Shown: piece after piece, positions 1 through 53,069 of the stretch | Layout: the number at the start of each line of letters is the position of its first letter | Numbering within the stretch: the stretch's first letter is position 1 | Assembly: GCA_902500825.1 (NCBI GenBank) | Contig: CABVRX010000028.1 | Coordinates: forward strand, 1 to 53,069 | Source: an uncultured Nitrospira sp. | GTDB lineage: Bacteria > Nitrospirota > Nitrospiria > Nitrospirales > Nitrospiraceae | Direction: 5' to 3' | DNA length: 53,069 nucleotides | The notes under the pieces: generated by a model | What the model was told of the DNA's origin: nothing | Database searches by the model: none | Seen by the model: only the letters and a program-made list of their open reading frames with translations | Program-made: the position numbers and the translations under genes

Positions 1-1009
1 AGATGTTACTGGTGGCCTTCTCCCGTCGAATGTGTTGCTCCCTCGTCTGAAGCGAAAGCCTGATGGCCGGTTTGCCGGTCACATCTTTTGAGATGCCGAC
101 AAGGCGACCCGGCACCTGCCGTTTGTACTCCTCTCTGGTGGCCAGAAACGCGGCATGAGGGCCGCCGAATCCGAGCGGCACACCGAACCGCTGTGTCGAA
201 CCGACGGCAATATCGGCACCGAATTCCCCCGGCGAGCGGAGCAAGGTGAGGGCCAGCAGATCGGTAGCAACCGCCACGAGAACACCGGCCTCATGAGCCT
301 GCGAGACCAATGTGCTGAAATCACCCACATAGCCGTCCGTAGCCGGGTACTGCAACAGAATGCCGCACAGCTGAGGACGCGAACAATCAACGGACGAGGC
401 GACGCCGATCTTGATGACAATACCCAGAGGTTCTGCTCTGGTCTGCAACACCGCCAAGGTCTGTGGATGACAGTCCCGCGAGACAAAGAATTCGTTTCGT
501 TCCCCGCCTGCGTTGCGGGCGATCGTGTAACACATCGCCATCGCTTCCGCTGCAGCGGTCGCTTCATCCAACAGCGAGGCATTCGCCAGCGGCAGACCGG
601 TCAAGTCCGCCACCATGGTCTGGAAGTTCACGAGCGCCTCCAAGCGGCCTTGTGAGATCTCGGCTTGGTATGGGGTGTATTGCGTATACCATGCAGGATT
701 TTCTAGAATATTTCGCTGAATCACCCCCGGCGTGACGCAATCGTAGTATCCCATGCCGATCAGCGATCGATACACCATATTTTGGGACGCGATGCTTTTC
801 AGGCGGCCCAGGACCGCATACTCGCCGTCACCGACCGGAATGTCCAACGACCCACGAAGCCGAAGGTCTGGCGGAACGGTCGTATCGGCCAACGTGTCGA
901 GCGAGGGTAGACCCAGCACGGCCAACATCTCCTGAATATCGGCCATTCTGGGACCCAGGTGCCGGTGAATAAAGTCATCAGTCGGTCGGAGCCAATTCGG
1001 AGATGTCAT
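1..1009 (-). CDS. gcvP: Glycine dehydrogenase (decarboxylating), P protein, N-terminal part; gene runs off the left edge
   Basis: PLP-dependent P protein of the glycine cleavage system, which decarboxylates glycine and passes the aminomethyl group to the lipoyl arm of GcvH. About 336 codons are visible. The start region reads [20 protein letters not shown], matching the RHIGP start of full-length P proteins. Family blocks follow in order: [68 protein letters not shown] and [12 protein letters not shown]. The spacing fits the single-chain (about 950 aa) form rather than the split gcvPA/gcvPB form, but the C-terminal half lies outside the window. The start at 1009 is supported by AAGG about 11 nt upstream. 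No gcvT or gcvH is visible here. Confidence 0.93.
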
Positions 1010-1324
1010 GAAGTCGGCTACCTTCTGTCTTGTTCGGAAGAGATGTGTTGAGTGCTACTTGTGCCAACTAATGAATCTATCACGCGATCGGCCCTATTTC
1101 CAAGATCGGACCCGCTGGGGGGATGATTTCGTAGCAGTCATGGCGATTGGTGCGTTGCAAGAAGGCCTTCTCCGAAGCAGCCATCGGGCTAGGCATGTAT
1201 TCCGCTGGGTACATCGCCTTGCAGAGCCGGTGGCTTTGATTGCTTTTCGCATAATTCACGCTATTGTTAGCTCATGCTTTCAGTCCGGAGAGTCGGCGTA
1301 TGGTCGGCATGAAACGGGGCTCCG
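1010..1324. other. Intergenic region without a supported gene
   Basis: This 315-base gap separates the divergent gcvP and the anchored protein at 1325. A 121-codon frame on the plus strand crosses it but has odd composition, no family resemblance and no ribosome binding site. I looked for a glycine riboswitch upstream of gcvP and did not find its conserved core. It should hold the two divergent promoters, but none is convincing. Confidence 0.5.
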
Positions 1325-1957
1325 ATGGATGAAAGGACAGGGAAGGGATCGCCGCATCGCTTCTCTATGGTAAAGGCTATCGTCATAGCGCTTGTTCTCG
1401 GTACTGCCGCGATCATCGGATACGCCGGATATGGCGTTGTCAAGAACCAGAGTCTGGTATTCACCTTTCTGGCTCCCCACTTACCGACAAGTCAGCCCGG
1501 CGTGGTTCTCCCTCATCCGCAGTCGAAGCTTATCCAGGCTGATGTCCGTCTGACTCGTCAAGGGATCGATCTTCTTCTCGACGCACTCGACGAAGCCGTT
1601 CGACGAAAAGACGTCAACGGCATCCTGCGCCATATTACTCACGACGCGACCATCACCATTCATCTGAAACAAGGCCCGCAACAACAGATGGCCCTGCTGA
1701 CGCGGGAAGAATACCGAAAGACCCTCGCCATGAGTTTCGCCTTTCCCAGCGCCAACGACTTTACCCGCACGAATACGTCGGTTTCCCTGGCCTTGGACGA
1801 GCGGAGCGCGAAAGTCTCCTTCAAATCGACGGAGACGCTTCTGCAAGCCAATCGGGAATTCAAGACGGAGGGCGAAGAAACGCTGGTCTTCAATATCCGA
1901 GACGGCAAGCCCATGATTACCTCTCTGGAACAGACCTTCCCCGGCGATTCGACCTAG
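1325..1957 (+). CDS. Membrane-anchored protein of unknown function with an NTF2-like-looking domain
   Basis: A 210-residue protein. A short basic N-terminus is followed by one hydrophobic segment at about residues 15-38, likely an uncleaved signal anchor. The rest looks like a soluble alpha+beta domain outside the cytoplasm: a helix (GIDLLLDALDEAVRRKDV), then DATITIHL, a helix (LTREEYRKTLAMSFAF), and strands ending in VFNIRDGKPMITSLEQTF. That order resembles small NTF2/SnoaL-like domains, which is an inference from pattern only. An alternative ATG at 1367, just before the hydrophobic segment, is possible; neither start has a clear ribosome binding site. It stands alone between gcvP and the two-component genes. 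I do not recognise a function. Confidence 0.7.
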   Translation: MDERTGKGSPHRFSMVKAIVIALVLGTAAIIGYAGYGVVKNQSLVFTFLAPHLPTSQPGVVLPHPQSKLIQADVRLTRQGIDLLLDALDEAVRRKDVNGILRHITHDATITIHLKQGPQQQMALLTREEYRKTLAMSFAFPSANDFTRTNTSVSLALDERSAKVSFKSTETLLQANREFKTEGEETLVFNIRDGKPMITSLEQTFPGDST

Positions 1958-2004
1958 CCCGCATTATTCATGAACGCTTCTGCTGCAATCGCGGATTCGC
2001 TGCT

Positions 2005-2158
2005 GTGACGAGCCTTCGGCGGGCAGGCTCGCCCCTCGCAACCTCGACATACTGTTTCAAGTATGCCTCGGTTCCTCGGGCCTCCACGTGCCCGTCTCGC
2101 CACGCGACTGCGCGATTTCGCCACGAACCGTCACGAATAACGCGGGCTAGCCGCGGCT
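2005..2158. repeat. Candidate structured intergenic repeat made of small inverted repeats
   Basis: This GC-rich stretch contains a series of short palindromes: GAGCCT/AGGCTC (2010-2015 with 2025-2030), CATACT/AGTATG (2048-2053 with 2060-2065), and the near-palindrome CGCGGGCTAGCCGCGG (2141-2156). Such serial hairpins are typical of dispersed intergenic elements. From memory, similar sequence recurs in Nitrospira genomes; I cannot verify that here. A 70-codon frame inside it looks spurious. Confidence 0.35.
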
Positions 2159-2209
2159 GCGTGAACGATCGAAATTATCTGAACGCGACAAGATTCACAT
2201 GCATCGGTC

Positions 2210-2218
2210 TGGTATAAT
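2210..2218 (+). promoter_or_regulatory. Extended -10 promoter for the response regulator gene
   Basis: The sequence TGGTATAAT gives an extended -10 (TGn plus a perfect TATAAT at 2213-2218). There is no good -35 at the right distance, as is common for extended -10 promoters. Transcription should start near 2225, about 25 nt before the start codon at 2250. Confidence 0.6.
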
Positions 2219-2249
2219 CACGCCGCCATTCAACATGTGTGGAGTGTGT

Positions 2250-2921
2250 ATGCGGGTGCTTGTCATAGAAGATGAAACCAAAGTCGGCTGTTTTATCAAG
2301 CGAGCGCTGGAAGAAGAAAGCTATGCCGTCGATCTTTGCGAAGACGGAGCCAAAGGGTTGGAGATGGCCCTGGCGATCAACTACGACCTCCTGGTCGTCG
2401 ACGTGATGTTGCCGTCCATGTCCGGTCTGGATGTGCTGAAGAATATCCGGCGGGAACGGATCCACACACCGGTGTTGATCCTCTCGGCTCAATCCCAGAT
2501 CGACCAACGAGTCAAAGGACTGGATGCCGGTGCCGACGACTACCTCACTAAACCATTTGCGATCGACGAACTTTTGGCGCGCGTTCGGGCCCTGTTGCGC
2601 CGTGGGGCATCCGAGAGCCCCGGAATTCTTCAAGTGGACGACCTGATGCTCAACCCGGCGACCCGTGACGTCACCCGGGGGGGGCAACGCATCGATTTGA
2701 CGCTGAAAGAGTACGCGTTACTCGAATATCTGATGCGCCATACCGGCCGCGTGCTCACCCGGCCCATGATCTCCGAACACGTGTGGAATCAAGATTTCGA
2801 TACCTTCACCAACGTCATCGATGTCTATGTCAACTACCTTCGGAATAAAATCGATCGAGGCCGAACCAAGAAACTCATCCATACCATCCGGGGTAGCGGG
2901 TATATGCTGAAGGCCGACTAG
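2250..2921 (+). CDS. OmpR/PhoB-family response regulator
   Basis: A 223-residue DNA-binding response regulator. The receiver domain (about residues 1-118) has the acidic pair E7/D8, phospho-acceptor D51 (LLVVDVMLPSMSG) and the LTKPF lysine. The C-terminal winged helix (about 125-222) ends LIHTIRGSGYMLKAD, diagnostic of the OmpR/PhoB class. The overall sequence resembles the CusR/CopR subgroup, but the signal cannot be read from the sequence. The start at 2250 is fixed by GGAG at 2241-2244; an in-frame ATG upstream would begin before the transcript. Its likely partner is the histidine kinase at 3031, and a DegP-type protease follows, suggesting a role in the envelope response. Confidence 0.92.
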   Translation: MRVLVIEDETKVGCFIKRALEEESYAVDLCEDGAKGLEMALAINYDLLVVDVMLPSMSGLDVLKNIRRERIHTPVLILSAQSQIDQRVKGLDAGADDYLTKPFAIDELLARVRALLRRGASESPGILQVDDLMLNPATRDVTRGGQRIDLTLKEYALLEYLMRHTGRVLTRPMISEHVWNQDFDTFTNVIDVYVNYLRNKIDRGRTKKLIHTIRGSGYMLKAD

Positions 2922-3030
2922 CCCAATGTCGAAGCCACCATCATGCTCGTGCGTGGGCTCCGGATACGCTCAACCGACACAAAGGGTCTGCGACGGTATC
3001 ATTTCGTCACCAGCGACCAGGAGCTGACCT

Positions 3031-4434
3031 ATGCCGCTACGTGTTCGGCTGACTCTCTGGTACGGCACCGCCCTTGCCCTGGTTTTGATGATTTTCTCCG
3101 TTATTCTGTACGCCATGACCGCACGCAATTTGCGCGACGCCGTCGATCAATCCCTAGAGGAAACGGCGACCACGGCTGTGCGTTCGCTCGAAGAGCGTGG
3201 GTTCCTTCCTCTGATCAATGAGGAGGAACTGCTTTCCCAATTTCCCGAACTGACGCGCATCGATAAGTTTTTCCAGATCTTCAGCCCATCGGGCACCATA
3301 TCCATCCGCTCTCCCAACATCAAACAGCATGAAGTTCCGCTCAGTAGGACCGCGCTCGACACCGCGTTCGCCGGGCAGAGCATTTTTGAGTCGGCCAAGT
3401 ATCCCAATGAGCCTCCGTTGCGGCTGATCTCCGTGCCGATCATGTATCGGGGGAATCTTTTGTATATCGTGCAAGTGGGCACGTCGATGGAATCGGTCGG
3501 AGAGACTCTCCATCGATTCCTGATTCTGCTTGTGGTGGCGATCCCGATCGCCCTGACCGTGTCTCTCGCGGGGGGATGGTTTTTGGCGGGGCGAGCGTTA
3601 CGTCCTGTCGATAAAATTGCCGTTGCCGCGCAGCGCATTGCCGCCGGAGATCTCAGCCAGCGCCTCAGTATGCCGGCGGCTCACGACGAAATCGGTCGCC
3701 TGGCCGCCATCTTCAACAACATGATCGGTCGCCTGGATGTCTCGTTCCGCCAAATCCGTCAATTCACCAGCGACGCGTCGCATGAGTTGCGGACTCCTCT
3801 CACGGTGATGAAGGGCGAAACGGACTTGGTTCTGCGGAGACCGCGCGCGCTCGAAGACTATAAGACGGTGCTTGAAAGCAATTTGGAAGAGATTGATCGA
3901 ATGACCCGAATCGTCGATGAACTGTTGTTCCTCTCCCGTGCCGACATGGGAGAAGTCAAAATGGAATCGTTGCCCGTTGCGATGAAGTCTCTCGTCGAAG
4001 ATATTCATCGTCAGGCCACGCTGCTCGGGCATGACAGAAATATCGAGGTTGTCCTGGGAACGGTGATGCCGGTGGTTGTGCAAGGCGACGACTTGCGGCT
4101 TCGCGAGTTGCTGCTGAATCTTGTCGAGAATGCGATGAAGTATTCCTACTCCGGAGGAAAAGTCGAGATCTCACTGTTGAATGACGGTCGAGAGGCCAGG
4201 CTGTCGGTCACGGACCATGGGATCGGCATTGCCCCGGCAGACCACAAGCGGATTTTCCACCGGTTTTTTCGTACCGATGTGGCCCGCGCCCACACGAAAA
4301 AGGGAACAGGCCTCGGCCTCGCCATCTGCGCCTGGATCGCGGATTTGCACAAGGGCCGTGTACAAGTCAAAAGCGATCTTGGTCAGGGTTCAACCTTCAC
4401 CGTCGTGCTGCCGCTCGCTCATCCCCCTGCTTAG
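3031..4434 (+). CDS. Membrane sensor histidine kinase (HAMP, HisKA, HATPase)
   Basis: A 467-residue kinase. There is a transmembrane segment near residues 9-30, a periplasmic sensor region of about 140 residues, and a second transmembrane segment around 165-190. A HAMP linker follows (ALRPVDKIAVAAQRIAAGD), then HisKA with H251 (ASHELRTPLTVMKGE). The ATPase domain carries the N box (LRELLLNLVENAMKYS), G1 (DHGIGIAP) and G2 (GTGLGLAIC). All catalytic motifs are intact, so it should autophosphorylate H251 and pass the phosphate to D51 of the regulator at 2250. The start is supported by AGGAG at 3019-3023. The 109 bases separating it from the regulator gene hold nothing I can name. Confidence 0.92.
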   Translation: MPLRVRLTLWYGTALALVLMIFSVILYAMTARNLRDAVDQSLEETATTAVRSLEERGFLPLINEEELLSQFPELTRIDKFFQIFSPSGTISIRSPNIKQHEVPLSRTALDTAFAGQSIFESAKYPNEPPLRLISVPIMYRGNLLYIVQVGTSMESVGETLHRFLILLVVAIPIALTVSLAGGWFLAGRALRPVDKIAVAAQRIAAGDLSQRLSMPAAHDEIGRLAAIFNNMIGRLDVSFRQIRQFTSDASHELRTPLTVMKGETDLVLRRPRALEDYKTVLESNLEEIDRMTRIVDELLFLSRADMGEVKMESLPVAMKSLVEDIHRQATLLGHDRNIEVVLGTVMPVVVQGDDLRLRELLLNLVENAMKYSYSGGKVEISLLNDGREARLSVTDHGIGIAPADHKRIFHRFFRTDVARAHTKKGTGLGLAICAWIADLHKGRVQVKSDLGQGSTFTVVLPLAHPPA

Positions 4435-4558
4435 CAGGCCGTTGAAAAAGTCCGCCGCCGGCGTTCTCGCCTTACTCAGAGGGCTTAACGTATCGAAGCG
4501 TACGCCTCGCCGCTTCGCTCGCTGCGGCCTTGCCGAACGGCCTTTTTGAACAGCCCGC
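4434..4558. repeat. MITE/REP-like intergenic repeat with 21-bp imperfect terminal inverted repeats
   Basis: The ends, 4434-4454 and 4538-4558, are inverted repeats matching at 17 of 21 positions (GTTGAAAAAGTCCG at the left against CGGCCTTTTTGAAC at the right). The core is GC-rich with internal complementarity. It begins on the last base of the kinase stop codon. From memory this resembles a family scattered through Nitrospira intergenic regions; copy number cannot be checked here. It may double as a terminator separating the two-component operon from degP. Confidence 0.55.
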
Positions 4559-4710
4559 GGGGGCCCTACCTGTTAGCGAAGTTTAATCCACGATTAATCT
4601 TTCTCTCATTCCCAGTTGTTAACTTGTGTACGCAAACGGGAACACATCCTTGTAGTCATGAACTCGTCTCGATCGATTAATTGGATCAGCAGCTTCACAA
4701 GGAGGAAGTC

Positions 4711-6198
4711 ATGTCGTCGCACCCATATCGTACCATCGGTTCCGTGATCGGAATCGGGCTTGTGAGCGGCGCCCTGATCTGGGGTAACCACACGCTCACG
4801 ACGTCCTACGCATCCAACGCTCCGTCACCGACCGCTATGCCTGTCGCCGTCGCTCCCCCGGCAAACGGCTTTACGGAGGTTGCGAAGCACGTCACTCCGG
4901 CGGTCGTCAACATCACGACGGTCATGACGGAGAAGGTTTCGGAGGGATTCTCCGGTTCTGACGACTTACGAGACCGAATGGAAGAATTTTTTGGAAAACC
5001 TTTCGGGCCTCGTGAGAGAGGACCGGCAGACCCTTTTGAGCATCGAGGGCCTCGGCGGGGACAAGGGTCGGGTGTCATCATTTCTTCGGATGGATATATC
5101 CTGACCAATAACCATGTCATTGCCAAGGCGCGTGAGGTCAATGTCACGCTTCCGGACAAGCGTGAATTCAAGGGGAAGATTGTCGGTACCGACCCGAAGA
5201 CCGATCTCGCCGTCGTCAAGATCAATGCGACCGACCTTCCTGCGATGTCGTGGGGTGATGCTTCACGACTGCAAACCGGTGAGTATGTGTTGGCCGTCGG
5301 CAATCCATTCGGATTGAATTCCACCGTGACGCTGGGCATTGTGAGCGCGGTCGGCCGAGGCCATATGGGAATCACCCAGTATGAAGATTTCATTCAGACA
5401 GACGCCGCCATCAACCCAGGCAACTCAGGCGGCCCGCTGGTGAATACCAAAGGAGAGCTCGTCGGCATCAACACCGCGATTTTCTCTCAGACCGGCGGAT
5501 ACCAAGGTGTCGGTTTTGCCGTATCAACGACGATGGCGAAGCCGATCTATGAGAGTCTCGTCAAGAGCGGCAAGGTCGTCCGAGGCTATCTCGGCATCGG
5601 CATTCAGGATCTCAATCAGGATCTGGCGAAGTCTTTCAATATCAAGGATTCGAAGGGCGCCCTAGTCAGCGACGTGAAGGAAGACAGCCCGGCCGAACAA
5701 GCCGGACTCAAGCAGGGCGATGTGATCACCGAGTATCACGGCACTCACGTGGAGGATGGTGTGGCGTTGCAGCGACTCGTGACCAGGACGTCAGTGGGTG
5801 CCACCGTGCCGTTAAAAGTGATTCGAGAGGGTCATGAACTTGAGATGACGGTTAGAATCGGCGAGCAGCCGGATGAGCCGAAAGTCGCCAAGGTGGAAAA
5901 GACCGAAACAGACTATGCCTTGTCCGGCCTCGCCGTCGAGGAGTTGGATCAGGAGACCGCCAAAGAACTTGGCTTTCTTAATGGGAAGCGAGGCGTGGTG
6001 GTGACAAGGGTGGCTCCTGACAGCGGAGCTGAGAAGGCCGGAGTCCTACCAGGCGATGTGATTCGAGAGATCAATCGGCAACCGATCAAGTCCGTAAAGG
6101 ATTTTGAGAAGGTCTCTTCGGATGTGAAAAAGGGAGGCAATGTATTGATTCTGGTCAATCGGCGTGGGAACTCGCTGTTCTTATCGGTGAAAGTGTAA
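4711..6198 (+). CDS. degP: DegP/HtrA-family (Do) periplasmic serine protease
   Basis: A 495-residue protease-chaperone for misfolded envelope proteins. An N-terminal hydrophobic stretch (about residues 8-32) is a signal sequence or anchor. The trypsin-like domain has the triad H135 (TNNHVI), D165 (TDLAVVKI) and S239 (NPGNSGGPLV). Two PDZ domains follow: one from about 285 (GYLGIGIQDL, SPAEQAGLKQGDVITEY) and one near 400-495 (GVVVTRVAPDSGAEKAGV). The acidic and glycine-rich segment with FFGKPFG around residues 85-105 corresponds to the LA loop. The start at 4711 has a strong AAGGAGG at 4699-4705. It lies downstream of a two-component system, reminiscent of CpxRA control of degP, but the repeat between them argues for its own promoter. 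Confidence 0.95.
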   Translation: MSSHPYRTIGSVIGIGLVSGALIWGNHTLTTSYASNAPSPTAMPVAVAPPANGFTEVAKHVTPAVVNITTVMTEKVSEGFSGSDDLRDRMEEFFGKPFGPRERGPADPFEHRGPRRGQGSGVIISSDGYILTNNHVIAKAREVNVTLPDKREFKGKIVGTDPKTDLAVVKINATDLPAMSWGDASRLQTGEYVLAVGNPFGLNSTVTLGIVSAVGRGHMGITQYEDFIQTDAAINPGNSGGPLVNTKGELVGINTAIFSQTGGYQGVGFAVSTTMAKPIYESLVKSGKVVRGYLGIGIQDLNQDLAKSFNIKDSKGALVSDVKEDSPAEQAGLKQGDVITEYHGTHVEDGVALQRLVTRTSVGATVPLKVIREGHELEMTVRIGEQPDEPKVAKVEKTETDYALSGLAVEELDQETAKELGFLNGKRGVVVTRVAPDSGAEKAGVLPGDVIREINRQPIKSVKDFEKVSSDVKKGGNVLILVNRRGNSLFLSVKV

Positions 6199-6205
6199 TC
6201 CCGCC

Positions 6206-6246
6206 AAAAAGAAGAGGGAGCCGGTCATACGACCGGCTCCCTCTTC
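6206..6246 (-). terminator. Rho-independent terminator of purU, also between convergent degP
   Basis: A perfect 16-bp inverted repeat (GAAGAGGGAGCCGGTC, loop ATAC, and its complement) spans 6211-6246. Read on the minus strand it is followed by five T residues (6210-6206), giving a textbook terminator for purU. On the plus strand no T run follows, so termination of degP there would be weaker. Confidence 0.85.
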
Positions 6247-6254
6247 AACAGCGA

Positions 6255-7121
6255 CTAGTCGAACACCACCGTTTTTCTGCCATAGACTAAGACACGCCGT
6301 TCGATATGCCGCCGGACGGCGCGGGCCAGAACAATTTCTTCTAAATCTCGTCCTTTCCGCACGAGATCCTCTACCGTGTCCCGATGGCCCACGCGAATCA
6401 CATCTTGCTCAATGATGGGACCCTCGTCGAGATCTTGTGTTGTGTAGTGCGCCGTTGCGCCAATGATCTTGACGCCTCGGTCGTAGGCCTGTCGATAGGG
6501 ATTCGCGCCGATGAAGGCCGGAAGGAAGGAATGGTGGATGTTGATGACTGGGCAGCCGACCTGAGCGATAAAGTCCGCACTGAGGATCTGCATGTAGCGA
6601 GCCATGACGACCAGTTCCACTCGGTGTTCCTTCAGGATGGCCAAGACTTGTCGTTCCTGTTGCGGCTTGCTCTCCTTTGTCACAGGATAGACGGCGAAGG
6701 GAATTTTGAAGAGATCGGCCCAGCTCGCGCAGGTGTCGTGATTCGAGATGATAACCGGGATATCGATGTGCAGCTCATCTCGTCGGTGCCGCTGGAGCAG
6801 ATCCGCCAAACAGTGATCTTGCTTCGAGACCAGTAAGCCGACACGAGTCCGCCGGCTTGACGGATGCACCTCATAGTCCATCTGGAACACTTTTGCGATC
6901 GGAGCGAACGCCGACGGAATATCGTCAGCAGGGATCTGGAACCCTTCCGTGGCAAACTCCATTCGCATGAGGAAATCATTCGTCTCTTCGTCTGTGTGAT
7001 GGTCGGAATCGAGAATGTTGCCGCCGAAGTCATGGATGAATCCAGCCACTCGCGCGACGATGCCTTTACGGTCCTTGCAATGGATCAACAGGACAATAGA
7101 GTCTTTCTTCTGAGACGGCAT
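6255..7121 (-). CDS. purU: Formyltetrahydrofolate deformylase
   Basis: A 288-residue enzyme hydrolysing 10-formyl-THF to THF and formate, which supplies formate for PurT-type purine synthesis and balances one-carbon pools. The N-terminal ACT domain (about residues 8-90; LLIHCKDRKGIVARVAGF) is the regulatory part. The formyltransferase domain (about 95-285) contains MARYMQILS, the catalytic region INIHHSFLPAF, and DEGPIIEQD with the conserved Asp. Length matches the family. AGGAG lies just upstream of the ATG at 7121. It sits 59 bases downstream of rimO and is probably co-transcribed with it. One-carbon metabolism links it loosely to gcvP at the window's left edge. Confidence 0.95.
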   Translation of the reverse strand: MPSQKKDSIVLLIHCKDRKGIVARVAGFIHDFGGNILDSDHHTDEETNDFLMRMEFATEGFQIPADDIPSAFAPIAKVFQMDYEVHPSSRRTRVGLLVSKQDHCLADLLQRHRRDELHIDIPVIISNHDTCASWADLFKIPFAVYPVTKESKPQQERQVLAILKEHRVELVVMARYMQILSADFIAQVGCPVINIHHSFLPAFIGANPYRQAYDRGVKIIGATAHYTTQDLDEGPIIEQDVIRVGHRDTVEDLVRKGRDLEEIVLARAVRRHIERRVLVYGRKTVVFD

Positions 7122-7180
7122 AGGCCTTCACTCCTGTGAGGTGGTCGTTTTCAGTGTAGCAGATCGGAGTCCGGTCACAC

Positions 7181-8641
7181 TCAGGAGACAGATTTCCTGA
7201 CGATGTGTCCAACGAGGTCGAAAGCCGCAGCATCGGTGATTTCGACGGAGCAGAAATCGCCTGGCTTGGGAGAAGGCATTTCGGGGCGGGAATGTTGCAC
7301 GTGGGTGCTCGAGGTCGAGTCATCGTCGATGTAGATAACACCATCTATTTCTGGTGCGAGCCCTTCGTGACGCCCTTCCAGGACGCCTTCCGTTTCTTCG
7401 GATCGCCCATCGATGAGCACGTCGAGGATGGAGCCCACTTTGGACCTCCCTTTACCCGTTGAAATCGACTCTTGAATAGAGAGAACGGCATTGCGACGTT
7501 GATCCATGACTTCTCGCTCGACTTTCTCGTCCAAGTCGGCCGCCCCCGTCCCTTCCTCATCCGAGTAGAGAAACACTGCGACCCGGTCGAACTCCGACTG
7601 TTCCACGTAGTCGCGCAGTTCGGTGAAGGCGGAGTCGGTTTCTCCCGGGAAGCCGACGATGAAGGCGGTACGAAAGGTCACCCCGGGAATGCGGGTCCGG
7701 ATCCGATCGACCAAGGCTTCGATCGCGGCACGATTACCGAGTCGATGCATGCGTTTGAGCATCCGGTCGTTGATGTGCTGAAGCGGCATATCGATGTATT
7801 TCGTGATCTTTTCTTCGCCGGCGTAGAGGTCGAGTAGGTCATCAGTCACTTGCTGTGGGTAGAGGTAAAACGGACGGATCCATCGGAGGCCTTCGACTTT
7901 GACCAATTCGCGAAGCAGACGGACCAAGCCCTCGCGTAGACCGAGATCCACACCGTAGTTAACCGTGTCTTGCGAAATGAGGTTGATCTCTTTGACTCCT
8001 TCAGTAGCGAGCTGGCGCGCTTCTGCAACAATGGATTCCACCGGCCTGCTGCGCTGCTTGCCACGCATCAGCGGAATGGCGCAAAACGTACAGTTTCGGT
8101 TGCACCCTTCGGCGATTTTCACATAGGCGCTATGCTGTTTGCCGAGTCTCAGGCGTGGTGCCAGCTCGTCGTAGAGATAAGGAGGTTGGCTGATCCAGAG
8201 ACGTCGGTGCCGTTTTTTAGGAGCCAACAAGTCTCGGCAAATCTCCGCGATCTTGCCGAACTCCCCGGTGCCGACCACCGCATCCAACTCCGGTAGTTCT
8301 TTCAGCAAGTCTCCTTGATACCGCTGAGCCAAACAACCGGCTGCGATCAAGACACGGCAGGTTCCTGTTTTCTTCAGATGACCGTGCTCCAGGATCGTGT
8401 TGATCGATTCCTCTTTGGCCTCTTCGATGAAACCACAGGTATTGACGATGACCACCTCGGCTTGTTTCGAGTCACCGGTCAGTTGAAACCCTTCGGCCAC
8501 GAGAGACCCGAGCATGATTTCCGAGTCGACCTGATTTTTGGAGCAGCCGAGATTCACAAATCCGATCGTCGTTGTTGTACGATGGACCCTAGCTGACTTA
8601 ACCGATTGAGCGCGCCTTGGAATGATCAATGGCTGAGACAT
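7181..8641 (-). CDS. rimO: Ribosomal protein uS12 methylthiotransferase RimO
   Basis: A 486-residue radical-SAM enzyme that methylthiolates the conserved aspartate of ribosomal protein S12. The N-terminal MTTase domain carries cluster ligands C33 (LGCSKNQVDSE), C69 (NTCGF) and C103 (GCLAQR). The radical SAM cluster is C180/C184/C187 (GCNRNCTFCAIPLMRG), and a TRAM domain sits at the C-terminus. The motif LGCSKNQVDSE separates RimO from MiaB. An N-terminal extension of about 25 residues before the MTTase domain is unusual. No ribosome binding site precedes the ATG, but a promoter places the transcription start on or next to it, so the mRNA may be leaderless. Confidence 0.94.
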   Translation of the reverse strand: MSQPLIIPRRAQSVKSARVHRTTTTIGFVNLGCSKNQVDSEIMLGSLVAEGFQLTGDSKQAEVVIVNTCGFIEEAKEESINTILEHGHLKKTGTCRVLIAAGCLAQRYQGDLLKELPELDAVVGTGEFGKIAEICRDLLAPKKRHRRLWISQPPYLYDELAPRLRLGKQHSAYVKIAEGCNRNCTFCAIPLMRGKQRSRPVESIVAEARQLATEGVKEINLISQDTVNYGVDLGLREGLVRLLRELVKVEGLRWIRPFYLYPQQVTDDLLDLYAGEEKITKYIDMPLQHINDRMLKRMHRLGNRAAIEALVDRIRTRIPGVTFRTAFIVGFPGETDSAFTELRDYVEQSEFDRVAVFLYSDEEGTGAADLDEKVEREVMDQRRNAVLSIQESISTGKGRSKVGSILDVLIDGRSEETEGVLEGRHEGLAPEIDGVIYIDDDSTSSTHVQHSRPEMPSPKPGDFCSVEITDAAAFDLVGHIVRKSVS

Positions 8642-8647
8642 AGGGGC

Positions 8648-8677
8648 AGTCTACGGGAGGGTTAAAAAGACTGTCAA
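8648..8677 (-). promoter_or_regulatory. Promoter of rimO, probably producing a leaderless mRNA
   Basis: On the minus strand there is a -35 TTGACA (8677-8672), an 18-base spacer and a -10 TAGACT (8653-8648). Only six bases then separate the -10 from the ATG at 8641, so transcription should begin at or next to the start codon. Confidence 0.6.
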
Positions 8678-8698
8678 TTAGACCTTTGTGGCAGGCCC

Positions 8699-8728
8699 TT
8701 GCGAGAGGCCACCCACTTCGCCTACAGT
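8699..8728 (+). promoter_or_regulatory. Promoter of the gamma-carbonic-anhydrase-like gene, probably leaderless
   Basis: A -35-like TTGCGA (8699-8704), an 18-base spacer and a -10 TACAGT (8723-8728) are followed after six bases by the ATG at 8735. The arrangement mirrors that of the divergent rimO promoter, and again no ribosome binding site is present. Confidence 0.45.
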
Positions 8729-8734
8729 GCCCGC

Positions 8735-9271
8735 ATGATTCGCACCTTTCAGGGCGCCAAGCCGACGGTTCCCAAGTCGTGCTTTATCGAAGAAACTGCC
8801 GTTGTGATTGGCGATGTCGTAATGGGTGAATATTGCAGCGTGTGGTTCAACGCCGTGATCCGAGGCGATGTGAACTACATCCGGATTGGTGCACGGACAA
8901 ATGTCCAGGACCTCTGCATGTTGCATGTGACGCATGATACCCATCCATTGATCATCAGCAACGAAGTCACGATCGGTCACAATGTGGTGTTGCACGGCTG
9001 CACGATTCAGGATCGCGTGCTGGTAGGAATGGGCGCCATCATCATGGATGGGGCGGTGATCGGAGAGGATTCGGTGGTGGGAGCCGGAGCATTGATCGTC
9101 GAAGGTACGATCGTTCCCCCTAAGAGCCTGATCCTCGGGTCGCCGGCCAAGGTCAAGCGATCGGTCACGGACAAGGAGTTGGCCTGGATCAAGGAATCGG
9201 CAGAGAATTATGTAAAGTACGCGAGGCAGTACATGGGCGATTCAACCAAGAAAACAGGGTTTTCACTCTGA
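8735..9271 (+). CDS. Gamma-carbonic-anhydrase-like hexapeptide-repeat protein
   Basis: A 178-residue left-handed beta-helix protein of the YrdA/PaaY/gamma-CA group. Hexapeptide repeats run from about residue 10 to 140. Likely metal-ligand histidines are in MLHVTHDTHP and in IGHNVVLHGC, and the RGDVNYIRIG block typical of the family is present. A C-terminal helix (DKELAWIKESAENYVKYARQ) packs the trimer. Such proteins may be active carbonic anhydrases or binders of CoA-type ligands; the sequence alone cannot separate these. A longer frame starting upstream at a TTG would begin inside the -35 element, so I use the ATG at 8735. Confidence 0.88.
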   Translation: MIRTFQGAKPTVPKSCFIEETAVVIGDVVMGEYCSVWFNAVIRGDVNYIRIGARTNVQDLCMLHVTHDTHPLIISNEVTIGHNVVLHGCTIQDRVLVGMGAIIMDGAVIGEDSVVGAGALIVEGTIVPPKSLILGSPAKVKRSVTDKELAWIKESAENYVKYARQYMGDSTKKTGFSL

Positions 9272-9303
9272 GTGATTCCCGAAGCTCCGAGGCTTTCCCC
9301 CCC

Positions 9304-9999
9304 TCACTCTTTACCAATCTTGATGAAGCAGATCGGATCGCCGACGAGCGCGGTGGGAAACTGCTTCCGCTCCACGCGGTAAGGAATTCTGTGTCGATGG
9401 CACCAGTCTGCAATCCACACCACTTCCTCCGTTGATGTCGTCACCAGACCTGGCACATCCAATTTGGGCATGCAGCGATTCACGATCGTCTGTGCGATCC
9501 GACGTTCCTTCTGAAATCGTACGGGATCAAACGTGACCGGGTCAGCGCGCCCATAGGACAGAGGTGAGAGGTGCGGAAACCGTTCCGGATCGTTCAACAC
9601 GCTCACGATCCAGAGATGATCGAAGGAATCGGTTGCTGAAGCGGCGTCCTGGGCTCTAAATCTTACGGGCAAGGACCGGCAGACACGATTGAGTATTACT
9701 ACTTCCGACCGTCGGAGATTATAGGGTTCAACCTGGCGCTGAAGTTCGATCGATTCCGAAAGTAGCACAGGCAGCTCCGTTACCCCGGCGCCGACGTACA
9801 GACTCCGGCCACCATGCGACAACTTTTTTACGAGAACTTCGGCTACCCGCATTCCCAGTCGCCGGCAGGGCTCCCGCTTCTTTCGCCAAAACTCATCGCC
9901 ACCCTCGTAACAGTAGACGGACTCTAAGCGCTTATAATCGAGACGACCAAATACATCGGTGATAGCGCGCCCAACTGAACTAGAGAGTCGTTTTCCCAT
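9304..9999 (-). CDS. Conserved-looking protein of unknown function, possibly Rossmann-like
   Basis: A 231-residue protein without a recognised family. The block GGRSLYVGAGVTELPVLLSE followed by VVILNRVCRS and, later, FDHLWIVSVLND resembles the order of motifs in SAM-dependent methyltransferases: a glycine-rich loop, a second strand, then an acidic strand 4. The canonical motif I is not clean, so this is only a suggestion. The N-terminal part is rich in Arg and Lys, with WRKKREPCRRLG. It ends close to the convergent gene at 9271 and has its own upstream region of 150 bases (10000-10149), in which I see nothing distinct. Confidence 0.6.
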   Translation of the reverse strand: MGKRLSSSVGRAITDVFGRLDYKRLESVYCYEGGDEFWRKKREPCRRLGMRVAEVLVKKLSHGGRSLYVGAGVTELPVLLSESIELQRQVEPYNLRRSEVVILNRVCRSLPVRFRAQDAASATDSFDHLWIVSVLNDPERFPHLSPLSYGRADPVTFDPVRFQKERRIAQTIVNRCMPKLDVPGLVTTSTEEVVWIADWCHRHRIPYRVERKQFPTALVGDPICFIKIGKE

Positions 10000-10149
10000 G
10001 GCCGCTCAGTTATGTCACAAAAGCGTGCAAAAAATCGATGCAGGCCTTCATGTTTACGAATCATGAACAATGGTGTGATTTAGTGGTGATATCAGGAGCG
10101 GATAGGTAATGACGTGGATGGCAACTGATAAGTCTGAGAGAATTTCAGC

Positions 10150-10389
10150 TCAGGCCAGGGTGGTGACTTCTACCTGGAGTCGCTCCGATTTGGCGTCGGC
10201 CACAATCGTTTCCAAACGGGAAGCCACATCATCCTGGATCCAGTCTGCGCCGCACAGCGCGCACACGAGAGCGGGGACGTTTCTGACAACCACGACACCG
10301 AAGTCAAAGTCAGCTGTAAAGGTCGTGGTTCCGGCCTTTTTCGCGCCGCCGCAGAGAGTACATTGTGAGGGTGTTTGGCTCCTCGTCAT
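10150..10389 (-). CDS. YgiT-type (MqsA-like) zinc-finger protein
   Basis: A 79-residue protein with two CxxC pairs (CTLCGG near residue 10 and CALCGADW near 43) framing a strand with VVVRNVPALVC. This is the YgiT/MqsA N-terminal zinc-finger fold, without the helix-turn-helix of full MqsA. Stand-alone proteins of this type usually accompany DUF4258-type small proteins as candidate antitoxins. It is a paralogue of the protein at 10420 and lies 30 bases downstream of it, so the cluster carries two such genes for one partner. The role as an antitoxin is inferred from family context. Confidence 0.8.
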   Translation of the reverse strand: MTRSQTPSQCTLCGGAKKAGTTTFTADFDFGVVVVRNVPALVCALCGADWIQDDVASRLETIVADAKSERLQVEVTTLA

Positions 10390-10419
10390 CGTGTGTTTCG
10401 TGTCTTGAGGTCCGCAAAC

Positions 10420-10650
10420 TTAGCTGAAAGCAAACACATCCATCTGAACGGACTTGACCGGTTTCGCTTCGCCATGGACCATGCGGCGAACCTTTTCGGT
10501 TGTTTCGCGGCTAAAAACTGACTCGCCGCACTGAGTGCATACGGTTGCAGGAATGTTCTCGACTCGTACGGCTTTCCCGTCAATATCGAAAACCTCACTG
10601 ACGAACTCCTGTCGCCCTTCGGTCTTCCCGCACACGTGACATCGGAACAT
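10420..10650 (-). CDS. YgiT-type (MqsA-like) zinc-finger protein
   Basis: A 76-residue protein with the same layout as its downstream neighbour: CHVCGKTEGRQ at the N-terminus, then a strand region with VENIPATVCTQCGESVF. The zinc-finger cysteines are C4, C7 and the second CxxC pair near residue 38. A short helix (ETTEKVRRMVHGE) follows. It begins only two bases after the DUF4258 remnant, the usual toxin-then-antitoxin order of this family pair. Translational coupling with that remnant is likely. Confidence 0.82.
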   Translation of the reverse strand: MFRCHVCGKTEGRQEFVSEVFDIDGKAVRVENIPATVCTQCGESVFSRETTEKVRRMVHGEAKPVKSVQMDVFAFS

Positions 10651-10652
10651 GG

Positions 10653-10835
10653 CTACCTCCGTCGGAAATAATCACACCACTCCGCTTCGTTCGGTTCATA
10701 GATCGTAATGATCTTCAGCACGTCTGCGTCTACATACGACACCTGGACATGCAGAGGGCGTCGAGTCTCCGTGAACCCCAGAAGCAAGCAGCTTGGAGCA
10801 TACTTGTCGTCGGGGAGTCTAACCAAATCGGTCAA
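10653..10835 (-). pseudogene. DUF4258 family protein, N-terminally truncated remnant
   Basis: About 60 codons match the C-terminal half of DUF4258 proteins: LPDDKYAPSCLLLGF, then RPLHVQVSYVDADVLKIITIYEP and the closing EWCDYFRRR. Full-length members are roughly 90-100 residues and begin with a helical part carrying a conserved His and an ERG-like motif; that part is missing. The upstream codons in frame run straight into the stop codon of the M28 peptidase (10842-10844), so there is no room for it. The only start is a TTG at 10835. It is probably a broken toxin-like gene. It could still be expressed as a short product, but it lacks the family's N-terminal half. Confidence 0.65.
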
Positions 10836-10841
10836 TGAAAG

Positions 10842-11708
10842 CTATGCGTTCGGCTGAGCGGCCAATGCGATGATCGCTGCGGTGACCCCATCAGCTACGG
10901 AAACGATGAAGTCGAGATTCAACGTGTCGAGGGTGTCGGTCGGACGATGGTAGTGAGGATTGCGGAAGTTGGCCGTGTCGGTGAGCATGACGGCGGGAAA
11001 TCCTTGTTCCCAGAACGAGGTGTGGTCGCTGCGTCTGGTGTCCGGGAGCTTCTCTCCATTGCTTGGCACGACCAGTGGAACGATCGGAAGGTGCGACTGC
11101 AGGGCATTCGCGACGGAGCCGGTCAAAGCCTGTGACCGCTCGTTGCCGATGACGGCAAGAAAATTTCCGGTCGTCGGAACAGCGATGGGCACACCGGGAG
11201 GAATTTTCTGCGAGTTGTGTTGATGACTTGCATAGCCGACACATTCCAATACGATCGCTCCGTTGATCGCTTCACGATTCTTTCTTAACAACGTGGTATA
11301 GGCAGAGCTGCCGAGTAAGTTGTCTTCTTCTAAATTAAAGCCAATGAAACGGATCGGTCTAGTCAATTTCACGGCTCTGACCTGGCGGGCAACAGCGAGC
11401 ATCACCGCAAGGGCGCTGGCGTTGTCATCGGCGCCGGGAGATCCCTGTACGGTATCGAAGTGCGCAGCGAGGATCAGCGGTGGAGCGGATTGAAATGGCT
11501 GAACGGCAGGATGAGCCGTCCCGATCACATTGTGGTAGGTGCCACCCAAGGCTTGGAAGTGGTGCTTTGTGACGGTCAAGCCTGCTTCGAAGAATTGTCG
11601 GTGTAGATAGGCTTCTGCTTCCTGGAGGCGAAGCGGAGAGGAGAGGGGATGGCGCTCACCGATTAGATGACGCAGGTCGTCTTTGAGATGATTGAGATCA
11701 ACGGGCAC
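10842..11708 (-). CDS. M28-family zinc aminopeptidase-like protein
   Basis: A 288-residue metallopeptidase. Zinc-site motifs are visible: H83 (LAAHFDTV), D94 (GADDNASA), the catalytic Glu pair E127/E128 (GFNLEEDN), a later acidic ligand near VLECVGY, and the last His in RRSDHTSFWEQGFPAVM. This matches the co-catalytic two-zinc arrangement of M28. No signal peptide is evident, so it is probably cytoplasmic. I use the GTG at 11708, just after the argB stop at 11732; a longer frame would overlap argB by 120 bases and translate unstructured, basic sequence. The start lacks a good ribosome binding site. Confidence 0.85.
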   Translation of the reverse strand: MPVDLNHLKDDLRHLIGERHPLSSPLRLQEAEAYLHRQFFEAGLTVTKHHFQALGGTYHNVIGTAHPAVQPFQSAPPLILAAHFDTVQGSPGADDNASALAVMLAVARQVRAVKLTRPIRFIGFNLEEDNLLGSSAYTTLLRKNREAINGAIVLECVGYASHQHNSQKIPPGVPIAVPTTGNFLAVIGNERSQALTGSVANALQSHLPIVPLVVPSNGEKLPDTRRSDHTSFWEQGFPAVMLTDTANFRNPHYHRPTDTLDTLNLDFIVSVADGVTAAIIALAAQPNA

Positions 11709-11731
11709 GTGGCTGGTCCGTTGGAGAAAAG

Positions 11732-12628
11732 TTAGTTTACGATCTCGGTGCCAATGCCCTTGCGCGTGAAGATTTCCAGGAGAAGGGCGTGGGGAATGCG
11801 CCCGTCGATAATGTGGGCTTTCCCGACCCCTTCGGCCAACGCGTCCAGACACGCATGGACTTTCGGGATCATCCCTTCCGTGATGGTTCCCTTCTTCATC
11901 ATGCGCTGCACGTCTTTACGCGATACGGTTGACAGGTGGCGCCCATTAGCGTCTCGAATGCCTTTGATATCGGTCATCATGAGGAGCTTCTCCGCGCGCA
12001 CGGCTCCGGCCACGGCTCCGGCGACCAGGTCGGCATTGATGTTGTACGTGTTCCCTTCGCGATCCGTTCCGATCGGAGCGATCACCGGAATGTAATGGTC
12101 ATCCTGCAGATTGCGTAATAGGCCGGGATCGACCTTTTCGATGTCACCCACTAATCCGAAGTCACCGTCGCCATCTTCTCCATCCAACTCGCGATCAAGG
12201 CTTTCCGCCCAGGCCTTGGCCGTCAACGGCTTGCTGAGAATCAATCCTCCGTCTTTTCCGCTCAACCCGACGGCGCTGCCGCCATGTCGGTTGATCAGGT
12301 CCGTGATCTCCATGTTGATCTTTCCGGCCAAGACCATTTCCACGATTTCCATCGTGGCTTCGTCGGTGATGCGGACACCGTGCCGGAACTTGGCTTCGAT
12401 GCCGAGCCGGTCGAGCATCTTGTCGATTTGGGGTCCGCCGCCGTGAATGATGACCGGGTTGATGCCGACATACTTCAGCAAGACGACGTTCTGCGCGAAC
12501 CGTTCCTTGAGCGACGAGTCCGTCATCGCATGGCCGCCGTATTTCACGACCACGGTCTTCCCTCGAAACGTGCGCATGTACGGCAGGGCTTCGATGAGGA
12601 CGTTGGCTTTCTTGATCAGTTTGTTCAT
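11732..12628 (-). CDS. argB: Acetylglutamate kinase
   Basis: A 298-residue amino-acid kinase that phosphorylates N-acetylglutamate in arginine biosynthesis. Diagnostic blocks are VVKYGGHAM near residue 28, NPVIIHGGGPQID, the substrate-binding NADLVAGAVAGAV, and TDIKGI. The N-terminal extension and helix (LIKKANVLIEALPYMRTF) are typical of the arginine-inhibited hexameric class, so feedback inhibition by arginine is likely. An acidic insertion near residue 150 (DREL then DGEDGDGD) is slightly unusual. It starts 31 bases after the hslU stop and is probably in the same operon. Confidence 0.95.
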   Translation of the reverse strand: MNKLIKKANVLIEALPYMRTFRGKTVVVKYGGHAMTDSSLKERFAQNVVLLKYVGINPVIIHGGGPQIDKMLDRLGIEAKFRHGVRITDEATMEIVEMVLAGKINMEITDLINRHGGSAVGLSGKDGGLILSKPLTAKAWAESLDRELDGEDGDGDFGLVGDIEKVDPGLLRNLQDDHYIPVIAPIGTDREGNTYNINADLVAGAVAGAVRAEKLLMMTDIKGIRDANGRHLSTVSRKDVQRMMKKGTITEGMIPKVHACLDALAEGVGKAHIIDGRIPHALLLEIFTRKGIGTEIVN

Positions 12629-12659
12629 GCTGAAGTCTCGACGATCAACAACGGGATCC

Positions 12660-14057
<1,398 letters not shown>

Positions 14058-14066
14058 AATGATGAG

Positions 14067-14603
14067 TTATCCTCGAAGTTCTTCAACAATAATCTGTTGA
14101 TTGGTGTAGATGTCAATAGAACCGGCGATGTACATGGCTTCGGTGATGATCATCGGCGCCTCAAGTTGGGAATGGCGCAAGAGCCCACGGGCGGCTGCCA
14201 GGGCATAGGGTCCGCCAGACCCAATGGCCAAAATACCGTCTTCCGGCTCCACGACATCGCCGGTCCCTGAAATGACGAACGACTGCTCACGGCCGGCGAC
14301 GGCAAGCAATGCCTCCAACCGTCGAAGCACACGGTCGGTTCGCCAATCTTTCGCCAGCTCGACCGCCGCTCTGGTGAGGTTGCCTCGATACTCCTCCAAC
14401 TTGCTCTCGAACTTCTCAAACAGTGTGAAGGCATCCGCAGTGGCCCCGGCAAATCCAGCCAGGACTTGGTCATGATGGAGACGGCGAAGTTTCTTGGCAT
14501 TGTGCTTCATCACCGTGGTTCCAACGGTCACTTGGCCGTCGCAGCCCATGGCAACTCGTCCGTCGCGCCGGACGCACAGAATGGTGGTCGATCGAATCTT
14601 CAT
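14067..14603 (-). CDS. hslV: HslV, threonine-protease subunit of HslUV
   Basis: A 178-residue proteasome-like peptidase forming the HslV dodecamer. The N-terminus [13 protein letters not shown] puts five residues ahead of the conserved TTI, so the catalytic threonine is T6 and must be exposed by removing a short propeptide; enterobacterial HslV has only the Met there. Other conserved parts are [26 protein letters not shown] and [13 protein letters not shown]. The start overlaps the xerC stop by four bases (ATGA), implying coupled translation. It is followed by hslU. Confidence 0.96.
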
Positions 14604-15538
14604 GATGACTTCCGGTCCTTTCCTGACAAGGGGCTTGTCGCCCGTGCTCGAGGGTGGGCGCTGTCGTACACGGCCAGGACTTGATCCATTGCCAGATGCG
14701 TATATTTTTGTGTCGTGCTCAACGAGGCATGGCCGAGCATTTCCTGTATCGACCGAAGGTCTGCCCCCTCGTCGAGGAGATGAGTCGCATACGAGTGCCG
14801 CAAGGCGTGAGGACTGACCGCTCCACCAACGAGACGACTGGAGTATCGGGAGACCATTCGCGCGACGCTTCTCGTGGTGATTCGGCCCCCACGATGATTC
14901 AAGAACATCGGGAACGATGGAGAACCGCTACGGGCCGGCGGTTTTAAAGACTTGCGATACTGCCGGATTGCCCGCAGCGCTAAATCCCCGATCGGCACTA
15001 TCCGTTCCTTGCGGCCCTTCCCCCTCAAACACACGATTCCGTCCGTCTCGTTCAAGTCATCGAGATTGATCCCCACGACCTCGCTCACCCGAGCACCGGT
15101 CGAGTACATCGTTTCCAGCAGGGCGCGATCGCGCAAGGAAAGGGGCGATTGTCCGGTCGGAAATTCCATCAGTGCCGCCGCATCGTCCTTCGTCAACACG
15201 CGAGGGAGAGGTTTTGGGAGTTTGGGACTCCTCAGGTTCTCCGTGGGGTTCTTAAGAAGTTGTCCCTCACGAACGAGAAACCGGAAAAAACTTCGGAGGC
15301 AAGCCAGCTTTCTGGCTAATGATGAAGCTTTCTCGCCTTGTTGATCCAAGCGATGCAGGTAGGCACGAATATCGTCGCCGGTGACCGTATCGATGCGAAT
15401 GGGCACCGTTTCCTGCTCGGTTTGCTGAAGGAACCTCATCAGCTGATGAAGATCGGAGCGATAATTGCGAATCGTCTCATGTGACGCGTTCCGTTCGACC
15501 TGGAGATGCATTACGAAAGCTTTGATCGCATCTTCCAT
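14600..15538 (-). CDS. xerC: Tyrosine recombinase XerC
   Basis: A 312-residue site-specific recombinase that resolves chromosome dimers. The N-terminal SAM-like domain spans about 1-90. The catalytic residues are all present: R150 (STGARVSEV), K174 (GKGRKER), H244 and R247 ([12 protein letters not shown]), H270 ([10 protein letters not shown]) and nucleophile Y279. It is embedded in a housekeeping operon between trmFO and hslV, as codV is in Bacillus, which supports a chromosomal XerC/CodV role rather than a phage or integron integrase. It overlaps trmFO by 28 bases and hslV by four. Confidence 0.94.
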
Positions 15539-16827
15539 GAATCAAAATCCTCAAGGGCTCGCCGGCTCAATTCACGACGCTTCTTCTCTTTGTCTTTGGG
15601 AGGGTTCGACAAAGGAGGGAACAGGCCAAAATTGGTATTCATCGGCTGGAAATGGCGAGGATCCGACGACGTGATATGAGAAACTAGGCAGCCGTGCGCG
15701 GTCGTGGGTGGAGGTGTGATGGACGGTTGCCCGGCCAAGGCTCGCGCTGCATTGATGCCGGCCAAGCCTCCCATGGCAGCCGACTCGGTATAGCCTTCGA
15801 CGCCGACGAGCTGCCCGGCGAAAAACAATGTGCCGCGGGCTTTGAATTGCAGCGTATTGAAGAGGAGCTGAGGAGAATTGATGAACGTGTTGCGATGGAG
15901 GCTCCCATATCGGAGAAACTCGGCGTGTTCGAGGCCAGGGATCATGCGAAACACCCGCTTCTGCTCAGGATAGGTTAGTTTGGTTTGAAATCCCACGAGG
16001 TTGTAACAGGTACGATGAATATTTTCCGTTCGTAACTGGACGACGGCAGCGGACTCAATGCCGGTCCGTGGATCTTTCAGACCAACCGGTTTGAGGGGGC
16101 CAAACTGCATGGTCTGGCGGCCACGTTCTGCCAGCACCTCGATCGGAACACAGGCCTCAAAATAGGGTGTCTTTTCAAATTCCTTCGGCTGGACTTTTTC
16201 CGCTGCCATCAGAGTATCGTAAAACGCATTGTACTGTGCTTCCGTCATAGGGCAATTCAAATAATCATCTCCGCCCTTATCGTAGCGAGAGGCGCGAAAG
16301 ACCACGTCCATGTTGATCGAGTCTGCATCCACGATCGGCGAGATGGCGTCGTAAAAATAGAGGTGTTGAGATTGAGTGACCGCACGGATGGCCTGTGACA
16401 ATTTGTCAGAGGTCAGTGGTCCAGTCGCAATAATGCAGAGGCAATCCGAGGGAATCTCCGTGATCTCCTCGTGAAGAATTCTGATGTGCGAATGCCCTGC
16501 TAAGGCTCGGGTGACGTGCGACGAAAACTGATCACGGTCCACAGCCAGCGCCGATCCGGCGGGAACTCTGGCTTGCTCGGCTGCGGCAATGACCAGCGAG
16601 TTCAAGCGCCGCATTTCTTCCTTCAAAATGCCGGGCGCATTCAGAGGGTCAAGGGAGCCAAGAGAATTCGAGCAGACGAGTTCGGCTAAGTGTCCAGTCT
16701 TGTGCGCCTTCGTCATCTCTTTTGGACGCATCTCGTAGAGCGTGACTTTGGCGCCGCGATTGGCCGCTTGCCAAGCGGCTTCTGACCCAGCCAAACCTCC
16801 TCCTATGACGACGACATCATCTCTCAT
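15511..16827 (-). CDS. trmFO: TrmFO, folate-dependent tRNA (uracil-54) C5-methyltransferase
   Basis: A 438-residue FAD enzyme that makes ribothymidine-54 in tRNA using methylene-THF. The FAD-binding GGGLAGSEAAW is close to the N-terminus. The two cysteines used in catalysis sit in ELVCSNSLGS and FEACVPIEVLAERG. The C-terminal FAD contact block is LFFAGQLVGVEGYTESAAMG. I place the start at 16827 (MRDDVVVIGGG) because an earlier in-frame ATG at 16860 falls inside the predicted -10 element; AAGGA lies about 12 nt upstream. It is the first gene of the trmFO-xerC-hslV-hslU-argB run. Confidence 0.95.
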   Translation of the reverse strand: MRDDVVVIGGGLAGSEAAWQAANRGAKVTLYEMRPKEMTKAHKTGHLAELVCSNSLGSLDPLNAPGILKEEMRRLNSLVIAAAEQARVPAGSALAVDRDQFSSHVTRALAGHSHIRILHEEITEIPSDCLCIIATGPLTSDKLSQAIRAVTQSQHLYFYDAISPIVDADSINMDVVFRASRYDKGGDDYLNCPMTEAQYNAFYDTLMAAEKVQPKEFEKTPYFEACVPIEVLAERGRQTMQFGPLKPVGLKDPRTGIESAAVVQLRTENIHRTCYNLVGFQTKLTYPEQKRVFRMIPGLEHAEFLRYGSLHRNTFINSPQLLFNTLQFKARGTLFFAGQLVGVEGYTESAAMGGLAGINAARALAGQPSITPPPTTAHGCLVSHITSSDPRHFQPMNTNFGLFPPLSNPPKDKEKKRRELSRRALEDFDSWKMRSKLS

Positions 16828-16858
16828 GAATCGACATTCCTTGCAGGAAAAGGGGATC

Positions 16859-16888
16859 ATTCTAGAAACCGCCTTTTGATGAAGTCAA
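16859..16888 (-). promoter_or_regulatory. Promoter of the trmFO-xerC-hslVU operon
   Basis: On the minus strand there is a -35 TTGACT (16888-16883), an 18-base spacer and a -10 TAGAAT (16864-16859). The start of transcription should be near 16852, giving a leader of about 25 nt before the trmFO ATG at 16827. Confidence 0.6.
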
Positions 16889-16961
16889 GATAAAGGACTG
16901 GAGAGTAATACGATTACTCATGCAGTAATTTCGAGCGGACGGAAATCAAGAAGAATCGCCA

Positions 16962-19547
16962 TCACGGCCACCAGGTTGCGACGTCTTGAACGGCGTGAAG
17001 TGTACTTTCTAGAGCACGTCTCTGCCCCAATTTCTCGATGACCGATATCGACGCAGATAAAGATAGGTCATCCATCAACTCTTTTCGGGTATGTGTTGAG
17101 TGGTGCAAGGTCGAACGCCATGCAGAATAAACCTGATTGAGTGAAAGGGTTCTAAGGTGGGGAGCGAGAGCTATTAGTAGCTGCATGCGCTCAAACTTGA
17201 TATCGAGCGCATGGGCGGTAGCCAAGACGGCTTCAGGTTGGTAGGGGACCAGGGCTGCGAGTACTTCGGTGCGACTCCAGTTGTCAGCAAGCTCTTGGGT
17301 GGCAGCCAACACGGTCTCGGGTTGGTAGGGGGCCAAGGACGCCAACACTTTTGCGAGGTCGTAAGTGCCAGTGCTCTCTCGGGCAGCCGCCAGGGCCTGG
17401 TCCAGTATTAGCGGTCGTTCCTGTTGCGACACATGTGGCGCTAAGGCCACCAGCACCTTTGCTCGCCAGTAATGGTCATGAATTTCTTGCGCCGCCGCCC
17501 ACACAATTTCTGGTTGATAGGGGGCCAGAGCTGCGAGCACTTTTGCACGACTATGGTGGGCAGCGAGCTTTTGAGTGGCAGCCAACACGGCCTCGGATCG
17601 GTGCGGAGCTAGGGCTGTGAGTACCTCAGCGCGAGCCTCGCTGTCATCGAGCTCTTTAGCCGCAGCTAACACAGCCTCTGGTCGATACGGGGCCAAGGCT
17701 GCCAGCACGCCAGCGCAGGCCGTACTGTGATGGAGCGTTTGGGCCGCAGCCAACACGTCTTCGGGTCGGTGCGAAGCTAGAGCTATGAGTACTTTAGCTC
17801 TAGCCTCGCTATCATCGAGCGCTTGGGCGGCCACCCAGGCTTGGTCGAATACCACTTCTCGTTCTTGTTGCGAGACATACGGGGCGAGGACTGTCAGGAA
17901 CCTTGCGCGAGCTTCGATGTCATTGAGCACGCGGGCCGCCGACCAAGCCTGGTCCGATACCAGCTCTCGTTCTTGTTGCGACACATGTGGCACTAAGGAC
18001 GCCAACACCGTTGCTCGGGCGTCATGGTTATGGAGTTCTCGCGCCGCAGCTAACACGATCTCCGGCTGGTAGGTAGCCAGGGCCGCCAATATTTGTACTT
18101 GGTCATACTCAGCGAGCGCTCGTGCTGCCGCAAAAGCCTGGTCCAGCACCACCGATCGCACCTGTCGCGGCACGTGGTGAACCAGGGCTGCAAGCACTTT
18201 TGCTCGAGCCTTGATGTCATCAAGCTCTGAGGCAGCGGCGAACACAGCCTCAGGTCGGTAGGGGGCTAGGGCTACCAGCACGGTTGCGCGATCCCAGTCT
18301 TCATCGAGCTCCTGAGTAGCAGCAAACACAGCTTCGGGTCGGTATGGAGCCAGGGTAGCGAGTGCCGCTGAGCGATTCCCGCTGTGATCGAGCGCTTGCG
18401 CGGCAGCCCAGGCCTGATCCAGCAGCAACTCTCGATCCTGTTCTGACGCATGCGGTGCTAAAGATGTCAACACCGTTGCCAGGGAGTAATGATCATGGAT
18501 TTCTTGCGCAGCAGCCAATACGGCTTCCGGTTGGTAGGGGGCCAGAGCTTCTAGTACGCTTGCGCGAAAGGAGTCGCCACTGAGTTCTCGGGCAGCGGCG
18601 AAGACGGCTTCGGGTTTGTGCGGAGCCAGGGCCCTCAAGGGTCCACTACGTTCCCATGGCCATTCGAGCCTTTGCGCGGCCGCCAAGGCCTGGTCCAGTG
18701 CCAGCGTGCGTTCCTGTTGTGGCATATGTGGAGCTAGTTTTGCGAGCAACTCGGCCCGATCTACCTGAGTCCCGATCTCTTGGTCATCGAGCGCTCGGGC
18801 GACAGCTAGTGCTTCTACTACCGCCTGTTCTAGAAAATCAGCGGGTATGTCTGTTTCAGTGGCAAGACGGACTAGGGTGTTAGTACGAATAAAGACATTT
18901 GGATTCTGTCGTGCATAGACGAGGCCCTGCTGGAAGGTCCATTTCTGGTATTTGATCAGTTGCACGATCAACTCGACCGGCAGGTTCAAGGCCAGACTGT
19001 TGATACTGGTCCAGACAAGGGCGCAGCGGATTTCGTCACCGATGCGAGGAGCAACCTCGCCTTTTGCGATGGCCTGTTCGTTTTCCTGCTCGGCGGCCTT
19101 CCATGCCCGTTCGACATCGTTGAGAAATCCGGCAAAGCTTCCTTCGAAGGCTTCCCAGGCTTTGCTCCACCCCTGACACACAAGCGTGAGCAACATTTCC
19201 GCCTTGGCATGGGCTTGCTCCAGATGGGCGCCGTAGTACTGCACCATGTAGGCCTGCGCTTTGGCGGGAAGGAGTGTTCCCTGCTCCAGCGCCTGGAGGG
19301 TGTCTCGACCCCATGCCAGAAACTCCTTCTCCCATTTGTTTTGTTCCGCACGGGACAGCTCCTGCTTGAAGTAGTCACCCAATCTGGGATGACTGAAGAC
19401 ATAGCCATGAAGCTTGCCATCGCCCACGATGAACCGATCGAGGGGCTTCAGTGCTTCAGCGAGGTCCCACGTGGAAGACAGTTGAGTCAGACGCAGTAGC
19501 GCTTCTTGATCCAACGGCCCCAGGGCACAGGCGAACACGCTCAGCAC
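16962..19547 (-). CDS. C-terminal solenoid part of a DUF4062-NACHT protein, separated from its N-terminal part by an in-frame TGA
   Basis: An 861-codon open frame from a GTG at 19547. Residues 1-260 are helical and continue the winged-helix and helical region that follows a NACHT domain (LGPLDQEALLRL, HPRLGDYFKQEL). From about residue 265 to 817 come some 17-18 helical-hairpin repeats in two lengths: 28 residues (VLAALAPYRPEAVLAAAKEL type) and 36 residues (with an eight-residue insert, HVSQQERELV-DQA). Together they should form an alpha-solenoid, probably the sensor. The frame is the same as that of the upstream gene, and 21 sense codons join them after the TGA. The GTG has no ribosome binding site, so independent translation is doubtful. 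Confidence 0.75.
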   Translation of the reverse strand: MLSVFACALGPLDQEALLRLTQLSSTWDLAEALKPLDRFIVGDGKLHGYVFSHPRLGDYFKQELSRAEQNKWEKEFLAWGRDTLQALEQGTLLPAKAQAYMVQYYGAHLEQAHAKAEMLLTLVCQGWSKAWEAFEGSFAGFLNDVERAWKAAEQENEQAIAKGEVAPRIGDEIRCALVWTSINSLALNLPVELIVQLIKYQKWTFQQGLVYARQNPNVFIRTNTLVRLATETDIPADFLEQAVVEALAVARALDDQEIGTQVDRAELLAKLAPHMPQQERTLALDQALAAAQRLEWPWERSGPLRALAPHKPEAVFAAARELSGDSFRASVLEALAPYQPEAVLAAAQEIHDHYSLATVLTSLAPHASEQDRELLLDQAWAAAQALDHSGNRSAALATLAPYRPEAVFAATQELDEDWDRATVLVALAPYRPEAVFAAASELDDIKARAKVLAALVHHVPRQVRSVVLDQAFAAARALAEYDQVQILAALATYQPEIVLAAARELHNHDARATVLASLVPHVSQQERELVSDQAWSAARVLNDIEARARFLTVLAPYVSQQEREVVFDQAWVAAQALDDSEARAKVLIALASHRPEDVLAAAQTLHHSTACAGVLAALAPYRPEAVLAAAKELDDSEARAEVLTALAPHRSEAVLAATQKLAAHHSRAKVLAALAPYQPEIVWAAAQEIHDHYWRAKVLVALAPHVSQQERPLILDQALAAARESTGTYDLAKVLASLAPYQPETVLAATQELADNWSRTEVLAALVPYQPEAVLATAHALDIKFERMQLLIALAPHLRTLSLNQVYSAWRSTLHHSTHTRKELMDDLSLSASISVIEKLGQRRALESTLHAVQDVATWWP
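17097..18755 (-). repeat. Tandem coding repeats (84 and 108 bp units) encoding the solenoid
   Basis: About 18 degenerate tandem units lie inside the gene. Short units are 84 bp (28 codons) and long units 108 bp (36 codons). Long units occur at positions 1, 4, 7, 9, 10 and 15 of the array. The last unit is divergent. The consensus begins VLAALAPY and ends with a variable linker such as DDSEARAE. Several neighbouring units share long stretches at the DNA level, so unequal recombination could change their number. Confidence 0.8.
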
Positions 19548-19610
19548 CGTCTGGACATTCCGTTCTTTGAGTGGTGACTCTTTTCCCCAGAGTGTGCGTT
19601 GATCCGCCCA

Positions 19611-19613
19611 TCA
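19611..19613 (-). other. In-frame TGA separating the two halves of the NACHT gene
   Basis: The minus-strand codons read GAC CGG TGA TGG GCG GAT CAA. Frame is maintained on both sides: the first base of the TGA (19613) lies 66 bases, exactly 22 codons, upstream of the GTG at 19547. A single G-to-A change in a TGG Trp codon would explain it. No further stop occurs until 16962. Confidence 0.8.
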
Positions 19614-20951
19614 CCGGTCGAAATAGCCCTTTAAACCTGGCTGAAACTTCCGCAGATCCTCGGGCTTCAGTGAACCCACGAGCTCTCTGCGTGTCCGCAG
19701 ATCGTCCACGTACAGGCGTATGAGGAGTGGGTCGCCTTCACTCAACCGATAGAGTTCAGCGATGATACCGACCTGTGTTCCCAGTTGTGCGAGGGGAAGT
19801 CCCGTACTCTCCAGCGCGCGAGCGACACCTTCTTTGGTGAGTGTGTCGAGGTTGTACGACGTTGCGAGGTCTGGCCGTTCCCATCCCAAGCGACGGAGCC
19901 AGTCGCGAGCATCTTCATCGCCAGCCCGGTAGCGAGCCGAGACGACGACGCGGACGTGGTCAGGCGGGGGAAGCGGAAACAGATCCGGGCCCGCTTCCCA
20001 ATCTGCTGCTTCGTCCAACCCGTCCAGCACGACGACGAGTCGTTCGCCATTTGGTAAGGGACGGCGCAGATAGTCCGTGACCAGCCCACGCCACGTCTCG
20101 ACGGAGGTGGAGGGGGTGTCAGGGATCTTGTCTGCATGCAGCCTGGCGAAGCGAGCCGCGAGGGCGGCGAAGGTGACGCCGGACAGGTTCGTTCTAAATC
20201 GGATGCTGATGGGGACAAAGACGAGCGCAGTGTTGGTCCTTGCAAGCACTTGACGTGTCCACCGGACCAGCAGAGCCGATTTCCCGCGACCGGCGGGGGC
20301 TGCCATCATGAAATACGGTGGTGCGGTTGGATCATCCAACCATGTATCCAACGCTTTCAGGTCTTTTTCGCGTCCACCGAAAGGAACAGGTGCTTTGGCC
20401 GTGCCGAGGTACTCACCGAGAAAATTCTCGATGCGCCCCGCATAGTCGAACGGCAATGAGCCGACTCCGTCTACGTAGACCTGGGCTCCATACCGATCCA
20501 ACAACCAGTTGCTGAGATCGGCTGTCACGCGGGCGGCGAGATCGTCGGGGCTGGTGAACGGGCTGGTGCCCAGGGCATGGTCTTTTCGTAGCTCTTCTCT
20601 CCAGGTGGCTAGCTTCTCCTGTTTCTCTTTTTCTGGATCGCGGGACACTGCCTGGATAGTTTTTTTATCCTTGAAGTAGATGAATCGAGGAAGGGGCTTC
20701 TCTGATGCTCGCTGGTATTCCTCCTTCGTGATGCCCGAACCATAGCGTCCACCGATGATGCCAACATAGACATCGCTGCGGTCCACTTCTTTCAGCGAGA
20801 CCTCACACGTAGTCTCATCCCGGCTGCCGAAATACTCCATGCCATTCAGCTTGGTCTGGTGCATGCGCTGGAGCGCCTTCTCCACGGCGAGACGCTCCGG
20901 CTGGAGATCGAGCCAGGTGGAACTGACGAACACTTTGACAATAGGCTGCAT
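19611..20951 (-). CDS. DUF4062-NACHT NTPase, N-terminal part; open frame ends at a suspect TGA
   Basis: A 446-residue frame. Residues 5-100 are a DUF4062 domain (VKVFVSSTWLDLQPERLAVE, then DVYVGIIGGRYGS), the usual N-terminal effector or adaptor of large STAND NTPases. The NTPase has Walker A at 218-225 (APAGRGKS) and Walker B with the NACHT-style acidic run (VVVLDGLDEA, about 306-315), plus an arginine finger-like VVVSARYR. The frame stops at TGA 19613-19611 right after GLKGYFDR, yet the next codons in the same frame read WADQRTLWGKES and continue without a stop into the solenoid frame. The natural product is therefore probably one chain of about 1,330 residues. STAND proteins of this design are often linked to self/non-self or phage sensing; that function is inferred. 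Confidence 0.8.
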   Translation of the reverse strand: MQPIVKVFVSSTWLDLQPERLAVEKALQRMHQTKLNGMEYFGSRDETTCEVSLKEVDRSDVYVGIIGGRYGSGITKEEYQRASEKPLPRFIYFKDKKTIQAVSRDPEKEKQEKLATWREELRKDHALGTSPFTSPDDLAARVTADLSNWLLDRYGAQVYVDGVGSLPFDYAGRIENFLGEYLGTAKAPVPFGGREKDLKALDTWLDDPTAPPYFMMAAPAGRGKSALLVRWTRQVLARTNTALVFVPISIRFRTNLSGVTFAALAARFARLHADKIPDTPSTSVETWRGLVTDYLRRPLPNGERLVVVLDGLDEAADWEAGPDLFPLPPPDHVRVVVSARYRAGDEDARDWLRRLGWERPDLATSYNLDTLTKEGVARALESTGLPLAQLGTQVGIIAELYRLSEGDPLLIRLYVDDLRTRRELVGSLKPEDLRKFQPGLKGYFDR

Positions 20952-21053
20952 GGTTGATTGGCCCTACGTGGTGCTACTCGTGAGGATTTCTACCCCTGCG
21001 GAATGAGAAATTCAATGAGCCTGGTCGACGAGGTGAGATGGTGCTTCCCCGCG

Positions 21054-21083
21054 TTGACTGCCCCTGTGGCGCAGTGCTAGAGT
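21054..21083 (+). promoter_or_regulatory. Promoter of tRNA-Val
   Basis: TTGACT (21054-21059) is followed after an 18-base spacer by TAGAGT (21078-21083). Transcription would start near 21090, about 23 nt before the mature tRNA. Confidence 0.5.
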
Positions 21084-21112
21084 TTGGCCGCTTTTCGGAA
21101 CCTCTCCCGGTC

Positions 21113-21187
21113 GGGCGATTAGCTCAGTGGTAGAGCGCTTCCTTCACACGGAAGAGGCCACAGGTTCGATACCTGTATCGCCCACCA
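21113..21187 (+). tRNA. tRNA-Val (anticodon CAC)
   Basis: The acceptor arms GGGCGAT (21113-21119) and ATCGCCC (21177-21183) pair fully, with A as discriminator and CCA encoded. The anticodon stem CTTCC/GGAAG encloses loop TTCACAC, giving CAC for GUG codons. The T arm ACAGG-TTCGATA-CCTGT is canonical. Confidence 0.97.
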
Positions 21188-21248
21188 TGCTTGCCTTGGA
21201 ACCACTTCTTCTACCGGGATCCTGCTTTTCCCCCGAAAAGTCGAATCC

Positions 21249-21278
21249 TTGGACAGAACTCAAGATGTCGGCTACACT
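21249..21278 (+). promoter_or_regulatory. Possible promoter of the lipoprotein gene at 21352
   Basis: TTGGAC (21249-21254), an 18-base spacer and TACACT (21273-21278). Neither hexamer is perfect, but spacing is right and the gene has its own 160-base upstream region after tRNA-Val. Confidence 0.35.
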
Positions 21279-21351
21279 TCTGATTATCTTCGTGACATGT
21301 TTGGTTTGAGAATCCAGCGATGAAGAGAACTGAAACAAGCGAGGTCTTATC

Positions 21352-21693
21352 ATGAGAGTGACATCAACGGCTATCGGCATCATGATGGTGGCTCTTGTGG
21401 CCGCAGGTTGCAGCACGACGCACCAACAAGGCACTGGTGTCGATGGCAAGGAATATACCCCTCCGACCAGTATCTACAACATTCTAGACAGCACCGCGCT
21501 GGTCTACTCGGACCCTGCCGCCGGTTCGGCTGTCAATGACCACCCTCTTCGCTGGCTTGGGTTTGTTGCACACCCGATCGGTCATGCCTTCGATTACGTG
21601 ATCAATCGTACAATGTATACGGTCGGCGGCAGCTCCCCCTATCTCCACGGGTACACCGCTGAAGATAGTATGCTGGACGCCCAACGTCGATAG
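21352..21693 (+). CDS. Small lipoprotein of unknown function
   Basis: A 113-residue protein with a clear lipoprotein signal: MRVTSTAIGIMMVALVAAGC, lipobox LVAAGC with the lipidated Cys at residue 20. The residue after Cys is Ser, which favours outer-membrane sorting by the enterobacterial rule. The mature part is short and includes DHPLRWLGFVAHPIGHAFDYV; a similar short pattern (GDRPIRFLGVAA) occurs in the exported protein at 35689. GAGGT lies about 11 nt before the ATG. A strong terminator follows at 21721, so it is transcribed alone. I do not recognise a function. Confidence 0.8.
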   Translation: MRVTSTAIGIMMVALVAAGCSTTHQQGTGVDGKEYTPPTSIYNILDSTALVYSDPAAGSAVNDHPLRWLGFVAHPIGHAFDYVINRTMYTVGGSSPYLHGYTAEDSMLDAQRR

Positions 21694-21720
21694 TGTTGCT
21701 CCTCCTTTCCGGAAAGCTGA

Positions 21721-21750
21721 GGCCCGCTCTTCGAGAAGAGCGGGCCTTTT
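21721..21750 (+). terminator. Rho-independent terminator
   Basis: A perfect 12-bp stem (GGCCCGCTCTTC, loop GA, complement) followed by TTTT at 21747-21750. It ends the transcript of the lipoprotein gene at 21352. Confidence 0.9.
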
Positions 21751-21797
21751 AATTTCTCCTTCGCGAAGCCCCCCTCAAATCGTGTATTGTTGGCAGT

Positions 21798-22967
21798 ATG
21801 CAAGACAGGGATTGCTGGGTGGATTCCTTCCGGTACATGTCTTTGGCCGGCCTCTTTGTGGTCGTGGGTCTGGTGATTGGTTGTAGCGGTTCACCGGCTC
21901 CCGTCAAGCCCCCGCTTCCTCCATCCAACACCGATCTTATTCTGCTCGTCTCAACGGCGCTCTGCGAGCACAAGATTGACTTCGTGAGAAAATATCCCGC
22001 CACAGCCCACACAGCGAAGAACTGGGGAAGTGGCCTCGAACTCACGATTCCGTCAGAGACCAGTGCTTCGCACGGGGAAGAATCTTATTTTTTTGATGAG
22101 GACGGTGTTTTGGTCGGAGCGCTGTTCACGTTCTCTAAAGGGCTGGACCTCAAACCCTATCCTGTGCTCCGGCAGACGCTTTCACAGTTGAAACCGTCGG
22201 TGGAATTTTACTTGAACGTCGCCCAATTGGAGACAAAAACAAACATGGAGAGCAGCTCACTCCTCGAAACCGGAGATGAGAAAAGCACGACCCAGTATCT
22301 CGTCACCGGTCTCGGAGAAAATCCGATCCTGCTTCAGGCCTCCTTCACCATTGATCCCTATGTCAGACTCTTTTCTCCGTACCGACGCGAGTTCCTTGAT
22401 CGACTTCGCAATCTGGCAAGGGGCCAGGGGGGACAAAAAATGGAGAGTCAGGGAACCGAGGATAAAGAAGCGTTTTCGTCTTTGCAGCAATTTGCTCGTG
22501 GCCAGGCTGCTCAGCTCGCATACTGCGGTGCGAAGAACTATGATGTCGCAGCCGACGCATATCAAAAGGCGATTGCCAGTGGATTTACGAATAAGGTATG
22601 GCTAGCCGAAGCTCGGCACAAACTGGGAGTTACTTGGCAGGCGAAGGGCCAATTTGAGAAGGCGAAGACGGAACTGCTGCAGTCACTTTCCCTCAGGCCC
22701 AACATTCCCGAGGTCCTGAACAATCTCGGTACCGTCCAGGTAAAATTGGGGGATAAAGCGGCTGGCTTAAGCTTGTTTGAAAAGGCGGTGATTCTGCGTC
22801 CCAACTATGCTCTGGCCCGATTTAATCTGGCCGAAGCGTGTGAGGGCACGAACACTAAACGCGCTATCTCTGAGTACGAAACCTACCTTGCTCTTGTCGA
22901 AGGGATACCCGAAGAGGAAGCCCGTATCACACACGCCAAAGAACGCGTCAAGGTCTTGAAGCAGTAG
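21798..22967 (+). CDS. TPR-repeat lipoprotein of unknown function
   Basis: A 389-residue protein. A hydrophobic signal ends in the lipobox-like LVIGCSGS, with the Cys at about residue 29, so it is probably a lipoprotein. The middle has no recognised domain. From about residue 230 to the end there are at least three TPR-like helix pairs: DVAADAYQKAIASG, FEKAKTELLQSLSLRPN, AGLSLFEKAVILRPNYALARFNLA, then AISEYETYLALVEG. These usually mediate protein contacts. I use the ATG at 21798 because it gives the signal a charged N-region; an ATG at 21837 would leave only hydrophobic residues before the Cys. No ribosome binding site is seen at either; a TATTGT seven bases before the first ATG could make it leaderless. 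Confidence 0.8.
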   Translation: MQDRDCWVDSFRYMSLAGLFVVVGLVIGCSGSPAPVKPPLPPSNTDLILLVSTALCEHKIDFVRKYPATAHTAKNWGSGLELTIPSETSASHGEESYFFDEDGVLVGALFTFSKGLDLKPYPVLRQTLSQLKPSVEFYLNVAQLETKTNMESSSLLETGDEKSTTQYLVTGLGENPILLQASFTIDPYVRLFSPYRREFLDRLRNLARGQGGQKMESQGTEDKEAFSSLQQFARGQAAQLAYCGAKNYDVAADAYQKAIASGFTNKVWLAEARHKLGVTWQAKGQFEKAKTELLQSLSLRPNIPEVLNNLGTVQVKLGDKAAGLSLFEKAVILRPNYALARFNLAEACEGTNTKRAISEYETYLALVEGIPEEEARITHAKERVKVLKQ

Positions 22968-23085
22968 TTCAATCCAGTTCCATACAATCCCCTCTTTACT
23001 CTTTCGAGAAATCTGTAATCTCTGGACGCAATAAATTCTTTCGATAGCATGATGTCTGATGCATATCTCAACTTGGAGGATCATC

Positions 23086-23832
23086 ATGCTTCGAGCATTG
23101 TTGTGCGGCTTTATTGGGTGCTGCACTTTGATCTCAACCACACCGGTAGCCGCAGAACGGAATTGGGAATTGTCTATCGGCGGATACGGAGGATGGGCGT
23201 TTCATGGCGACACAACATTTCAATTCAATCAAGGAACAAACCTTTCCACGGGGCTGGTGGAACCGGTCGATGCCAAAGCAACGAATCTCCGTTTTGAAGA
23301 TGCCGGAACATTCGGCGCCAAACTCACCGCCTGGCATTTGCCTAGAAAATACAGCTGGCAGCCGCAAATCGGATTAGAAATCGATTGGACTAGGTTTACT
23401 GCTGACGTGCCGGATGGTCAGGTTCTCCCTGCATTCGGAACATTTCAAACCACTGGTACGCCGATCGGATTCGCAATATTCGGTGTGGGGCCAAAATTCG
23501 CAGTCGACAATATGGCCTTCAATCTGTTGTTCCGGTATCCCATCTGGGCGACGCCGGATATGCCGCAGGGCCGATGGTATCCCTATGTCGGTATCGGAGG
23601 GGGAGCCCAACGGGCTCGCCTATCTTTACAGGGCTATGAAGAAACCAGTACTTCCCCTTCTTTTCAGGCATTGGGAGGCGTCAAGTTCTTTGTGGTCAAA
23701 TACCTGTCGGTCTTTGGCGAGGCGAAGTGGACTCAGGGTTGGCACACATTTAAATACGAAACGGACTCCTATTGGGAACGTTACAGCATCTCAACGATCC
23801 ATCTGGTCGGAGGAGTGGCCCTACATTTCTGA
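23086..23832 (+). CDS. Outer-membrane beta-barrel protein
   Basis: A 248-residue exported protein. A Sec signal peptide (MLRALLCGFIGCCTLISTT, cleavage after PVAA near residue 23) precedes alternating strands rich in Trp, Tyr, Phe and Gly, such as WELSIGGYGGWAFHG, WYPYVGIGGGAQRARL and LSVFGEAKWTQGWHTF. It ends in the aromatic VALHF, the C-terminal Phe signal used by the BAM machinery. It looks like an 8-stranded OmpA/OmpW-type barrel. The start at 23086 is set by TTGGAGGA a few bases upstream; an earlier ATG at 23059 would spoil the signal peptide. It converges on the dksA-like gene with an 18-base gap and no visible terminator. Confidence 0.85.
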   Translation: MLRALLCGFIGCCTLISTTPVAAERNWELSIGGYGGWAFHGDTTFQFNQGTNLSTGLVEPVDAKATNLRFEDAGTFGAKLTAWHLPRKYSWQPQIGLEIDWTRFTADVPDGQVLPAFGTFQTTGTPIGFAIFGVGPKFAVDNMAFNLLFRYPIWATPDMPQGRWYPYVGIGGGAQRARLSLQGYEETSTSPSFQALGGVKFFVVKYLSVFGEAKWTQGWHTFKYETDSYWERYSISTIHLVGGVALHF

Positions 23833-23850
23833 TTCACGTGGAGAAAGAGC

Positions 23851-24300
23851 TCAGCCTCGAGCGTGCTCTTCCTGTTCTTGAAGGGTTTTGCACTCGATAC
23901 AAAGAGTAGTTACCGGACGGGCTTTCAGTCGCTTGTACGGAATGTCTCCGCCGCAGCGTTCGCAAATCCCATAGGTGGCGGCGTCCATCCGCTCCAGGGC
24001 TTCGTCGATCTTCTTGAGGAGCTTTCGTTCGCGCTCCCGAATGCGCATGGAAAAATTCTGGTCGACCTCGGCGGATGCTTGGTCACTGACGTCGGGAAAT
24101 GCCGCGAGGTCGTCTCGATGTGTCAGGACTTCCCCGACGTCATTCAAAATGGCTGCGCGTTGGCGTTCGAGGTCACGGCGGATGTCGGGATATTTGGCGT
24201 TCTTGGTGCTTTTTTTCGGTTTGTTCACCGAACGTCTGGTGCGCACCGAGCCCTGTGATTTTGTCGAAGGAGTGCGTGGACCGGAACGTCGTATCTTCAT
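23851..24300 (-). CDS. DksA/TraR-family C4 zinc-finger protein
   Basis: A 149-residue protein. The conserved part starts near residue 38: a coiled-coil region (RRDLERQRAAILNDV ... DVSDQASAEVDQNF ... RERERKLLKKIDEALERMD), then GICERCGGDIPYKRLKARP and CIECKTLQEQEE, giving two CxxC pairs that bind zinc. This fits DksA-like factors that enter the RNA polymerase secondary channel and respond to ppGpp. The DxxDxA tip motif of DksA appears as DVSDQAS. The first 37 residues are very basic and Ser/Thr-rich, an unusual extension that may bind nucleic acid. Confidence 0.88.
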   Translation of the reverse strand: MKIRRSGPRTPSTKSQGSVRTRRSVNKPKKSTKNAKYPDIRRDLERQRAAILNDVGEVLTHRDDLAAFPDVSDQASAEVDQNFSMRIRERERKLLKKIDEALERMDAATYGICERCGGDIPYKRLKARPVTTLCIECKTLQEQEEHARG

Positions 24301-24332
24301 AGCTAGAATTCTGAGTGTAAAGAAACCAATGA

Positions 24333-24362
24333 ACTATACCAATCTAAATAAGAGGGGGTCAA
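24333..24362 (-). promoter_or_regulatory. Promoter of the dksA-like gene
   Basis: On the minus strand: -35 TTGACC (24362-24357), 18-base spacer, -10 TATAGT (24338-24333). Transcription would begin near 24326, leaving a 25-nt leader before the ATG at 24300. Confidence 0.65.
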
Positions 24363-24387
24363 CGAGAGTTGGAACTATCCGCCCAGA

Positions 24388-24990
24388 TTATAAATCACGT
24401 CGCCCTTCAATCGATTTCAGCAACGTCACTTCGTCGGCGTACTCAATGTCCATGCCCACTGGAATCCCATAAGCAATTCGGGAAACGCGTACGCCGAAGG
24501 GCTTGAGCAACCGGGTCAGATAGATTGCTGTGGCTTCCCCTTCAATGGTGGGGTTCGTCGCGAGAATGATTTCTTCAACCCCGCCGAGTTTCACGCGCTC
24601 AACAAGTTCATCAGCTTTGATGTCTCCCGGACCTATGCCGTCGAGTGGGGAGAGCGCTCCCAATAAGACATGATAGAGTCCGCGATAGGCGCCTGCCCGT
24701 TCAACGGCGTATAGCGTACTCGGTTCTTCAACCACGAAAATCTTGGTCTGATCGCGTTTCGGGTCGAGGCAAAACTCGCACAAGTCCGCTTCGGCGATGT
24801 TGCGACATTGTCTGCAAAACGCTAACCCGTCTTTCACCGCACGAATGGCGTCCGCCAGCCGCAAGGCATCTTCACGCTCGGCCTTCATGAGATGAAAGGC
24901 CACCCGCTGGGCGCTTTTGTGACCGATTCCGGGGAGACGGACTAGTTCCTTAATCAATCTCGCCAACAAGCCCTGTTGATCGACGGCCAT
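24388..24990 (-). CDS. recR: Recombination mediator protein RecR
   Basis: A 200-residue protein of the RecFOR pathway, loading RecA at gaps. It has the N-terminal helix-hairpin-helix (RLPGIGHKSAQRVAFHL), a four-cysteine zinc motif (FCRQCRNIAEADLCEFC) and a Toprim domain (IFVVEEPSTLYAVE). The C-terminal Walker-B-like region includes SRIAYGIPVGMDIEYADEVT. It lies two bases after ybaB, in the common dnaX-ybaB-recR operon. Confidence 0.97.
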   Translation of the reverse strand: MAVDQQGLLARLIKELVRLPGIGHKSAQRVAFHLMKAEREDALRLADAIRAVKDGLAFCRQCRNIAEADLCEFCLDPKRDQTKIFVVEEPSTLYAVERAGAYRGLYHVLLGALSPLDGIGPGDIKADELVERVKLGGVEEIILATNPTIEGEATAIYLTRLLKPFGVRVSRIAYGIPVGMDIEYADEVTLLKSIEGRRDL

Positions 24991-24992
24991 CG

Positions 24993-25316
24993 CTAAAACA
25001 GACCTGGAATTTTCATCCCGCCGGTCAGCGCCTTCATTTCGCTTTCCATCAATTCCTTGGCTTTGCGGAGCGCTTCGTTCGTCGCGGCTACCACAAGATC
25101 CTGAAGCATATCGACATCGCCGCTCTTGACGACTTCAGGATCGATCGCCACGTTGACAATCTGCATGGCCCCGTTTGCAGTAACGGTGACGATCCCGCCG
25201 CCGGCCGTCCCACTGGCGGTTTTTGACGCCGCTTGCTCCTGAATCTTGGCCATTTGTTCCTGCATGGCTTGGGCTTGCTTGAGTATGTTACTCATGTTGC
25301 CGAAAGGATTTTTCAT
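24993..25316 (-). CDS. YbaB/EbfC-family nucleoid-associated protein
   Basis: A 107-residue DNA-binding protein. It starts with a helix rich in Gln and Ala (ILKQAQAMQEQMAKIQEQ), followed by the strands GIVTVTANGAMQIVNVAIDP and the C-terminal helix DLVVAATNEALRKAKELM. Members form dimers that coat DNA. The start overlaps the dnaX stop by four bases, and recR follows, the classic arrangement. Confidence 0.93.
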   Translation of the reverse strand: MKNPFGNMSNILKQAQAMQEQMAKIQEQAASKTASGTAGGGIVTVTANGAMQIVNVAIDPEVVKSGDVDMLQDLVVAATNEALRKAKELMESEMKALTGGMKIPGLF

Positions 25317-27106
25317 TCGTTTGCCTCCTGCTGGGCTATCGTACGAACCTCGGCCAATTCAACGCCGAATATCTCGAGGGCGTGTTTCACCGTCGGGTTC
25401 GCTTTTGCTTGTTCGAACAACACCAACCGTTGTTCTTGTTCCTTGGCCGCTCGTACTTGGGCCATAGTTGGTCCCGATGGATGGGTCTCTGTCAGCTCGA
25501 TGATGCGGACACGTATGGGAGATCCCAACTGACGCTCGCACAACTTTGATAACACCAAAAGATTCTCTTCCTTTTCTAACCTCGCTCGAGCTACGGTTGC
25601 TTGCTTGGCAAACCCGATCGTGATGAAGTTACCCTCTATCCCCACAAACCTGCCGGCTTCGAGAAACGGCGCGATATTGGGAAATGAAGCCGCAACCTCT
25701 TCTTGAACTAATTCCCACTGCAACGTCGCTTGGGGAGCGACGGCGAGAGGAGGCACGGCAGCTGAGATGGCTGTTGCCACAGCCCTCAGTGAATGGTGGG
25801 ATGGTGCAGGTGCGATCGATGGCCCCTGATCCGTTTCTTCCCTGGACGTATGAGCAGGTTTAGGGATTGGCCGTGACGTAACCGGTATGTCCTGACTCGA
25901 AGCCAGAGGAGCTGATAGTACGCTCTTGCGCCCTTCCTGCTCGGCCGGAGGTTTCTGGTTGGAAGACGACGCTGTCTGTGCCGGGCGGGGGTCTGCACTC
26001 TCTCGTTGACGCAACAGCCGTGTGGCTCGAACAGCCGCGGTCTCCATCACAAAACGAGGGTGGCTGCTGAATCGTAAAGAATCTTCCGCTTGGATGAAGA
26101 TTGCCAACAGTTCCTGAAGCTGTTCCGGAGTGAGTGCTTTGGCATTCATCGACAGCTGGTTCAGATCTTCTTCTGAGGTCTCGATCAAGCTACGCAGCTC
26201 GGTCGTACCTGGAACAACTGCCGCCACAAGTATATTGCGGATGTGTTCCACGACCTCCGCACAGAATGCCCGTAAGTCATGTCCTCGGTCCAGCAGATTG
26301 GCCAGGCTGGCAAGAGCAGCAGGGCTGTCTTGTGCCATAATGGCCCTGGCGAGTTCCTGCACCAGTTCTTGAGGGACTGCTCCCAACAGCAGCTCGAGAT
26401 CCGCGTGGCTGACGGTCTTGCCGCCATAGGCTATGGCCTGATCGAGCAAACTCAAGGCATCACGCATACTTCCTTCACTGGCGCGAGCGAGGGCAACGAA
26501 GCTTCGTTCCTCAAGAGTCAACCGATCTTGCGCCGCCACGTGCCGAAGTCGTTCGATGATTTCGGTTCTGGCAATACGACGAAAGTTGTAATGCTGGCAT
26601 CGTGAGAGAATCGTGGCAGGGATTTTGTGAATCTCTGTGGTCGCAAAGATGAAGACTACATGGGCTGGTGGTTCTTCAAGGGTCTTCAACAAGGCATTAA
26701 ACGCTGAGTTTGAGAGCATGTGAACTTCATCGATAATGTAGACTCGAAACTGACCCCGAAACGGCGTGAACTTAATATTCTCACGGATCTCTCGCACATC
26801 GTCCACACTCGTGTTGGACGCACCATCAACTTCGATGACATCAACCGAGTTCCCTTGTGCAATCTCGCGGCAGTTCTCACAGCTGTCGCAGGGGCGACTT
26901 GTCGGCCCCCGTTCACAGTTGAGTGCCTTCGCGAGGATGCGCGCCACGGTTGTTTTCCCCACCCCTCGCGTGCCGGAAAATAGATAGGCATGCGCGATCC
27001 GCTTCGTCGAGACCGCGTTCATCAGCGTTTGGACGACATGGGGTTGACCGATGACATCGGTAAACGTACTGGGCCGATATTTACGCGCAGAGACTTGGTA
27101 ATCCAA
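25313..27106 (-). CDS. dnaX: DNA polymerase III subunit gamma/tau
   Basis: A 597-residue clamp-loader ATPase. Walker A is GTRGVGKTT near residues 45-53, zinc ligands are in CERGPTSRPCDSCENC, Walker B is YIIDEVHML, and sensor/SRC is ILSRCQHYNF. Domain III follows to about 365. A Pro/Ser/Ala-rich linker (about 370-460) leads to a tau-like C-terminal domain that would contact the polymerase and helicase. I see no A-run slippery site in the linker, so production of a short gamma form by frameshifting, as in E. coli, is not supported here. SRP RNA lies directly upstream. Confidence 0.96.
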   Translation of the reverse strand: MDYQVSARKYRPSTFTDVIGQPHVVQTLMNAVSTKRIAHAYLFSGTRGVGKTTVARILAKALNCERGPTSRPCDSCENCREIAQGNSVDVIEVDGASNTSVDDVREIRENIKFTPFRGQFRVYIIDEVHMLSNSAFNALLKTLEEPPAHVVFIFATTEIHKIPATILSRCQHYNFRRIARTEIIERLRHVAAQDRLTLEERSFVALARASEGSMRDALSLLDQAIAYGGKTVSHADLELLLGAVPQELVQELARAIMAQDSPAALASLANLLDRGHDLRAFCAEVVEHIRNILVAAVVPGTTELRSLIETSEEDLNQLSMNAKALTPEQLQELLAIFIQAEDSLRFSSHPRFVMETAAVRATRLLRQRESADPRPAQTASSSNQKPPAEQEGRKSVLSAPLASSQDIPVTSRPIPKPAHTSREETDQGPSIAPAPSHHSLRAVATAISAAVPPLAVAPQATLQWELVQEEVAASFPNIAPFLEAGRFVGIEGNFITIGFAKQATVARARLEKEENLLVLSKLCERQLGSPIRVRIIELTETHPSGPTMAQVRAAKEQEQRLVLFEQAKANPTVKHALEIFGVELAEVRTIAQQEANE

Positions 27107-27131
27107 CGTGGCGATACTCCCAATGATGAGT

Positions 27132-27155
27132 CTAGGGACGTTATGATGTCCCTAG
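27132..27155 (-). other. Perfect hairpin between the SRP RNA gene and dnaX
   Basis: CTAGGGAC (27132-27139) and GTCCCTAG (27148-27155) form an 8-bp perfect stem with an 8-base loop. No T run follows on the minus strand, so it is not a standard terminator. It could be a processing signal at the 3' side of ffs, a pause site, or a protein-binding site in the dnaX leader. Confidence 0.5.
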
Positions 27156-27178
27156 GTCAAAGTTTTTCGATAGAAAGT

Positions 27179-27279
27179 GGGGCCAGGTGATCCTGCGGCA
27201 CACGGAACTGACTGCTTACCGTTGCTTCCTTCCGGATCTGGCGGGGTTCACAGGGTTCCATTGCACAGGGCCCAGCCCC
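27179..27279 (-). ncRNA. ffs: Signal recognition particle RNA, small bacterial type (4.5S)
   Basis: On the minus strand the molecule opens with GGGGCTGGGCC and closes with CCTGGCCCC, which pair as the terminal helix. The apex carries the conserved Ffh-binding element with ATCCGGAAGGAAGCA (tetraloop GGAA and the symmetric internal loop). About 101 nt, without an Alu domain. Ffs upstream of dnaX-ybaB-recR is a well-known order in many bacteria. Confidence 0.95.
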
Positions 27280-27379
27280 TATTTCTCGTTCTAGACCTCC
27301 AATACCCATTCAGATGTCTCTCTGCCCGCAGAAACTACGAGACAGCGAAAAGAGCGGGCGGTAGACACGAGGTACGGTA

Positions 27380-27469
<90 letters not shown>

Positions 27470-27494
27470 GCATCGAGAAGTGCAAAGGGATGGC

Positions 27495-27523
27495 ATCTTA
27501 GCATGCATGTCTGTGACCGGCAA
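27495..27523 (-). promoter_or_regulatory. Promoter of tRNA-Ser, possibly also of ffs
   Basis: On the minus strand: TTGCCG (27523-27518), 17-base spacer, TAAGAT (27500-27495). Transcription should start near 27488, about 19 nt before the mature tRNA. No separate promoter is obvious before ffs. Confidence 0.5.
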
Positions 27524-27686
27524 GGTGACGGCCCCGCCGGTCATTGTTAGGTTTAGGAGAAACAAGAAAGTCATTCTGAGGTGGACTATGGTGAGCATAA
27601 GCGACAAGTTTTTTGATGAGCAACGGCAATGGAAAGATTAGTGCGGACTGTTCATATTAGGAAGTAGGCACCCTCGGTCGTATGGG

Positions 27687-27715
27687 TTGACATTACATGT
27701 GCCCAACGGTACAAC
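27687..27715 (+). promoter_or_regulatory. Upstream promoter (P1) of tRNA-Leu and the tig-clpPX operon
   Basis: Perfect -35 TTGACA (27687-27692), 17-base spacer and -10 TACAAC (27710-27715). It is one of two tandem promoters in the otherwise gene-free stretch 27524-27800. Confidence 0.65.
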
Positions 27716-27737
27716 GCTATACGACATCATGTGTTTT

Positions 27738-27766
27738 TTGCAGGCTTGGTCATTCTAAATTATTAT
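27738..27766 (+). promoter_or_regulatory. Downstream promoter (P2) of tRNA-Leu and the tig-clpPX operon
   Basis: TTGCAG (27738-27743), 17-base spacer and TATTAT (27761-27766), in an AT-rich patch. Transcription should start near 27773, 28 bases before the tRNA. Confidence 0.6.
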
Positions 27767-27800
27767 TTAAGCTAAGCAGCTCCGCGACAGCATTTACCAT

Positions 27801-27883
27801 GCGAGAGTGGCGGAACTGGCAGACGCGCGAGACTTAGGATCTCGTGGGTAACCGTGGGGGTTCAAGTCCCCCCTCTCGCACCA
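27801..27883 (+). tRNA. tRNA-Leu (anticodon UAG)
   Basis: The acceptor GCGAGAG (27801-27807) pairs with CTCTCGC (27873-27879), then A and encoded CCA. The anticodon stem CGAGA/TCTCG holds loop CTTAGGA, giving UAG for CUA and related Leu codons. A class II variable arm follows. The trigger factor gene starts 38 bases after the tRNA end with no terminator between, so read-through into tig is likely. Confidence 0.97.
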
Positions 27884-27921
27884 CAAGTCTGACCCTCTTG
27901 GAAGGGAGTCCGATCGCGACG

Positions 27922-29238
27922 ATGAAAATGGAAGTGACCGAGTTAGGACCGATGAAACGCGCTCTGAAAATCGAAGTGCCGGCCGATGAGGTGACACAAC
28001 AATTTTCACGAGCGTATTTGGAACTCAACCGTCAGGTTCAGATTCCGGGATTTCGGCCAGGAAAAGCCCCGTTGGCTATTTTAGAAAAGCGTTATGCCAA
28101 AACCGTCGAAGAGGATGTCATTCGAAAGCTCGTACCGGATTTTTATGGTCGGGCCATTAAGCAGGCCGGGATCAGTCCAGTCGTGGTGGATATTCCCCCT
28201 CTTGATCGGGTCAAAATCAAAAAAGACTCTCCTTTTACTTTCACGGCGACAGTCGAAATCAAACCCACGATCGAACTTCGCGACTATAAGTCTCCCAATC
28301 CCATGTCTCTCCAGGCGGACAAGCGTACGGTTGCGGAAGAACAGATAGATCGAGCCATGGAGGTGTTACGTGAACAACATGCTCGCTTGGATGCGGCCCC
28401 GTCCGGTACGATCTTAGCGGAAGGAGACTACGCCATTGTCGATCTGGAAGGATTTCTGGACGAGACTCCTCTTGAAGGAACAAAGAAAGAAGGCCAGCTT
28501 CATAGGGTGGGTTCGAAGGCAGCCTTGCTGGGGGTTGAAATAGAAGCCCATCTTATCGGAAGACAGGAAGGGGATGTTGTCGAGATTCCTCAGACCTATC
28601 CGGCGAGCCACCCGGATCAACGAGTTGCAGGTAAGACAGTGAGGTTCCGTCTTGCCGTAAAGGGAGTCAAACAGAAGAAACTCTCCGCCCTCGATGATGA
28701 GTTCGCCAAGGACTGTGGACCATACGCGTCTCTCCACGAGTTAAGAGACAAGTTGCGTGACCAAATGGAAAAGGCGCTCAGGAAAGATATCGAGGAGTCC
28801 TACAAGGATACCCTTCTCAAACGCCTCATCGACACCCATCATTTCGATCTCCCTGATACACTTGTGGATCGAGAACTCAGCACGATTGTGCGGCAGAAAT
28901 TACAAGCGCGACAGGGTGGCAAAGTCACCGATTCTCCTCCTGCACCTGATGCTGAAGAACTGAAGAGAATTCGTGAGGAGCAGCGTGAGGAGGCAAATCG
29001 TCGCGTGAAAGCGGGTTTGATTCTTGAGGCCATTGCTGAAAAAGAAGGCCTGTCGGTGAGTCAGGACGATCTCAACAATGAGGTGATTCGACTTGCCACG
29101 GAACTCCGAGTACCGATGGCCGATCTCGTGAAAATGATCCAGGCAGGAGGTCAGGACTCCGTTGAAGAATTACGCGCGAGGATCTTGGCCGACAAGGCAT
29201 TAGACACCGTCTATCGTCAAGCGGTCATTCAGGGATAA
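27922..29238 (+). CDS. tig: Trigger factor, ribosome-associated chaperone
   Basis: A 438-residue chaperone with peptidyl-prolyl isomerase activity. The N-terminal ribosome-binding domain contains IPGFRPGKAPLAILEKRY, a variant of the GFRxGxxP signature that docks at the exit tunnel. The FKBP-like domain runs from about 155 (EGDYAIVDLEGFLDETPLEG) to 245. The remainder is the helical C-terminal arms (SALDDEFAKDCGPYASLHELRDKL onward). The start ATG at 27922 follows the tRNA-Leu closely; GAAGGGAG lies about 14 nt upstream, a little far. It forms an operon with clpP and clpX, as in E. coli. Confidence 0.95.
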   Translation: MKMEVTELGPMKRALKIEVPADEVTQQFSRAYLELNRQVQIPGFRPGKAPLAILEKRYAKTVEEDVIRKLVPDFYGRAIKQAGISPVVVDIPPLDRVKIKKDSPFTFTATVEIKPTIELRDYKSPNPMSLQADKRTVAEEQIDRAMEVLREQHARLDAAPSGTILAEGDYAIVDLEGFLDETPLEGTKKEGQLHRVGSKAALLGVEIEAHLIGRQEGDVVEIPQTYPASHPDQRVAGKTVRFRLAVKGVKQKKLSALDDEFAKDCGPYASLHELRDKLRDQMEKALRKDIEESYKDTLLKRLIDTHHFDLPDTLVDRELSTIVRQKLQARQGGKVTDSPPAPDAEELKRIREEQREEANRRVKAGLILEAIAEKEGLSVSQDDLNNEVIRLATELRVPMADLVKMIQAGGQDSVEELRARILADKALDTVYRQAVIQG

Positions 29239-29301
29239 GCACGGCGATTGTTGCACGAGGAATAGCAGATCCGGAGCTGTCCAGGAAAGGAATTGAGTAA
29301 T

Positions 29302-29928
29302 ATGTTGGTTCCGATCGTAGTCGAACAAACGAATCGAGGCGAACGAGCCTATGACATCTATTCGCGCCTTCTCAAAGATCGCATCATTTTTCTTGGAGCC
29401 CCAATCGACGATGTTTTTGCCAACTTGGTGATTGCGCAGCTTCTCTTTCTTGAAGCGGAAGATCCTGAGAAAGATATCAATCTTTATGTCAATTCACCGG
29501 GAGGCAGTGTGACAGCCGGATTGGGAATCTATGATACCATGCAATACGTGAAACCACCGATCAACACCATCTGCCTCGGTCAGGCTGCCAGTATGGGAGC
29601 GCTCCTATTGACCGCCGGAACAAAAGGCAAGCGGTTTGCCCTTCCCAATGCCCGGGTGATGATCCACCAACCGTTGGGTGGATTCCAAGGACAGGCGACG
29701 GAAATAGACATCCACGCTAGAGAAATTCTCAAGATTCGCGAACGCCTTAATGAAATCATGGCCAAACACACGGGGCAGCCAATCGAAAAAATTGCGCACG
29801 ATACGGAACGGGACTACTTCATGTCCGGCGAGGAAGCGAAGCGGTACGGCCTCATTGACGAGGTCATTACACGCCCTCCTAAGTTTATGAAAGCAGTGGA
29901 ATCTGGTGACGGGGGCAAAGGCAAGTAA
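29302..29928 (+). CDS. clpP: ATP-dependent Clp protease proteolytic subunit
   Basis: A 208-residue serine peptidase of the ClpP tetradecamer. The triad is S97 ([11 protein letters not shown]), H122 (MIHQPLGG) and D171 (TERDYFMS), which coincides with the standard ClpP numbering. Conserved [20 protein letters not shown] precedes it. The start at 29302 follows AGGAA with nine-base spacing; a TTG codon nine bases earlier is a less likely start. It works with ClpX, whose gene starts 13 bases downstream. Confidence 0.97.
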
Positions 29929-29941
29929 CGCAGGAGGGTAC

Positions 29942-31198
29942 ATGGCCAAGCAGGAAAAGATGGACCGACACTTGCGATGTTCCTTCTGTGGGAAAAGTCG
30001 TGATGAGGTGCGAAAACTAATTGCTGGCCCGACGGTGTATATCTGTGATGAATGCGTTAATCTTTGTAATGACATCATAGCGGAGGACTGGGAAGAGGCC
30101 AAAGAAGAAATTTCGTCTAAACTCAAGAAACCAGCTGAAATTAAGCATCACCTCGATCAGTACGTCATAGGGCAGGAGCGGGCTAAACGCATTCTGTCTG
30201 TGGCCGTGCACAATCATTACAAGCGAATCTCGTCAAAGGAAAAAGAGGTCGATGATATCGAACTCCAGAAGGGCAATATTCTTATGGTGGGTCCAACCGG
30301 CACGGGGAAGACTCTCTTGGCCCAGACCTTGGCCAAGTATCTGGATGTTCCTTTTACTCTCGCTGATGCCACCACACTGACGGAAGCCGGTTACGTGGGT
30401 GAGGATGTTGAGAATATCATTCTAAAGCTCCTGCAGGCGGCGGACTACGATGTGGAACGAGCTGAGCGCGGGATCGTGTACATCGATGAAATCGATAAGA
30501 TCAGTCGAAAAAGCGACAGCCCGTCTATTACACGGGATGTATCCGGCGAAGGTGTTCAACAAGCCTTGTTGAAGCTGATTGAGGGCACGGTCGCAAATGT
30601 TCCTCCACAAGGAGGGAGAAAACATCCGCATCAAGAGTTTATCCAGGTCAACACCAGCAACATTTTGTTCATCTGTGGTGGCGCATTTGTCGGTTTAGAG
30701 CAGATCATCGAACAGCGTTTAAATCGAAAAGCTATGGGATTTGGGGCTGAAATCCGGGGAAGAAGCGATTTTCGTTTAGGTGACCTGCTCGTTAAGGTTC
30801 AGCCAGAAGATTTTTTGAAGTATGGCCTGATACCAGAATTCGTAGGACGATTACCGGTCGTGGCTACGTTAGAGGAGTTAGACGAGCGAGCTTTGATACG
30901 TATCTTAACCGAACCACGCAATGCGTTGACCAAGCAGTATGAAAAGCTGCTGTCGTTCGAAAAGGTCAAGCTGCGATTCACGGAAGGGGCATTGGGAGCG
31001 ATCGCTCGAAAAGCGTATGCGCAGAAGACTGGTGCCAGAGGCCTTCGAGCAATACTGGAAGAAGTCATGCTTGACGTCATGTACGATGCCCCCTCTCAGA
31101 AACAGATCGTCGAAGTGGTGATCACGGAAGAGGCGATTTTGGGCAAAAACCCGCCAATGCGCATATTTGAACAGGAAAAAGACGCTAAGACCGCTTAA
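29942..31198 (+). CDS. clpX: ATP-dependent Clp protease ATP-binding subunit ClpX
   Basis: A 418-residue AAA+ unfoldase. The N-terminal zinc-binding domain has CSFCGKS and CDECVNLC. Walker A is GPTGTGKT (residues about 118-125), the pore loop is GYVGED, and Walker B is [10 protein letters not shown]. The IGF-type loop that binds ClpP is not clearly readable from my translation; the region around residues 255-275 ([13 protein letters not shown]) contains GFGA at that place. The ATG at 29942 has an excellent AGGAGG just upstream, and clpP precedes it. Confidence 0.97.
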
Positions 31199-31315
31199 AT
31201 ACTGTCAAAAGTCTAAAAAGAATTGACGGCCCCTAACTTATAACTAAGAGGCTGAACCGATTTCTTTTCCGGCTAGATAGTTCTATTATCTTTGTCTAAC
31301 GCCTCTCCATCCTCC

Positions 31316-31343
31316 TCGACAATCAAAAACCCCGCGCTATAAT
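31316..31343 (+). promoter_or_regulatory. Promoter of the tandem PilZ-like genes
   Basis: TCGACA (31316-31321), a 16-base spacer and a perfect TATAAT (31338-31343). Transcription should start near 31350, so the first gene must begin at the GTG at 31378 rather than at codons further upstream. Confidence 0.6.
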
Positions 31344-31377
31344 TGTCTTGTGCGTATCTGAGCAGAATGGAGGGTTT

Positions 31378-31899
31378 GTGAAGTACCCTGTTTCTTCGAG
31401 TCTTCGGCACAAGGGTAAAGTCATCGAACTTGACACGACACGTGAAATGGTCGTTTTGTTGGGTGTCAATGGGGATGTAATTGGCAGCCTATCCTGGGAT
31501 TTCGTCATCGATCAAATTCTCGCATACCACCGAAAGGTGTCTATTCAAAAGGAAGTCCGGTCAGAGCCGCGCATTTCGCTCGCGTTCCGGGTCCGCTATA
31601 ACAGCCCAGAGGGGCCTCGATTCGAAAGTCGAGCCGGTGGTATTGGCGGTGGGGGGTTATTTATCGAAAGCCAATCTCCTCTTCCTGTAGGGACTAGATT
31701 GGCTATGGAGTTCTCATTTCCTGAGAAATCCGAGGAATGGATGCCGGCAAAAGGAACCGTAGCCTGGATTTGTCCGAAGGCCGATCAATATACGTTCAGT
31801 CCTGGAATGGGGGTACGGTTCACTGAGATAACAGAGGATGTCCGCGATAGAATCCATGAGTTAGTGAAATCTGTCCACAACATGGGGCAAGCCGCCTAA
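31378..31899 (+). CDS. PilZ-domain-like protein (first of a tandem pair)
   Basis: A 173-residue cytoplasmic protein. The N-terminal 55 residues form a small domain (KGKVIELDTTREMVVLLG, GDVIGSLSWDFVIDQIL) shared with the next gene. The C-terminal domain resembles PilZ: EPRISLAFRVRY, where the RxxxR motif would be, then GGIGGGGLFIES in place of DxSxxG, then LPVGTRLAMEFSFPE and AWICPKADQYTFSPGMGVRF. The Asp and Ser that hold c-di-GMP are not present, so nucleotide binding is uncertain. The GTG start follows GGAGGG. It could link c-di-GMP signalling to motility or surface traits, but that is inference. Confidence 0.8.
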   Translation: MKYPVSSSLRHKGKVIELDTTREMVVLLGVNGDVIGSLSWDFVIDQILAYHRKVSIQKEVRSEPRISLAFRVRYNSPEGPRFESRAGGIGGGGLFIESQSPLPVGTRLAMEFSFPEKSEEWMPAKGTVAWICPKADQYTFSPGMGVRFTEITEDVRDRIHELVKSVHNMGQAA

Positions 31900-31940
31900 T
31901 TCCGTTCCTCACTTACACTACCCAGAAAAGGGATGATTCT

Positions 31941-32459
31941 ATGACGTTTCCCGTCGTTTCCACTTCGGGACATCAAGGGAAATCTCTCGTTATTGATTCT
32001 GGGCGAGAGACAATCAACGTACACGACACATCGGGCCAGCTTTTGGGCAGTATGTCATGGGGTGCAATTATCGAACGGGTACTTGTCAGCAGTGAAGATG
32101 CCCGGTTTGCCCATTGTCGTACTCAGCCCCGTGCGCCTCTCGCGCTAAAGGTCCGGTATACGACACCAGAAGGAAAGCAGTTCGATAGTCTAACCGGAGG
32201 AATCGGCGGGGGCGGGCTCTTTATCGAAAGTGGCGCTCCTCTCAGTCCGGGTACCGAGCTGACAGTCGAATTCGCGCTTCCGGATCGTCCGTGGGACAAG
32301 CTGAAGGCGAAGGCGAAGGTTGCCTGGGTCCGCAACAAGCCAGAACGATACCTTTTGTTTCCAGGCATGGGCATTCAGTTCGTGGAATTGGATGGGACGG
32401 TACAGGACCAACTGGTCGGACTGGTTGAGGCCTTGAATCGAAGTCGAAACCTCTCGTGA
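31941..32459 (+). CDS. PilZ-domain-like protein (second of a tandem pair)
   Basis: A 172-residue paralogue of the preceding protein along its whole length: HQGKSLVIDSGRETINVHD, GQLLGSMSWGAIIERVL, then APLALKVRYTTPEG, GGIGGGGLFIESGAPLSPG and YLLFPGMGIQFVELDG. The glycine-rich loop is identical in both copies and likewise lacks the DxSxxG pattern. The start at 31941 has AAAGGGA upstream. It sits 41 bases behind the first copy, so the two arose by tandem duplication and are co-transcribed. Confidence 0.8.
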   Translation: MTFPVVSTSGHQGKSLVIDSGRETINVHDTSGQLLGSMSWGAIIERVLVSSEDARFAHCRTQPRAPLALKVRYTTPEGKQFDSLTGGIGGGGLFIESGAPLSPGTELTVEFALPDRPWDKLKAKAKVAWVRNKPERYLLFPGMGIQFVELDGTVQDQLVGLVEALNRSRNLS

Positions 32460-32929
32460 GAACGTGCGAACTTATCCTGTCCAGTATGTAGCGTCTGGAC
32501 GGTTATTCTCCCTGGCAATGGCTACTCCCGCCATAGATCCGTTCCCCAAGAACCAAAAAGCCGGTAAGCTGCTTTCGCAGAAACCAAAAAGACTGCATCC
32601 ATCCCTAGGCCGATCCCGCAGACATAGCCCCGTCTGACGGGCTCTCGTTTTCTCTTAAACATTGATGGCTCATTGACAAACAATTGGTTAGGCTCAGTAC
32701 TAGCCCCGGAGAGCCCACAAATAGGTCTCGTACACCTTGTGCCATCTTCTTGATATATTGCTGATACTTAGTCCCAAATGTCCTGTTCAACGGTCCTGTC
32801 AGGTTCCGATGGCGGGATGTCTTAGTAACGGCCTACTGCAACAATGATCGTGTATCGCAACAGTGCGAAGAGAGTACATAGTAGTTGGCAAGGAAGTGAG
32901 AGAAATATGGAGAGCCGTTGAAATGAGAG
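32460..32929. other. Gene-free region with a paired direct repeat around a small hairpin
   Basis: No convincing frame exists in these 470 bases between the convergent PilZ-like pair and tatA. Near 32548-32591 a direct repeat AGAACCAAAAAG / AGAAACCAAAAAG brackets the hairpin CTGC-TTTC-GCAG, which reads as a GAAA tetraloop on the minus strand. At 32626-32643 a weak hairpin (AGCCCCGT/ACGGGCT) precedes GTTTTC and might terminate the PilZ transcript. Confidence 0.4.
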
Positions 32930-33733
32930 TCACGCAGGTTTCTGGGAATCATCTTGCACCGGTGGCAGTTCCTTAGCCGCTTCGATGGATTGCTGGATTT
33001 CTTTTTTGGCTGCATCCATTTCGGCCTGAATCGTAGACATTTGAGGATCGACGCTATTGCGGACATCGGTCACGGCTTGCCGGAACGTTCGCACGACTTC
33101 TCCCAAGCCTTCACCGAAGTGCTGCATATCATCGGGCGATACTGCCGGTGCTGATTGCATCGCTTTGGCTTTGAGCGCGGCCTGTTGCGCCTGTACACGA
33201 GCCACCGCCTCTTTGTTCACAATAGCGGATGGACGTTTGGCGGTCGCCTTCGCTTGGGAACCAGCCGGTAAAGGTGGATACGAAGCATGAGCCCTTGGAG
33301 GGGGAGTGGCAGCCCGCTCCTCCATTGACAGCACAGAGCTGGAGGCAGATATCGATGCTTGATTTGAGGAAGGAGTCGATGCTTGCGGAGTCTGAAGGCT
33401 TGTGTTGTACAACAACGAGGCGGTGGTGCCGGGCGTCAGTTCCGGACCTGGGACATAGGGAGTGTTTGGCCTAGTCGGTGCTTGTAATGATGTCGTGGCC
33501 GGAGGCGGAACTGCCGCTGCGATGTTTGTCGAAGGCTGAATTGTTTGCGGCTGCCCAGGTTCTTGTTGGACCTGGTCTGGAGCGGGCTGTGGGAGTTCGT
33601 TGACTTCTTTTCTAAACCCTTTCAAGGCTTTGCCGACACCTTCGCCGATCTGCGGTAGACGGCCCGCGCCGAAAATGATCAGCACGATGATCAGAATTAT
33701 AATGAGTTCCGAGAAACCCATTGTGCCGAACAT
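32930..33733 (-). CDS. tatA: TatA/TatB-like translocase protein with a long C-terminal extension
   Basis: A 267-residue protein; typical TatA is 60-90 and TatB up to about 170. Residues 1-50 are a standard TatA unit: transmembrane helix ([18 protein letters not shown]), the hinge [20 protein letters not shown] and an amphipathic helix. A low-complexity Pro/Thr/Ser/Ala linker follows to about 150. The C-terminal part has basic helices and then [20 protein letters not shown], which resembles the amphipathic segment at the N-terminus, followed by a charged coiled-coil-like helix. The start is supported by GAGG nine bases upstream. No tatC is next to it. It acts in export of folded proteins; whether as TatA or TatB is open. 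Confidence 0.85.
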
Positions 33734-33816
33734 GTACGGCCTCGCATGTGATTAGGAAGGTGCTTTTGCTGGATGAATGAATCTAGCCGCCCATTAGATA
33801 TGGTGTCAAGAAAGGG

Positions 33817-35019
33817 TCAGAGCAGAGACATGATCTCGGTTTGAAGCGGTAAGCCGTGCACGACGGCTTCTCGATCCGATACATAGACGTCAAGTTCACT
33901 CCTGATCCCAAACTCTCCTGGCAGATAGATTCCTGGCTCGATAGAAAAGCAAGTTCTGGGTAGGAGCCGGCGAACGTCCTGAGTTTCCAGGTTATCGATA
34001 TTAGCTCCATTACCATGGACTTCTTCACCGATCGAATGGCCGGTCCGATGAATGAAGAAGTCCCCATAGCCTGCCGCTCGAATGGCATTGCGGCAGACAT
34101 CATCAACCTCCCATCCGCAGGGAAATCGTCCTGTGGCCACCTGATCCTGGACAAACGACAGTGCCGCATCGCGTCCGCGCCGAACATGTTCAAAGATCAT
34201 GCACTGCTTTGCCGGTACTTGCGTGCCGGTATAGCCTGTCCATGTGATATCCCCGTAGACCGAGCCAGGTGCCGTTTGTTTCGCCCATAAATCGATCAGA
34301 ACCAAATTGTCTCGCGTGATACGTGAAGAGCTTAATTCAGTCGGCCCATAATGTGGGTTGGCACTATGGGCATCAACTGCTGCAATCGGAGCGCTGGATG
34401 TCGTCATGCCCGAATCGCGAATGCGTGAGAGGATGAACTGTTGTAAGTGATATTCAGATAACGGCCGTTCGTTGGTGAGACAAGACGCCACATGGGCGAA
34501 GGCTTCGTCGACGATGTTTCTCAGCGTCGTCACGGCGTACCGATGGGATTCCAGTTGCTCATCCGTCCAGACGGCCTCGAATCGTTGGACGAGATCGGCC
34601 GATGTGATGACTTCGACTCCAAAACTTCGAATCAACTCGATGGTACCCGCATCAACTCTGGACAAATACGGAACAGCGTTAAACGGTGAGTACTGCATGA
34701 CGATTCGTCGTTGACCTCGCAACATGGAAGCCAATAACAGACGTTGCTGTTCCCATGAAACGTAGTGCTGCACCTGACCGGGTAATTCATCCAGCATATG
34801 GGGTTCGATTCTGTGAAGGAGCTTAACTGGTTCTCCCACCGTAGGGATCCAATAGTACCAGCGCCGAGTGACATGCTGGGTATGGTCAAGGAGCAAAACC
34901 CGATAGGCGAGCGGGTCACTGCAGCGAAAGTCGTAGAAAAGCCATCCATCTACCGTGCCCATGTCTCCGAGTGCCTCTTGGATCGCAACGATCCGCTTTT
35001 GGTGGACCACGTCGCTCAT
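33817..35019 (-). CDS. M24-family metallopeptidase (Xaa-Pro peptidase-like)
   Basis: A 400-residue pita-bread-fold peptidase. The N-terminal creatinase-like domain spans about 1-160. The dinuclear metal ligands are all visible in order: Asp in VLIDLWAK, Asp in YGDITWTGYTG, His in RTGHSIGEEVHG, Glu in SIEPGIYLPG and Glu in IRSELDVYV. This fits Xaa-Pro aminopeptidases or dipeptidases (PepP/PepQ). A signal peptide is absent. The ATG at 35019 has only a weak GGAA upstream. It lies 84 bases upstream of tatA on the same strand. Confidence 0.88.
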   Translation of the reverse strand: MSDVVHQKRIVAIQEALGDMGTVDGWLFYDFRCSDPLAYRVLLLDHTQHVTRRWYYWIPTVGEPVKLLHRIEPHMLDELPGQVQHYVSWEQQRLLLASMLRGQRRIVMQYSPFNAVPYLSRVDAGTIELIRSFGVEVITSADLVQRFEAVWTDEQLESHRYAVTTLRNIVDEAFAHVASCLTNERPLSEYHLQQFILSRIRDSGMTTSSAPIAAVDAHSANPHYGPTELSSSRITRDNLVLIDLWAKQTAPGSVYGDITWTGYTGTQVPAKQCMIFEHVRRGRDAALSFVQDQVATGRFPCGWEVDDVCRNAIRAAGYGDFFIHRTGHSIGEEVHGNGANIDNLETQDVRRLLPRTCFSIEPGIYLPGEFGIRSELDVYVSDREAVVHGLPLQTEIMSLL

Positions 35020-35084
35020 TGGATTCCATCTTATCCTCGGGGTACTGGGTCGTCAATCAACCTCCCAAGTCCCCGTGTAAATCA

Positions 35085-35093
35085 TGGTACAAT
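35085..35093 (+). promoter_or_regulatory. Extended -10 promoter implying a leaderless mRNA
   Basis: TGGTACAAT (TG at 35085, TACAAT 35088-35093) is an extended -10 element. The ATG of the next gene is at 35102, only eight bases after the -10, so the transcript would start one or two bases before it. No ribosome binding site exists. Confidence 0.5.
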
Positions 35094-35101
35094 GACCTCT
35101 T

Positions 35102-35575
35102 ATGATTTCAGAATCAACTCGAGACGTCCTATCTTCTTATCGAGTCACGTTCTTCTTCGGGCCCGAGTCGGTTGAGGGACAACCCGATGTGCTGACTTGT
35201 GTGTTCAACGTGAAAAAACGGAGTTGGAAAGCGGGCATTCAAGTCTCTGTCGAGATGCGCAACGACCAGCTCTCGGTTCTTCGACAGAATATGGGCCTTG
35301 CTGATCGACTCGCGAAAAGTTTGACGGCACTCGACCCCTGTGAGCGTCCTCATTCTCAAGAACGCATCGCGGATTTTTTTGCACAAGCTGTTTGTTGGTG
35401 CAAACTTGATCTCAGACTGCAGACGGGGCTGACCCAAGAAAATCAACGAATCCGAGCCGATGAATTGGTGGCCGAATTGAATCAGCAGGCCGGCAATCGC
35501 GTAGACTATGTTCTCACATACATCTTAGGAGAATTGGACCTGGCTCCTGATCATTCGGTTCCATCATCCTATTAA
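35102..35575 (+). CDS. Protein of unknown function
   Basis: A 157-residue soluble protein with no recognised family. The first part looks like beta strands (YRVTFFFGPESVEG, LTCVFNVKKRSWKAGIQVSVE); the second is helical (LADRLAKSLTALD, ERIADFFAQAVCWCKLDLRLQ, RIRADELVAELNQQ). Two cysteines lie close together in AVCWCKLD. It has a promoter that fits leaderless translation. Its neighbours, an M24 peptidase on the other strand and a small exported protein downstream, do not suggest a role. Confidence 0.7.
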   Translation: MISESTRDVLSSYRVTFFFGPESVEGQPDVLTCVFNVKKRSWKAGIQVSVEMRNDQLSVLRQNMGLADRLAKSLTALDPCERPHSQERIADFFAQAVCWCKLDLRLQTGLTQENQRIRADELVAELNQQAGNRVDYVLTYILGELDLAPDHSVPSSY

Positions 35576-35591
35576 TGTCGTGTCCATGGGG

Positions 35592-35619
35592 TTGCATTCG
35601 GCACCGAATTTGTTATAAC
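35592..35619 (+). promoter_or_regulatory. Promoter of the exported protein at 35689
   Basis: TTGCAT (35592-35597), 16-base spacer, TATAAC (35614-35619). Transcription should start near 35626, giving a leader of about 63 nt containing AAGGAGG. Confidence 0.5.
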
Positions 35620-35688
35620 GCATGCCAAGATTAGTGTATGATCATCTGCATCCTATAGTGAGGATTTGAAAGGAAGGAGGCGCTTCAC

Positions 35689-36069
35689 GTGAAACTCCCA
35701 ATTGTGATTCTCATCGTTGTCATGACCTACTGTTCGATGCTTACCGCTCCGGCCTGGAGTCAATCGTCATCCACTGAGGCGCAGCAAGGGACCTATTCCG
35801 GAGCCGGGATGGGAGCTGCGTCAGCCGTCGCCACGATTCTGTATTTCCCGTTTAAAGCGGCATTTGCAATAGGGGGTGGAATAGTCGGCGGTCTCGCCTA
35901 TGTTTTTTCGGGATTTAGTGAACCAACAGCAAAGAGTATCTGGATCCCCAGCATTCTCGGAGACTATGCCATCATTCCTGAGCATCTTAGTGGTGATCGT
36001 CCGATCCGTTTTCTCGGTGTTGCTGCCGAAAATGAGGGACCTGCCGTCACGCCTGTTCCGACGAACTAA
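35689..36069 (+). CDS. Small exported protein of unknown function
   Basis: A 126-residue protein. The GTG start is fixed by AAGGAGG at 35674-35680, eight bases upstream. A signal peptide covers about residues 1-24 (ending APAWS before Q). A glycine-rich hydrophobic stretch follows at about 42-82 (GAGMGAASAVATILYFPF, then AIGGGIVGGLAYVFSG), which could be one membrane hairpin. The tail contains SGDRPIRFLGVAA, similar to a segment of the lipoprotein at 21352. It may be associated with the envelope. It ends 14 bases before the next gene, so the two are probably co-transcribed. Confidence 0.75.
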   Translation: MKLPIVILIVVMTYCSMLTAPAWSQSSSTEAQQGTYSGAGMGAASAVATILYFPFKAAFAIGGGIVGGLAYVFSGFSEPTAKSIWIPSILGDYAIIPEHLSGDRPIRFLGVAAENEGPAVTPVPTN

Positions 36070-36083
36070 TTGTGCATTGAGGT

Positions 36084-36824
36084 ATGAAACCTGTCATTGG
36101 CGTAACCCCAGACTTTAATGCCGGTGACAGGAAGGATATGGGCGGGCACGAGCCGACCTACTTCTTGAGGGCTCGCTACATTCGAGCCGTCGAAGAACTC
36201 GGTGGTATTCCTCTGATTCTTCCTCTGGTAGCGGACCCGTCTGCCCGACGACGGCTTCTTGACCATGTCGATGGGCTGCTTCTCACCGGCAGCGGACCGG
36301 ATCTTCCACCGAATCTCTATGGAGAGCGGCAGCGGTACAAGTTTCCGCTCGTGAGCGAGCGGCGCGCCAGTTTTGAGTTGGAGTTAGTCCTTCAGGCCCG
36401 TATACGCGATCTTCCTCTTCTGGGAATTTGCGGAGGAATGCAGACGGTAAATGTTGCCTGTGGAGGGAGTTTGTATCAGGATATCCCCGCACAAGTCCCT
36501 GGGGCGTTGGATCATCGTCAAAAAGCCAAGGCTGTGCATGTCGCTCATCCGGTGACCGTGTCTCCGAAGAGCCTCTTGAACAAGGTGGTCGCAAGGAGAA
36601 CGCTTATGGTGAATAGTTCCCATCACCAGTCGGTCAAGACCGTCGCTCCGCCCCTCAAGGTAAGTGCCATGGCACCCGATGGGATTATAGAGGCGATCGA
36701 ATCCCCCGCACATCGATTTTTACTCGCTATCCAATGGCATCCGGAATTCTTGTTCGAGCGGCATGCAGTCCATCGTCGGTTGTTTGAAGCGTTGCTACAA
36801 GCGGCCCGCCGGACGCGTTCATGA
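36084..36824 (+). CDS. Gamma-glutamyl-gamma-aminobutyrate hydrolase-like (peptidase C26) class I amidotransferase
   Basis: A 246-residue enzyme of the PuuD group. The glutamine-amidotransferase-like triad is complete: C116 (LLGICGGMQTVNVACGG), H219 and E221 (IQWHPEFLFE). The opening PVIGVTPDF and the segment GIPLILPL, followed by DGLLLTGSGPDLPP, are typical of C26 hydrolases. Substrates in the family are gamma-glutamyl compounds such as gamma-glutamyl-GABA; the one used here cannot be read from sequence. An amino-acid permease gene lies just downstream, which suggests use of amines or amino acids. Confidence 0.88.
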   Translation: MKPVIGVTPDFNAGDRKDMGGHEPTYFLRARYIRAVEELGGIPLILPLVADPSARRRLLDHVDGLLLTGSGPDLPPNLYGERQRYKFPLVSERRASFELELVLQARIRDLPLLGICGGMQTVNVACGGSLYQDIPAQVPGALDHRQKAKAVHVAHPVTVSPKSLLNKVVARRTLMVNSSHHQSVKTVAPPLKVSAMAPDGIIEAIESPAHRFLLAIQWHPEFLFERHAVHRRLFEALLQAARRTRS

Positions 36825-36957
36825 TCGCTCTAGACCGTTCCAACTATACACATCCAATCGGCTCAAGTGGTCTCCTACTATACTTTGGCCTCAGAAGGAG
36901 CCGCAGCGCATTGACCCCCTCGTTGCGAATTCTAGCGCGTTGGGCGCGAGAGAGATC

Positions 36958-38406
36958 GTGAGCAGCCGACTTCTCCGGACGAAACCCATCGATCAAATCC
37001 TGGCCGATGCCGACCATCCGGAGCATCGTCTCAAGAAAACGTTGACCGCGTGGGATCTCACGGCGCTCGGGATCGGTGCGATTATTGGGACGGGCATTTT
37101 CGTCTTGGTCGGTACCGCCATAGTCGGTGATACCCACCGGCCAGGAGCGGGACCCGGGATTATCCTCTCCTTTATCCTTTCCGGTATCACCTGTGCGTTA
37201 GCCGCGCTCTGCTATGCAGAATTTTCGGCCATGATCCCTGTCGCCGGGTCTGCGTATACATTTTCTTATGCCACGCTTGGTGAGTTTCTTGCCTGGCTCA
37301 CGGGGTGGAATCTGATCCTAGAATACGGTGTGGCGTGCGTGGCAGTGGCTATCGGCTGGTCCGGTTATTTCAATAAGCTACTGATGCTCGCGGGCATAGA
37401 GCTCCCTTATTGGGCAACCAATCCACCTCACTGGGCTGGAGGGCCTGAGGGGAGCATTGCCAATTTCCCGGCTGCAATCATTGTGTTGTTGGTCACGGCT
37501 CTCCTCGTGATAGGTATTAAAGAAAGCGCACGTGCCGCCGGCATCATCGTGCTTCTAAAACTTGCGGTGATACTTTTCTTCCTTGGTGTTGGGACTCCCG
37601 CTATCAGCACCGACAACTGGACACCCTTCATGCCGAACGGATTCGAGGGAGTGCGGGCCGCAGCGGCCATCATCTTTTTTGCCTATATCGGGTTCGATGC
37701 GGTCTCGACCGCCGCAGAGGAGGCCCGAAACCCTCAACGGGATGTTCCGATCGGTATCATCGGCTCGCTGGCAGTATGTACGGTTCTTTATATTTCTGTG
37801 GCAGCTGTGCTCACCGGCCTGGTTCCCATGAACCAAATTGATATTCACGCCCCCGTAGCCGAAGCACTGAGCCTTGTGGGCTTCAAATGGGGCGCCGCTA
37901 TTGTGGCGATCGGGGCTGTCGCAGGTATTACGAGTGTATTGGTCGTGATGATGTTGGGACAAATACGCGTCTTCTTTGCCATGTCGCGCGATCAACTCTT
38001 AAGCCCCGGACTATCCTCCGTTCACCCGACGTTTGGGACGCCGCATCGCGCAACCATTCTAACCGGAGTCGTCGTCGCAATGCTTGCGGCGTTCTTTCAG
38101 ATAGGGGATGCAGCCGATATGACCAACATTGGGACGTTCTTTGCCTTTGTGTTGGTGAGTGTGGGCGTTATGCTGCTTCGGTACACGAAGCCGGATCATC
38201 CCCGCCCTTTTCGTCTTCCCTTGATGCCCCTCGTGCCTATTTTGAGTATAGCGGCCTGTCTTTATCTGATGGCGGGTTTGCCTTGGGCAACATGGATCCG
38301 CTTTGGGGTATGGACTATCATCGGTATTGTGGTGTACGCCGCTTATGGGATGAAACACAGCAAACTGGACGCACAGGTCGTCAACAGTGGTTCGCTGTCA
38401 CGATGA
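36958..38406 (+). CDS. APC-superfamily amino-acid permease (cationic amino-acid transporter-like)
   Basis: A 482-residue membrane transporter with about 12-13 hydrophobic segments. The signature of the family is in the first helix: LTAWDLTALGIGAIIGTGIFVLVG. Further conserved parts are CYAEFSAMIPVAGSAYTFSY and FFAYIGFDAVSTAAEEARNP. The cytoplasmic N-terminus RTKPIDQILADA matches bacterial CAT-type (YfnA-like) permeases. I choose the GTG at 36958 because a longer frame would overlap the hydrolase gene and add about 65 unrelated residues. Substrate is unknown; cationic or neutral amino acids are likely. Confidence 0.9.
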   Translation: MSSRLLRTKPIDQILADADHPEHRLKKTLTAWDLTALGIGAIIGTGIFVLVGTAIVGDTHRPGAGPGIILSFILSGITCALAALCYAEFSAMIPVAGSAYTFSYATLGEFLAWLTGWNLILEYGVACVAVAIGWSGYFNKLLMLAGIELPYWATNPPHWAGGPEGSIANFPAAIIVLLVTALLVIGIKESARAAGIIVLLKLAVILFFLGVGTPAISTDNWTPFMPNGFEGVRAAAAIIFFAYIGFDAVSTAAEEARNPQRDVPIGIIGSLAVCTVLYISVAAVLTGLVPMNQIDIHAPVAEALSLVGFKWGAAIVAIGAVAGITSVLVVMMLGQIRVFFAMSRDQLLSPGLSSVHPTFGTPHRATILTGVVVAMLAAFFQIGDAADMTNIGTFFAFVLVSVGVMLLRYTKPDHPRPFRLPLMPLVPILSIAACLYLMAGLPWATWIRFGVWTIIGIVVYAAYGMKHSKLDAQVVNSGSLSR

Positions 38407-38430
38407 AGTAGGTGCAACTCTTGAGGGAGG

Positions 38431-38892
38431 CTAGTCCGACTTTCGAGAAGGCTGGGTTGCGGAAGCGGGTGCAGCGGTAGGAGTCTCTTCAACGGGAACT
38501 GTGGCAGTACGAACCGTGTTCGCGATGGGTTCGGCCTGGACCGGCGTTCCGGATACAGGGTCTACTGGAGAGGCCGTGGGCTTGGGCGGGGTAACCGGTT
38601 TGGGCGGGGCAGCTGGCTTGGGCGGTGCCGGTCTTTCTGGCTTGATGCCTCCTTCCCAGGCTGGACCAGAATACATGTCCGCCGTTAAGCCCTTTGTCTT
38701 CCATTTTTCCTCGAAATCGGCAGCAGCCTTGTTGGGTGTTTCACCGACGCCCGTGACATCGTTCCAAGGATAAACTTTCGGTCCGATCTGGCAGCCTGAT
38801 TCCGTCCTCCGCAAATACAAAGCGATCGGATTACCCCGGTAGGGCCCAAGAAAAATATGGACGGATCCGACGTACTCGAGCAATGAGGCCAT
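38431..38892 (-). CDS. Protein of unknown function with a proline-rich tail
   Basis: A 153-residue protein. Residues 1-75 look folded (LLEYVGSVHIFLGPYRGNP, ALYLRRTESGCQIGPKVY, then NKAAADFEEKWKTKG). The rest is low-complexity, with PPKP repeats (APPKPAAPPKPVTPPKPTA) and then Ala/Thr/Pro. The start at 38892 is supported by GGAGGG seven bases upstream; an earlier ATG at 38943 has none. No signal peptide is seen. It faces the permease tail to tail. I do not recognise a function. Confidence 0.7.
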   Translation of the reverse strand: MASLLEYVGSVHIFLGPYRGNPIALYLRRTESGCQIGPKVYPWNDVTGVGETPNKAAADFEEKWKTKGLTADMYSGPAWEGGIKPERPAPPKPAAPPKPVTPPKPTASPVDPVSGTPVQAEPIANTVRTATVPVEETPTAAPASATQPSRKSD

Positions 38893-39092
38893 AAGGCCCT
38901 CCAAGGAACGGTCATGATGCCACAAGAGATGAGAAGAGGGCAAGATATTCAGTAGGAAGGAGGGAGGTTTCGCTTCCTGACTGCATTGAGATGGGATTTT
39001 CTATCCTGGTGGAACGTACGGACTTTCCCCCGGAGACCATGCGCAAAGTTGTCCGCCCAGGTAGTGTGATTTGAAAAGAAAGAAGGCAAAGG

Positions 39093-40190
39093 TCATAGGT
39101 CGGCTTTCGCGAATCGTCCTTGTGTCTGGTCGATAGCGCGTAAAAGAGCCTTGTGGCTTCGGCATCCCACTACAAGCTTGGCATCAGAAATCGTCACGGG
39201 TCGATAGGGAAGTAGGAACCGTTCTTTCACGCGGCGGATACGTGCGAGCGACTGGGCCAATCGTCCGGCAGAGATGTCTCCGTTTGCAACGGCCTTGTCA
39301 ACGGCATTCAGCGCGGACACGATTCTGTTGCGATCTCGACAGATCAACGGCATGTCGCAACCAGCTTGAATGGCCTGTATCGCGGCGTCACCGACCCCAT
39401 AGTGGTCAATGATGGCATGCATTTCGAGATCGTCCGTCAACACAACACCGTCATAGTGCCACTCTTCACGAAGCAATCTTCCAATGATCGTCGAGGATAG
39501 GGTCGCCGGTCGGTTCTCATCCAAAGCCTGATACACCACGTGGGCCGTCATCATCGTCGCCACGCCGCTCGCGATCGCGCGCCGAAATGGAAGAAATTCC
39601 ATGCGCTCGAGTCGTTCGCGCGTTGCCGGCACGTTGGGTAACTCCTTGTGCGAGTCCGAATTGGTATCGCCATGACCAGGAAAGTGTTTCCCACAAGCGA
39701 CGACGCGATTGTCCTGGAGGCCTCCCACTGTGGCCAACCCCAATTCAGATACGATGTCAGGAGTTGCGCCGAAGGCTCGATCACCAATGACCGGATTCGC
39801 CGGATTGCTGTTTACATCCAGTACCGGGGACATATTCATGTTGATGCCGACGGCCTTGAGCTCTTTTGCGGTCGTCGCCGCTGCGGCGTAGGCCAATTCG
39901 GAGGAACGGCACCGCCCCAGCACTTCGCATGGTGGGAAAATCGTAAAGTCTTTCGGCAACCGTGAGACACGTCCGCCTTCTTGATCGATCGAGATGAGGA
40001 GGGGGGACTGTGGGCTGCAGCGTTGAAGATCGCTTGTCAATTCAATGATCTGCGAGATCGATTCGAGATTTCTTGCAAACAGGATGACGCCACCGGGCTT
40101 ATATTCCCTGATGAAGGAAGCGAGTTCAGCCGAAACGGTTGTGCCATCGAAGCCTATCATGAAGAGCTGGCCGATCTGATCGTACGACAT
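39093..40190 (-). CDS. nagZ: Beta-N-acetylhexosaminidase (glycoside hydrolase family 3)
   Basis: A 365-residue cytoplasmic enzyme of peptidoglycan recycling, removing GlcNAc from anhydro-muropeptides. GH3 features are LLISIDQEGGRVSRL, the KHFPGHGDTNSDSH block with the mobile-loop His/Asp pair acting as general acid/base, and the nucleophile Asp in VLTDDLEMHAI. It is single-domain, as NagZ is. The start at 40190 (MSYDQIGQLF) has AAGGA upstream; a longer frame would overlap pepA and add unrelated Arg-rich sequence. It follows pepA after 23 bases. Confidence 0.92.
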   Translation of the reverse strand: MSYDQIGQLFMIGFDGTTVSAELASFIREYKPGGVILFARNLESISQIIELTSDLQRCSPQSPLLISIDQEGGRVSRLPKDFTIFPPCEVLGRCRSSELAYAAAATTAKELKAVGINMNMSPVLDVNSNPANPVIGDRAFGATPDIVSELGLATVGGLQDNRVVACGKHFPGHGDTNSDSHKELPNVPATRERLERMEFLPFRRAIASGVATMMTAHVVYQALDENRPATLSSTIIGRLLREEWHYDGVVLTDDLEMHAIIDHYGVGDAAIQAIQAGCDMPLICRDRNRIVSALNAVDKAVANGDISAGRLAQSLARIRRVKERFLLPYRPVTISDAKLVVGCRSHKALLRAIDQTQGRFAKADL

Positions 40191-40213
40191 CTTCGAACCG
40201 TCCTTCTCTTGCC

Positions 40214-41722
40214 CTACAGGGAGCGATTGATGAGGAACTGGATCAACAGTCTGGTCCCGATGCCGGTCGGGCCTTTGGGAATGTATGCCCGTTCCCGCTC
40301 GCTCCAATCGGTGCTGGCGATGTCGAGATGCACCCAAGGGGTGTCGCCGACGAACTTGCTCAAGAAGAGAGCAGCCGTGATCATGCCACCCCCACGTCCA
40401 CCGATGTTCCGCATGTCAGCCACATCACTGCGCAGCTGCTCGAAATATTCTTCCCACAACGGCATTTCCCATACTCGTTCGCCTGCTCGAAGGCCGGCTT
40501 TGCGGATCGCTTCTTTTAACGTCGCATCGGTGCCGAACATTCCGATCGCGAACTGACCCAGCGCGACAACGCAAGCCCCCGTCAGCGTGGCGATATCGAT
40601 GAGTACTGCCGGCTTGAATCGGGTTGCGTAAGCGAGGCCGTCCGACAGAATGAGGCGGCCCTCTGCGTCTGTGTTCTGTACCTCCACGGTTTTCCCCGAA
40701 AGCGTCTTGACCACGTCACCAGGTCGCATCGCTCTTCCCCCAGGCATATTTTCCGCCGCCGGTAGGATGCTGATGAGATTAAGAGGCAACTTCAACCGAG
40801 CCGCCGCCCGCATCGCGGCCAGCACCTCGGCTCCACCGGTCATGTCGGCCTTCATTTGTTCCATATTCTCAGCCGGTTTGAGCGAGATTCCACCCGTGTC
40901 GAAGGTGATCGTCTTACCGACGAGCACGACCGGGCGGTCATCTTTTTTCTTGGCTCCCTGGTACTGGAGAATAATGAACTTTGGCGGCTCATGACTGCCT
41001 TTCGCAACACCCAGCAAGGCACCCATACCCAGTCTTTCCATCTCCTTTTGCTCAAGGATTTTCAGATTCACACCGACTTCCTTTGCGACGGTCTTCGCCT
41101 CTTGAGCAATCCTGGTCGGCGTCATGACGTTGGACGGGTGGTTACAAAGATCGCGAACAAAGACCGTGGCTTCAGCAGTCGCGACCCCGCGACGAATCCC
41201 TTCAGACAACTGGGGCAGTTGATCTTTCCGCGGAGCCAGAACTGTCATCGCCGTCACTGCCTTACCCGGCGTGTCGCTGCGATACGTGGTGAATTGATAG
41301 CTCCCTAAGATCGCCCCTTCCGTCATAGTCTGGCCAACGTCGATCGGTGACGCCTCTTGTGGGACGACACTCGGTAGCGCAACCGTAAAGGCCTGACATT
41401 TGGCTTGGCGAACCCTTTTGGCGGCATGCCCCATCGCCTGTCGGATGTGATCCAAACCCAGCTCCTGTTTCTTCCCAAGACCGACAAGAATGAGCCGCTT
41501 CGCCGGTATTTTTCGGTGTGTATGAAAGACGACCACCTCGCCGGCCTTTCCATCAAATTCCTTTGACTGCAGAAGCTCTCGCAGTGCCCCTCCGAGCGCT
41601 CTATCGAGGATGACCCCCTCTTCCTTAGGAAGTCCCTCCCCCTCACAGAACATGAGGACAAGCGCATCTGTGTTCTCGGTGTCGACGCGGGCTTGTTTCG
41701 CTTCAACTCGCATGATGTTCAT
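40214..41722 (-). CDS. pepA: Leucyl aminopeptidase (M17 family)
   Basis: A 502-residue cytosolic aminopeptidase. The catalytic domain shows the two-metal site: VGKTITFDTGGISLKP (Lys and Asp ligands), MKADMTGGAEVLAAM (Asp) and the signature NTDAEGRLILSDGL (Asp and Glu). The N-terminal macro-like domain occupies about the first 170 residues. The ATG at 41722 follows AAAGGAGAA; an earlier ATG at 41752 has no such site. Homologues also act as DNA-binding accessory factors in Xer recombination (PepA with XerCD); nothing in the sequence decides that here. Confidence 0.95.
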   Translation of the reverse strand: MNIMRVEAKQARVDTENTDALVLMFCEGEGLPKEEGVILDRALGGALRELLQSKEFDGKAGEVVVFHTHRKIPAKRLILVGLGKKQELGLDHIRQAMGHAAKRVRQAKCQAFTVALPSVVPQEASPIDVGQTMTEGAILGSYQFTTYRSDTPGKAVTAMTVLAPRKDQLPQLSEGIRRGVATAEATVFVRDLCNHPSNVMTPTRIAQEAKTVAKEVGVNLKILEQKEMERLGMGALLGVAKGSHEPPKFIILQYQGAKKKDDRPVVLVGKTITFDTGGISLKPAENMEQMKADMTGGAEVLAAMRAAARLKLPLNLISILPAAENMPGGRAMRPGDVVKTLSGKTVEVQNTDAEGRLILSDGLAYATRFKPAVLIDIATLTGACVVALGQFAIGMFGTDATLKEAIRKAGLRAGERVWEMPLWEEYFEQLRSDVADMRNIGGRGGGMITAALFLSKFVGDTPWVHLDIASTDWSERERAYIPKGPTGIGTRLLIQFLINRSL

Positions 41723-41812
41723 CCGATTCTCCTTTGATGTGTCGATCAGCAAGCGGCCGACCGATAATGATCAAGCGGATCCATGCTCCCTCCCGGATAC
41801 GTGGAACACTCG

Positions 41813-42448
41813 TCACACCCCCCGCATATCAGGTGCCCAAATGTGCTTGTGAAGTTGCAACTGAAGGCGAATTGGGAGTCGATCCGCCAAGAGCCATTCG
41901 GCCAATTGTCTGGGGGCCAGCACACCGAATACCGGACTAAAGAGGACGGGACAGCGATTGGTCAACTGAAAGCGATCCAGCGTGTTTTTAGCCCATTCGT
42001 AATCACTCCGGTCTTGAATGACGAATTTTGCTTCGTCCTGCGGTCTTAAACGTTCGACATTGGGCCAATGCATCCGTTCCGTCATGCCGCTTCCCGGGCA
42101 CTTCACGTCCAGGATAATACGGACCGACGGGTGGACTATGGAGGTATCCTCAGAGCCGCTCGTTTCAAGGAGGACAGTGAAGCCCTCTTCGCACAACCGA
42201 CGCAGCAACGTGACCGTATCCGGTTGTGCTAACGGTTCACCTCCCGTCACCTCAACCAACCGACAACCATAGGATCGCACCGTGTCGAGAACATCATCGA
42301 CGGACCGATCCGTTCCGCCGAAGAAAGCATATTCCGTGTCGCACCAGGTGCATCGTAGAGGACAACCGGTGAGGCGCACAAATACGCAGGGCAGGCCGGC
42401 AAAGGTCGACTCGCCTTGAACGCTATGAAAAACTTCGGTGATGCGCAT
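41813..42448 (-). CDS. queE: 7-carboxy-7-deazaguanine synthase
   Basis: A 211-residue radical-SAM enzyme that makes CDG in the queuosine/preQ0 pathway. The start MRITEVFHSVQGES is typical. The cluster ligands are C29, C33 and C36 (GCPLRCTWCDTEY), the ordinary CxxxCxxC form. SAM-contact blocks VEVTGGEPLAQ and LLETSGS follow. The C-terminus ends with LHKHIWAP, a common QueE tail. No queC, queD or queF is in this window. It shares an operon-like run with a HAD phosphatase upstream and pepA downstream, with gaps of 77 and 90 bases. Confidence 0.94.
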   Translation of the reverse strand: MRITEVFHSVQGESTFAGLPCVFVRLTGCPLRCTWCDTEYAFFGGTDRSVDDVLDTVRSYGCRLVEVTGGEPLAQPDTVTLLRRLCEEGFTVLLETSGSEDTSIVHPSVRIILDVKCPGSGMTERMHWPNVERLRPQDEAKFVIQDRSDYEWAKNTLDRFQLTNRCPVLFSPVFGVLAPRQLAEWLLADRLPIRLQLQLHKHIWAPDMRGV

Positions 42449-42525
42449 GAACAGTGTGTGGGCTTATCGAGTACGCGATTGGATGATCCGCCGAGGAGAT
42501 GGTTGATCCGATCACAAGCCGCAGC

Positions 42526-43206
42526 TCATAGCCATTTGACAATCGGCCAGTTCTCGCGTCGGGCGATAGAGGCCATGCCACGAATCGGATTCACGACGGT
42601 CGGATGGCCTACCGCCCGGAGCAGGTCTAGATCACCAGGACTGTCTCCGTACGCATAGCATTGGGACAGATCCAACGTCAGTTCATGGATCAACCGATCG
42701 ATGAGTCGGCGTTTCCCCTCGCCGTACGGAAGGGGCGGCACAAGGAAACCGGTATAGAGGCCGTTCTGTTGCTCCAACTGACCCGCAAAACATCGATCGG
42801 CTCGAAGCGCCTCGGCAATGGGTGCGATCAGGAAATCGATCGATCCCGTCACAAAAATAATGGCATGGCCGGCACGGCGATGGTCATCGAGCATCCGCAT
42901 GGCGGCGGGAGAGACGCGAGGACATAGTTCTTCTCGACAAAATTCCTCGCCCAACAGTTGAATCACTTGGGAGGGTTTTCCCGCGAGATACAGCTTCCGT
43001 TCGCGGAGCGGGTGCAGCGACAATATCGGGAAATGTCGTAGGAGCCACGACATGCTCTCGCGAGCTTCAGGCCAACCGACGATACCACGTCGCCACAGCC
43101 AGCGAAAAAATCTCACTTCGCTCGCTTCGCCTGGTAAAATAGTATTGTCGACATCAAAAAATGCCGCAATGGAAGAGGAGAGACCCCGTTGATCCGTTCG
43201 TATCAT
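42526..43206 (-). CDS. HAD-superfamily (IB) hydrolase, SerB-like
   Basis: A 226-residue phosphatase-like protein. Motif I is FFDVDNTILPG with the nucleophile D18 and general acid D20; motif II is FVTGS; motif IV is YGDSPGDLDLL; the lysine of motif III is probably in GEGKRRLIDR. The helical cap spans about 30-110. Subfamily IB members dephosphorylate phosphoserine or small phosphomonoesters, and some fuse with acyltransferases; the substrate here is unknown. It is the first gene of the minus-strand run ending with nagZ. Confidence 0.87.
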   Translation of the reverse strand: MIRTDQRGLSSSIAAFFDVDNTILPGEASEVRFFRWLWRRGIVGWPEARESMSWLLRHFPILSLHPLRERKLYLAGKPSQVIQLLGEEFCREELCPRVSPAAMRMLDDHRRAGHAIIFVTGSIDFLIAPIAEALRADRCFAGQLEQQNGLYTGFLVPPLPYGEGKRRLIDRLIHELTLDLSQCYAYGDSPGDLDLLRAVGHPTVVNPIRGMASIARRENWPIVKWL

Positions 43207-43255
43207 GGAAGGGCACCTAGGAAATAGATGTCGATTCTACCGAACGACCAGCTGA

Positions 43256-43285
43256 TTGACAAGAATTTTACCCTCCTCCTATAAT
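43256..43285 (+). promoter_or_regulatory. Consensus promoter of tRNA-Leu(GAG)
   Basis: Both hexamers are perfect: TTGACA (43256-43261), an 18-base spacer, TATAAT (43280-43285). It is the strongest promoter I see in the window. Transcription should start near 43292, about 42 nt before the mature tRNA. Confidence 0.85.
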
Positions 43286-43333
43286 GACTTCCTTCAATCA
43301 GGCGTCCCGTGGGACGTGCCGAATCATTTGGTG

Positions 43334-43417
43334 GCCGAAGTGGTGGAATGGCAGACACGCACGTTTGAGGGGCGTGTGGCGAAAGCCGTGCGGGTTCAAG
43401 TCCCGCCTTCGGCACCA
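43334..43417 (+). tRNA. tRNA-Leu (anticodon GAG)
   Basis: The acceptor GCCGAAG (43334-43340) pairs with CTTCGGC (43407-43413), followed by A and encoded CCA. The anticodon stem CACGT/GCGTG holds loop TTGAGGG, giving GAG for CUC/CUU codons. The variable arm and T arm (GCGGG-TTCAAGT-CCCGC) are regular for Leu. Confidence 0.96.
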
Positions 43418-43452
43418 TCCGATACAAACAGCTTCCGCTGATTTCCAGCTAA

Positions 43453-43521
43453 AGACTCCGGGCCATTTGGATCTAGACTTTCACCTATTCTCATAGGACA
43501 CTGGCCTCTCCCGGGTCTTTT
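43453..43521 (+). terminator. Probable terminator after tRNA-Leu(GAG)
   Basis: AGACTCCGGG (43453-43462) pairs with CCCGGGTCT (43510-43518) apart from one bulged T, and is followed by TTTT. The long intervening sequence carries its own hairpin CCTAT-TCTC-ATAGG. The large loop makes it less certain than a simple hairpin. Confidence 0.45.
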
Positions 43522-43637
43522 AGGAACCAGCGGCTGGCGGTCACCATCAATTATTATTCGCGACGTGACATGGTCAGTCCGATGGGTTGAACCGGCTTTT
43601 GAGGTGCTGTCGGCGTCGCACGGCAAGGAGCCTCATC

Positions 43638-46600
43638 ATGAGTCCTACGAGTCACCGCTCTGAATTGGACCTGCTGCGCAGGCAAGTCGCTGATCTTACC
43701 CGTGAACTTGCCGAACGGGACCGAGTCCTGCACGAGCGGACTCGCCACATCCACGTCGCACAAGCGCTTGCTCACCTGGGAAGTTGGAATTGGGACATCA
43801 CAAGCGGCGAGGTGGAATGGTCGGATGAACTCTACCGGATCTTCGGCTATGACCCTCACTCGCGAGAGATGACCTTCGACAGCTTTGTGTCGGCTGTATT
43901 CCCCGACGACCATGATCGAGTCCTGGCGTCGATCGATGACGCGTTGGCGGAGACCGCACCATACGACATGGAATGCCGAATCGTCCGTCCCGACGGCGAA
44001 GTGCGTACGATTCATTGCTGCGGCGAGGTCGTGCGTGATGGGAGCGGCCAGCCTCTGCGTATGTCCGGGACAGCCTTGGACATTACTGATCGCAAGCGGA
44101 TGGAAGCGTCGATACGGGAGAGTGAAGAATGGTACCGGACTTTGGTTGAGCTTTCACCGTCGGGGGTATTTGTCTTCAGTGAAGGACGAATAGCCTACGT
44201 TAACCACACGGGCGCCGTTCTCTTGGGAGCGAAAGATGCGCAGGAGGTGCTGGACCGGCCGACGTTTGCGTTCATCCATCCAGACTATCACCAAGACGTT
44301 CGTAAGAATGTGGAACGCCTGCTGAGCGGCGGAGTGTCTGTCCATAGTACGGAGCGAATTTATCTGAAGCTGGATGGAGCACCGATTCCGGTCCAAGTCG
44401 AGGCAGCTCGGATTACGTGGAACGATAAGCCGGCTATCCTGGGCCTGTTCTCCGATATCACCGAGCGCAAACAGGCGGAACAGACCCTCTGGAAGAGTCG
44501 TCAAGCAATCCGCGCGCTCTATGATATCTCGTCGGCACCGGGACAGTCATTCAAGGAACGGATCGAAGCGCTGCTTCAACTCGGGTGCCGTTTCTTCGAC
44601 CTGCCGATCGGGATGGAAACCTTCGTCCGGGGCGATGAGCTGGAGGTGGGGCAAGTGAACGCGCCCGGCATGGCGTTCCATCCGGGCATGCGCGTCTCTC
44701 GAAGCCAGGCGTACTGCGATGAGTCCCTTCGCAGGAGCGGGCCGGTATGTTTCGAGCACGCGGGCGCTTCTCCGGAATGGCGGCGACACCCAGGCTACGC
44801 TGCATTAAAGTTGGAATCGTACATCGGAACTGCGATCAACGGCCTGGAACGTACCTACGGGACCCTGTGTTTTGCGAGTGTCGAACCCCGCAATAAGCCG
44901 TTTACCGATTCTGAAAGGGATTTCATTCAACTCATGGCGCGGTGGCTTGGCGGTGAGATGGATCGCCGATCGGCTTTAGACGCCCTGCGTCAGAGCGAGG
45001 AACGATATCGGACACTCTATGATGAAACTCCCTCCATGTATTTCACTGTGAATGGAACCGGCATCATCAAGTCCGTCAACCAGTATGGCGCGCAATACTT
45101 GGGCTATCGTGTCGAGGATCTCGTCGGGAAGTCGGTGGCGGGGATCTTCTTCGAAGGAGATCGAGAGCGCGTATGTGCCGAGATGGAGGCCTTCTTTCGT
45201 TGCCCTGAAGGGGTTGCGCAATGGGAATTTCGCAAGGTGCGAAGCGATGGCGCGGTATTGTGGGTACGCGAGATCGCGCGTGTGGTGCAAAGCGGAGAGG
45301 GAGAAGCATTAGCCCTGATCGTGTGCGAAGACGTCACGGAACGCAAGCGAGATGAGGACCGTGTGCGGGAAATGAATCTGGCCTTAGCCCAGGCCATGCC
45401 AGGCATTGCTCGAGTCGATGTCGATGGCCGCTATCTGGAAGTGAACCAGCTCTATGCAGCGATGCTGGGGTATGAACCGTCTGAGTTGCTCGGACGACCA
45501 TGGGAGCCGACCGTGCACCCTGAAGACCTGTACATCGCTCAACATGCCTATGGGCAGCTGCTGGAAAATGGAAAAGCAGAGTTCGAGTGTCGGGCTGTGC
45601 GGAAAGACGGTTCCACCTTCTTTAAGCAGGTTCTGGTGGTGAGGAGCACACTGTCCGTCGGCGGTGTCCTTGGACACCATTGTTTCATGCGCGACATCAC
45701 GGAGCGCAAGCAGTCGGAGAAGGCATTGGCCGACCTTAACGCCACGCTGGAACAGCAAGTATGCGATCGGACCCAAGCGCTGCGCCGGAGCGAGGAGCGC
45801 TTTCGACAATTCTTCGACAATGCGCCGAATGTGACCGCTCTGAAAGACCACAATGGGCGTTATGTGTATACCAATCGACAGTTCGACAAAGCATGCAGAC
45901 TTTCTCCAGGCATAGCCATAGGGAAAACGGATGAGGAAGTGTTTTCTTTCGAACAGGCGACTCTGTTTCAATCGCACGATCAACAGGTGTTACTCAATGG
46001 CCGGGGACAGGAATTCGAGGAGGTGACATCCCAGGAGGATGGATCACATATCAGTATCGTGGTGAGATTCCCTGTAACCGATGCGTCAGGCCAATTCTCC
46101 GGCCTGGGCATCATTGCCACAGATATTACGGATCGAAGGCGAACGCAGGGGCGACTGAGGCTGGCCGAAGAGGCTCTTCGAATAGCCCATGATGAGTTGG
46201 AACGGAAAGTCATTGAGCGCACCGCTGAATTGCAGGCCAGCGAAGAGCGCTATGCGCGCGCCACGGCCATCGGCAAGGTTGGAGTATGGGAATTGGATGT
46301 CATCAAAGGTGAATACCGCGCAGATGCTAATCTCAAAGCCCTCTTTGGCTATGCTCCCGAAGAACTCTCCACGGATCCCTATGTGTGGCTGAACCTGGTC
46401 TGTCCGGAAGACCAGCCGATCGCCATGAAAAACTGGGAACTGGTCCAAAGCGGAGCAGCCGATGCGTGTCACTACGAGCTGAGAATGGTCAAGAAAAGCG
46501 GATCCATGGTGTGGACTGATGTTCGAGGCCATAGCGTTCGTGATCAGACCGGGCGGTTGACGCACCTGATTGGCGCCACCGTCGATATCACCGAGCGTAA

Positions 46601-48776
46601 GCAGGCGGAGCGGGCTCTACGCGAAAGCGAAGAACGATTTGCCAAGGCCTTTCGCACTAGCCCTCATCCGATCGGAATCACCGAGGTGGCAACTGGTCGC
46701 TGTCTCGAGGTGAATGACGCCTGTCTGCAGCTATTCGGGTTTCATCGCGAGGAAGTGATCGGAAACACCACGTTGATGCTCGGTATCTGGCCGACTCTCG
46801 AAGATAGAGTGCGGGTCATCGAGCGCTTGAAAGCTGGGCAGCAGGTGCGCAATATGGAGTTTGTCTTAAAGACCAAATCGGGTGTGTTGCGCCACCTTCT
46901 GGCCTCCGCTGATCTCGCGGAGCTCAACGGAACGCTCTGTGTTGTGACGGTCGCTAACGACATTACGGACCGCAAGCAAGCCGAGGAAGCACTACGCATC
47001 AGCGAAGAGCGTTTCGCTAAGGCATTCAAGGCTAGTCCCCATCCGGTCGTTATCAGTGAGTTGGACTCTGGTCGAGTGGTGGACGCTAATGATGCCGCAT
47101 ACCGGATGTTCGGATATCGCAGGGAAGAAGTTGAAGGACAGACCACGTTACAGGTGGGACTCTGGCCTTCGCCGGAGGAACGGGCTCGATTCGTTGAACA
47201 GTTGAAGCGTGTAGGGTCAGTCCGGAACGTGGAAGTCACTCTGCGGAGCAGAGATGGGGAAATCCGCCAGTGTCTGGTGTCATCAGAGCTGATCGAGCTG
47301 AATGGCAAGCAATGCAGTGTGACGGTTGGGGATGATGTCACTGAAAGCAAGCGCATGGAACGAGCGCTTCGGTTGACCCAGTTCTCGGTGGATCAGGCCG
47401 TCGAGACGATCTTATGGTTGGACCCGAGTGGTCGAATATTCAATGTGAATGAGTCCGCCTGCCGAATGTTGGAGTACTCACGCCAGGATCTGATGACCAT
47501 GACCGTGCATGATATCGACCCGAATTTCCCCGTGGGCCGATGGGTGGATCATTGGAATTACTTGAAACAACAGGGAGCGTTGACATTCGAAGCAAAGTTT
47601 TGGTCACGAGCTGGAAGGATCTTGGAAACGGATGTCACCGTCAAATATCTGCAGCATGAAGGGAAAGAGTACGGCTGTATGATCTTACGGGACGTGGGAG
47701 AACGGAAGCGGGCTGAGGCGGAGCTTCATCGCTCCCATACGTTCTTACGACAAGTTATCGATACTGACCCAGACCTCATCTTCGCCAAGGATCGCGCAGG
47801 ACGTTTTACCATGGCCAACAAGGCAGTGGCCGAGTGGTATGGGTCTACGGTGGAAGGCCTCATCGGGAAATCGGATGCCGACTTCAATGCCAATGCGGAG
47901 GAGGTGGAGCACTTTCGGAAGAGCGATCTTGAGGTGATTCAGTCCGGAAGGGATCGGTTCATCCCGGAAGAGCGGATCACTGATGCAGGGGGAAGGATAC
48001 GCTGGTTACAGACGGTCAAGAGGCCGATTTGTGATGACCAGGGGCGAGTCCATATGGTGCTCGGAACTGCGACCGATATTACTGAACGTAAACGAATGGA
48101 GGAGATACTCCTGCAGCGGGAACGAGACTTGAGCGCGGCACTTCAAGAACGGGAACGAATCAGTCAAGATCTCCACGATGGTATTCTCCAATCCTTGTAC
48201 GCAGTCGGGCTCGGGTTAGAAGCGTGTAAGCCACTGATCAAGAAACAACACGATCGTGTGGCGGGGAAATTCATGGCCACGTTAGATCACGCCATTGGGC
48301 AGCTCAACCAAGTCATGACGGAGGTCCGGAATTTTATTGCCGGACTCGAATCCCAAGTGATGCAGGGCGGAGACTTCTCGACCGCCCTGCGGACCATGGT
48401 TGAAACGATGTCCATCTCCTCTTCCGCCAGATGTCGAGTGAGGATCGACGACGCGGCCGCACAGCGGCTTTCCACCGAACAGGCCCTCCACATTATCAAC
48501 ATCGTACGGGAGGGGGTAAGCAATTCACTGCGCCACAGCCGTGCGAAACAGATCACGGTCTCGCTCCGAGATCTCCTCCGTTCAGATCGTCTTGCCGTGA
48601 CGGATGACGGCATTGGGTTTAATACACGCTCGGTTCATGGGGTTGGTCATGGATTAATCAACATGGCGGCACGGGCACAAAAAGTCCGCGGCTTGTTCGC
48701 CATCCAGTCGAAACCTGACAAGGGGACGAGGATCTCACTCGATCTTCCAAAGGATACGCACTATGCTCACAACTAA
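43638..48776 (+). CDS. Large soluble sensor histidine kinase with ten PAS domains and one GAF domain
   Basis: A 1,712-residue kinase without transmembrane segments, so its signals are cytoplasmic. Domains by approximate residue: PAS1 40-155, PAS2 163-280, GAF 290-437, then PAS3-PAS10 starting near 457, 581, 721, 871, 1000, 1125, 1248 and 1370. PAS7 and PAS8 are close copies (FAKAFRTSPHP and FAKAFKASPHP). The transmitter is the NarX/DegS type: HisKA_3 with H1513 (RISQDLHDGILQSLYAVGLG) and an HATPase with REGVSNSLRHSRAKQI and DDGIGF. It overlaps the regulator gene at 48763 by 14 bases and should phosphorylate its D61. The start at 43638 has AAGGAG upstream. Confidence 0.92.
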   Translation: MSPTSHRSELDLLRRQVADLTRELAERDRVLHERTRHIHVAQALAHLGSWNWDITSGEVEWSDELYRIFGYDPHSREMTFDSFVSAVFPDDHDRVLASIDDALAETAPYDMECRIVRPDGEVRTIHCCGEVVRDGSGQPLRMSGTALDITDRKRMEASIRESEEWYRTLVELSPSGVFVFSEGRIAYVNHTGAVLLGAKDAQEVLDRPTFAFIHPDYHQDVRKNVERLLSGGVSVHSTERIYLKLDGAPIPVQVEAARITWNDKPAILGLFSDITERKQAEQTLWKSRQAIRALYDISSAPGQSFKERIEALLQLGCRFFDLPIGMETFVRGDELEVGQVNAPGMAFHPGMRVSRSQAYCDESLRRSGPVCFEHAGASPEWRRHPGYAALKLESYIGTAINGLERTYGTLCFASVEPRNKPFTDSERDFIQLMARWLGGEMDRRSALDALRQSEERYRTLYDETPSMYFTVNGTGIIKSVNQYGAQYLGYRVEDLVGKSVAGIFFEGDRERVCAEMEAFFRCPEGVAQWEFRKVRSDGAVLWVREIARVVQSGEGEALALIVCEDVTERKRDEDRVREMNLALAQAMPGIARVDVDGRYLEVNQLYAAMLGYEPSELLGRPWEPTVHPEDLYIAQHAYGQLLENGKAEFECRAVRKDGSTFFKQVLVVRSTLSVGGVLGHHCFMRDITERKQSEKALADLNATLEQQVCDRTQALRRSEERFRQFFDNAPNVTALKDHNGRYVYTNRQFDKACRLSPGIAIGKTDEEVFSFEQATLFQSHDQQVLLNGRGQEFEEVTSQEDGSHISIVVRFPVTDASGQFSGLGIIATDITDRRRTQGRLRLAEEALRIAHDELERKVIERTAELQASEERYARATAIGKVGVWELDVIKGEYRADANLKALFGYAPEELSTDPYVWLNLVCPEDQPIAMKNWELVQSGAADACHYELRMVKKSGSMVWTDVRGHSVRDQTGRLTHLIGATVDITERKQAERALRESEERFAKAFRTSPHPIGITEVATGRCLEVNDACLQLFGFHREEVIGNTTLMLGIWPTLEDRVRVIERLKAGQQVRNMEFVLKTKSGVLRHLLASADLAELNGTLCVVTVANDITDRKQAEEALRISEERFAKAFKASPHPVVISELDSGRVVDANDAAYRMFGYRREEVEGQTTLQVGLWPSPEERARFVEQLKRVGSVRNVEVTLRSRDGEIRQCLVSSELIELNGKQCSVTVGDDVTESKRMERALRLTQFSVDQAVETILWLDPSGRIFNVNESACRMLEYSRQDLMTMTVHDIDPNFPVGRWVDHWNYLKQQGALTFEAKFWSRAGRILETDVTVKYLQHEGKEYGCMILRDVGERKRAEAELHRSHTFLRQVIDTDPDLIFAKDRAGRFTMANKAVAEWYGSTVEGLIGKSDADFNANAEEVEHFRKSDLEVIQSGRDRFIPEERITDAGGRIRWLQTVKRPICDDQGRVHMVLGTATDITERKRMEEILLQRERDLSAALQERERISQDLHDGILQSLYAVGLGLEACKPLIKKQHDRVAGKFMATLDHAIGQLNQVMTEVRNFIAGLESQVMQGGDFSTALRTMVETMSISSSARCRVRIDDAAAQRLSTEQALHIINIVREGVSNSLRHSRAKQITVSLRDLLRSDRLAVTDDGIGFNTRSVHGVGHGLINMAARAQKVRGLFAIQSKPDKGTRISLDLPKDTHYAHN

Positions 48777-49419
48777 AACACAAGCCATTCGAATATTGCT
48801 CGTCGATGATCATGAGGTCATTCGAGTGGGATTGCGCACGGTGCTCGGCCAAACGCACGGTGTCACCGTTATTGGGGAAGCGGGTACCATGACGGACGCC
48901 ATCCAGCAAACGCAGAGATTGAAGCCCGATGTGATCTTGATGGATGTCCGACTGCCGGACGGCTCCGGCGTGGATGCTTGTCGGGAGATCCTCGGGACGT
49001 TTCCCGGGACACGGGTGATTTTCCTGACGTCCTACGCCGATGACGACTCCGTTCTCGCCGCAGTGCTGGCAGGCGCCCATGGCTATGTCCTCAAAGAAAT
49101 CGATTCATCCGCATTGCTGGAAGCCATCCGCTCCGTTGCCAACGGGCAATCGATTTTGGACTCCAGCGTAACCGAACGCGCTCTTCGATGGTTGAGAGGG
49201 CTTCACGACCTGCCGTCGACTCCTGGTACCGATCAACTGTCCTCACAGGAAGAACGGGTCGTTGCGCTGGTTGCCGAGGGAAAGACCAATAAGGAAATCG
49301 CCGTTGCGCTGGGACTCAGCGATAAAACCGTTAAGAATTACCTGGCAAACGTATTTCAAAAGCTTCGCATTACTCGACGTGCGCAGGCAGCCGCCTTTTT
49401 TGTGAAACGGCAAGGATGA
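48763..49419 (+). CDS. NarL/LuxR-family response regulator
   Basis: A 218-residue regulator. The receiver (about 8-125) has LLVDDHEVIR and phospho-acceptor D61 (VILMDVRLPDGSG), with the YVLKE lysine. The C-terminal helix-turn-helix (about 150-215) reads LSSQEERVVALVAEGKTNKE, then IAVALGLSDKTVKNYLANVFQKL, a standard GerE/LuxR domain. The sequence is close in style to DevR/LiaR. The four-codon overlap with the upstream kinase shows the pair is translated together. A pair of direct repeats upstream of the next kinase could be one of its targets. Confidence 0.94.
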   Translation: MLTTKTQAIRILLVDDHEVIRVGLRTVLGQTHGVTVIGEAGTMTDAIQQTQRLKPDVILMDVRLPDGSGVDACREILGTFPGTRVIFLTSYADDDSVLAAVLAGAHGYVLKEIDSSALLEAIRSVANGQSILDSSVTERALRWLRGLHDLPSTPGTDQLSSQEERVVALVAEGKTNKEIAVALGLSDKTVKNYLANVFQKLRITRRAQAAAFFVKRQG

Positions 49420-49502
49420 GCAACAACATTCGGCTCTACCGCTTTTAGGTGCAAAAATCTAAGTTTGCCGCTATCCTTCATATCTGGGCCTTCCCCTTGC
49501 AT

Positions 49503-49519
49503 TTCATGTAAGTTCATGT
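49503..49519 (+). promoter_or_regulatory. Direct repeat TTCATGT at one-turn spacing, candidate operator
   Basis: TTCATGT occurs at 49503-49509 and again at 49513-49519, a 10-base period. It lies in the 155-base gap between the NarL-type regulator and the hybrid kinase at 49575. Side-by-side heptamers on one DNA face are common binding sites for response regulators. Confidence 0.3.
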
Positions 49520-49574
49520 CAAGTGCTTCGTATTTCTAACTACGAGGCGTGCGCACACCGAGAGGTTGTCCCGC

Positions 49575-51380
49575 ATGACCGCTGGTCTTTTCCTAGGATT
49601 GCTTCTGTTTCTGAGTTTCTTTTTGTGGATATTTATTCGACAGCGCCAAGAGAACGTCCTGAACTCAGCCGTCATTGCGGCGACCAATTGTAGTGTGCTC
49701 GTGACCGATGCCGCGTTGCCCCATCATCCTATCGTCTATGTCAATCCTGCCTTCCTGTTATTGACCGGCTACGGTGAGAAAGAGGTGATCGGTCAAAGGA
49801 CGTCGATCTTGACCGGCCCGAATACAGATCGGGGCTCGATGGAAAAACTTGCAATGGCCCTTCAAGATGGATGGGCCTGTCGGGTGCGGTTGTGTCATTA
49901 CCGCAAGAACGGCACCTCATTTTGGAATGATGTGTCGCTGTCGCCGGTGAAAGACCGTTTGGGTCGCGTGACGTCGATCGTGTGGACGATGAGTGAAGTG
50001 TCACAACGTGAGGAGGTCAGAGAAGCGTCTGACGGGACTCAGTACCAAGATATCGTTGCTCGTCAGCAGGCCGAACAGGCGTTCCGGGACAGCGAGGCAC
50101 GGCAGGATCTTGCTCTTGTGGTCGATCGCAAGAAAGCAGATGTCCACCGTCTCGCACCGGCGAGGATGGAAGCGATCAGCACCTTTGCCGGTGGCATCGC
50201 TCACGAGTTGAACAACGGCCTCACGGCCGTACTTGGCTTCAGCGAGTTGGCGCTTCCGTTGATTCCGGCTGAAAGTAAGACGCATCGCCATATCAGGCAA
50301 GTCATCGCGGCCGCGAAAAAATCCCGGGAGTTGATCCAGCAGCTGCTGGCGTTCGGTGGTCAGAATGACCAAGGTCGTTGCCAACTATCATTCCATTCCT
50401 TGGCGAAAGAATCCCTCAGGTTTCTTCGCCCGACGATCCCCTTATGGATTGAGCTCAGAGCGCAGATTGCGCACACGACCAACCCTATTTCGGCCAATGC
50501 CGTGCAGATGCACGAGATGATTTTCTGCCTGATCGATAGCGCCCTCCGTACGATGCGGCAGACAGGAGGAACGCTTGAGGTTCAACTTCAGAATCGGGAG
50601 TTTGTCACGGATCAGATCATGCCGGTCGGTCGACTCGCCGCAGGATGGTACGTCTGCTTGAGCGTTCGTGATACAGGCGAGGGCATGGATCCTGAGAGGC
50701 TCAACCGATTGGTCGGCTCGTTGTTGATGCCAGAGGCAATCAGCGAGGAGCAGGGCGTGGGACTAGGGGTGGTCTACGGTATTGTCACGACTCATGGCGG
50801 TACCCTGACGGTTGAGAGCCAAGTTGGTGTCGGCACGACGGTATCGGTCTACCTTCCCGCTTTCCCGGCTTCTGGGCCATCGACGACTCAGAAAGATGAT
50901 TCGGTTCCTCACGGACACGAAAGTATCTTATTCGTCGACGACGAAGACTCCGTTGTGCGTTTCGGAAGAGAGGTATTGGAATCTCTGGGTTACTTTCCGG
51001 TGGTATGTAGAACGGCTGCCGAAGCATGGGAACTCTTTCAAGCTGAGCCCAAGCGGTTCGACTTGCTGATCACCGATCGGGCGATGTCCGGCATGAGTGG
51101 AGATCGGCTCGCTAGAGAATGTCGACGACTCCGACCGGATCTCCCGATTATTGTCTGTAGCGGGTCCAATGGTGTATCTGGTCTGGATGACACCTGTTCG
51201 CAGGACGCTACCGAATACCTTCTCAAACCGCTCACGTTGCATGAACTGGCGTATGCCATTCGCCGAGCATTGGCACAATCTCCCGCCCATCCGGAATGTA
51301 CTGATGCATCGCCTAATTTAGGCCCAAGACCATCAAGGATATCGATTGAGGTGTCGGATGCCGTCGGTCCTCGTGGTTGA
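49575..51380 (+). CDS. Hybrid histidine kinase with LOV-like PAS domain and C-terminal receiver
   Basis: A 601-residue protein. One N-terminal transmembrane segment (about 2-22) is followed by a LOV-type PAS (about 30-140): HPIVYVNPAFLLLTGYGEKE, then GQRTSILTGPNTDRGS, then HYRKNGTSFWNDVSLSPV. The LOV motif normally has the photoactive Cys in NCRFLQ; here T76 takes its place. The HisKA has H210 (GGIAHELNNGLTAVLGFSELAL). In the ATPase domain the G boxes are present (DTGEGMD, GVGLGVVYGIV), but the N box reads EMIFCLIDSALRTM, with S322 where the Mg-binding Asn is expected. The receiver (about 460-580) has D501 (LLITDRAMSGMSG). The kinase may be weak or inactive. A TTG at 49566 is a less likely start. 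Confidence 0.88.
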   Translation: MTAGLFLGLLLFLSFFLWIFIRQRQENVLNSAVIAATNCSVLVTDAALPHHPIVYVNPAFLLLTGYGEKEVIGQRTSILTGPNTDRGSMEKLAMALQDGWACRVRLCHYRKNGTSFWNDVSLSPVKDRLGRVTSIVWTMSEVSQREEVREASDGTQYQDIVARQQAEQAFRDSEARQDLALVVDRKKADVHRLAPARMEAISTFAGGIAHELNNGLTAVLGFSELALPLIPAESKTHRHIRQVIAAAKKSRELIQQLLAFGGQNDQGRCQLSFHSLAKESLRFLRPTIPLWIELRAQIAHTTNPISANAVQMHEMIFCLIDSALRTMRQTGGTLEVQLQNREFVTDQIMPVGRLAAGWYVCLSVRDTGEGMDPERLNRLVGSLLMPEAISEEQGVGLGVVYGIVTTHGGTLTVESQVGVGTTVSVYLPAFPASGPSTTQKDDSVPHGHESILFVDDEDSVVRFGREVLESLGYFPVVCRTAAEAWELFQAEPKRFDLLITDRAMSGMSGDRLARECRRLRPDLPIIVCSGSNGVSGLDDTCSQDATEYLLKPLTLHELAYAIRRALAQSPAHPECTDASPNLGPRPSRISIEVSDAVGPRG

Positions 51381-51729
51381 TGATCAGGACCAGGTTCGTC
51401 AGCTCATCCGGGAAACGTTGGAACAGGCCGGTTACGAGGTCGAAGAGGCCCGTGATGGGAAAGAGGGACTTGACCGGTATCGCGCTAAATCAACGGATCT
51501 TGTCATCATGGATATTCTCATGCCGGATCAAGACGGATTGGAGGCCATCACGACGCTCTGCCGGGAGTTTCCTGGTACTCGCGTCATTGCAATGACGGGG
51601 GGGAGTGATGCGATCGGCATCCTCAATTTTTTGGACGTCGCAAAAATGCTTGGAGCCAGGCGGACCCTTCAAAAGCCATTCGAACTGAAAATCCTGCTCG
51701 ATACGGTTGCTGCCGAACTCACCGTCTAG
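51358..51729 (+). CDS. Single-domain response regulator (CheY-like receiver)
   Basis: A 123-residue receiver without an output domain. It has VLVVDDQDQVR, phospho-acceptor Asp in LVIMDILMPDQDG near residue 51, the Thr of AMTGG and the KPF lysine (LQKPFELK). It starts 23 bases inside the end of the hybrid kinase gene, with GAGGT before the ATG, so translation is coupled. It would take phosphate from the kinase or its receiver in a relay, or act by protein contact. Confidence 0.9.
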   Translation: MPSVLVVDDQDQVRQLIRETLEQAGYEVEEARDGKEGLDRYRAKSTDLVIMDILMPDQDGLEAITTLCREFPGTRVIAMTGGSDAIGILNFLDVAKMLGARRTLQKPFELKILLDTVAAELTV

Positions 51730-51818
51730 ACAGCTCACCACGCGCTCAACGTTCTTCGCATTGACATCACGATCAGGCGCCGTCAGACTCCGCATTCCAT
51801 GCCTGGATCTTGCTCACC

Positions 51819-52247
51819 ATGAGATTTCTCAATCTGTCTCTGGGAACCCTCGTTGTCGCAATCGGGTTCTGGCTCATATGGGGAGGATCGGTTTCTCCGG
51901 TCGTCGTTGTTGGATGGACTCTGAGCGTAGGGCTCTTCTTGTGGTTCATGACGAAGTCGATTACGGAAGTATGGGCGTGGACTACCTTGTTGCTCGGTCT
52001 TGAAAGCTTTGCCTGGCCGTTGATGTTGATGATTCAACTCAAGGGTCAGGCGGAATCACCTCCAGAATCTGAGATGGGGACGATCCTTTCAGCCGTCGTG
52101 CTGGGTCTCTTCTCGTCCGTGTTTTGGATTTCGTTTGCCTACGGCCTGTTCCAACGAGCACGTAAGCCGGATTCGGCTCTATCCGTGGAGCGGGCTCCGA
52201 CAGTGCCGATTTCCGGAGCACACAAAAAGAAGAAGGGGCTGATGTAG
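51819..52247 (+). CDS. Small membrane protein of unknown function
   Basis: A 142-residue protein with four likely transmembrane helices: LSLGTLVVAIGFWLIWGG, VVVVGWTLSVGLFLWFM, TTLLLGLESFAWPLMLMI and ILSAVVLGLFSSVFWISF. The C-terminal tail is hydrophilic and ends in a Lys-rich stretch (HKKKKGLM), probably cytoplasmic. It lies 89 bases after the lone receiver and may belong to the same transcript. I do not recognise a family. Confidence 0.7.
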   Translation: MRFLNLSLGTLVVAIGFWLIWGGSVSPVVVVGWTLSVGLFLWFMTKSITEVWAWTTLLLGLESFAWPLMLMIQLKGQAESPPESEMGTILSAVVLGLFSSVFWISFAYGLFQRARKPDSALSVERAPTVPISGAHKKKKGLM

Positions 52248-52251
52248 CTAA

Positions 52252-52278
52252 GCGAAGCCAACGGGGGTTACGCTTCGC
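52252..52278 (+). terminator. Weak hairpin after the membrane-protein gene
   Basis: GCGAAGC (52252-52258) and GCTTCGC (52272-52278) form a 7-bp stem with a 13-base loop, four bases after the stop codon. No T run follows, so termination would not be of the simple intrinsic type. Confidence 0.3.
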
Positions 52279-52433
52279 CAATGATCTTCCCCCGCAAGAG
52301 CCGAATACCTGTCCGAATCCGGCAGCGATTGCTGGAATACCTCACTTATAGAGTCAGGATCAACTACACCATGTGACAGTTGAGTGTTTGATACTCATCG
52401 GCAATTGCTATCCATCACGTCTCCGCGAGAGGT

Positions 52434-52817
52434 TTACCCTTCAAACGCATGACTGCATTTCCGGCACAGAAACTTCGATGCGATCGTATCCTTCCATTCA
52501 TTTAGCTTTTGAGTGTAGTTCTTGGTTTTCAGAGCACCATATCCCGCCCATACCCCTAGGAAGGCGATCGAAGACGCTACCTCGGCTATTGCCATCTCAG
52601 ATTCGGAACCCTGTGGGGATGCCAGACTTAGCATCACAGCAGCATTCACCGGTACACCGAGAAGAAACCCCTGAAGATAGGCCCAAGGGGCCTTTGGAGG
52701 ATGATAAGAAGTTGGTAGCTGACCCAGCGCCTCCTGGGACGCTGTTTGCCGAAGAATGTCGCTGATCTGTTGGGCCTTCTCAGTGTTGCAGGTCGGACAA
52801 GTGCGTTCTGCAGGCAT
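52434..52817 (-). CDS. Small membrane protein with cysteine pairs at both ends (zinc-ribbon-like)
   Basis: A 127-residue protein. CPTC (C7/C10) near the N-terminus and CRKC (C118/C121) near the C-terminus could jointly bind one zinc ion. Between them are two hydrophobic segments, about 47-67 (YLQGFLLGVPVNAAVMLSLA) and 76-97 (AIAEVASSIAFLGVWAGYGA). This topology would place both ends in the cytoplasm, where they can meet. A strongly charged linker precedes the second pair. Unknown function; the protein resembles small zinc-ribbon membrane proteins only in layout. Confidence 0.7.
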   Translation of the reverse strand: MPAERTCPTCNTEKAQQISDILRQTASQEALGQLPTSYHPPKAPWAYLQGFLLGVPVNAAVMLSLASPQGSESEMAIAEVASSIAFLGVWAGYGALKTKNYTQKLNEWKDTIASKFLCRKCSHAFEG

Positions 52818-52953
52818 AGCCCCCTCCCTTCATCTTACATGCGGGGCACAGAATCCCCATTCTCAGATTCAAACTTCTCTCTGTCCTCTATTTTAGGAGG
52901 GAAGAAATAGGCAGCGCAAGAGGCGGTTCTTCTAGAAGAGGGGAAAAATGAGT

Positions 52954-52987
52954 CGGCCCGGAACCCCTTGCTCGGAGTTCCGGGCCG
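52954..52987 (-). terminator. Terminator of the gene entering from the right edge
   Basis: CGGCCCGGAAC (52954-52964) and GTTCCGGGCCG (52977-52987) form a perfect 11-bp stem with a 12-base loop. On the minus strand it lies 25 bases after the stop codon at 53013, and a run of five T residues follows five bases after the stem (GACTCATTTTT). Confidence 0.75.
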
Positions 52988-53012
52988 CTCACTGACAACC
53001 GACACCTACTGC

Positions 53013-53069
53013 TTAGTACCCGGCCTTGGCGTTAGGATTCACCTGGCTGGGGAACGGATCCAGGATGCT
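53013..53069 (-). CDS. C-terminal end of an unidentified gene running off the right edge
   Basis: Eighteen codons and a TAA stop are visible on the minus strand, reading SILDPFPSQVNPNAKAGY. A strong terminator right after the stop supports a real, probably well-expressed gene. The fragment is too short for assignment. Confidence 0.55.
   Translation of the reverse strand, partial: SILDPFPSQVNPNAKAGY

Follow-up and report, generated by a model that had tools for sequence, protein, structure and literature searches.

A LOV-like input domain with a probably dismantled flavin site in a Nitrospira sensor kinase

The sensor gene and its neighbourhood

The window, by which we mean the whole stretch of 53,069 nucleotides analysed here, carries the gene of a sensor protein within a group of signalling genes (Table 1). 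The reading frame of the sensor is open from either a TTG at 49566 or an ATG at 49575 to the stop at 51378-51380, and residues are counted here from the ATG. An N-terminal hydrophobic stretch is followed by a LOV-like PAS domain, a DHp, a HATPase and a receiver, and from the first of these the protein is probably anchored in the membrane. Taken whole, it finds its top NCBIfam match in PRK13557 (273.7 bits, below the cut-off of 631), a LOV histidine kinase with a receiver, whose domain order we take to be LOV, HisKA-type kinase, receiver, the same as in the window sensor. The window sensor differs from PRK13557 in having no adduct cysteine and few remaining FMN ligands, in its hydrophobic N-terminal stretch and in a degenerate N-box. 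A second PAS domain of about 110 residues, found in three aligned orthologs, is missing in frame at about 50110-50160 of this single draft assembly.

Table 1. Features of the sensor gene and of the genes around it.
Feature	Position	Strand	Basis
Giant multi-PAS/GAF HisKA_3 histidine kinase (start codon assumed)	43638..48776	+	ORF, Pfam
NarL/LuxR-type response regulator, upstream	48763..49419	+	Pfam
Sensor protein, 601 aa from ATG	49575..51380	+	ORF; Pfam PAS_9, HisKA, HATPase_c, Response_reg
N-terminal hydrophobic stretch GLFLGLLLFLSFFLWIFI, probable membrane helix	49584..49640	+	read from sequence
LOV-like PAS domain	49665..50015	+	Pfam, NCBIfam, PDB sequence matches, AlphaFold model, Foldseek
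Thr76 (ACG), place of LOV adduct Cys	49800..49802	+	gap-free alignment
His108, place of Gbeta FMN-ligand Asn	49896..49898	+	alignment with orthologs and controls
Trp137-Thr138-Met139: Trp at pocket Gly place, Met at active-site Gln place	49983..49991	+	ortholog/control alignment
DHp (HisKA) with HELNN motif	50157..50378	+	Pfam
HATPase domain, N-box FCLIDSAL	50499..50861	+	Pfam, residue scoring
Receiver domain, C-terminal, Asp and Lys retained	50925..51260	+	Pfam, residue scoring
CheY-like single-domain response regulator	51358..51729	+	ORF, Pfam
Small conserved protein, hydrophobic by eye, downstream	51810..52247	+	ORF

The CheY gene starts inside the sensor gene, its ATG at 51358 giving a 23-base overlap that would account for the conservation of SDAVGPRG at the C-terminus of the sensor. 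The surroundings are shared by orthologous loci. At all 40 loci compared (from 40 of 58 genomes) there are, upstream, a NarL-type regulator and a match to the giant PAS kinase, while CheY lies downstream at 36, three of the four misses being cut by contig ends, and the small protein at 37, with all three misses contig-cut. The LOV-like domain is missing from 21 genus genomes, and in nine of these the NarL gene was matched with an E value of 1e-75 or lower; it is followed by another DHp-HATPase protein with a PAS-like N-terminus (judged by eye) in six and by a longer DHp-HATPase kinase in one, and the last two have no frame above 250 codons between NarL and CheY. A scan of 48700-49700 found no promoter or terminator.

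The giant kinase contains about nine PAS domains and a GAF domain, and between species it is 31-78% identical over the best segment, against 73-94% for the adjacent NarL regulator. Elsewhere in the window, on the minus strand at 16962-20951, two adjacent long ORFs show by eye a P-loop-like stretch in one case and many degenerate repeats (YRPEAVLAAA...) in the other.

Kinship of the domain to LOV

The hallmark motifs from which a preliminary description named this domain LOV-like lie in the open frame where it had placed them. Its list holds as to their presence; one of them, GPNTDRGS, is the stretch just past the NCRFLQ motif, and the place of NCRFLQ itself reads RTSILT, with most of the motif lost and not the cysteine alone.

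By sequence and predicted fold the domain is LOV-like, and in sequence it stands nearer to LOV domains than to PAS domains of the ordinary kind. Its best PDB sequence match has an E value of 1.3e-26, and the best 60 of 167 PDB matches are all LOV proteins or LOV constructs, judged by names or titles. With the domain as query the four best NCBIfam families are PRK13559 (93.7 bits), the YtvA family (91.1), the blue-light LOV kinase (89.3) and PRK13557 (86.6), where PRK13559 and PRK13557 are presumably LOV kinases; the generic PAS model scores 41.4 bits and NifL 40.9. The AlphaFold model (pLDDT 92.1) has MrLOV (9vf7) as its top Foldseek match (E 2.7e-13, 42% identity). Against flavin-binding LOVs the model gives Z scores of about 20, and against the PAS domains of KCNH channels (hERG, EAG, ELK) 19-20; because the KCNH domains score like LOVs, the structural match cannot decide whether flavin is bound.

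In a tree of 71 domains all 22 Nitrospira representatives form one clade (support 100/99). The tree includes ten rows of ordinary PAS domains from the adjacent giant kinase, of which eight stand apart from this clade and two fall on the LOV side. We give this tree modest weight, as support and not proof, since it has 114 columns only, long branches and those two misplaced rows. A closer relation to ordinary PAS domains, one of two results that the preliminary description said would overturn its reading, is rejected on the family scores, the PDB matches and the tree, and Foldseek points the same way.

Loss of the flavin site

Residue 76 is a threonine and aligns without gaps with the adduct cysteine of the solved LOV domains MrLOV (9vf7) and CrLOV1 (1n9l), as first described. 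The loss of this cysteine, which the same description proposed to trace through LOV families, is common to the Nitrospira clade, yet it is no plain Cys-to-Thr switch. Among 59 distinct ortholog domains, drawn from 100 rows that include the same genomes twice, the place holds Thr in 39, Ser in 7, Met in 4, Leu in 3, Cys and Asn in 2 each, and Tyr and Ala in 1 each, a variability that argues against a dedicated role of Thr76. Both orthologs with a cysteine there (L050 and L054, GQTCTIL) lack the remainder of NCRFLQ.

None of the 59 orthologs retains any of five further residues, numbered here as in YtvA: within NCRFLQ the Asn (N61), the Arg (R63) and the Gln (Q66), and beyond it the Gbeta Asn (N94) and the active-site Gln (Q123). 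The domain therefore has neither the adduct cysteine within NCRFLQ nor the FMN-ligand residues (Asn, Arg, Gln, two Asn, Gln) of a LOV photoreceptor, and of these six ligands the window retains the Hbeta Asn alone; one FMN-ligand Asn is present in 47 of the 59 orthologs. For comparison we used 47 distinct Cys-bearing controls chosen as [NDST]-C-R, which have the arginine by construction, with three further Cys rows set aside. An Arg stands directly behind the Cys place in all 28 Cys-LOV relatives, which were not selected for it, and in none of the 59 orthologs. The Gbeta Asn occurs in 47 of 47 controls and in no ortholog, 54 of which have His instead; its place, that of His108 in the window, corresponds to N89 of CrLOV1. 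The phosphate-side Arg is found in 41 of 47 controls and again in no ortholog.

The pocket itself is altered. At the pocket Gly place, two residues before the active-site Gln, 46 controls have Gly (35), Ala (10) or Ser (1), while the orthologs have Trp in 59 of 59, a count made after dropping three rows (two distinct) by a filter that used this Trp itself; before dropping, Trp and Met stood in 59 of 61 distinct rows. The dropped rows belong to the multi-PAS kinase, which these loci encode in other reading frames, and no locus loses its own ortholog row through the filter. The active-site Gln is present in 37 of 46 controls and missing from nine that still bear the Cys; all 59 orthologs have Met. 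The place of the AsLOV2 N414 relay residue is uninformative, with G, P or A in controls and S, G or C in orthologs. The spacing of the scored places equals that of the FMN-pocket residues of PpSB1/W619_1-LOV, in which G114, Q116, N85, N95, Q57, R54 and R70 contact or line the pocket (PMC5314338).

Natural Cys-less LOV domains (LOV*), such as that of halobacterial BAT, are likewise LOV-related PAS domains without an adduct cysteine in a signalling protein (PMC4682037). They are defined there as keeping nearly all other conserved residues, at least nine of the other ten, and the BAT domain binds flavin; in contrast, of the nine residues named in that paper the window keeps three, besides having Trp in the pocket. 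The orthologs keep two (12 domains), three (40) or four (7) of the nine, and 28 Cys-bearing relatives have seven to nine. Redox PAS domains with FAD (NifL, Aer, MmoS) share the PAS fold and a signalling setting, in their case redox sensing. However, the triad that holds FAD in NifL/Aer-type domains (PMC10468136, PMC9668731; H53, W70 and N85 in Aer, PMC9668731) is absent, its His, Trp and Asn being found at the LOV Cys, +17 and +32 places in 0, 0 and 0 of 59 orthologs, and the NifL model scores well below the four best families.

The PAS domains of KCNH channels offer a closer likeness, having a LOV-type fold together with replaced flavin ligands, as has the window domain. They lie within the LOV cluster of PAS domains, and in EAG1 the polar flavin-binding residues have given way to hydrophobic ones (PMC10468136). 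In an alignment, Trp137 and Met139 would stand at the places of the hERG cavity residues L127 and F129. The hERG cavity is small and apolar (PMC3598652). The KCNH domains differ in being eukaryotic ion-channel domains of 19-28% identity to the model, with separate replacements. In the same large survey the Cys is present in 57% of the LOV cluster, KCNH domains included (PMC10468136), so that Cys-less members are common there and the Nitrospira family is not a new kind.

Distribution of the orthologs

With an ortholog domain as query, matches of at least 62% identity are found in 58 of 79 genus genomes. In the order, where 235 genomes were searched, the 27 matches outside the genus reach at most 43% identity, and of 20 of these loci inspected 15 have the full motif with Cys and five do not. 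Fifty-five loci come from named genomes, 21 of them from other bacteria and 34 orthologs (L094-L127) from genomes named Nitrospira, save three Nitrospiraceae and one Nitrosospira (isolate CMX); N. moscoviensis is among the genomes with an ortholog. We propose that the flavin-site loss predates the divergence of the present Nitrospira orthologs. In another genus of the same family two loci (L083 and L093) carry a LOV-like domain whose Cys place is taken by Trp (GQSWQILNG, GRSWQILEG); the motif may have been lost there independently.

Selection on the domain and fate of the kinase half

Ratios of dN/dS, obtained by simple counting with saturated-dS pairs omitted, are 0.195 for the LOV-like domain in 21 orthologs of 721-749 aa that contain kinase and receiver (208 of 210 pairs used) and 0.107 in 19 orthologs without the kinase ATPase and receiver (136 of 171 pairs). 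By this measure the LOV-like domain is under purifying selection and not decaying. In the same 21 orthologs the HATPase has the highest ratio of the folded parts (0.331), followed by the second PAS (0.208), the receiver (0.157) and the DHp (0.114). A His in the Abeta-Bbeta region is kept in 57 of 59 orthologs.

HATPase and receiver are found in 36 of the 59 distinct orthologs and both are absent from 20 complete ones, a third of the set; of the others one is split by a broken frame and two run into contig ends. When the HATPase-less group, with 22 loci, was checked in frame, the absence of the HATPase was confirmed in 21, the 22nd ending at the contig end, and at 20 loci the DHp is directly followed by CheY, one being contig-cut and one (L042) having no CheY gene between its DHp-only sensor and the small downstream ORF. 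The orthologs that end after the DHp are L034-L051 and L053-L055, with CheY next in 20 of these 21; a receiver match at L047 is CheY itself.

The DHp, in contrast, always keeps its phospho-acceptor His within HExNN (58 of 58 orthologs that reach it), the Glu included. In the window both N-box asparagines are replaced (codons 50526-50528 and 50538-50540), as they are in nine other orthologs. Across the 36 orthologs in which kinase residues could be scored, two of them from one genome, the first N-box Asn is present in 26, the second in 23 and the G-box Asp in 26. One subclade has the N-box FHLVDHAV and a G box that mostly reads NTGEG; its members and the window kinase are possible pseudokinases.

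In NtrB and EnvZ the DHp alone can act as a phosphatase, and within H-E/D-x-x-T/N it is the T/N that serves as the phosphatase residue (PMC3510030). That the ATP-binding half is weakly constrained, mutated or deleted while the HExNN DHp is always kept makes an output by dephosphorylation or docking likely. The motif Glu is required for kinase activity in CrdS (PMC3510030), however, and its retention, together with the 36 of 59 orthologs that have HATPase and receiver, speaks against a pure phosphatase in all species.

A putative flavin-free input to the DHp

In many Nitrospira the domain has kept the LOV shape but lost the residues that would hold flavin. It is probably no longer a light or redox sensor, and would form the remodelled input of a sensor kinase that is itself losing its catalytic half. 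The explanation we favour, and hold with reasonable though by no means full confidence, is a LOV-derived PAS domain whose flavin site has been dismantled, giving a flavin-free input to a DHp with a likely phosphatase or docking output. The dismantling goes beyond the Cys: in the window every polar FMN ligand tested is lost except one, and two pocket positions are taken by Trp and Met. Free of flavin, the domain may now act as a dimerisation or protein-contact module or as a sensor of another small ligand. Its state would pass through the linker (with further PAS domains in most orthologs) to the DHp helix pair, which would control the dephosphorylation of a response regulator or dock with it. 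The gene order suggests the CheY-like regulator of the overlapping gene as the most plausible partner. A point against this explanation is that flavin can bind PAS pockets through unforeseen contacts.

Between the two forms that a flavin-free domain could take, the one with a filled pocket, serving dimerisation or partner contact only, we put at close to even chances. Bulky residues occupy two pocket positions, and the PAS domain of dELK, of the same fold, has no preformed cavity (PMC3598652). Polar residues still stand at pocket places, though, namely His and Asn.

That the remodelled pocket instead senses a small molecule other than flavin, as suggested for KCNH-channel PAS domains, is a reading we would back at roughly one chance in three. 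The pocket changes are common to the clade (Trp and Met in every ortholog, His in 54), and within the protein the domain belongs to the better constrained parts. KCNH PAS domains of the LOV cluster with hydrophobic replacements are reported to bind a flavin analogue, and one haem, a result called inconclusive in the source (PMC10468136). Against this, we found no ligand signature, and the Trp may simply fill the cavity. Haem was dropped as a candidate: neither of the near-invariant His (57 and 54 of 59) is invariant, as a haem ligand should be.

The preliminary description had supposed a Cys-less LOV that still binds FMN, or as we would add FAD, and is reduced by light or redox state. The BAT domain is a LOV of this sort, but for the window domain the reading now appears unlikely. 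Its LOV fold and sequence kinship speak for it, as does the fact that natural Cys-less LOVs respond to reduction (PMC4682037); moreover, a ligand Asn persists in 47 of 59 orthologs, and an M. loti LOV with Met at the Gln place is still light-responsive (PMC9098866). As the loss of Gln alone is tolerated and that Asn often remains, we regard flavin binding as improbable rather than impossible. But five of the nine FMN residues are gone throughout the clade, Trp stands in the pocket, the FAD triad is absent and the residue at the Cys place varies, all of which argues against the sensing of light or redox state through flavin. That the window holds a decaying, functionless copy is very improbable. 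Its frame (622 aa) is shorter than in any other of the 36 orthologs that have HATPase and receiver, where it measures at least 695, the second PAS of three aligned orthologs is missing, and both N-box Asn are replaced, as in nine others. But the frame is open across 601 codons, the LOV-like domain is 85-90% identical to near orthologs and the CheY overlap is retained.

Extended to the genus, our explanation of a flavin-free input becomes a scenario that we offer tentatively, with the odds rather against it. A single conversion in a Nitrospira ancestor would have turned a flavin photoreceptor into a flavin-free input with a Trp/Met pocket, driving a membrane-bound DHp that is kinase-dead in many species and acts as phosphatase or phosphate relay on the CheY of the overlapping gene, and this would hold for comammox Nitrospira as well as for the nitrite oxidisers of the genus.

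Host and implications

To call the host a nitrite oxidiser, as was done at first, tells only part of the story. Its genome gives a match to PF02461 (AmoA/PmoA) at E 3.2e-99, and with an AMO-family gene present the host is probably comammox. The comammox organism N. inopinata is photoinhibited (PMC9797979), and the terms photoreceptor, flavin, LOV and sensor are absent from that paper. In the LOV and BLUF searches of the genus genomes no flavin photoreceptor emerged as characteristic of the genus: BLUF was found in one of 79 genomes, and the LOV-type matches within the genus are this Cys-less Nitrospira family. Second matches in four genomes (G005, G007, G017 and G076), considered as canonical LOV domains, proved to be PAS domains without the LOV motif. 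Among the papers listed by searches of the open-licence PMC literature, none deals in its title or abstract with a LOV-like sensor of Nitrospira; the phylum Nitrospirae is counted in a LOV/BLUF survey, according to a figure legend (PMC4844311).

For nitrifiers, a LOV-like annotation or a replaced cysteine should not be equated with light sensing. Within one genus these proteins form a natural series in which the catalytic half of a sensor kinase disappears and the sensor domain and DHp remain under constraint, and the series could be used to test both the change from a flavin sensor to a flavin-free one and the role of DHp-only proteins.
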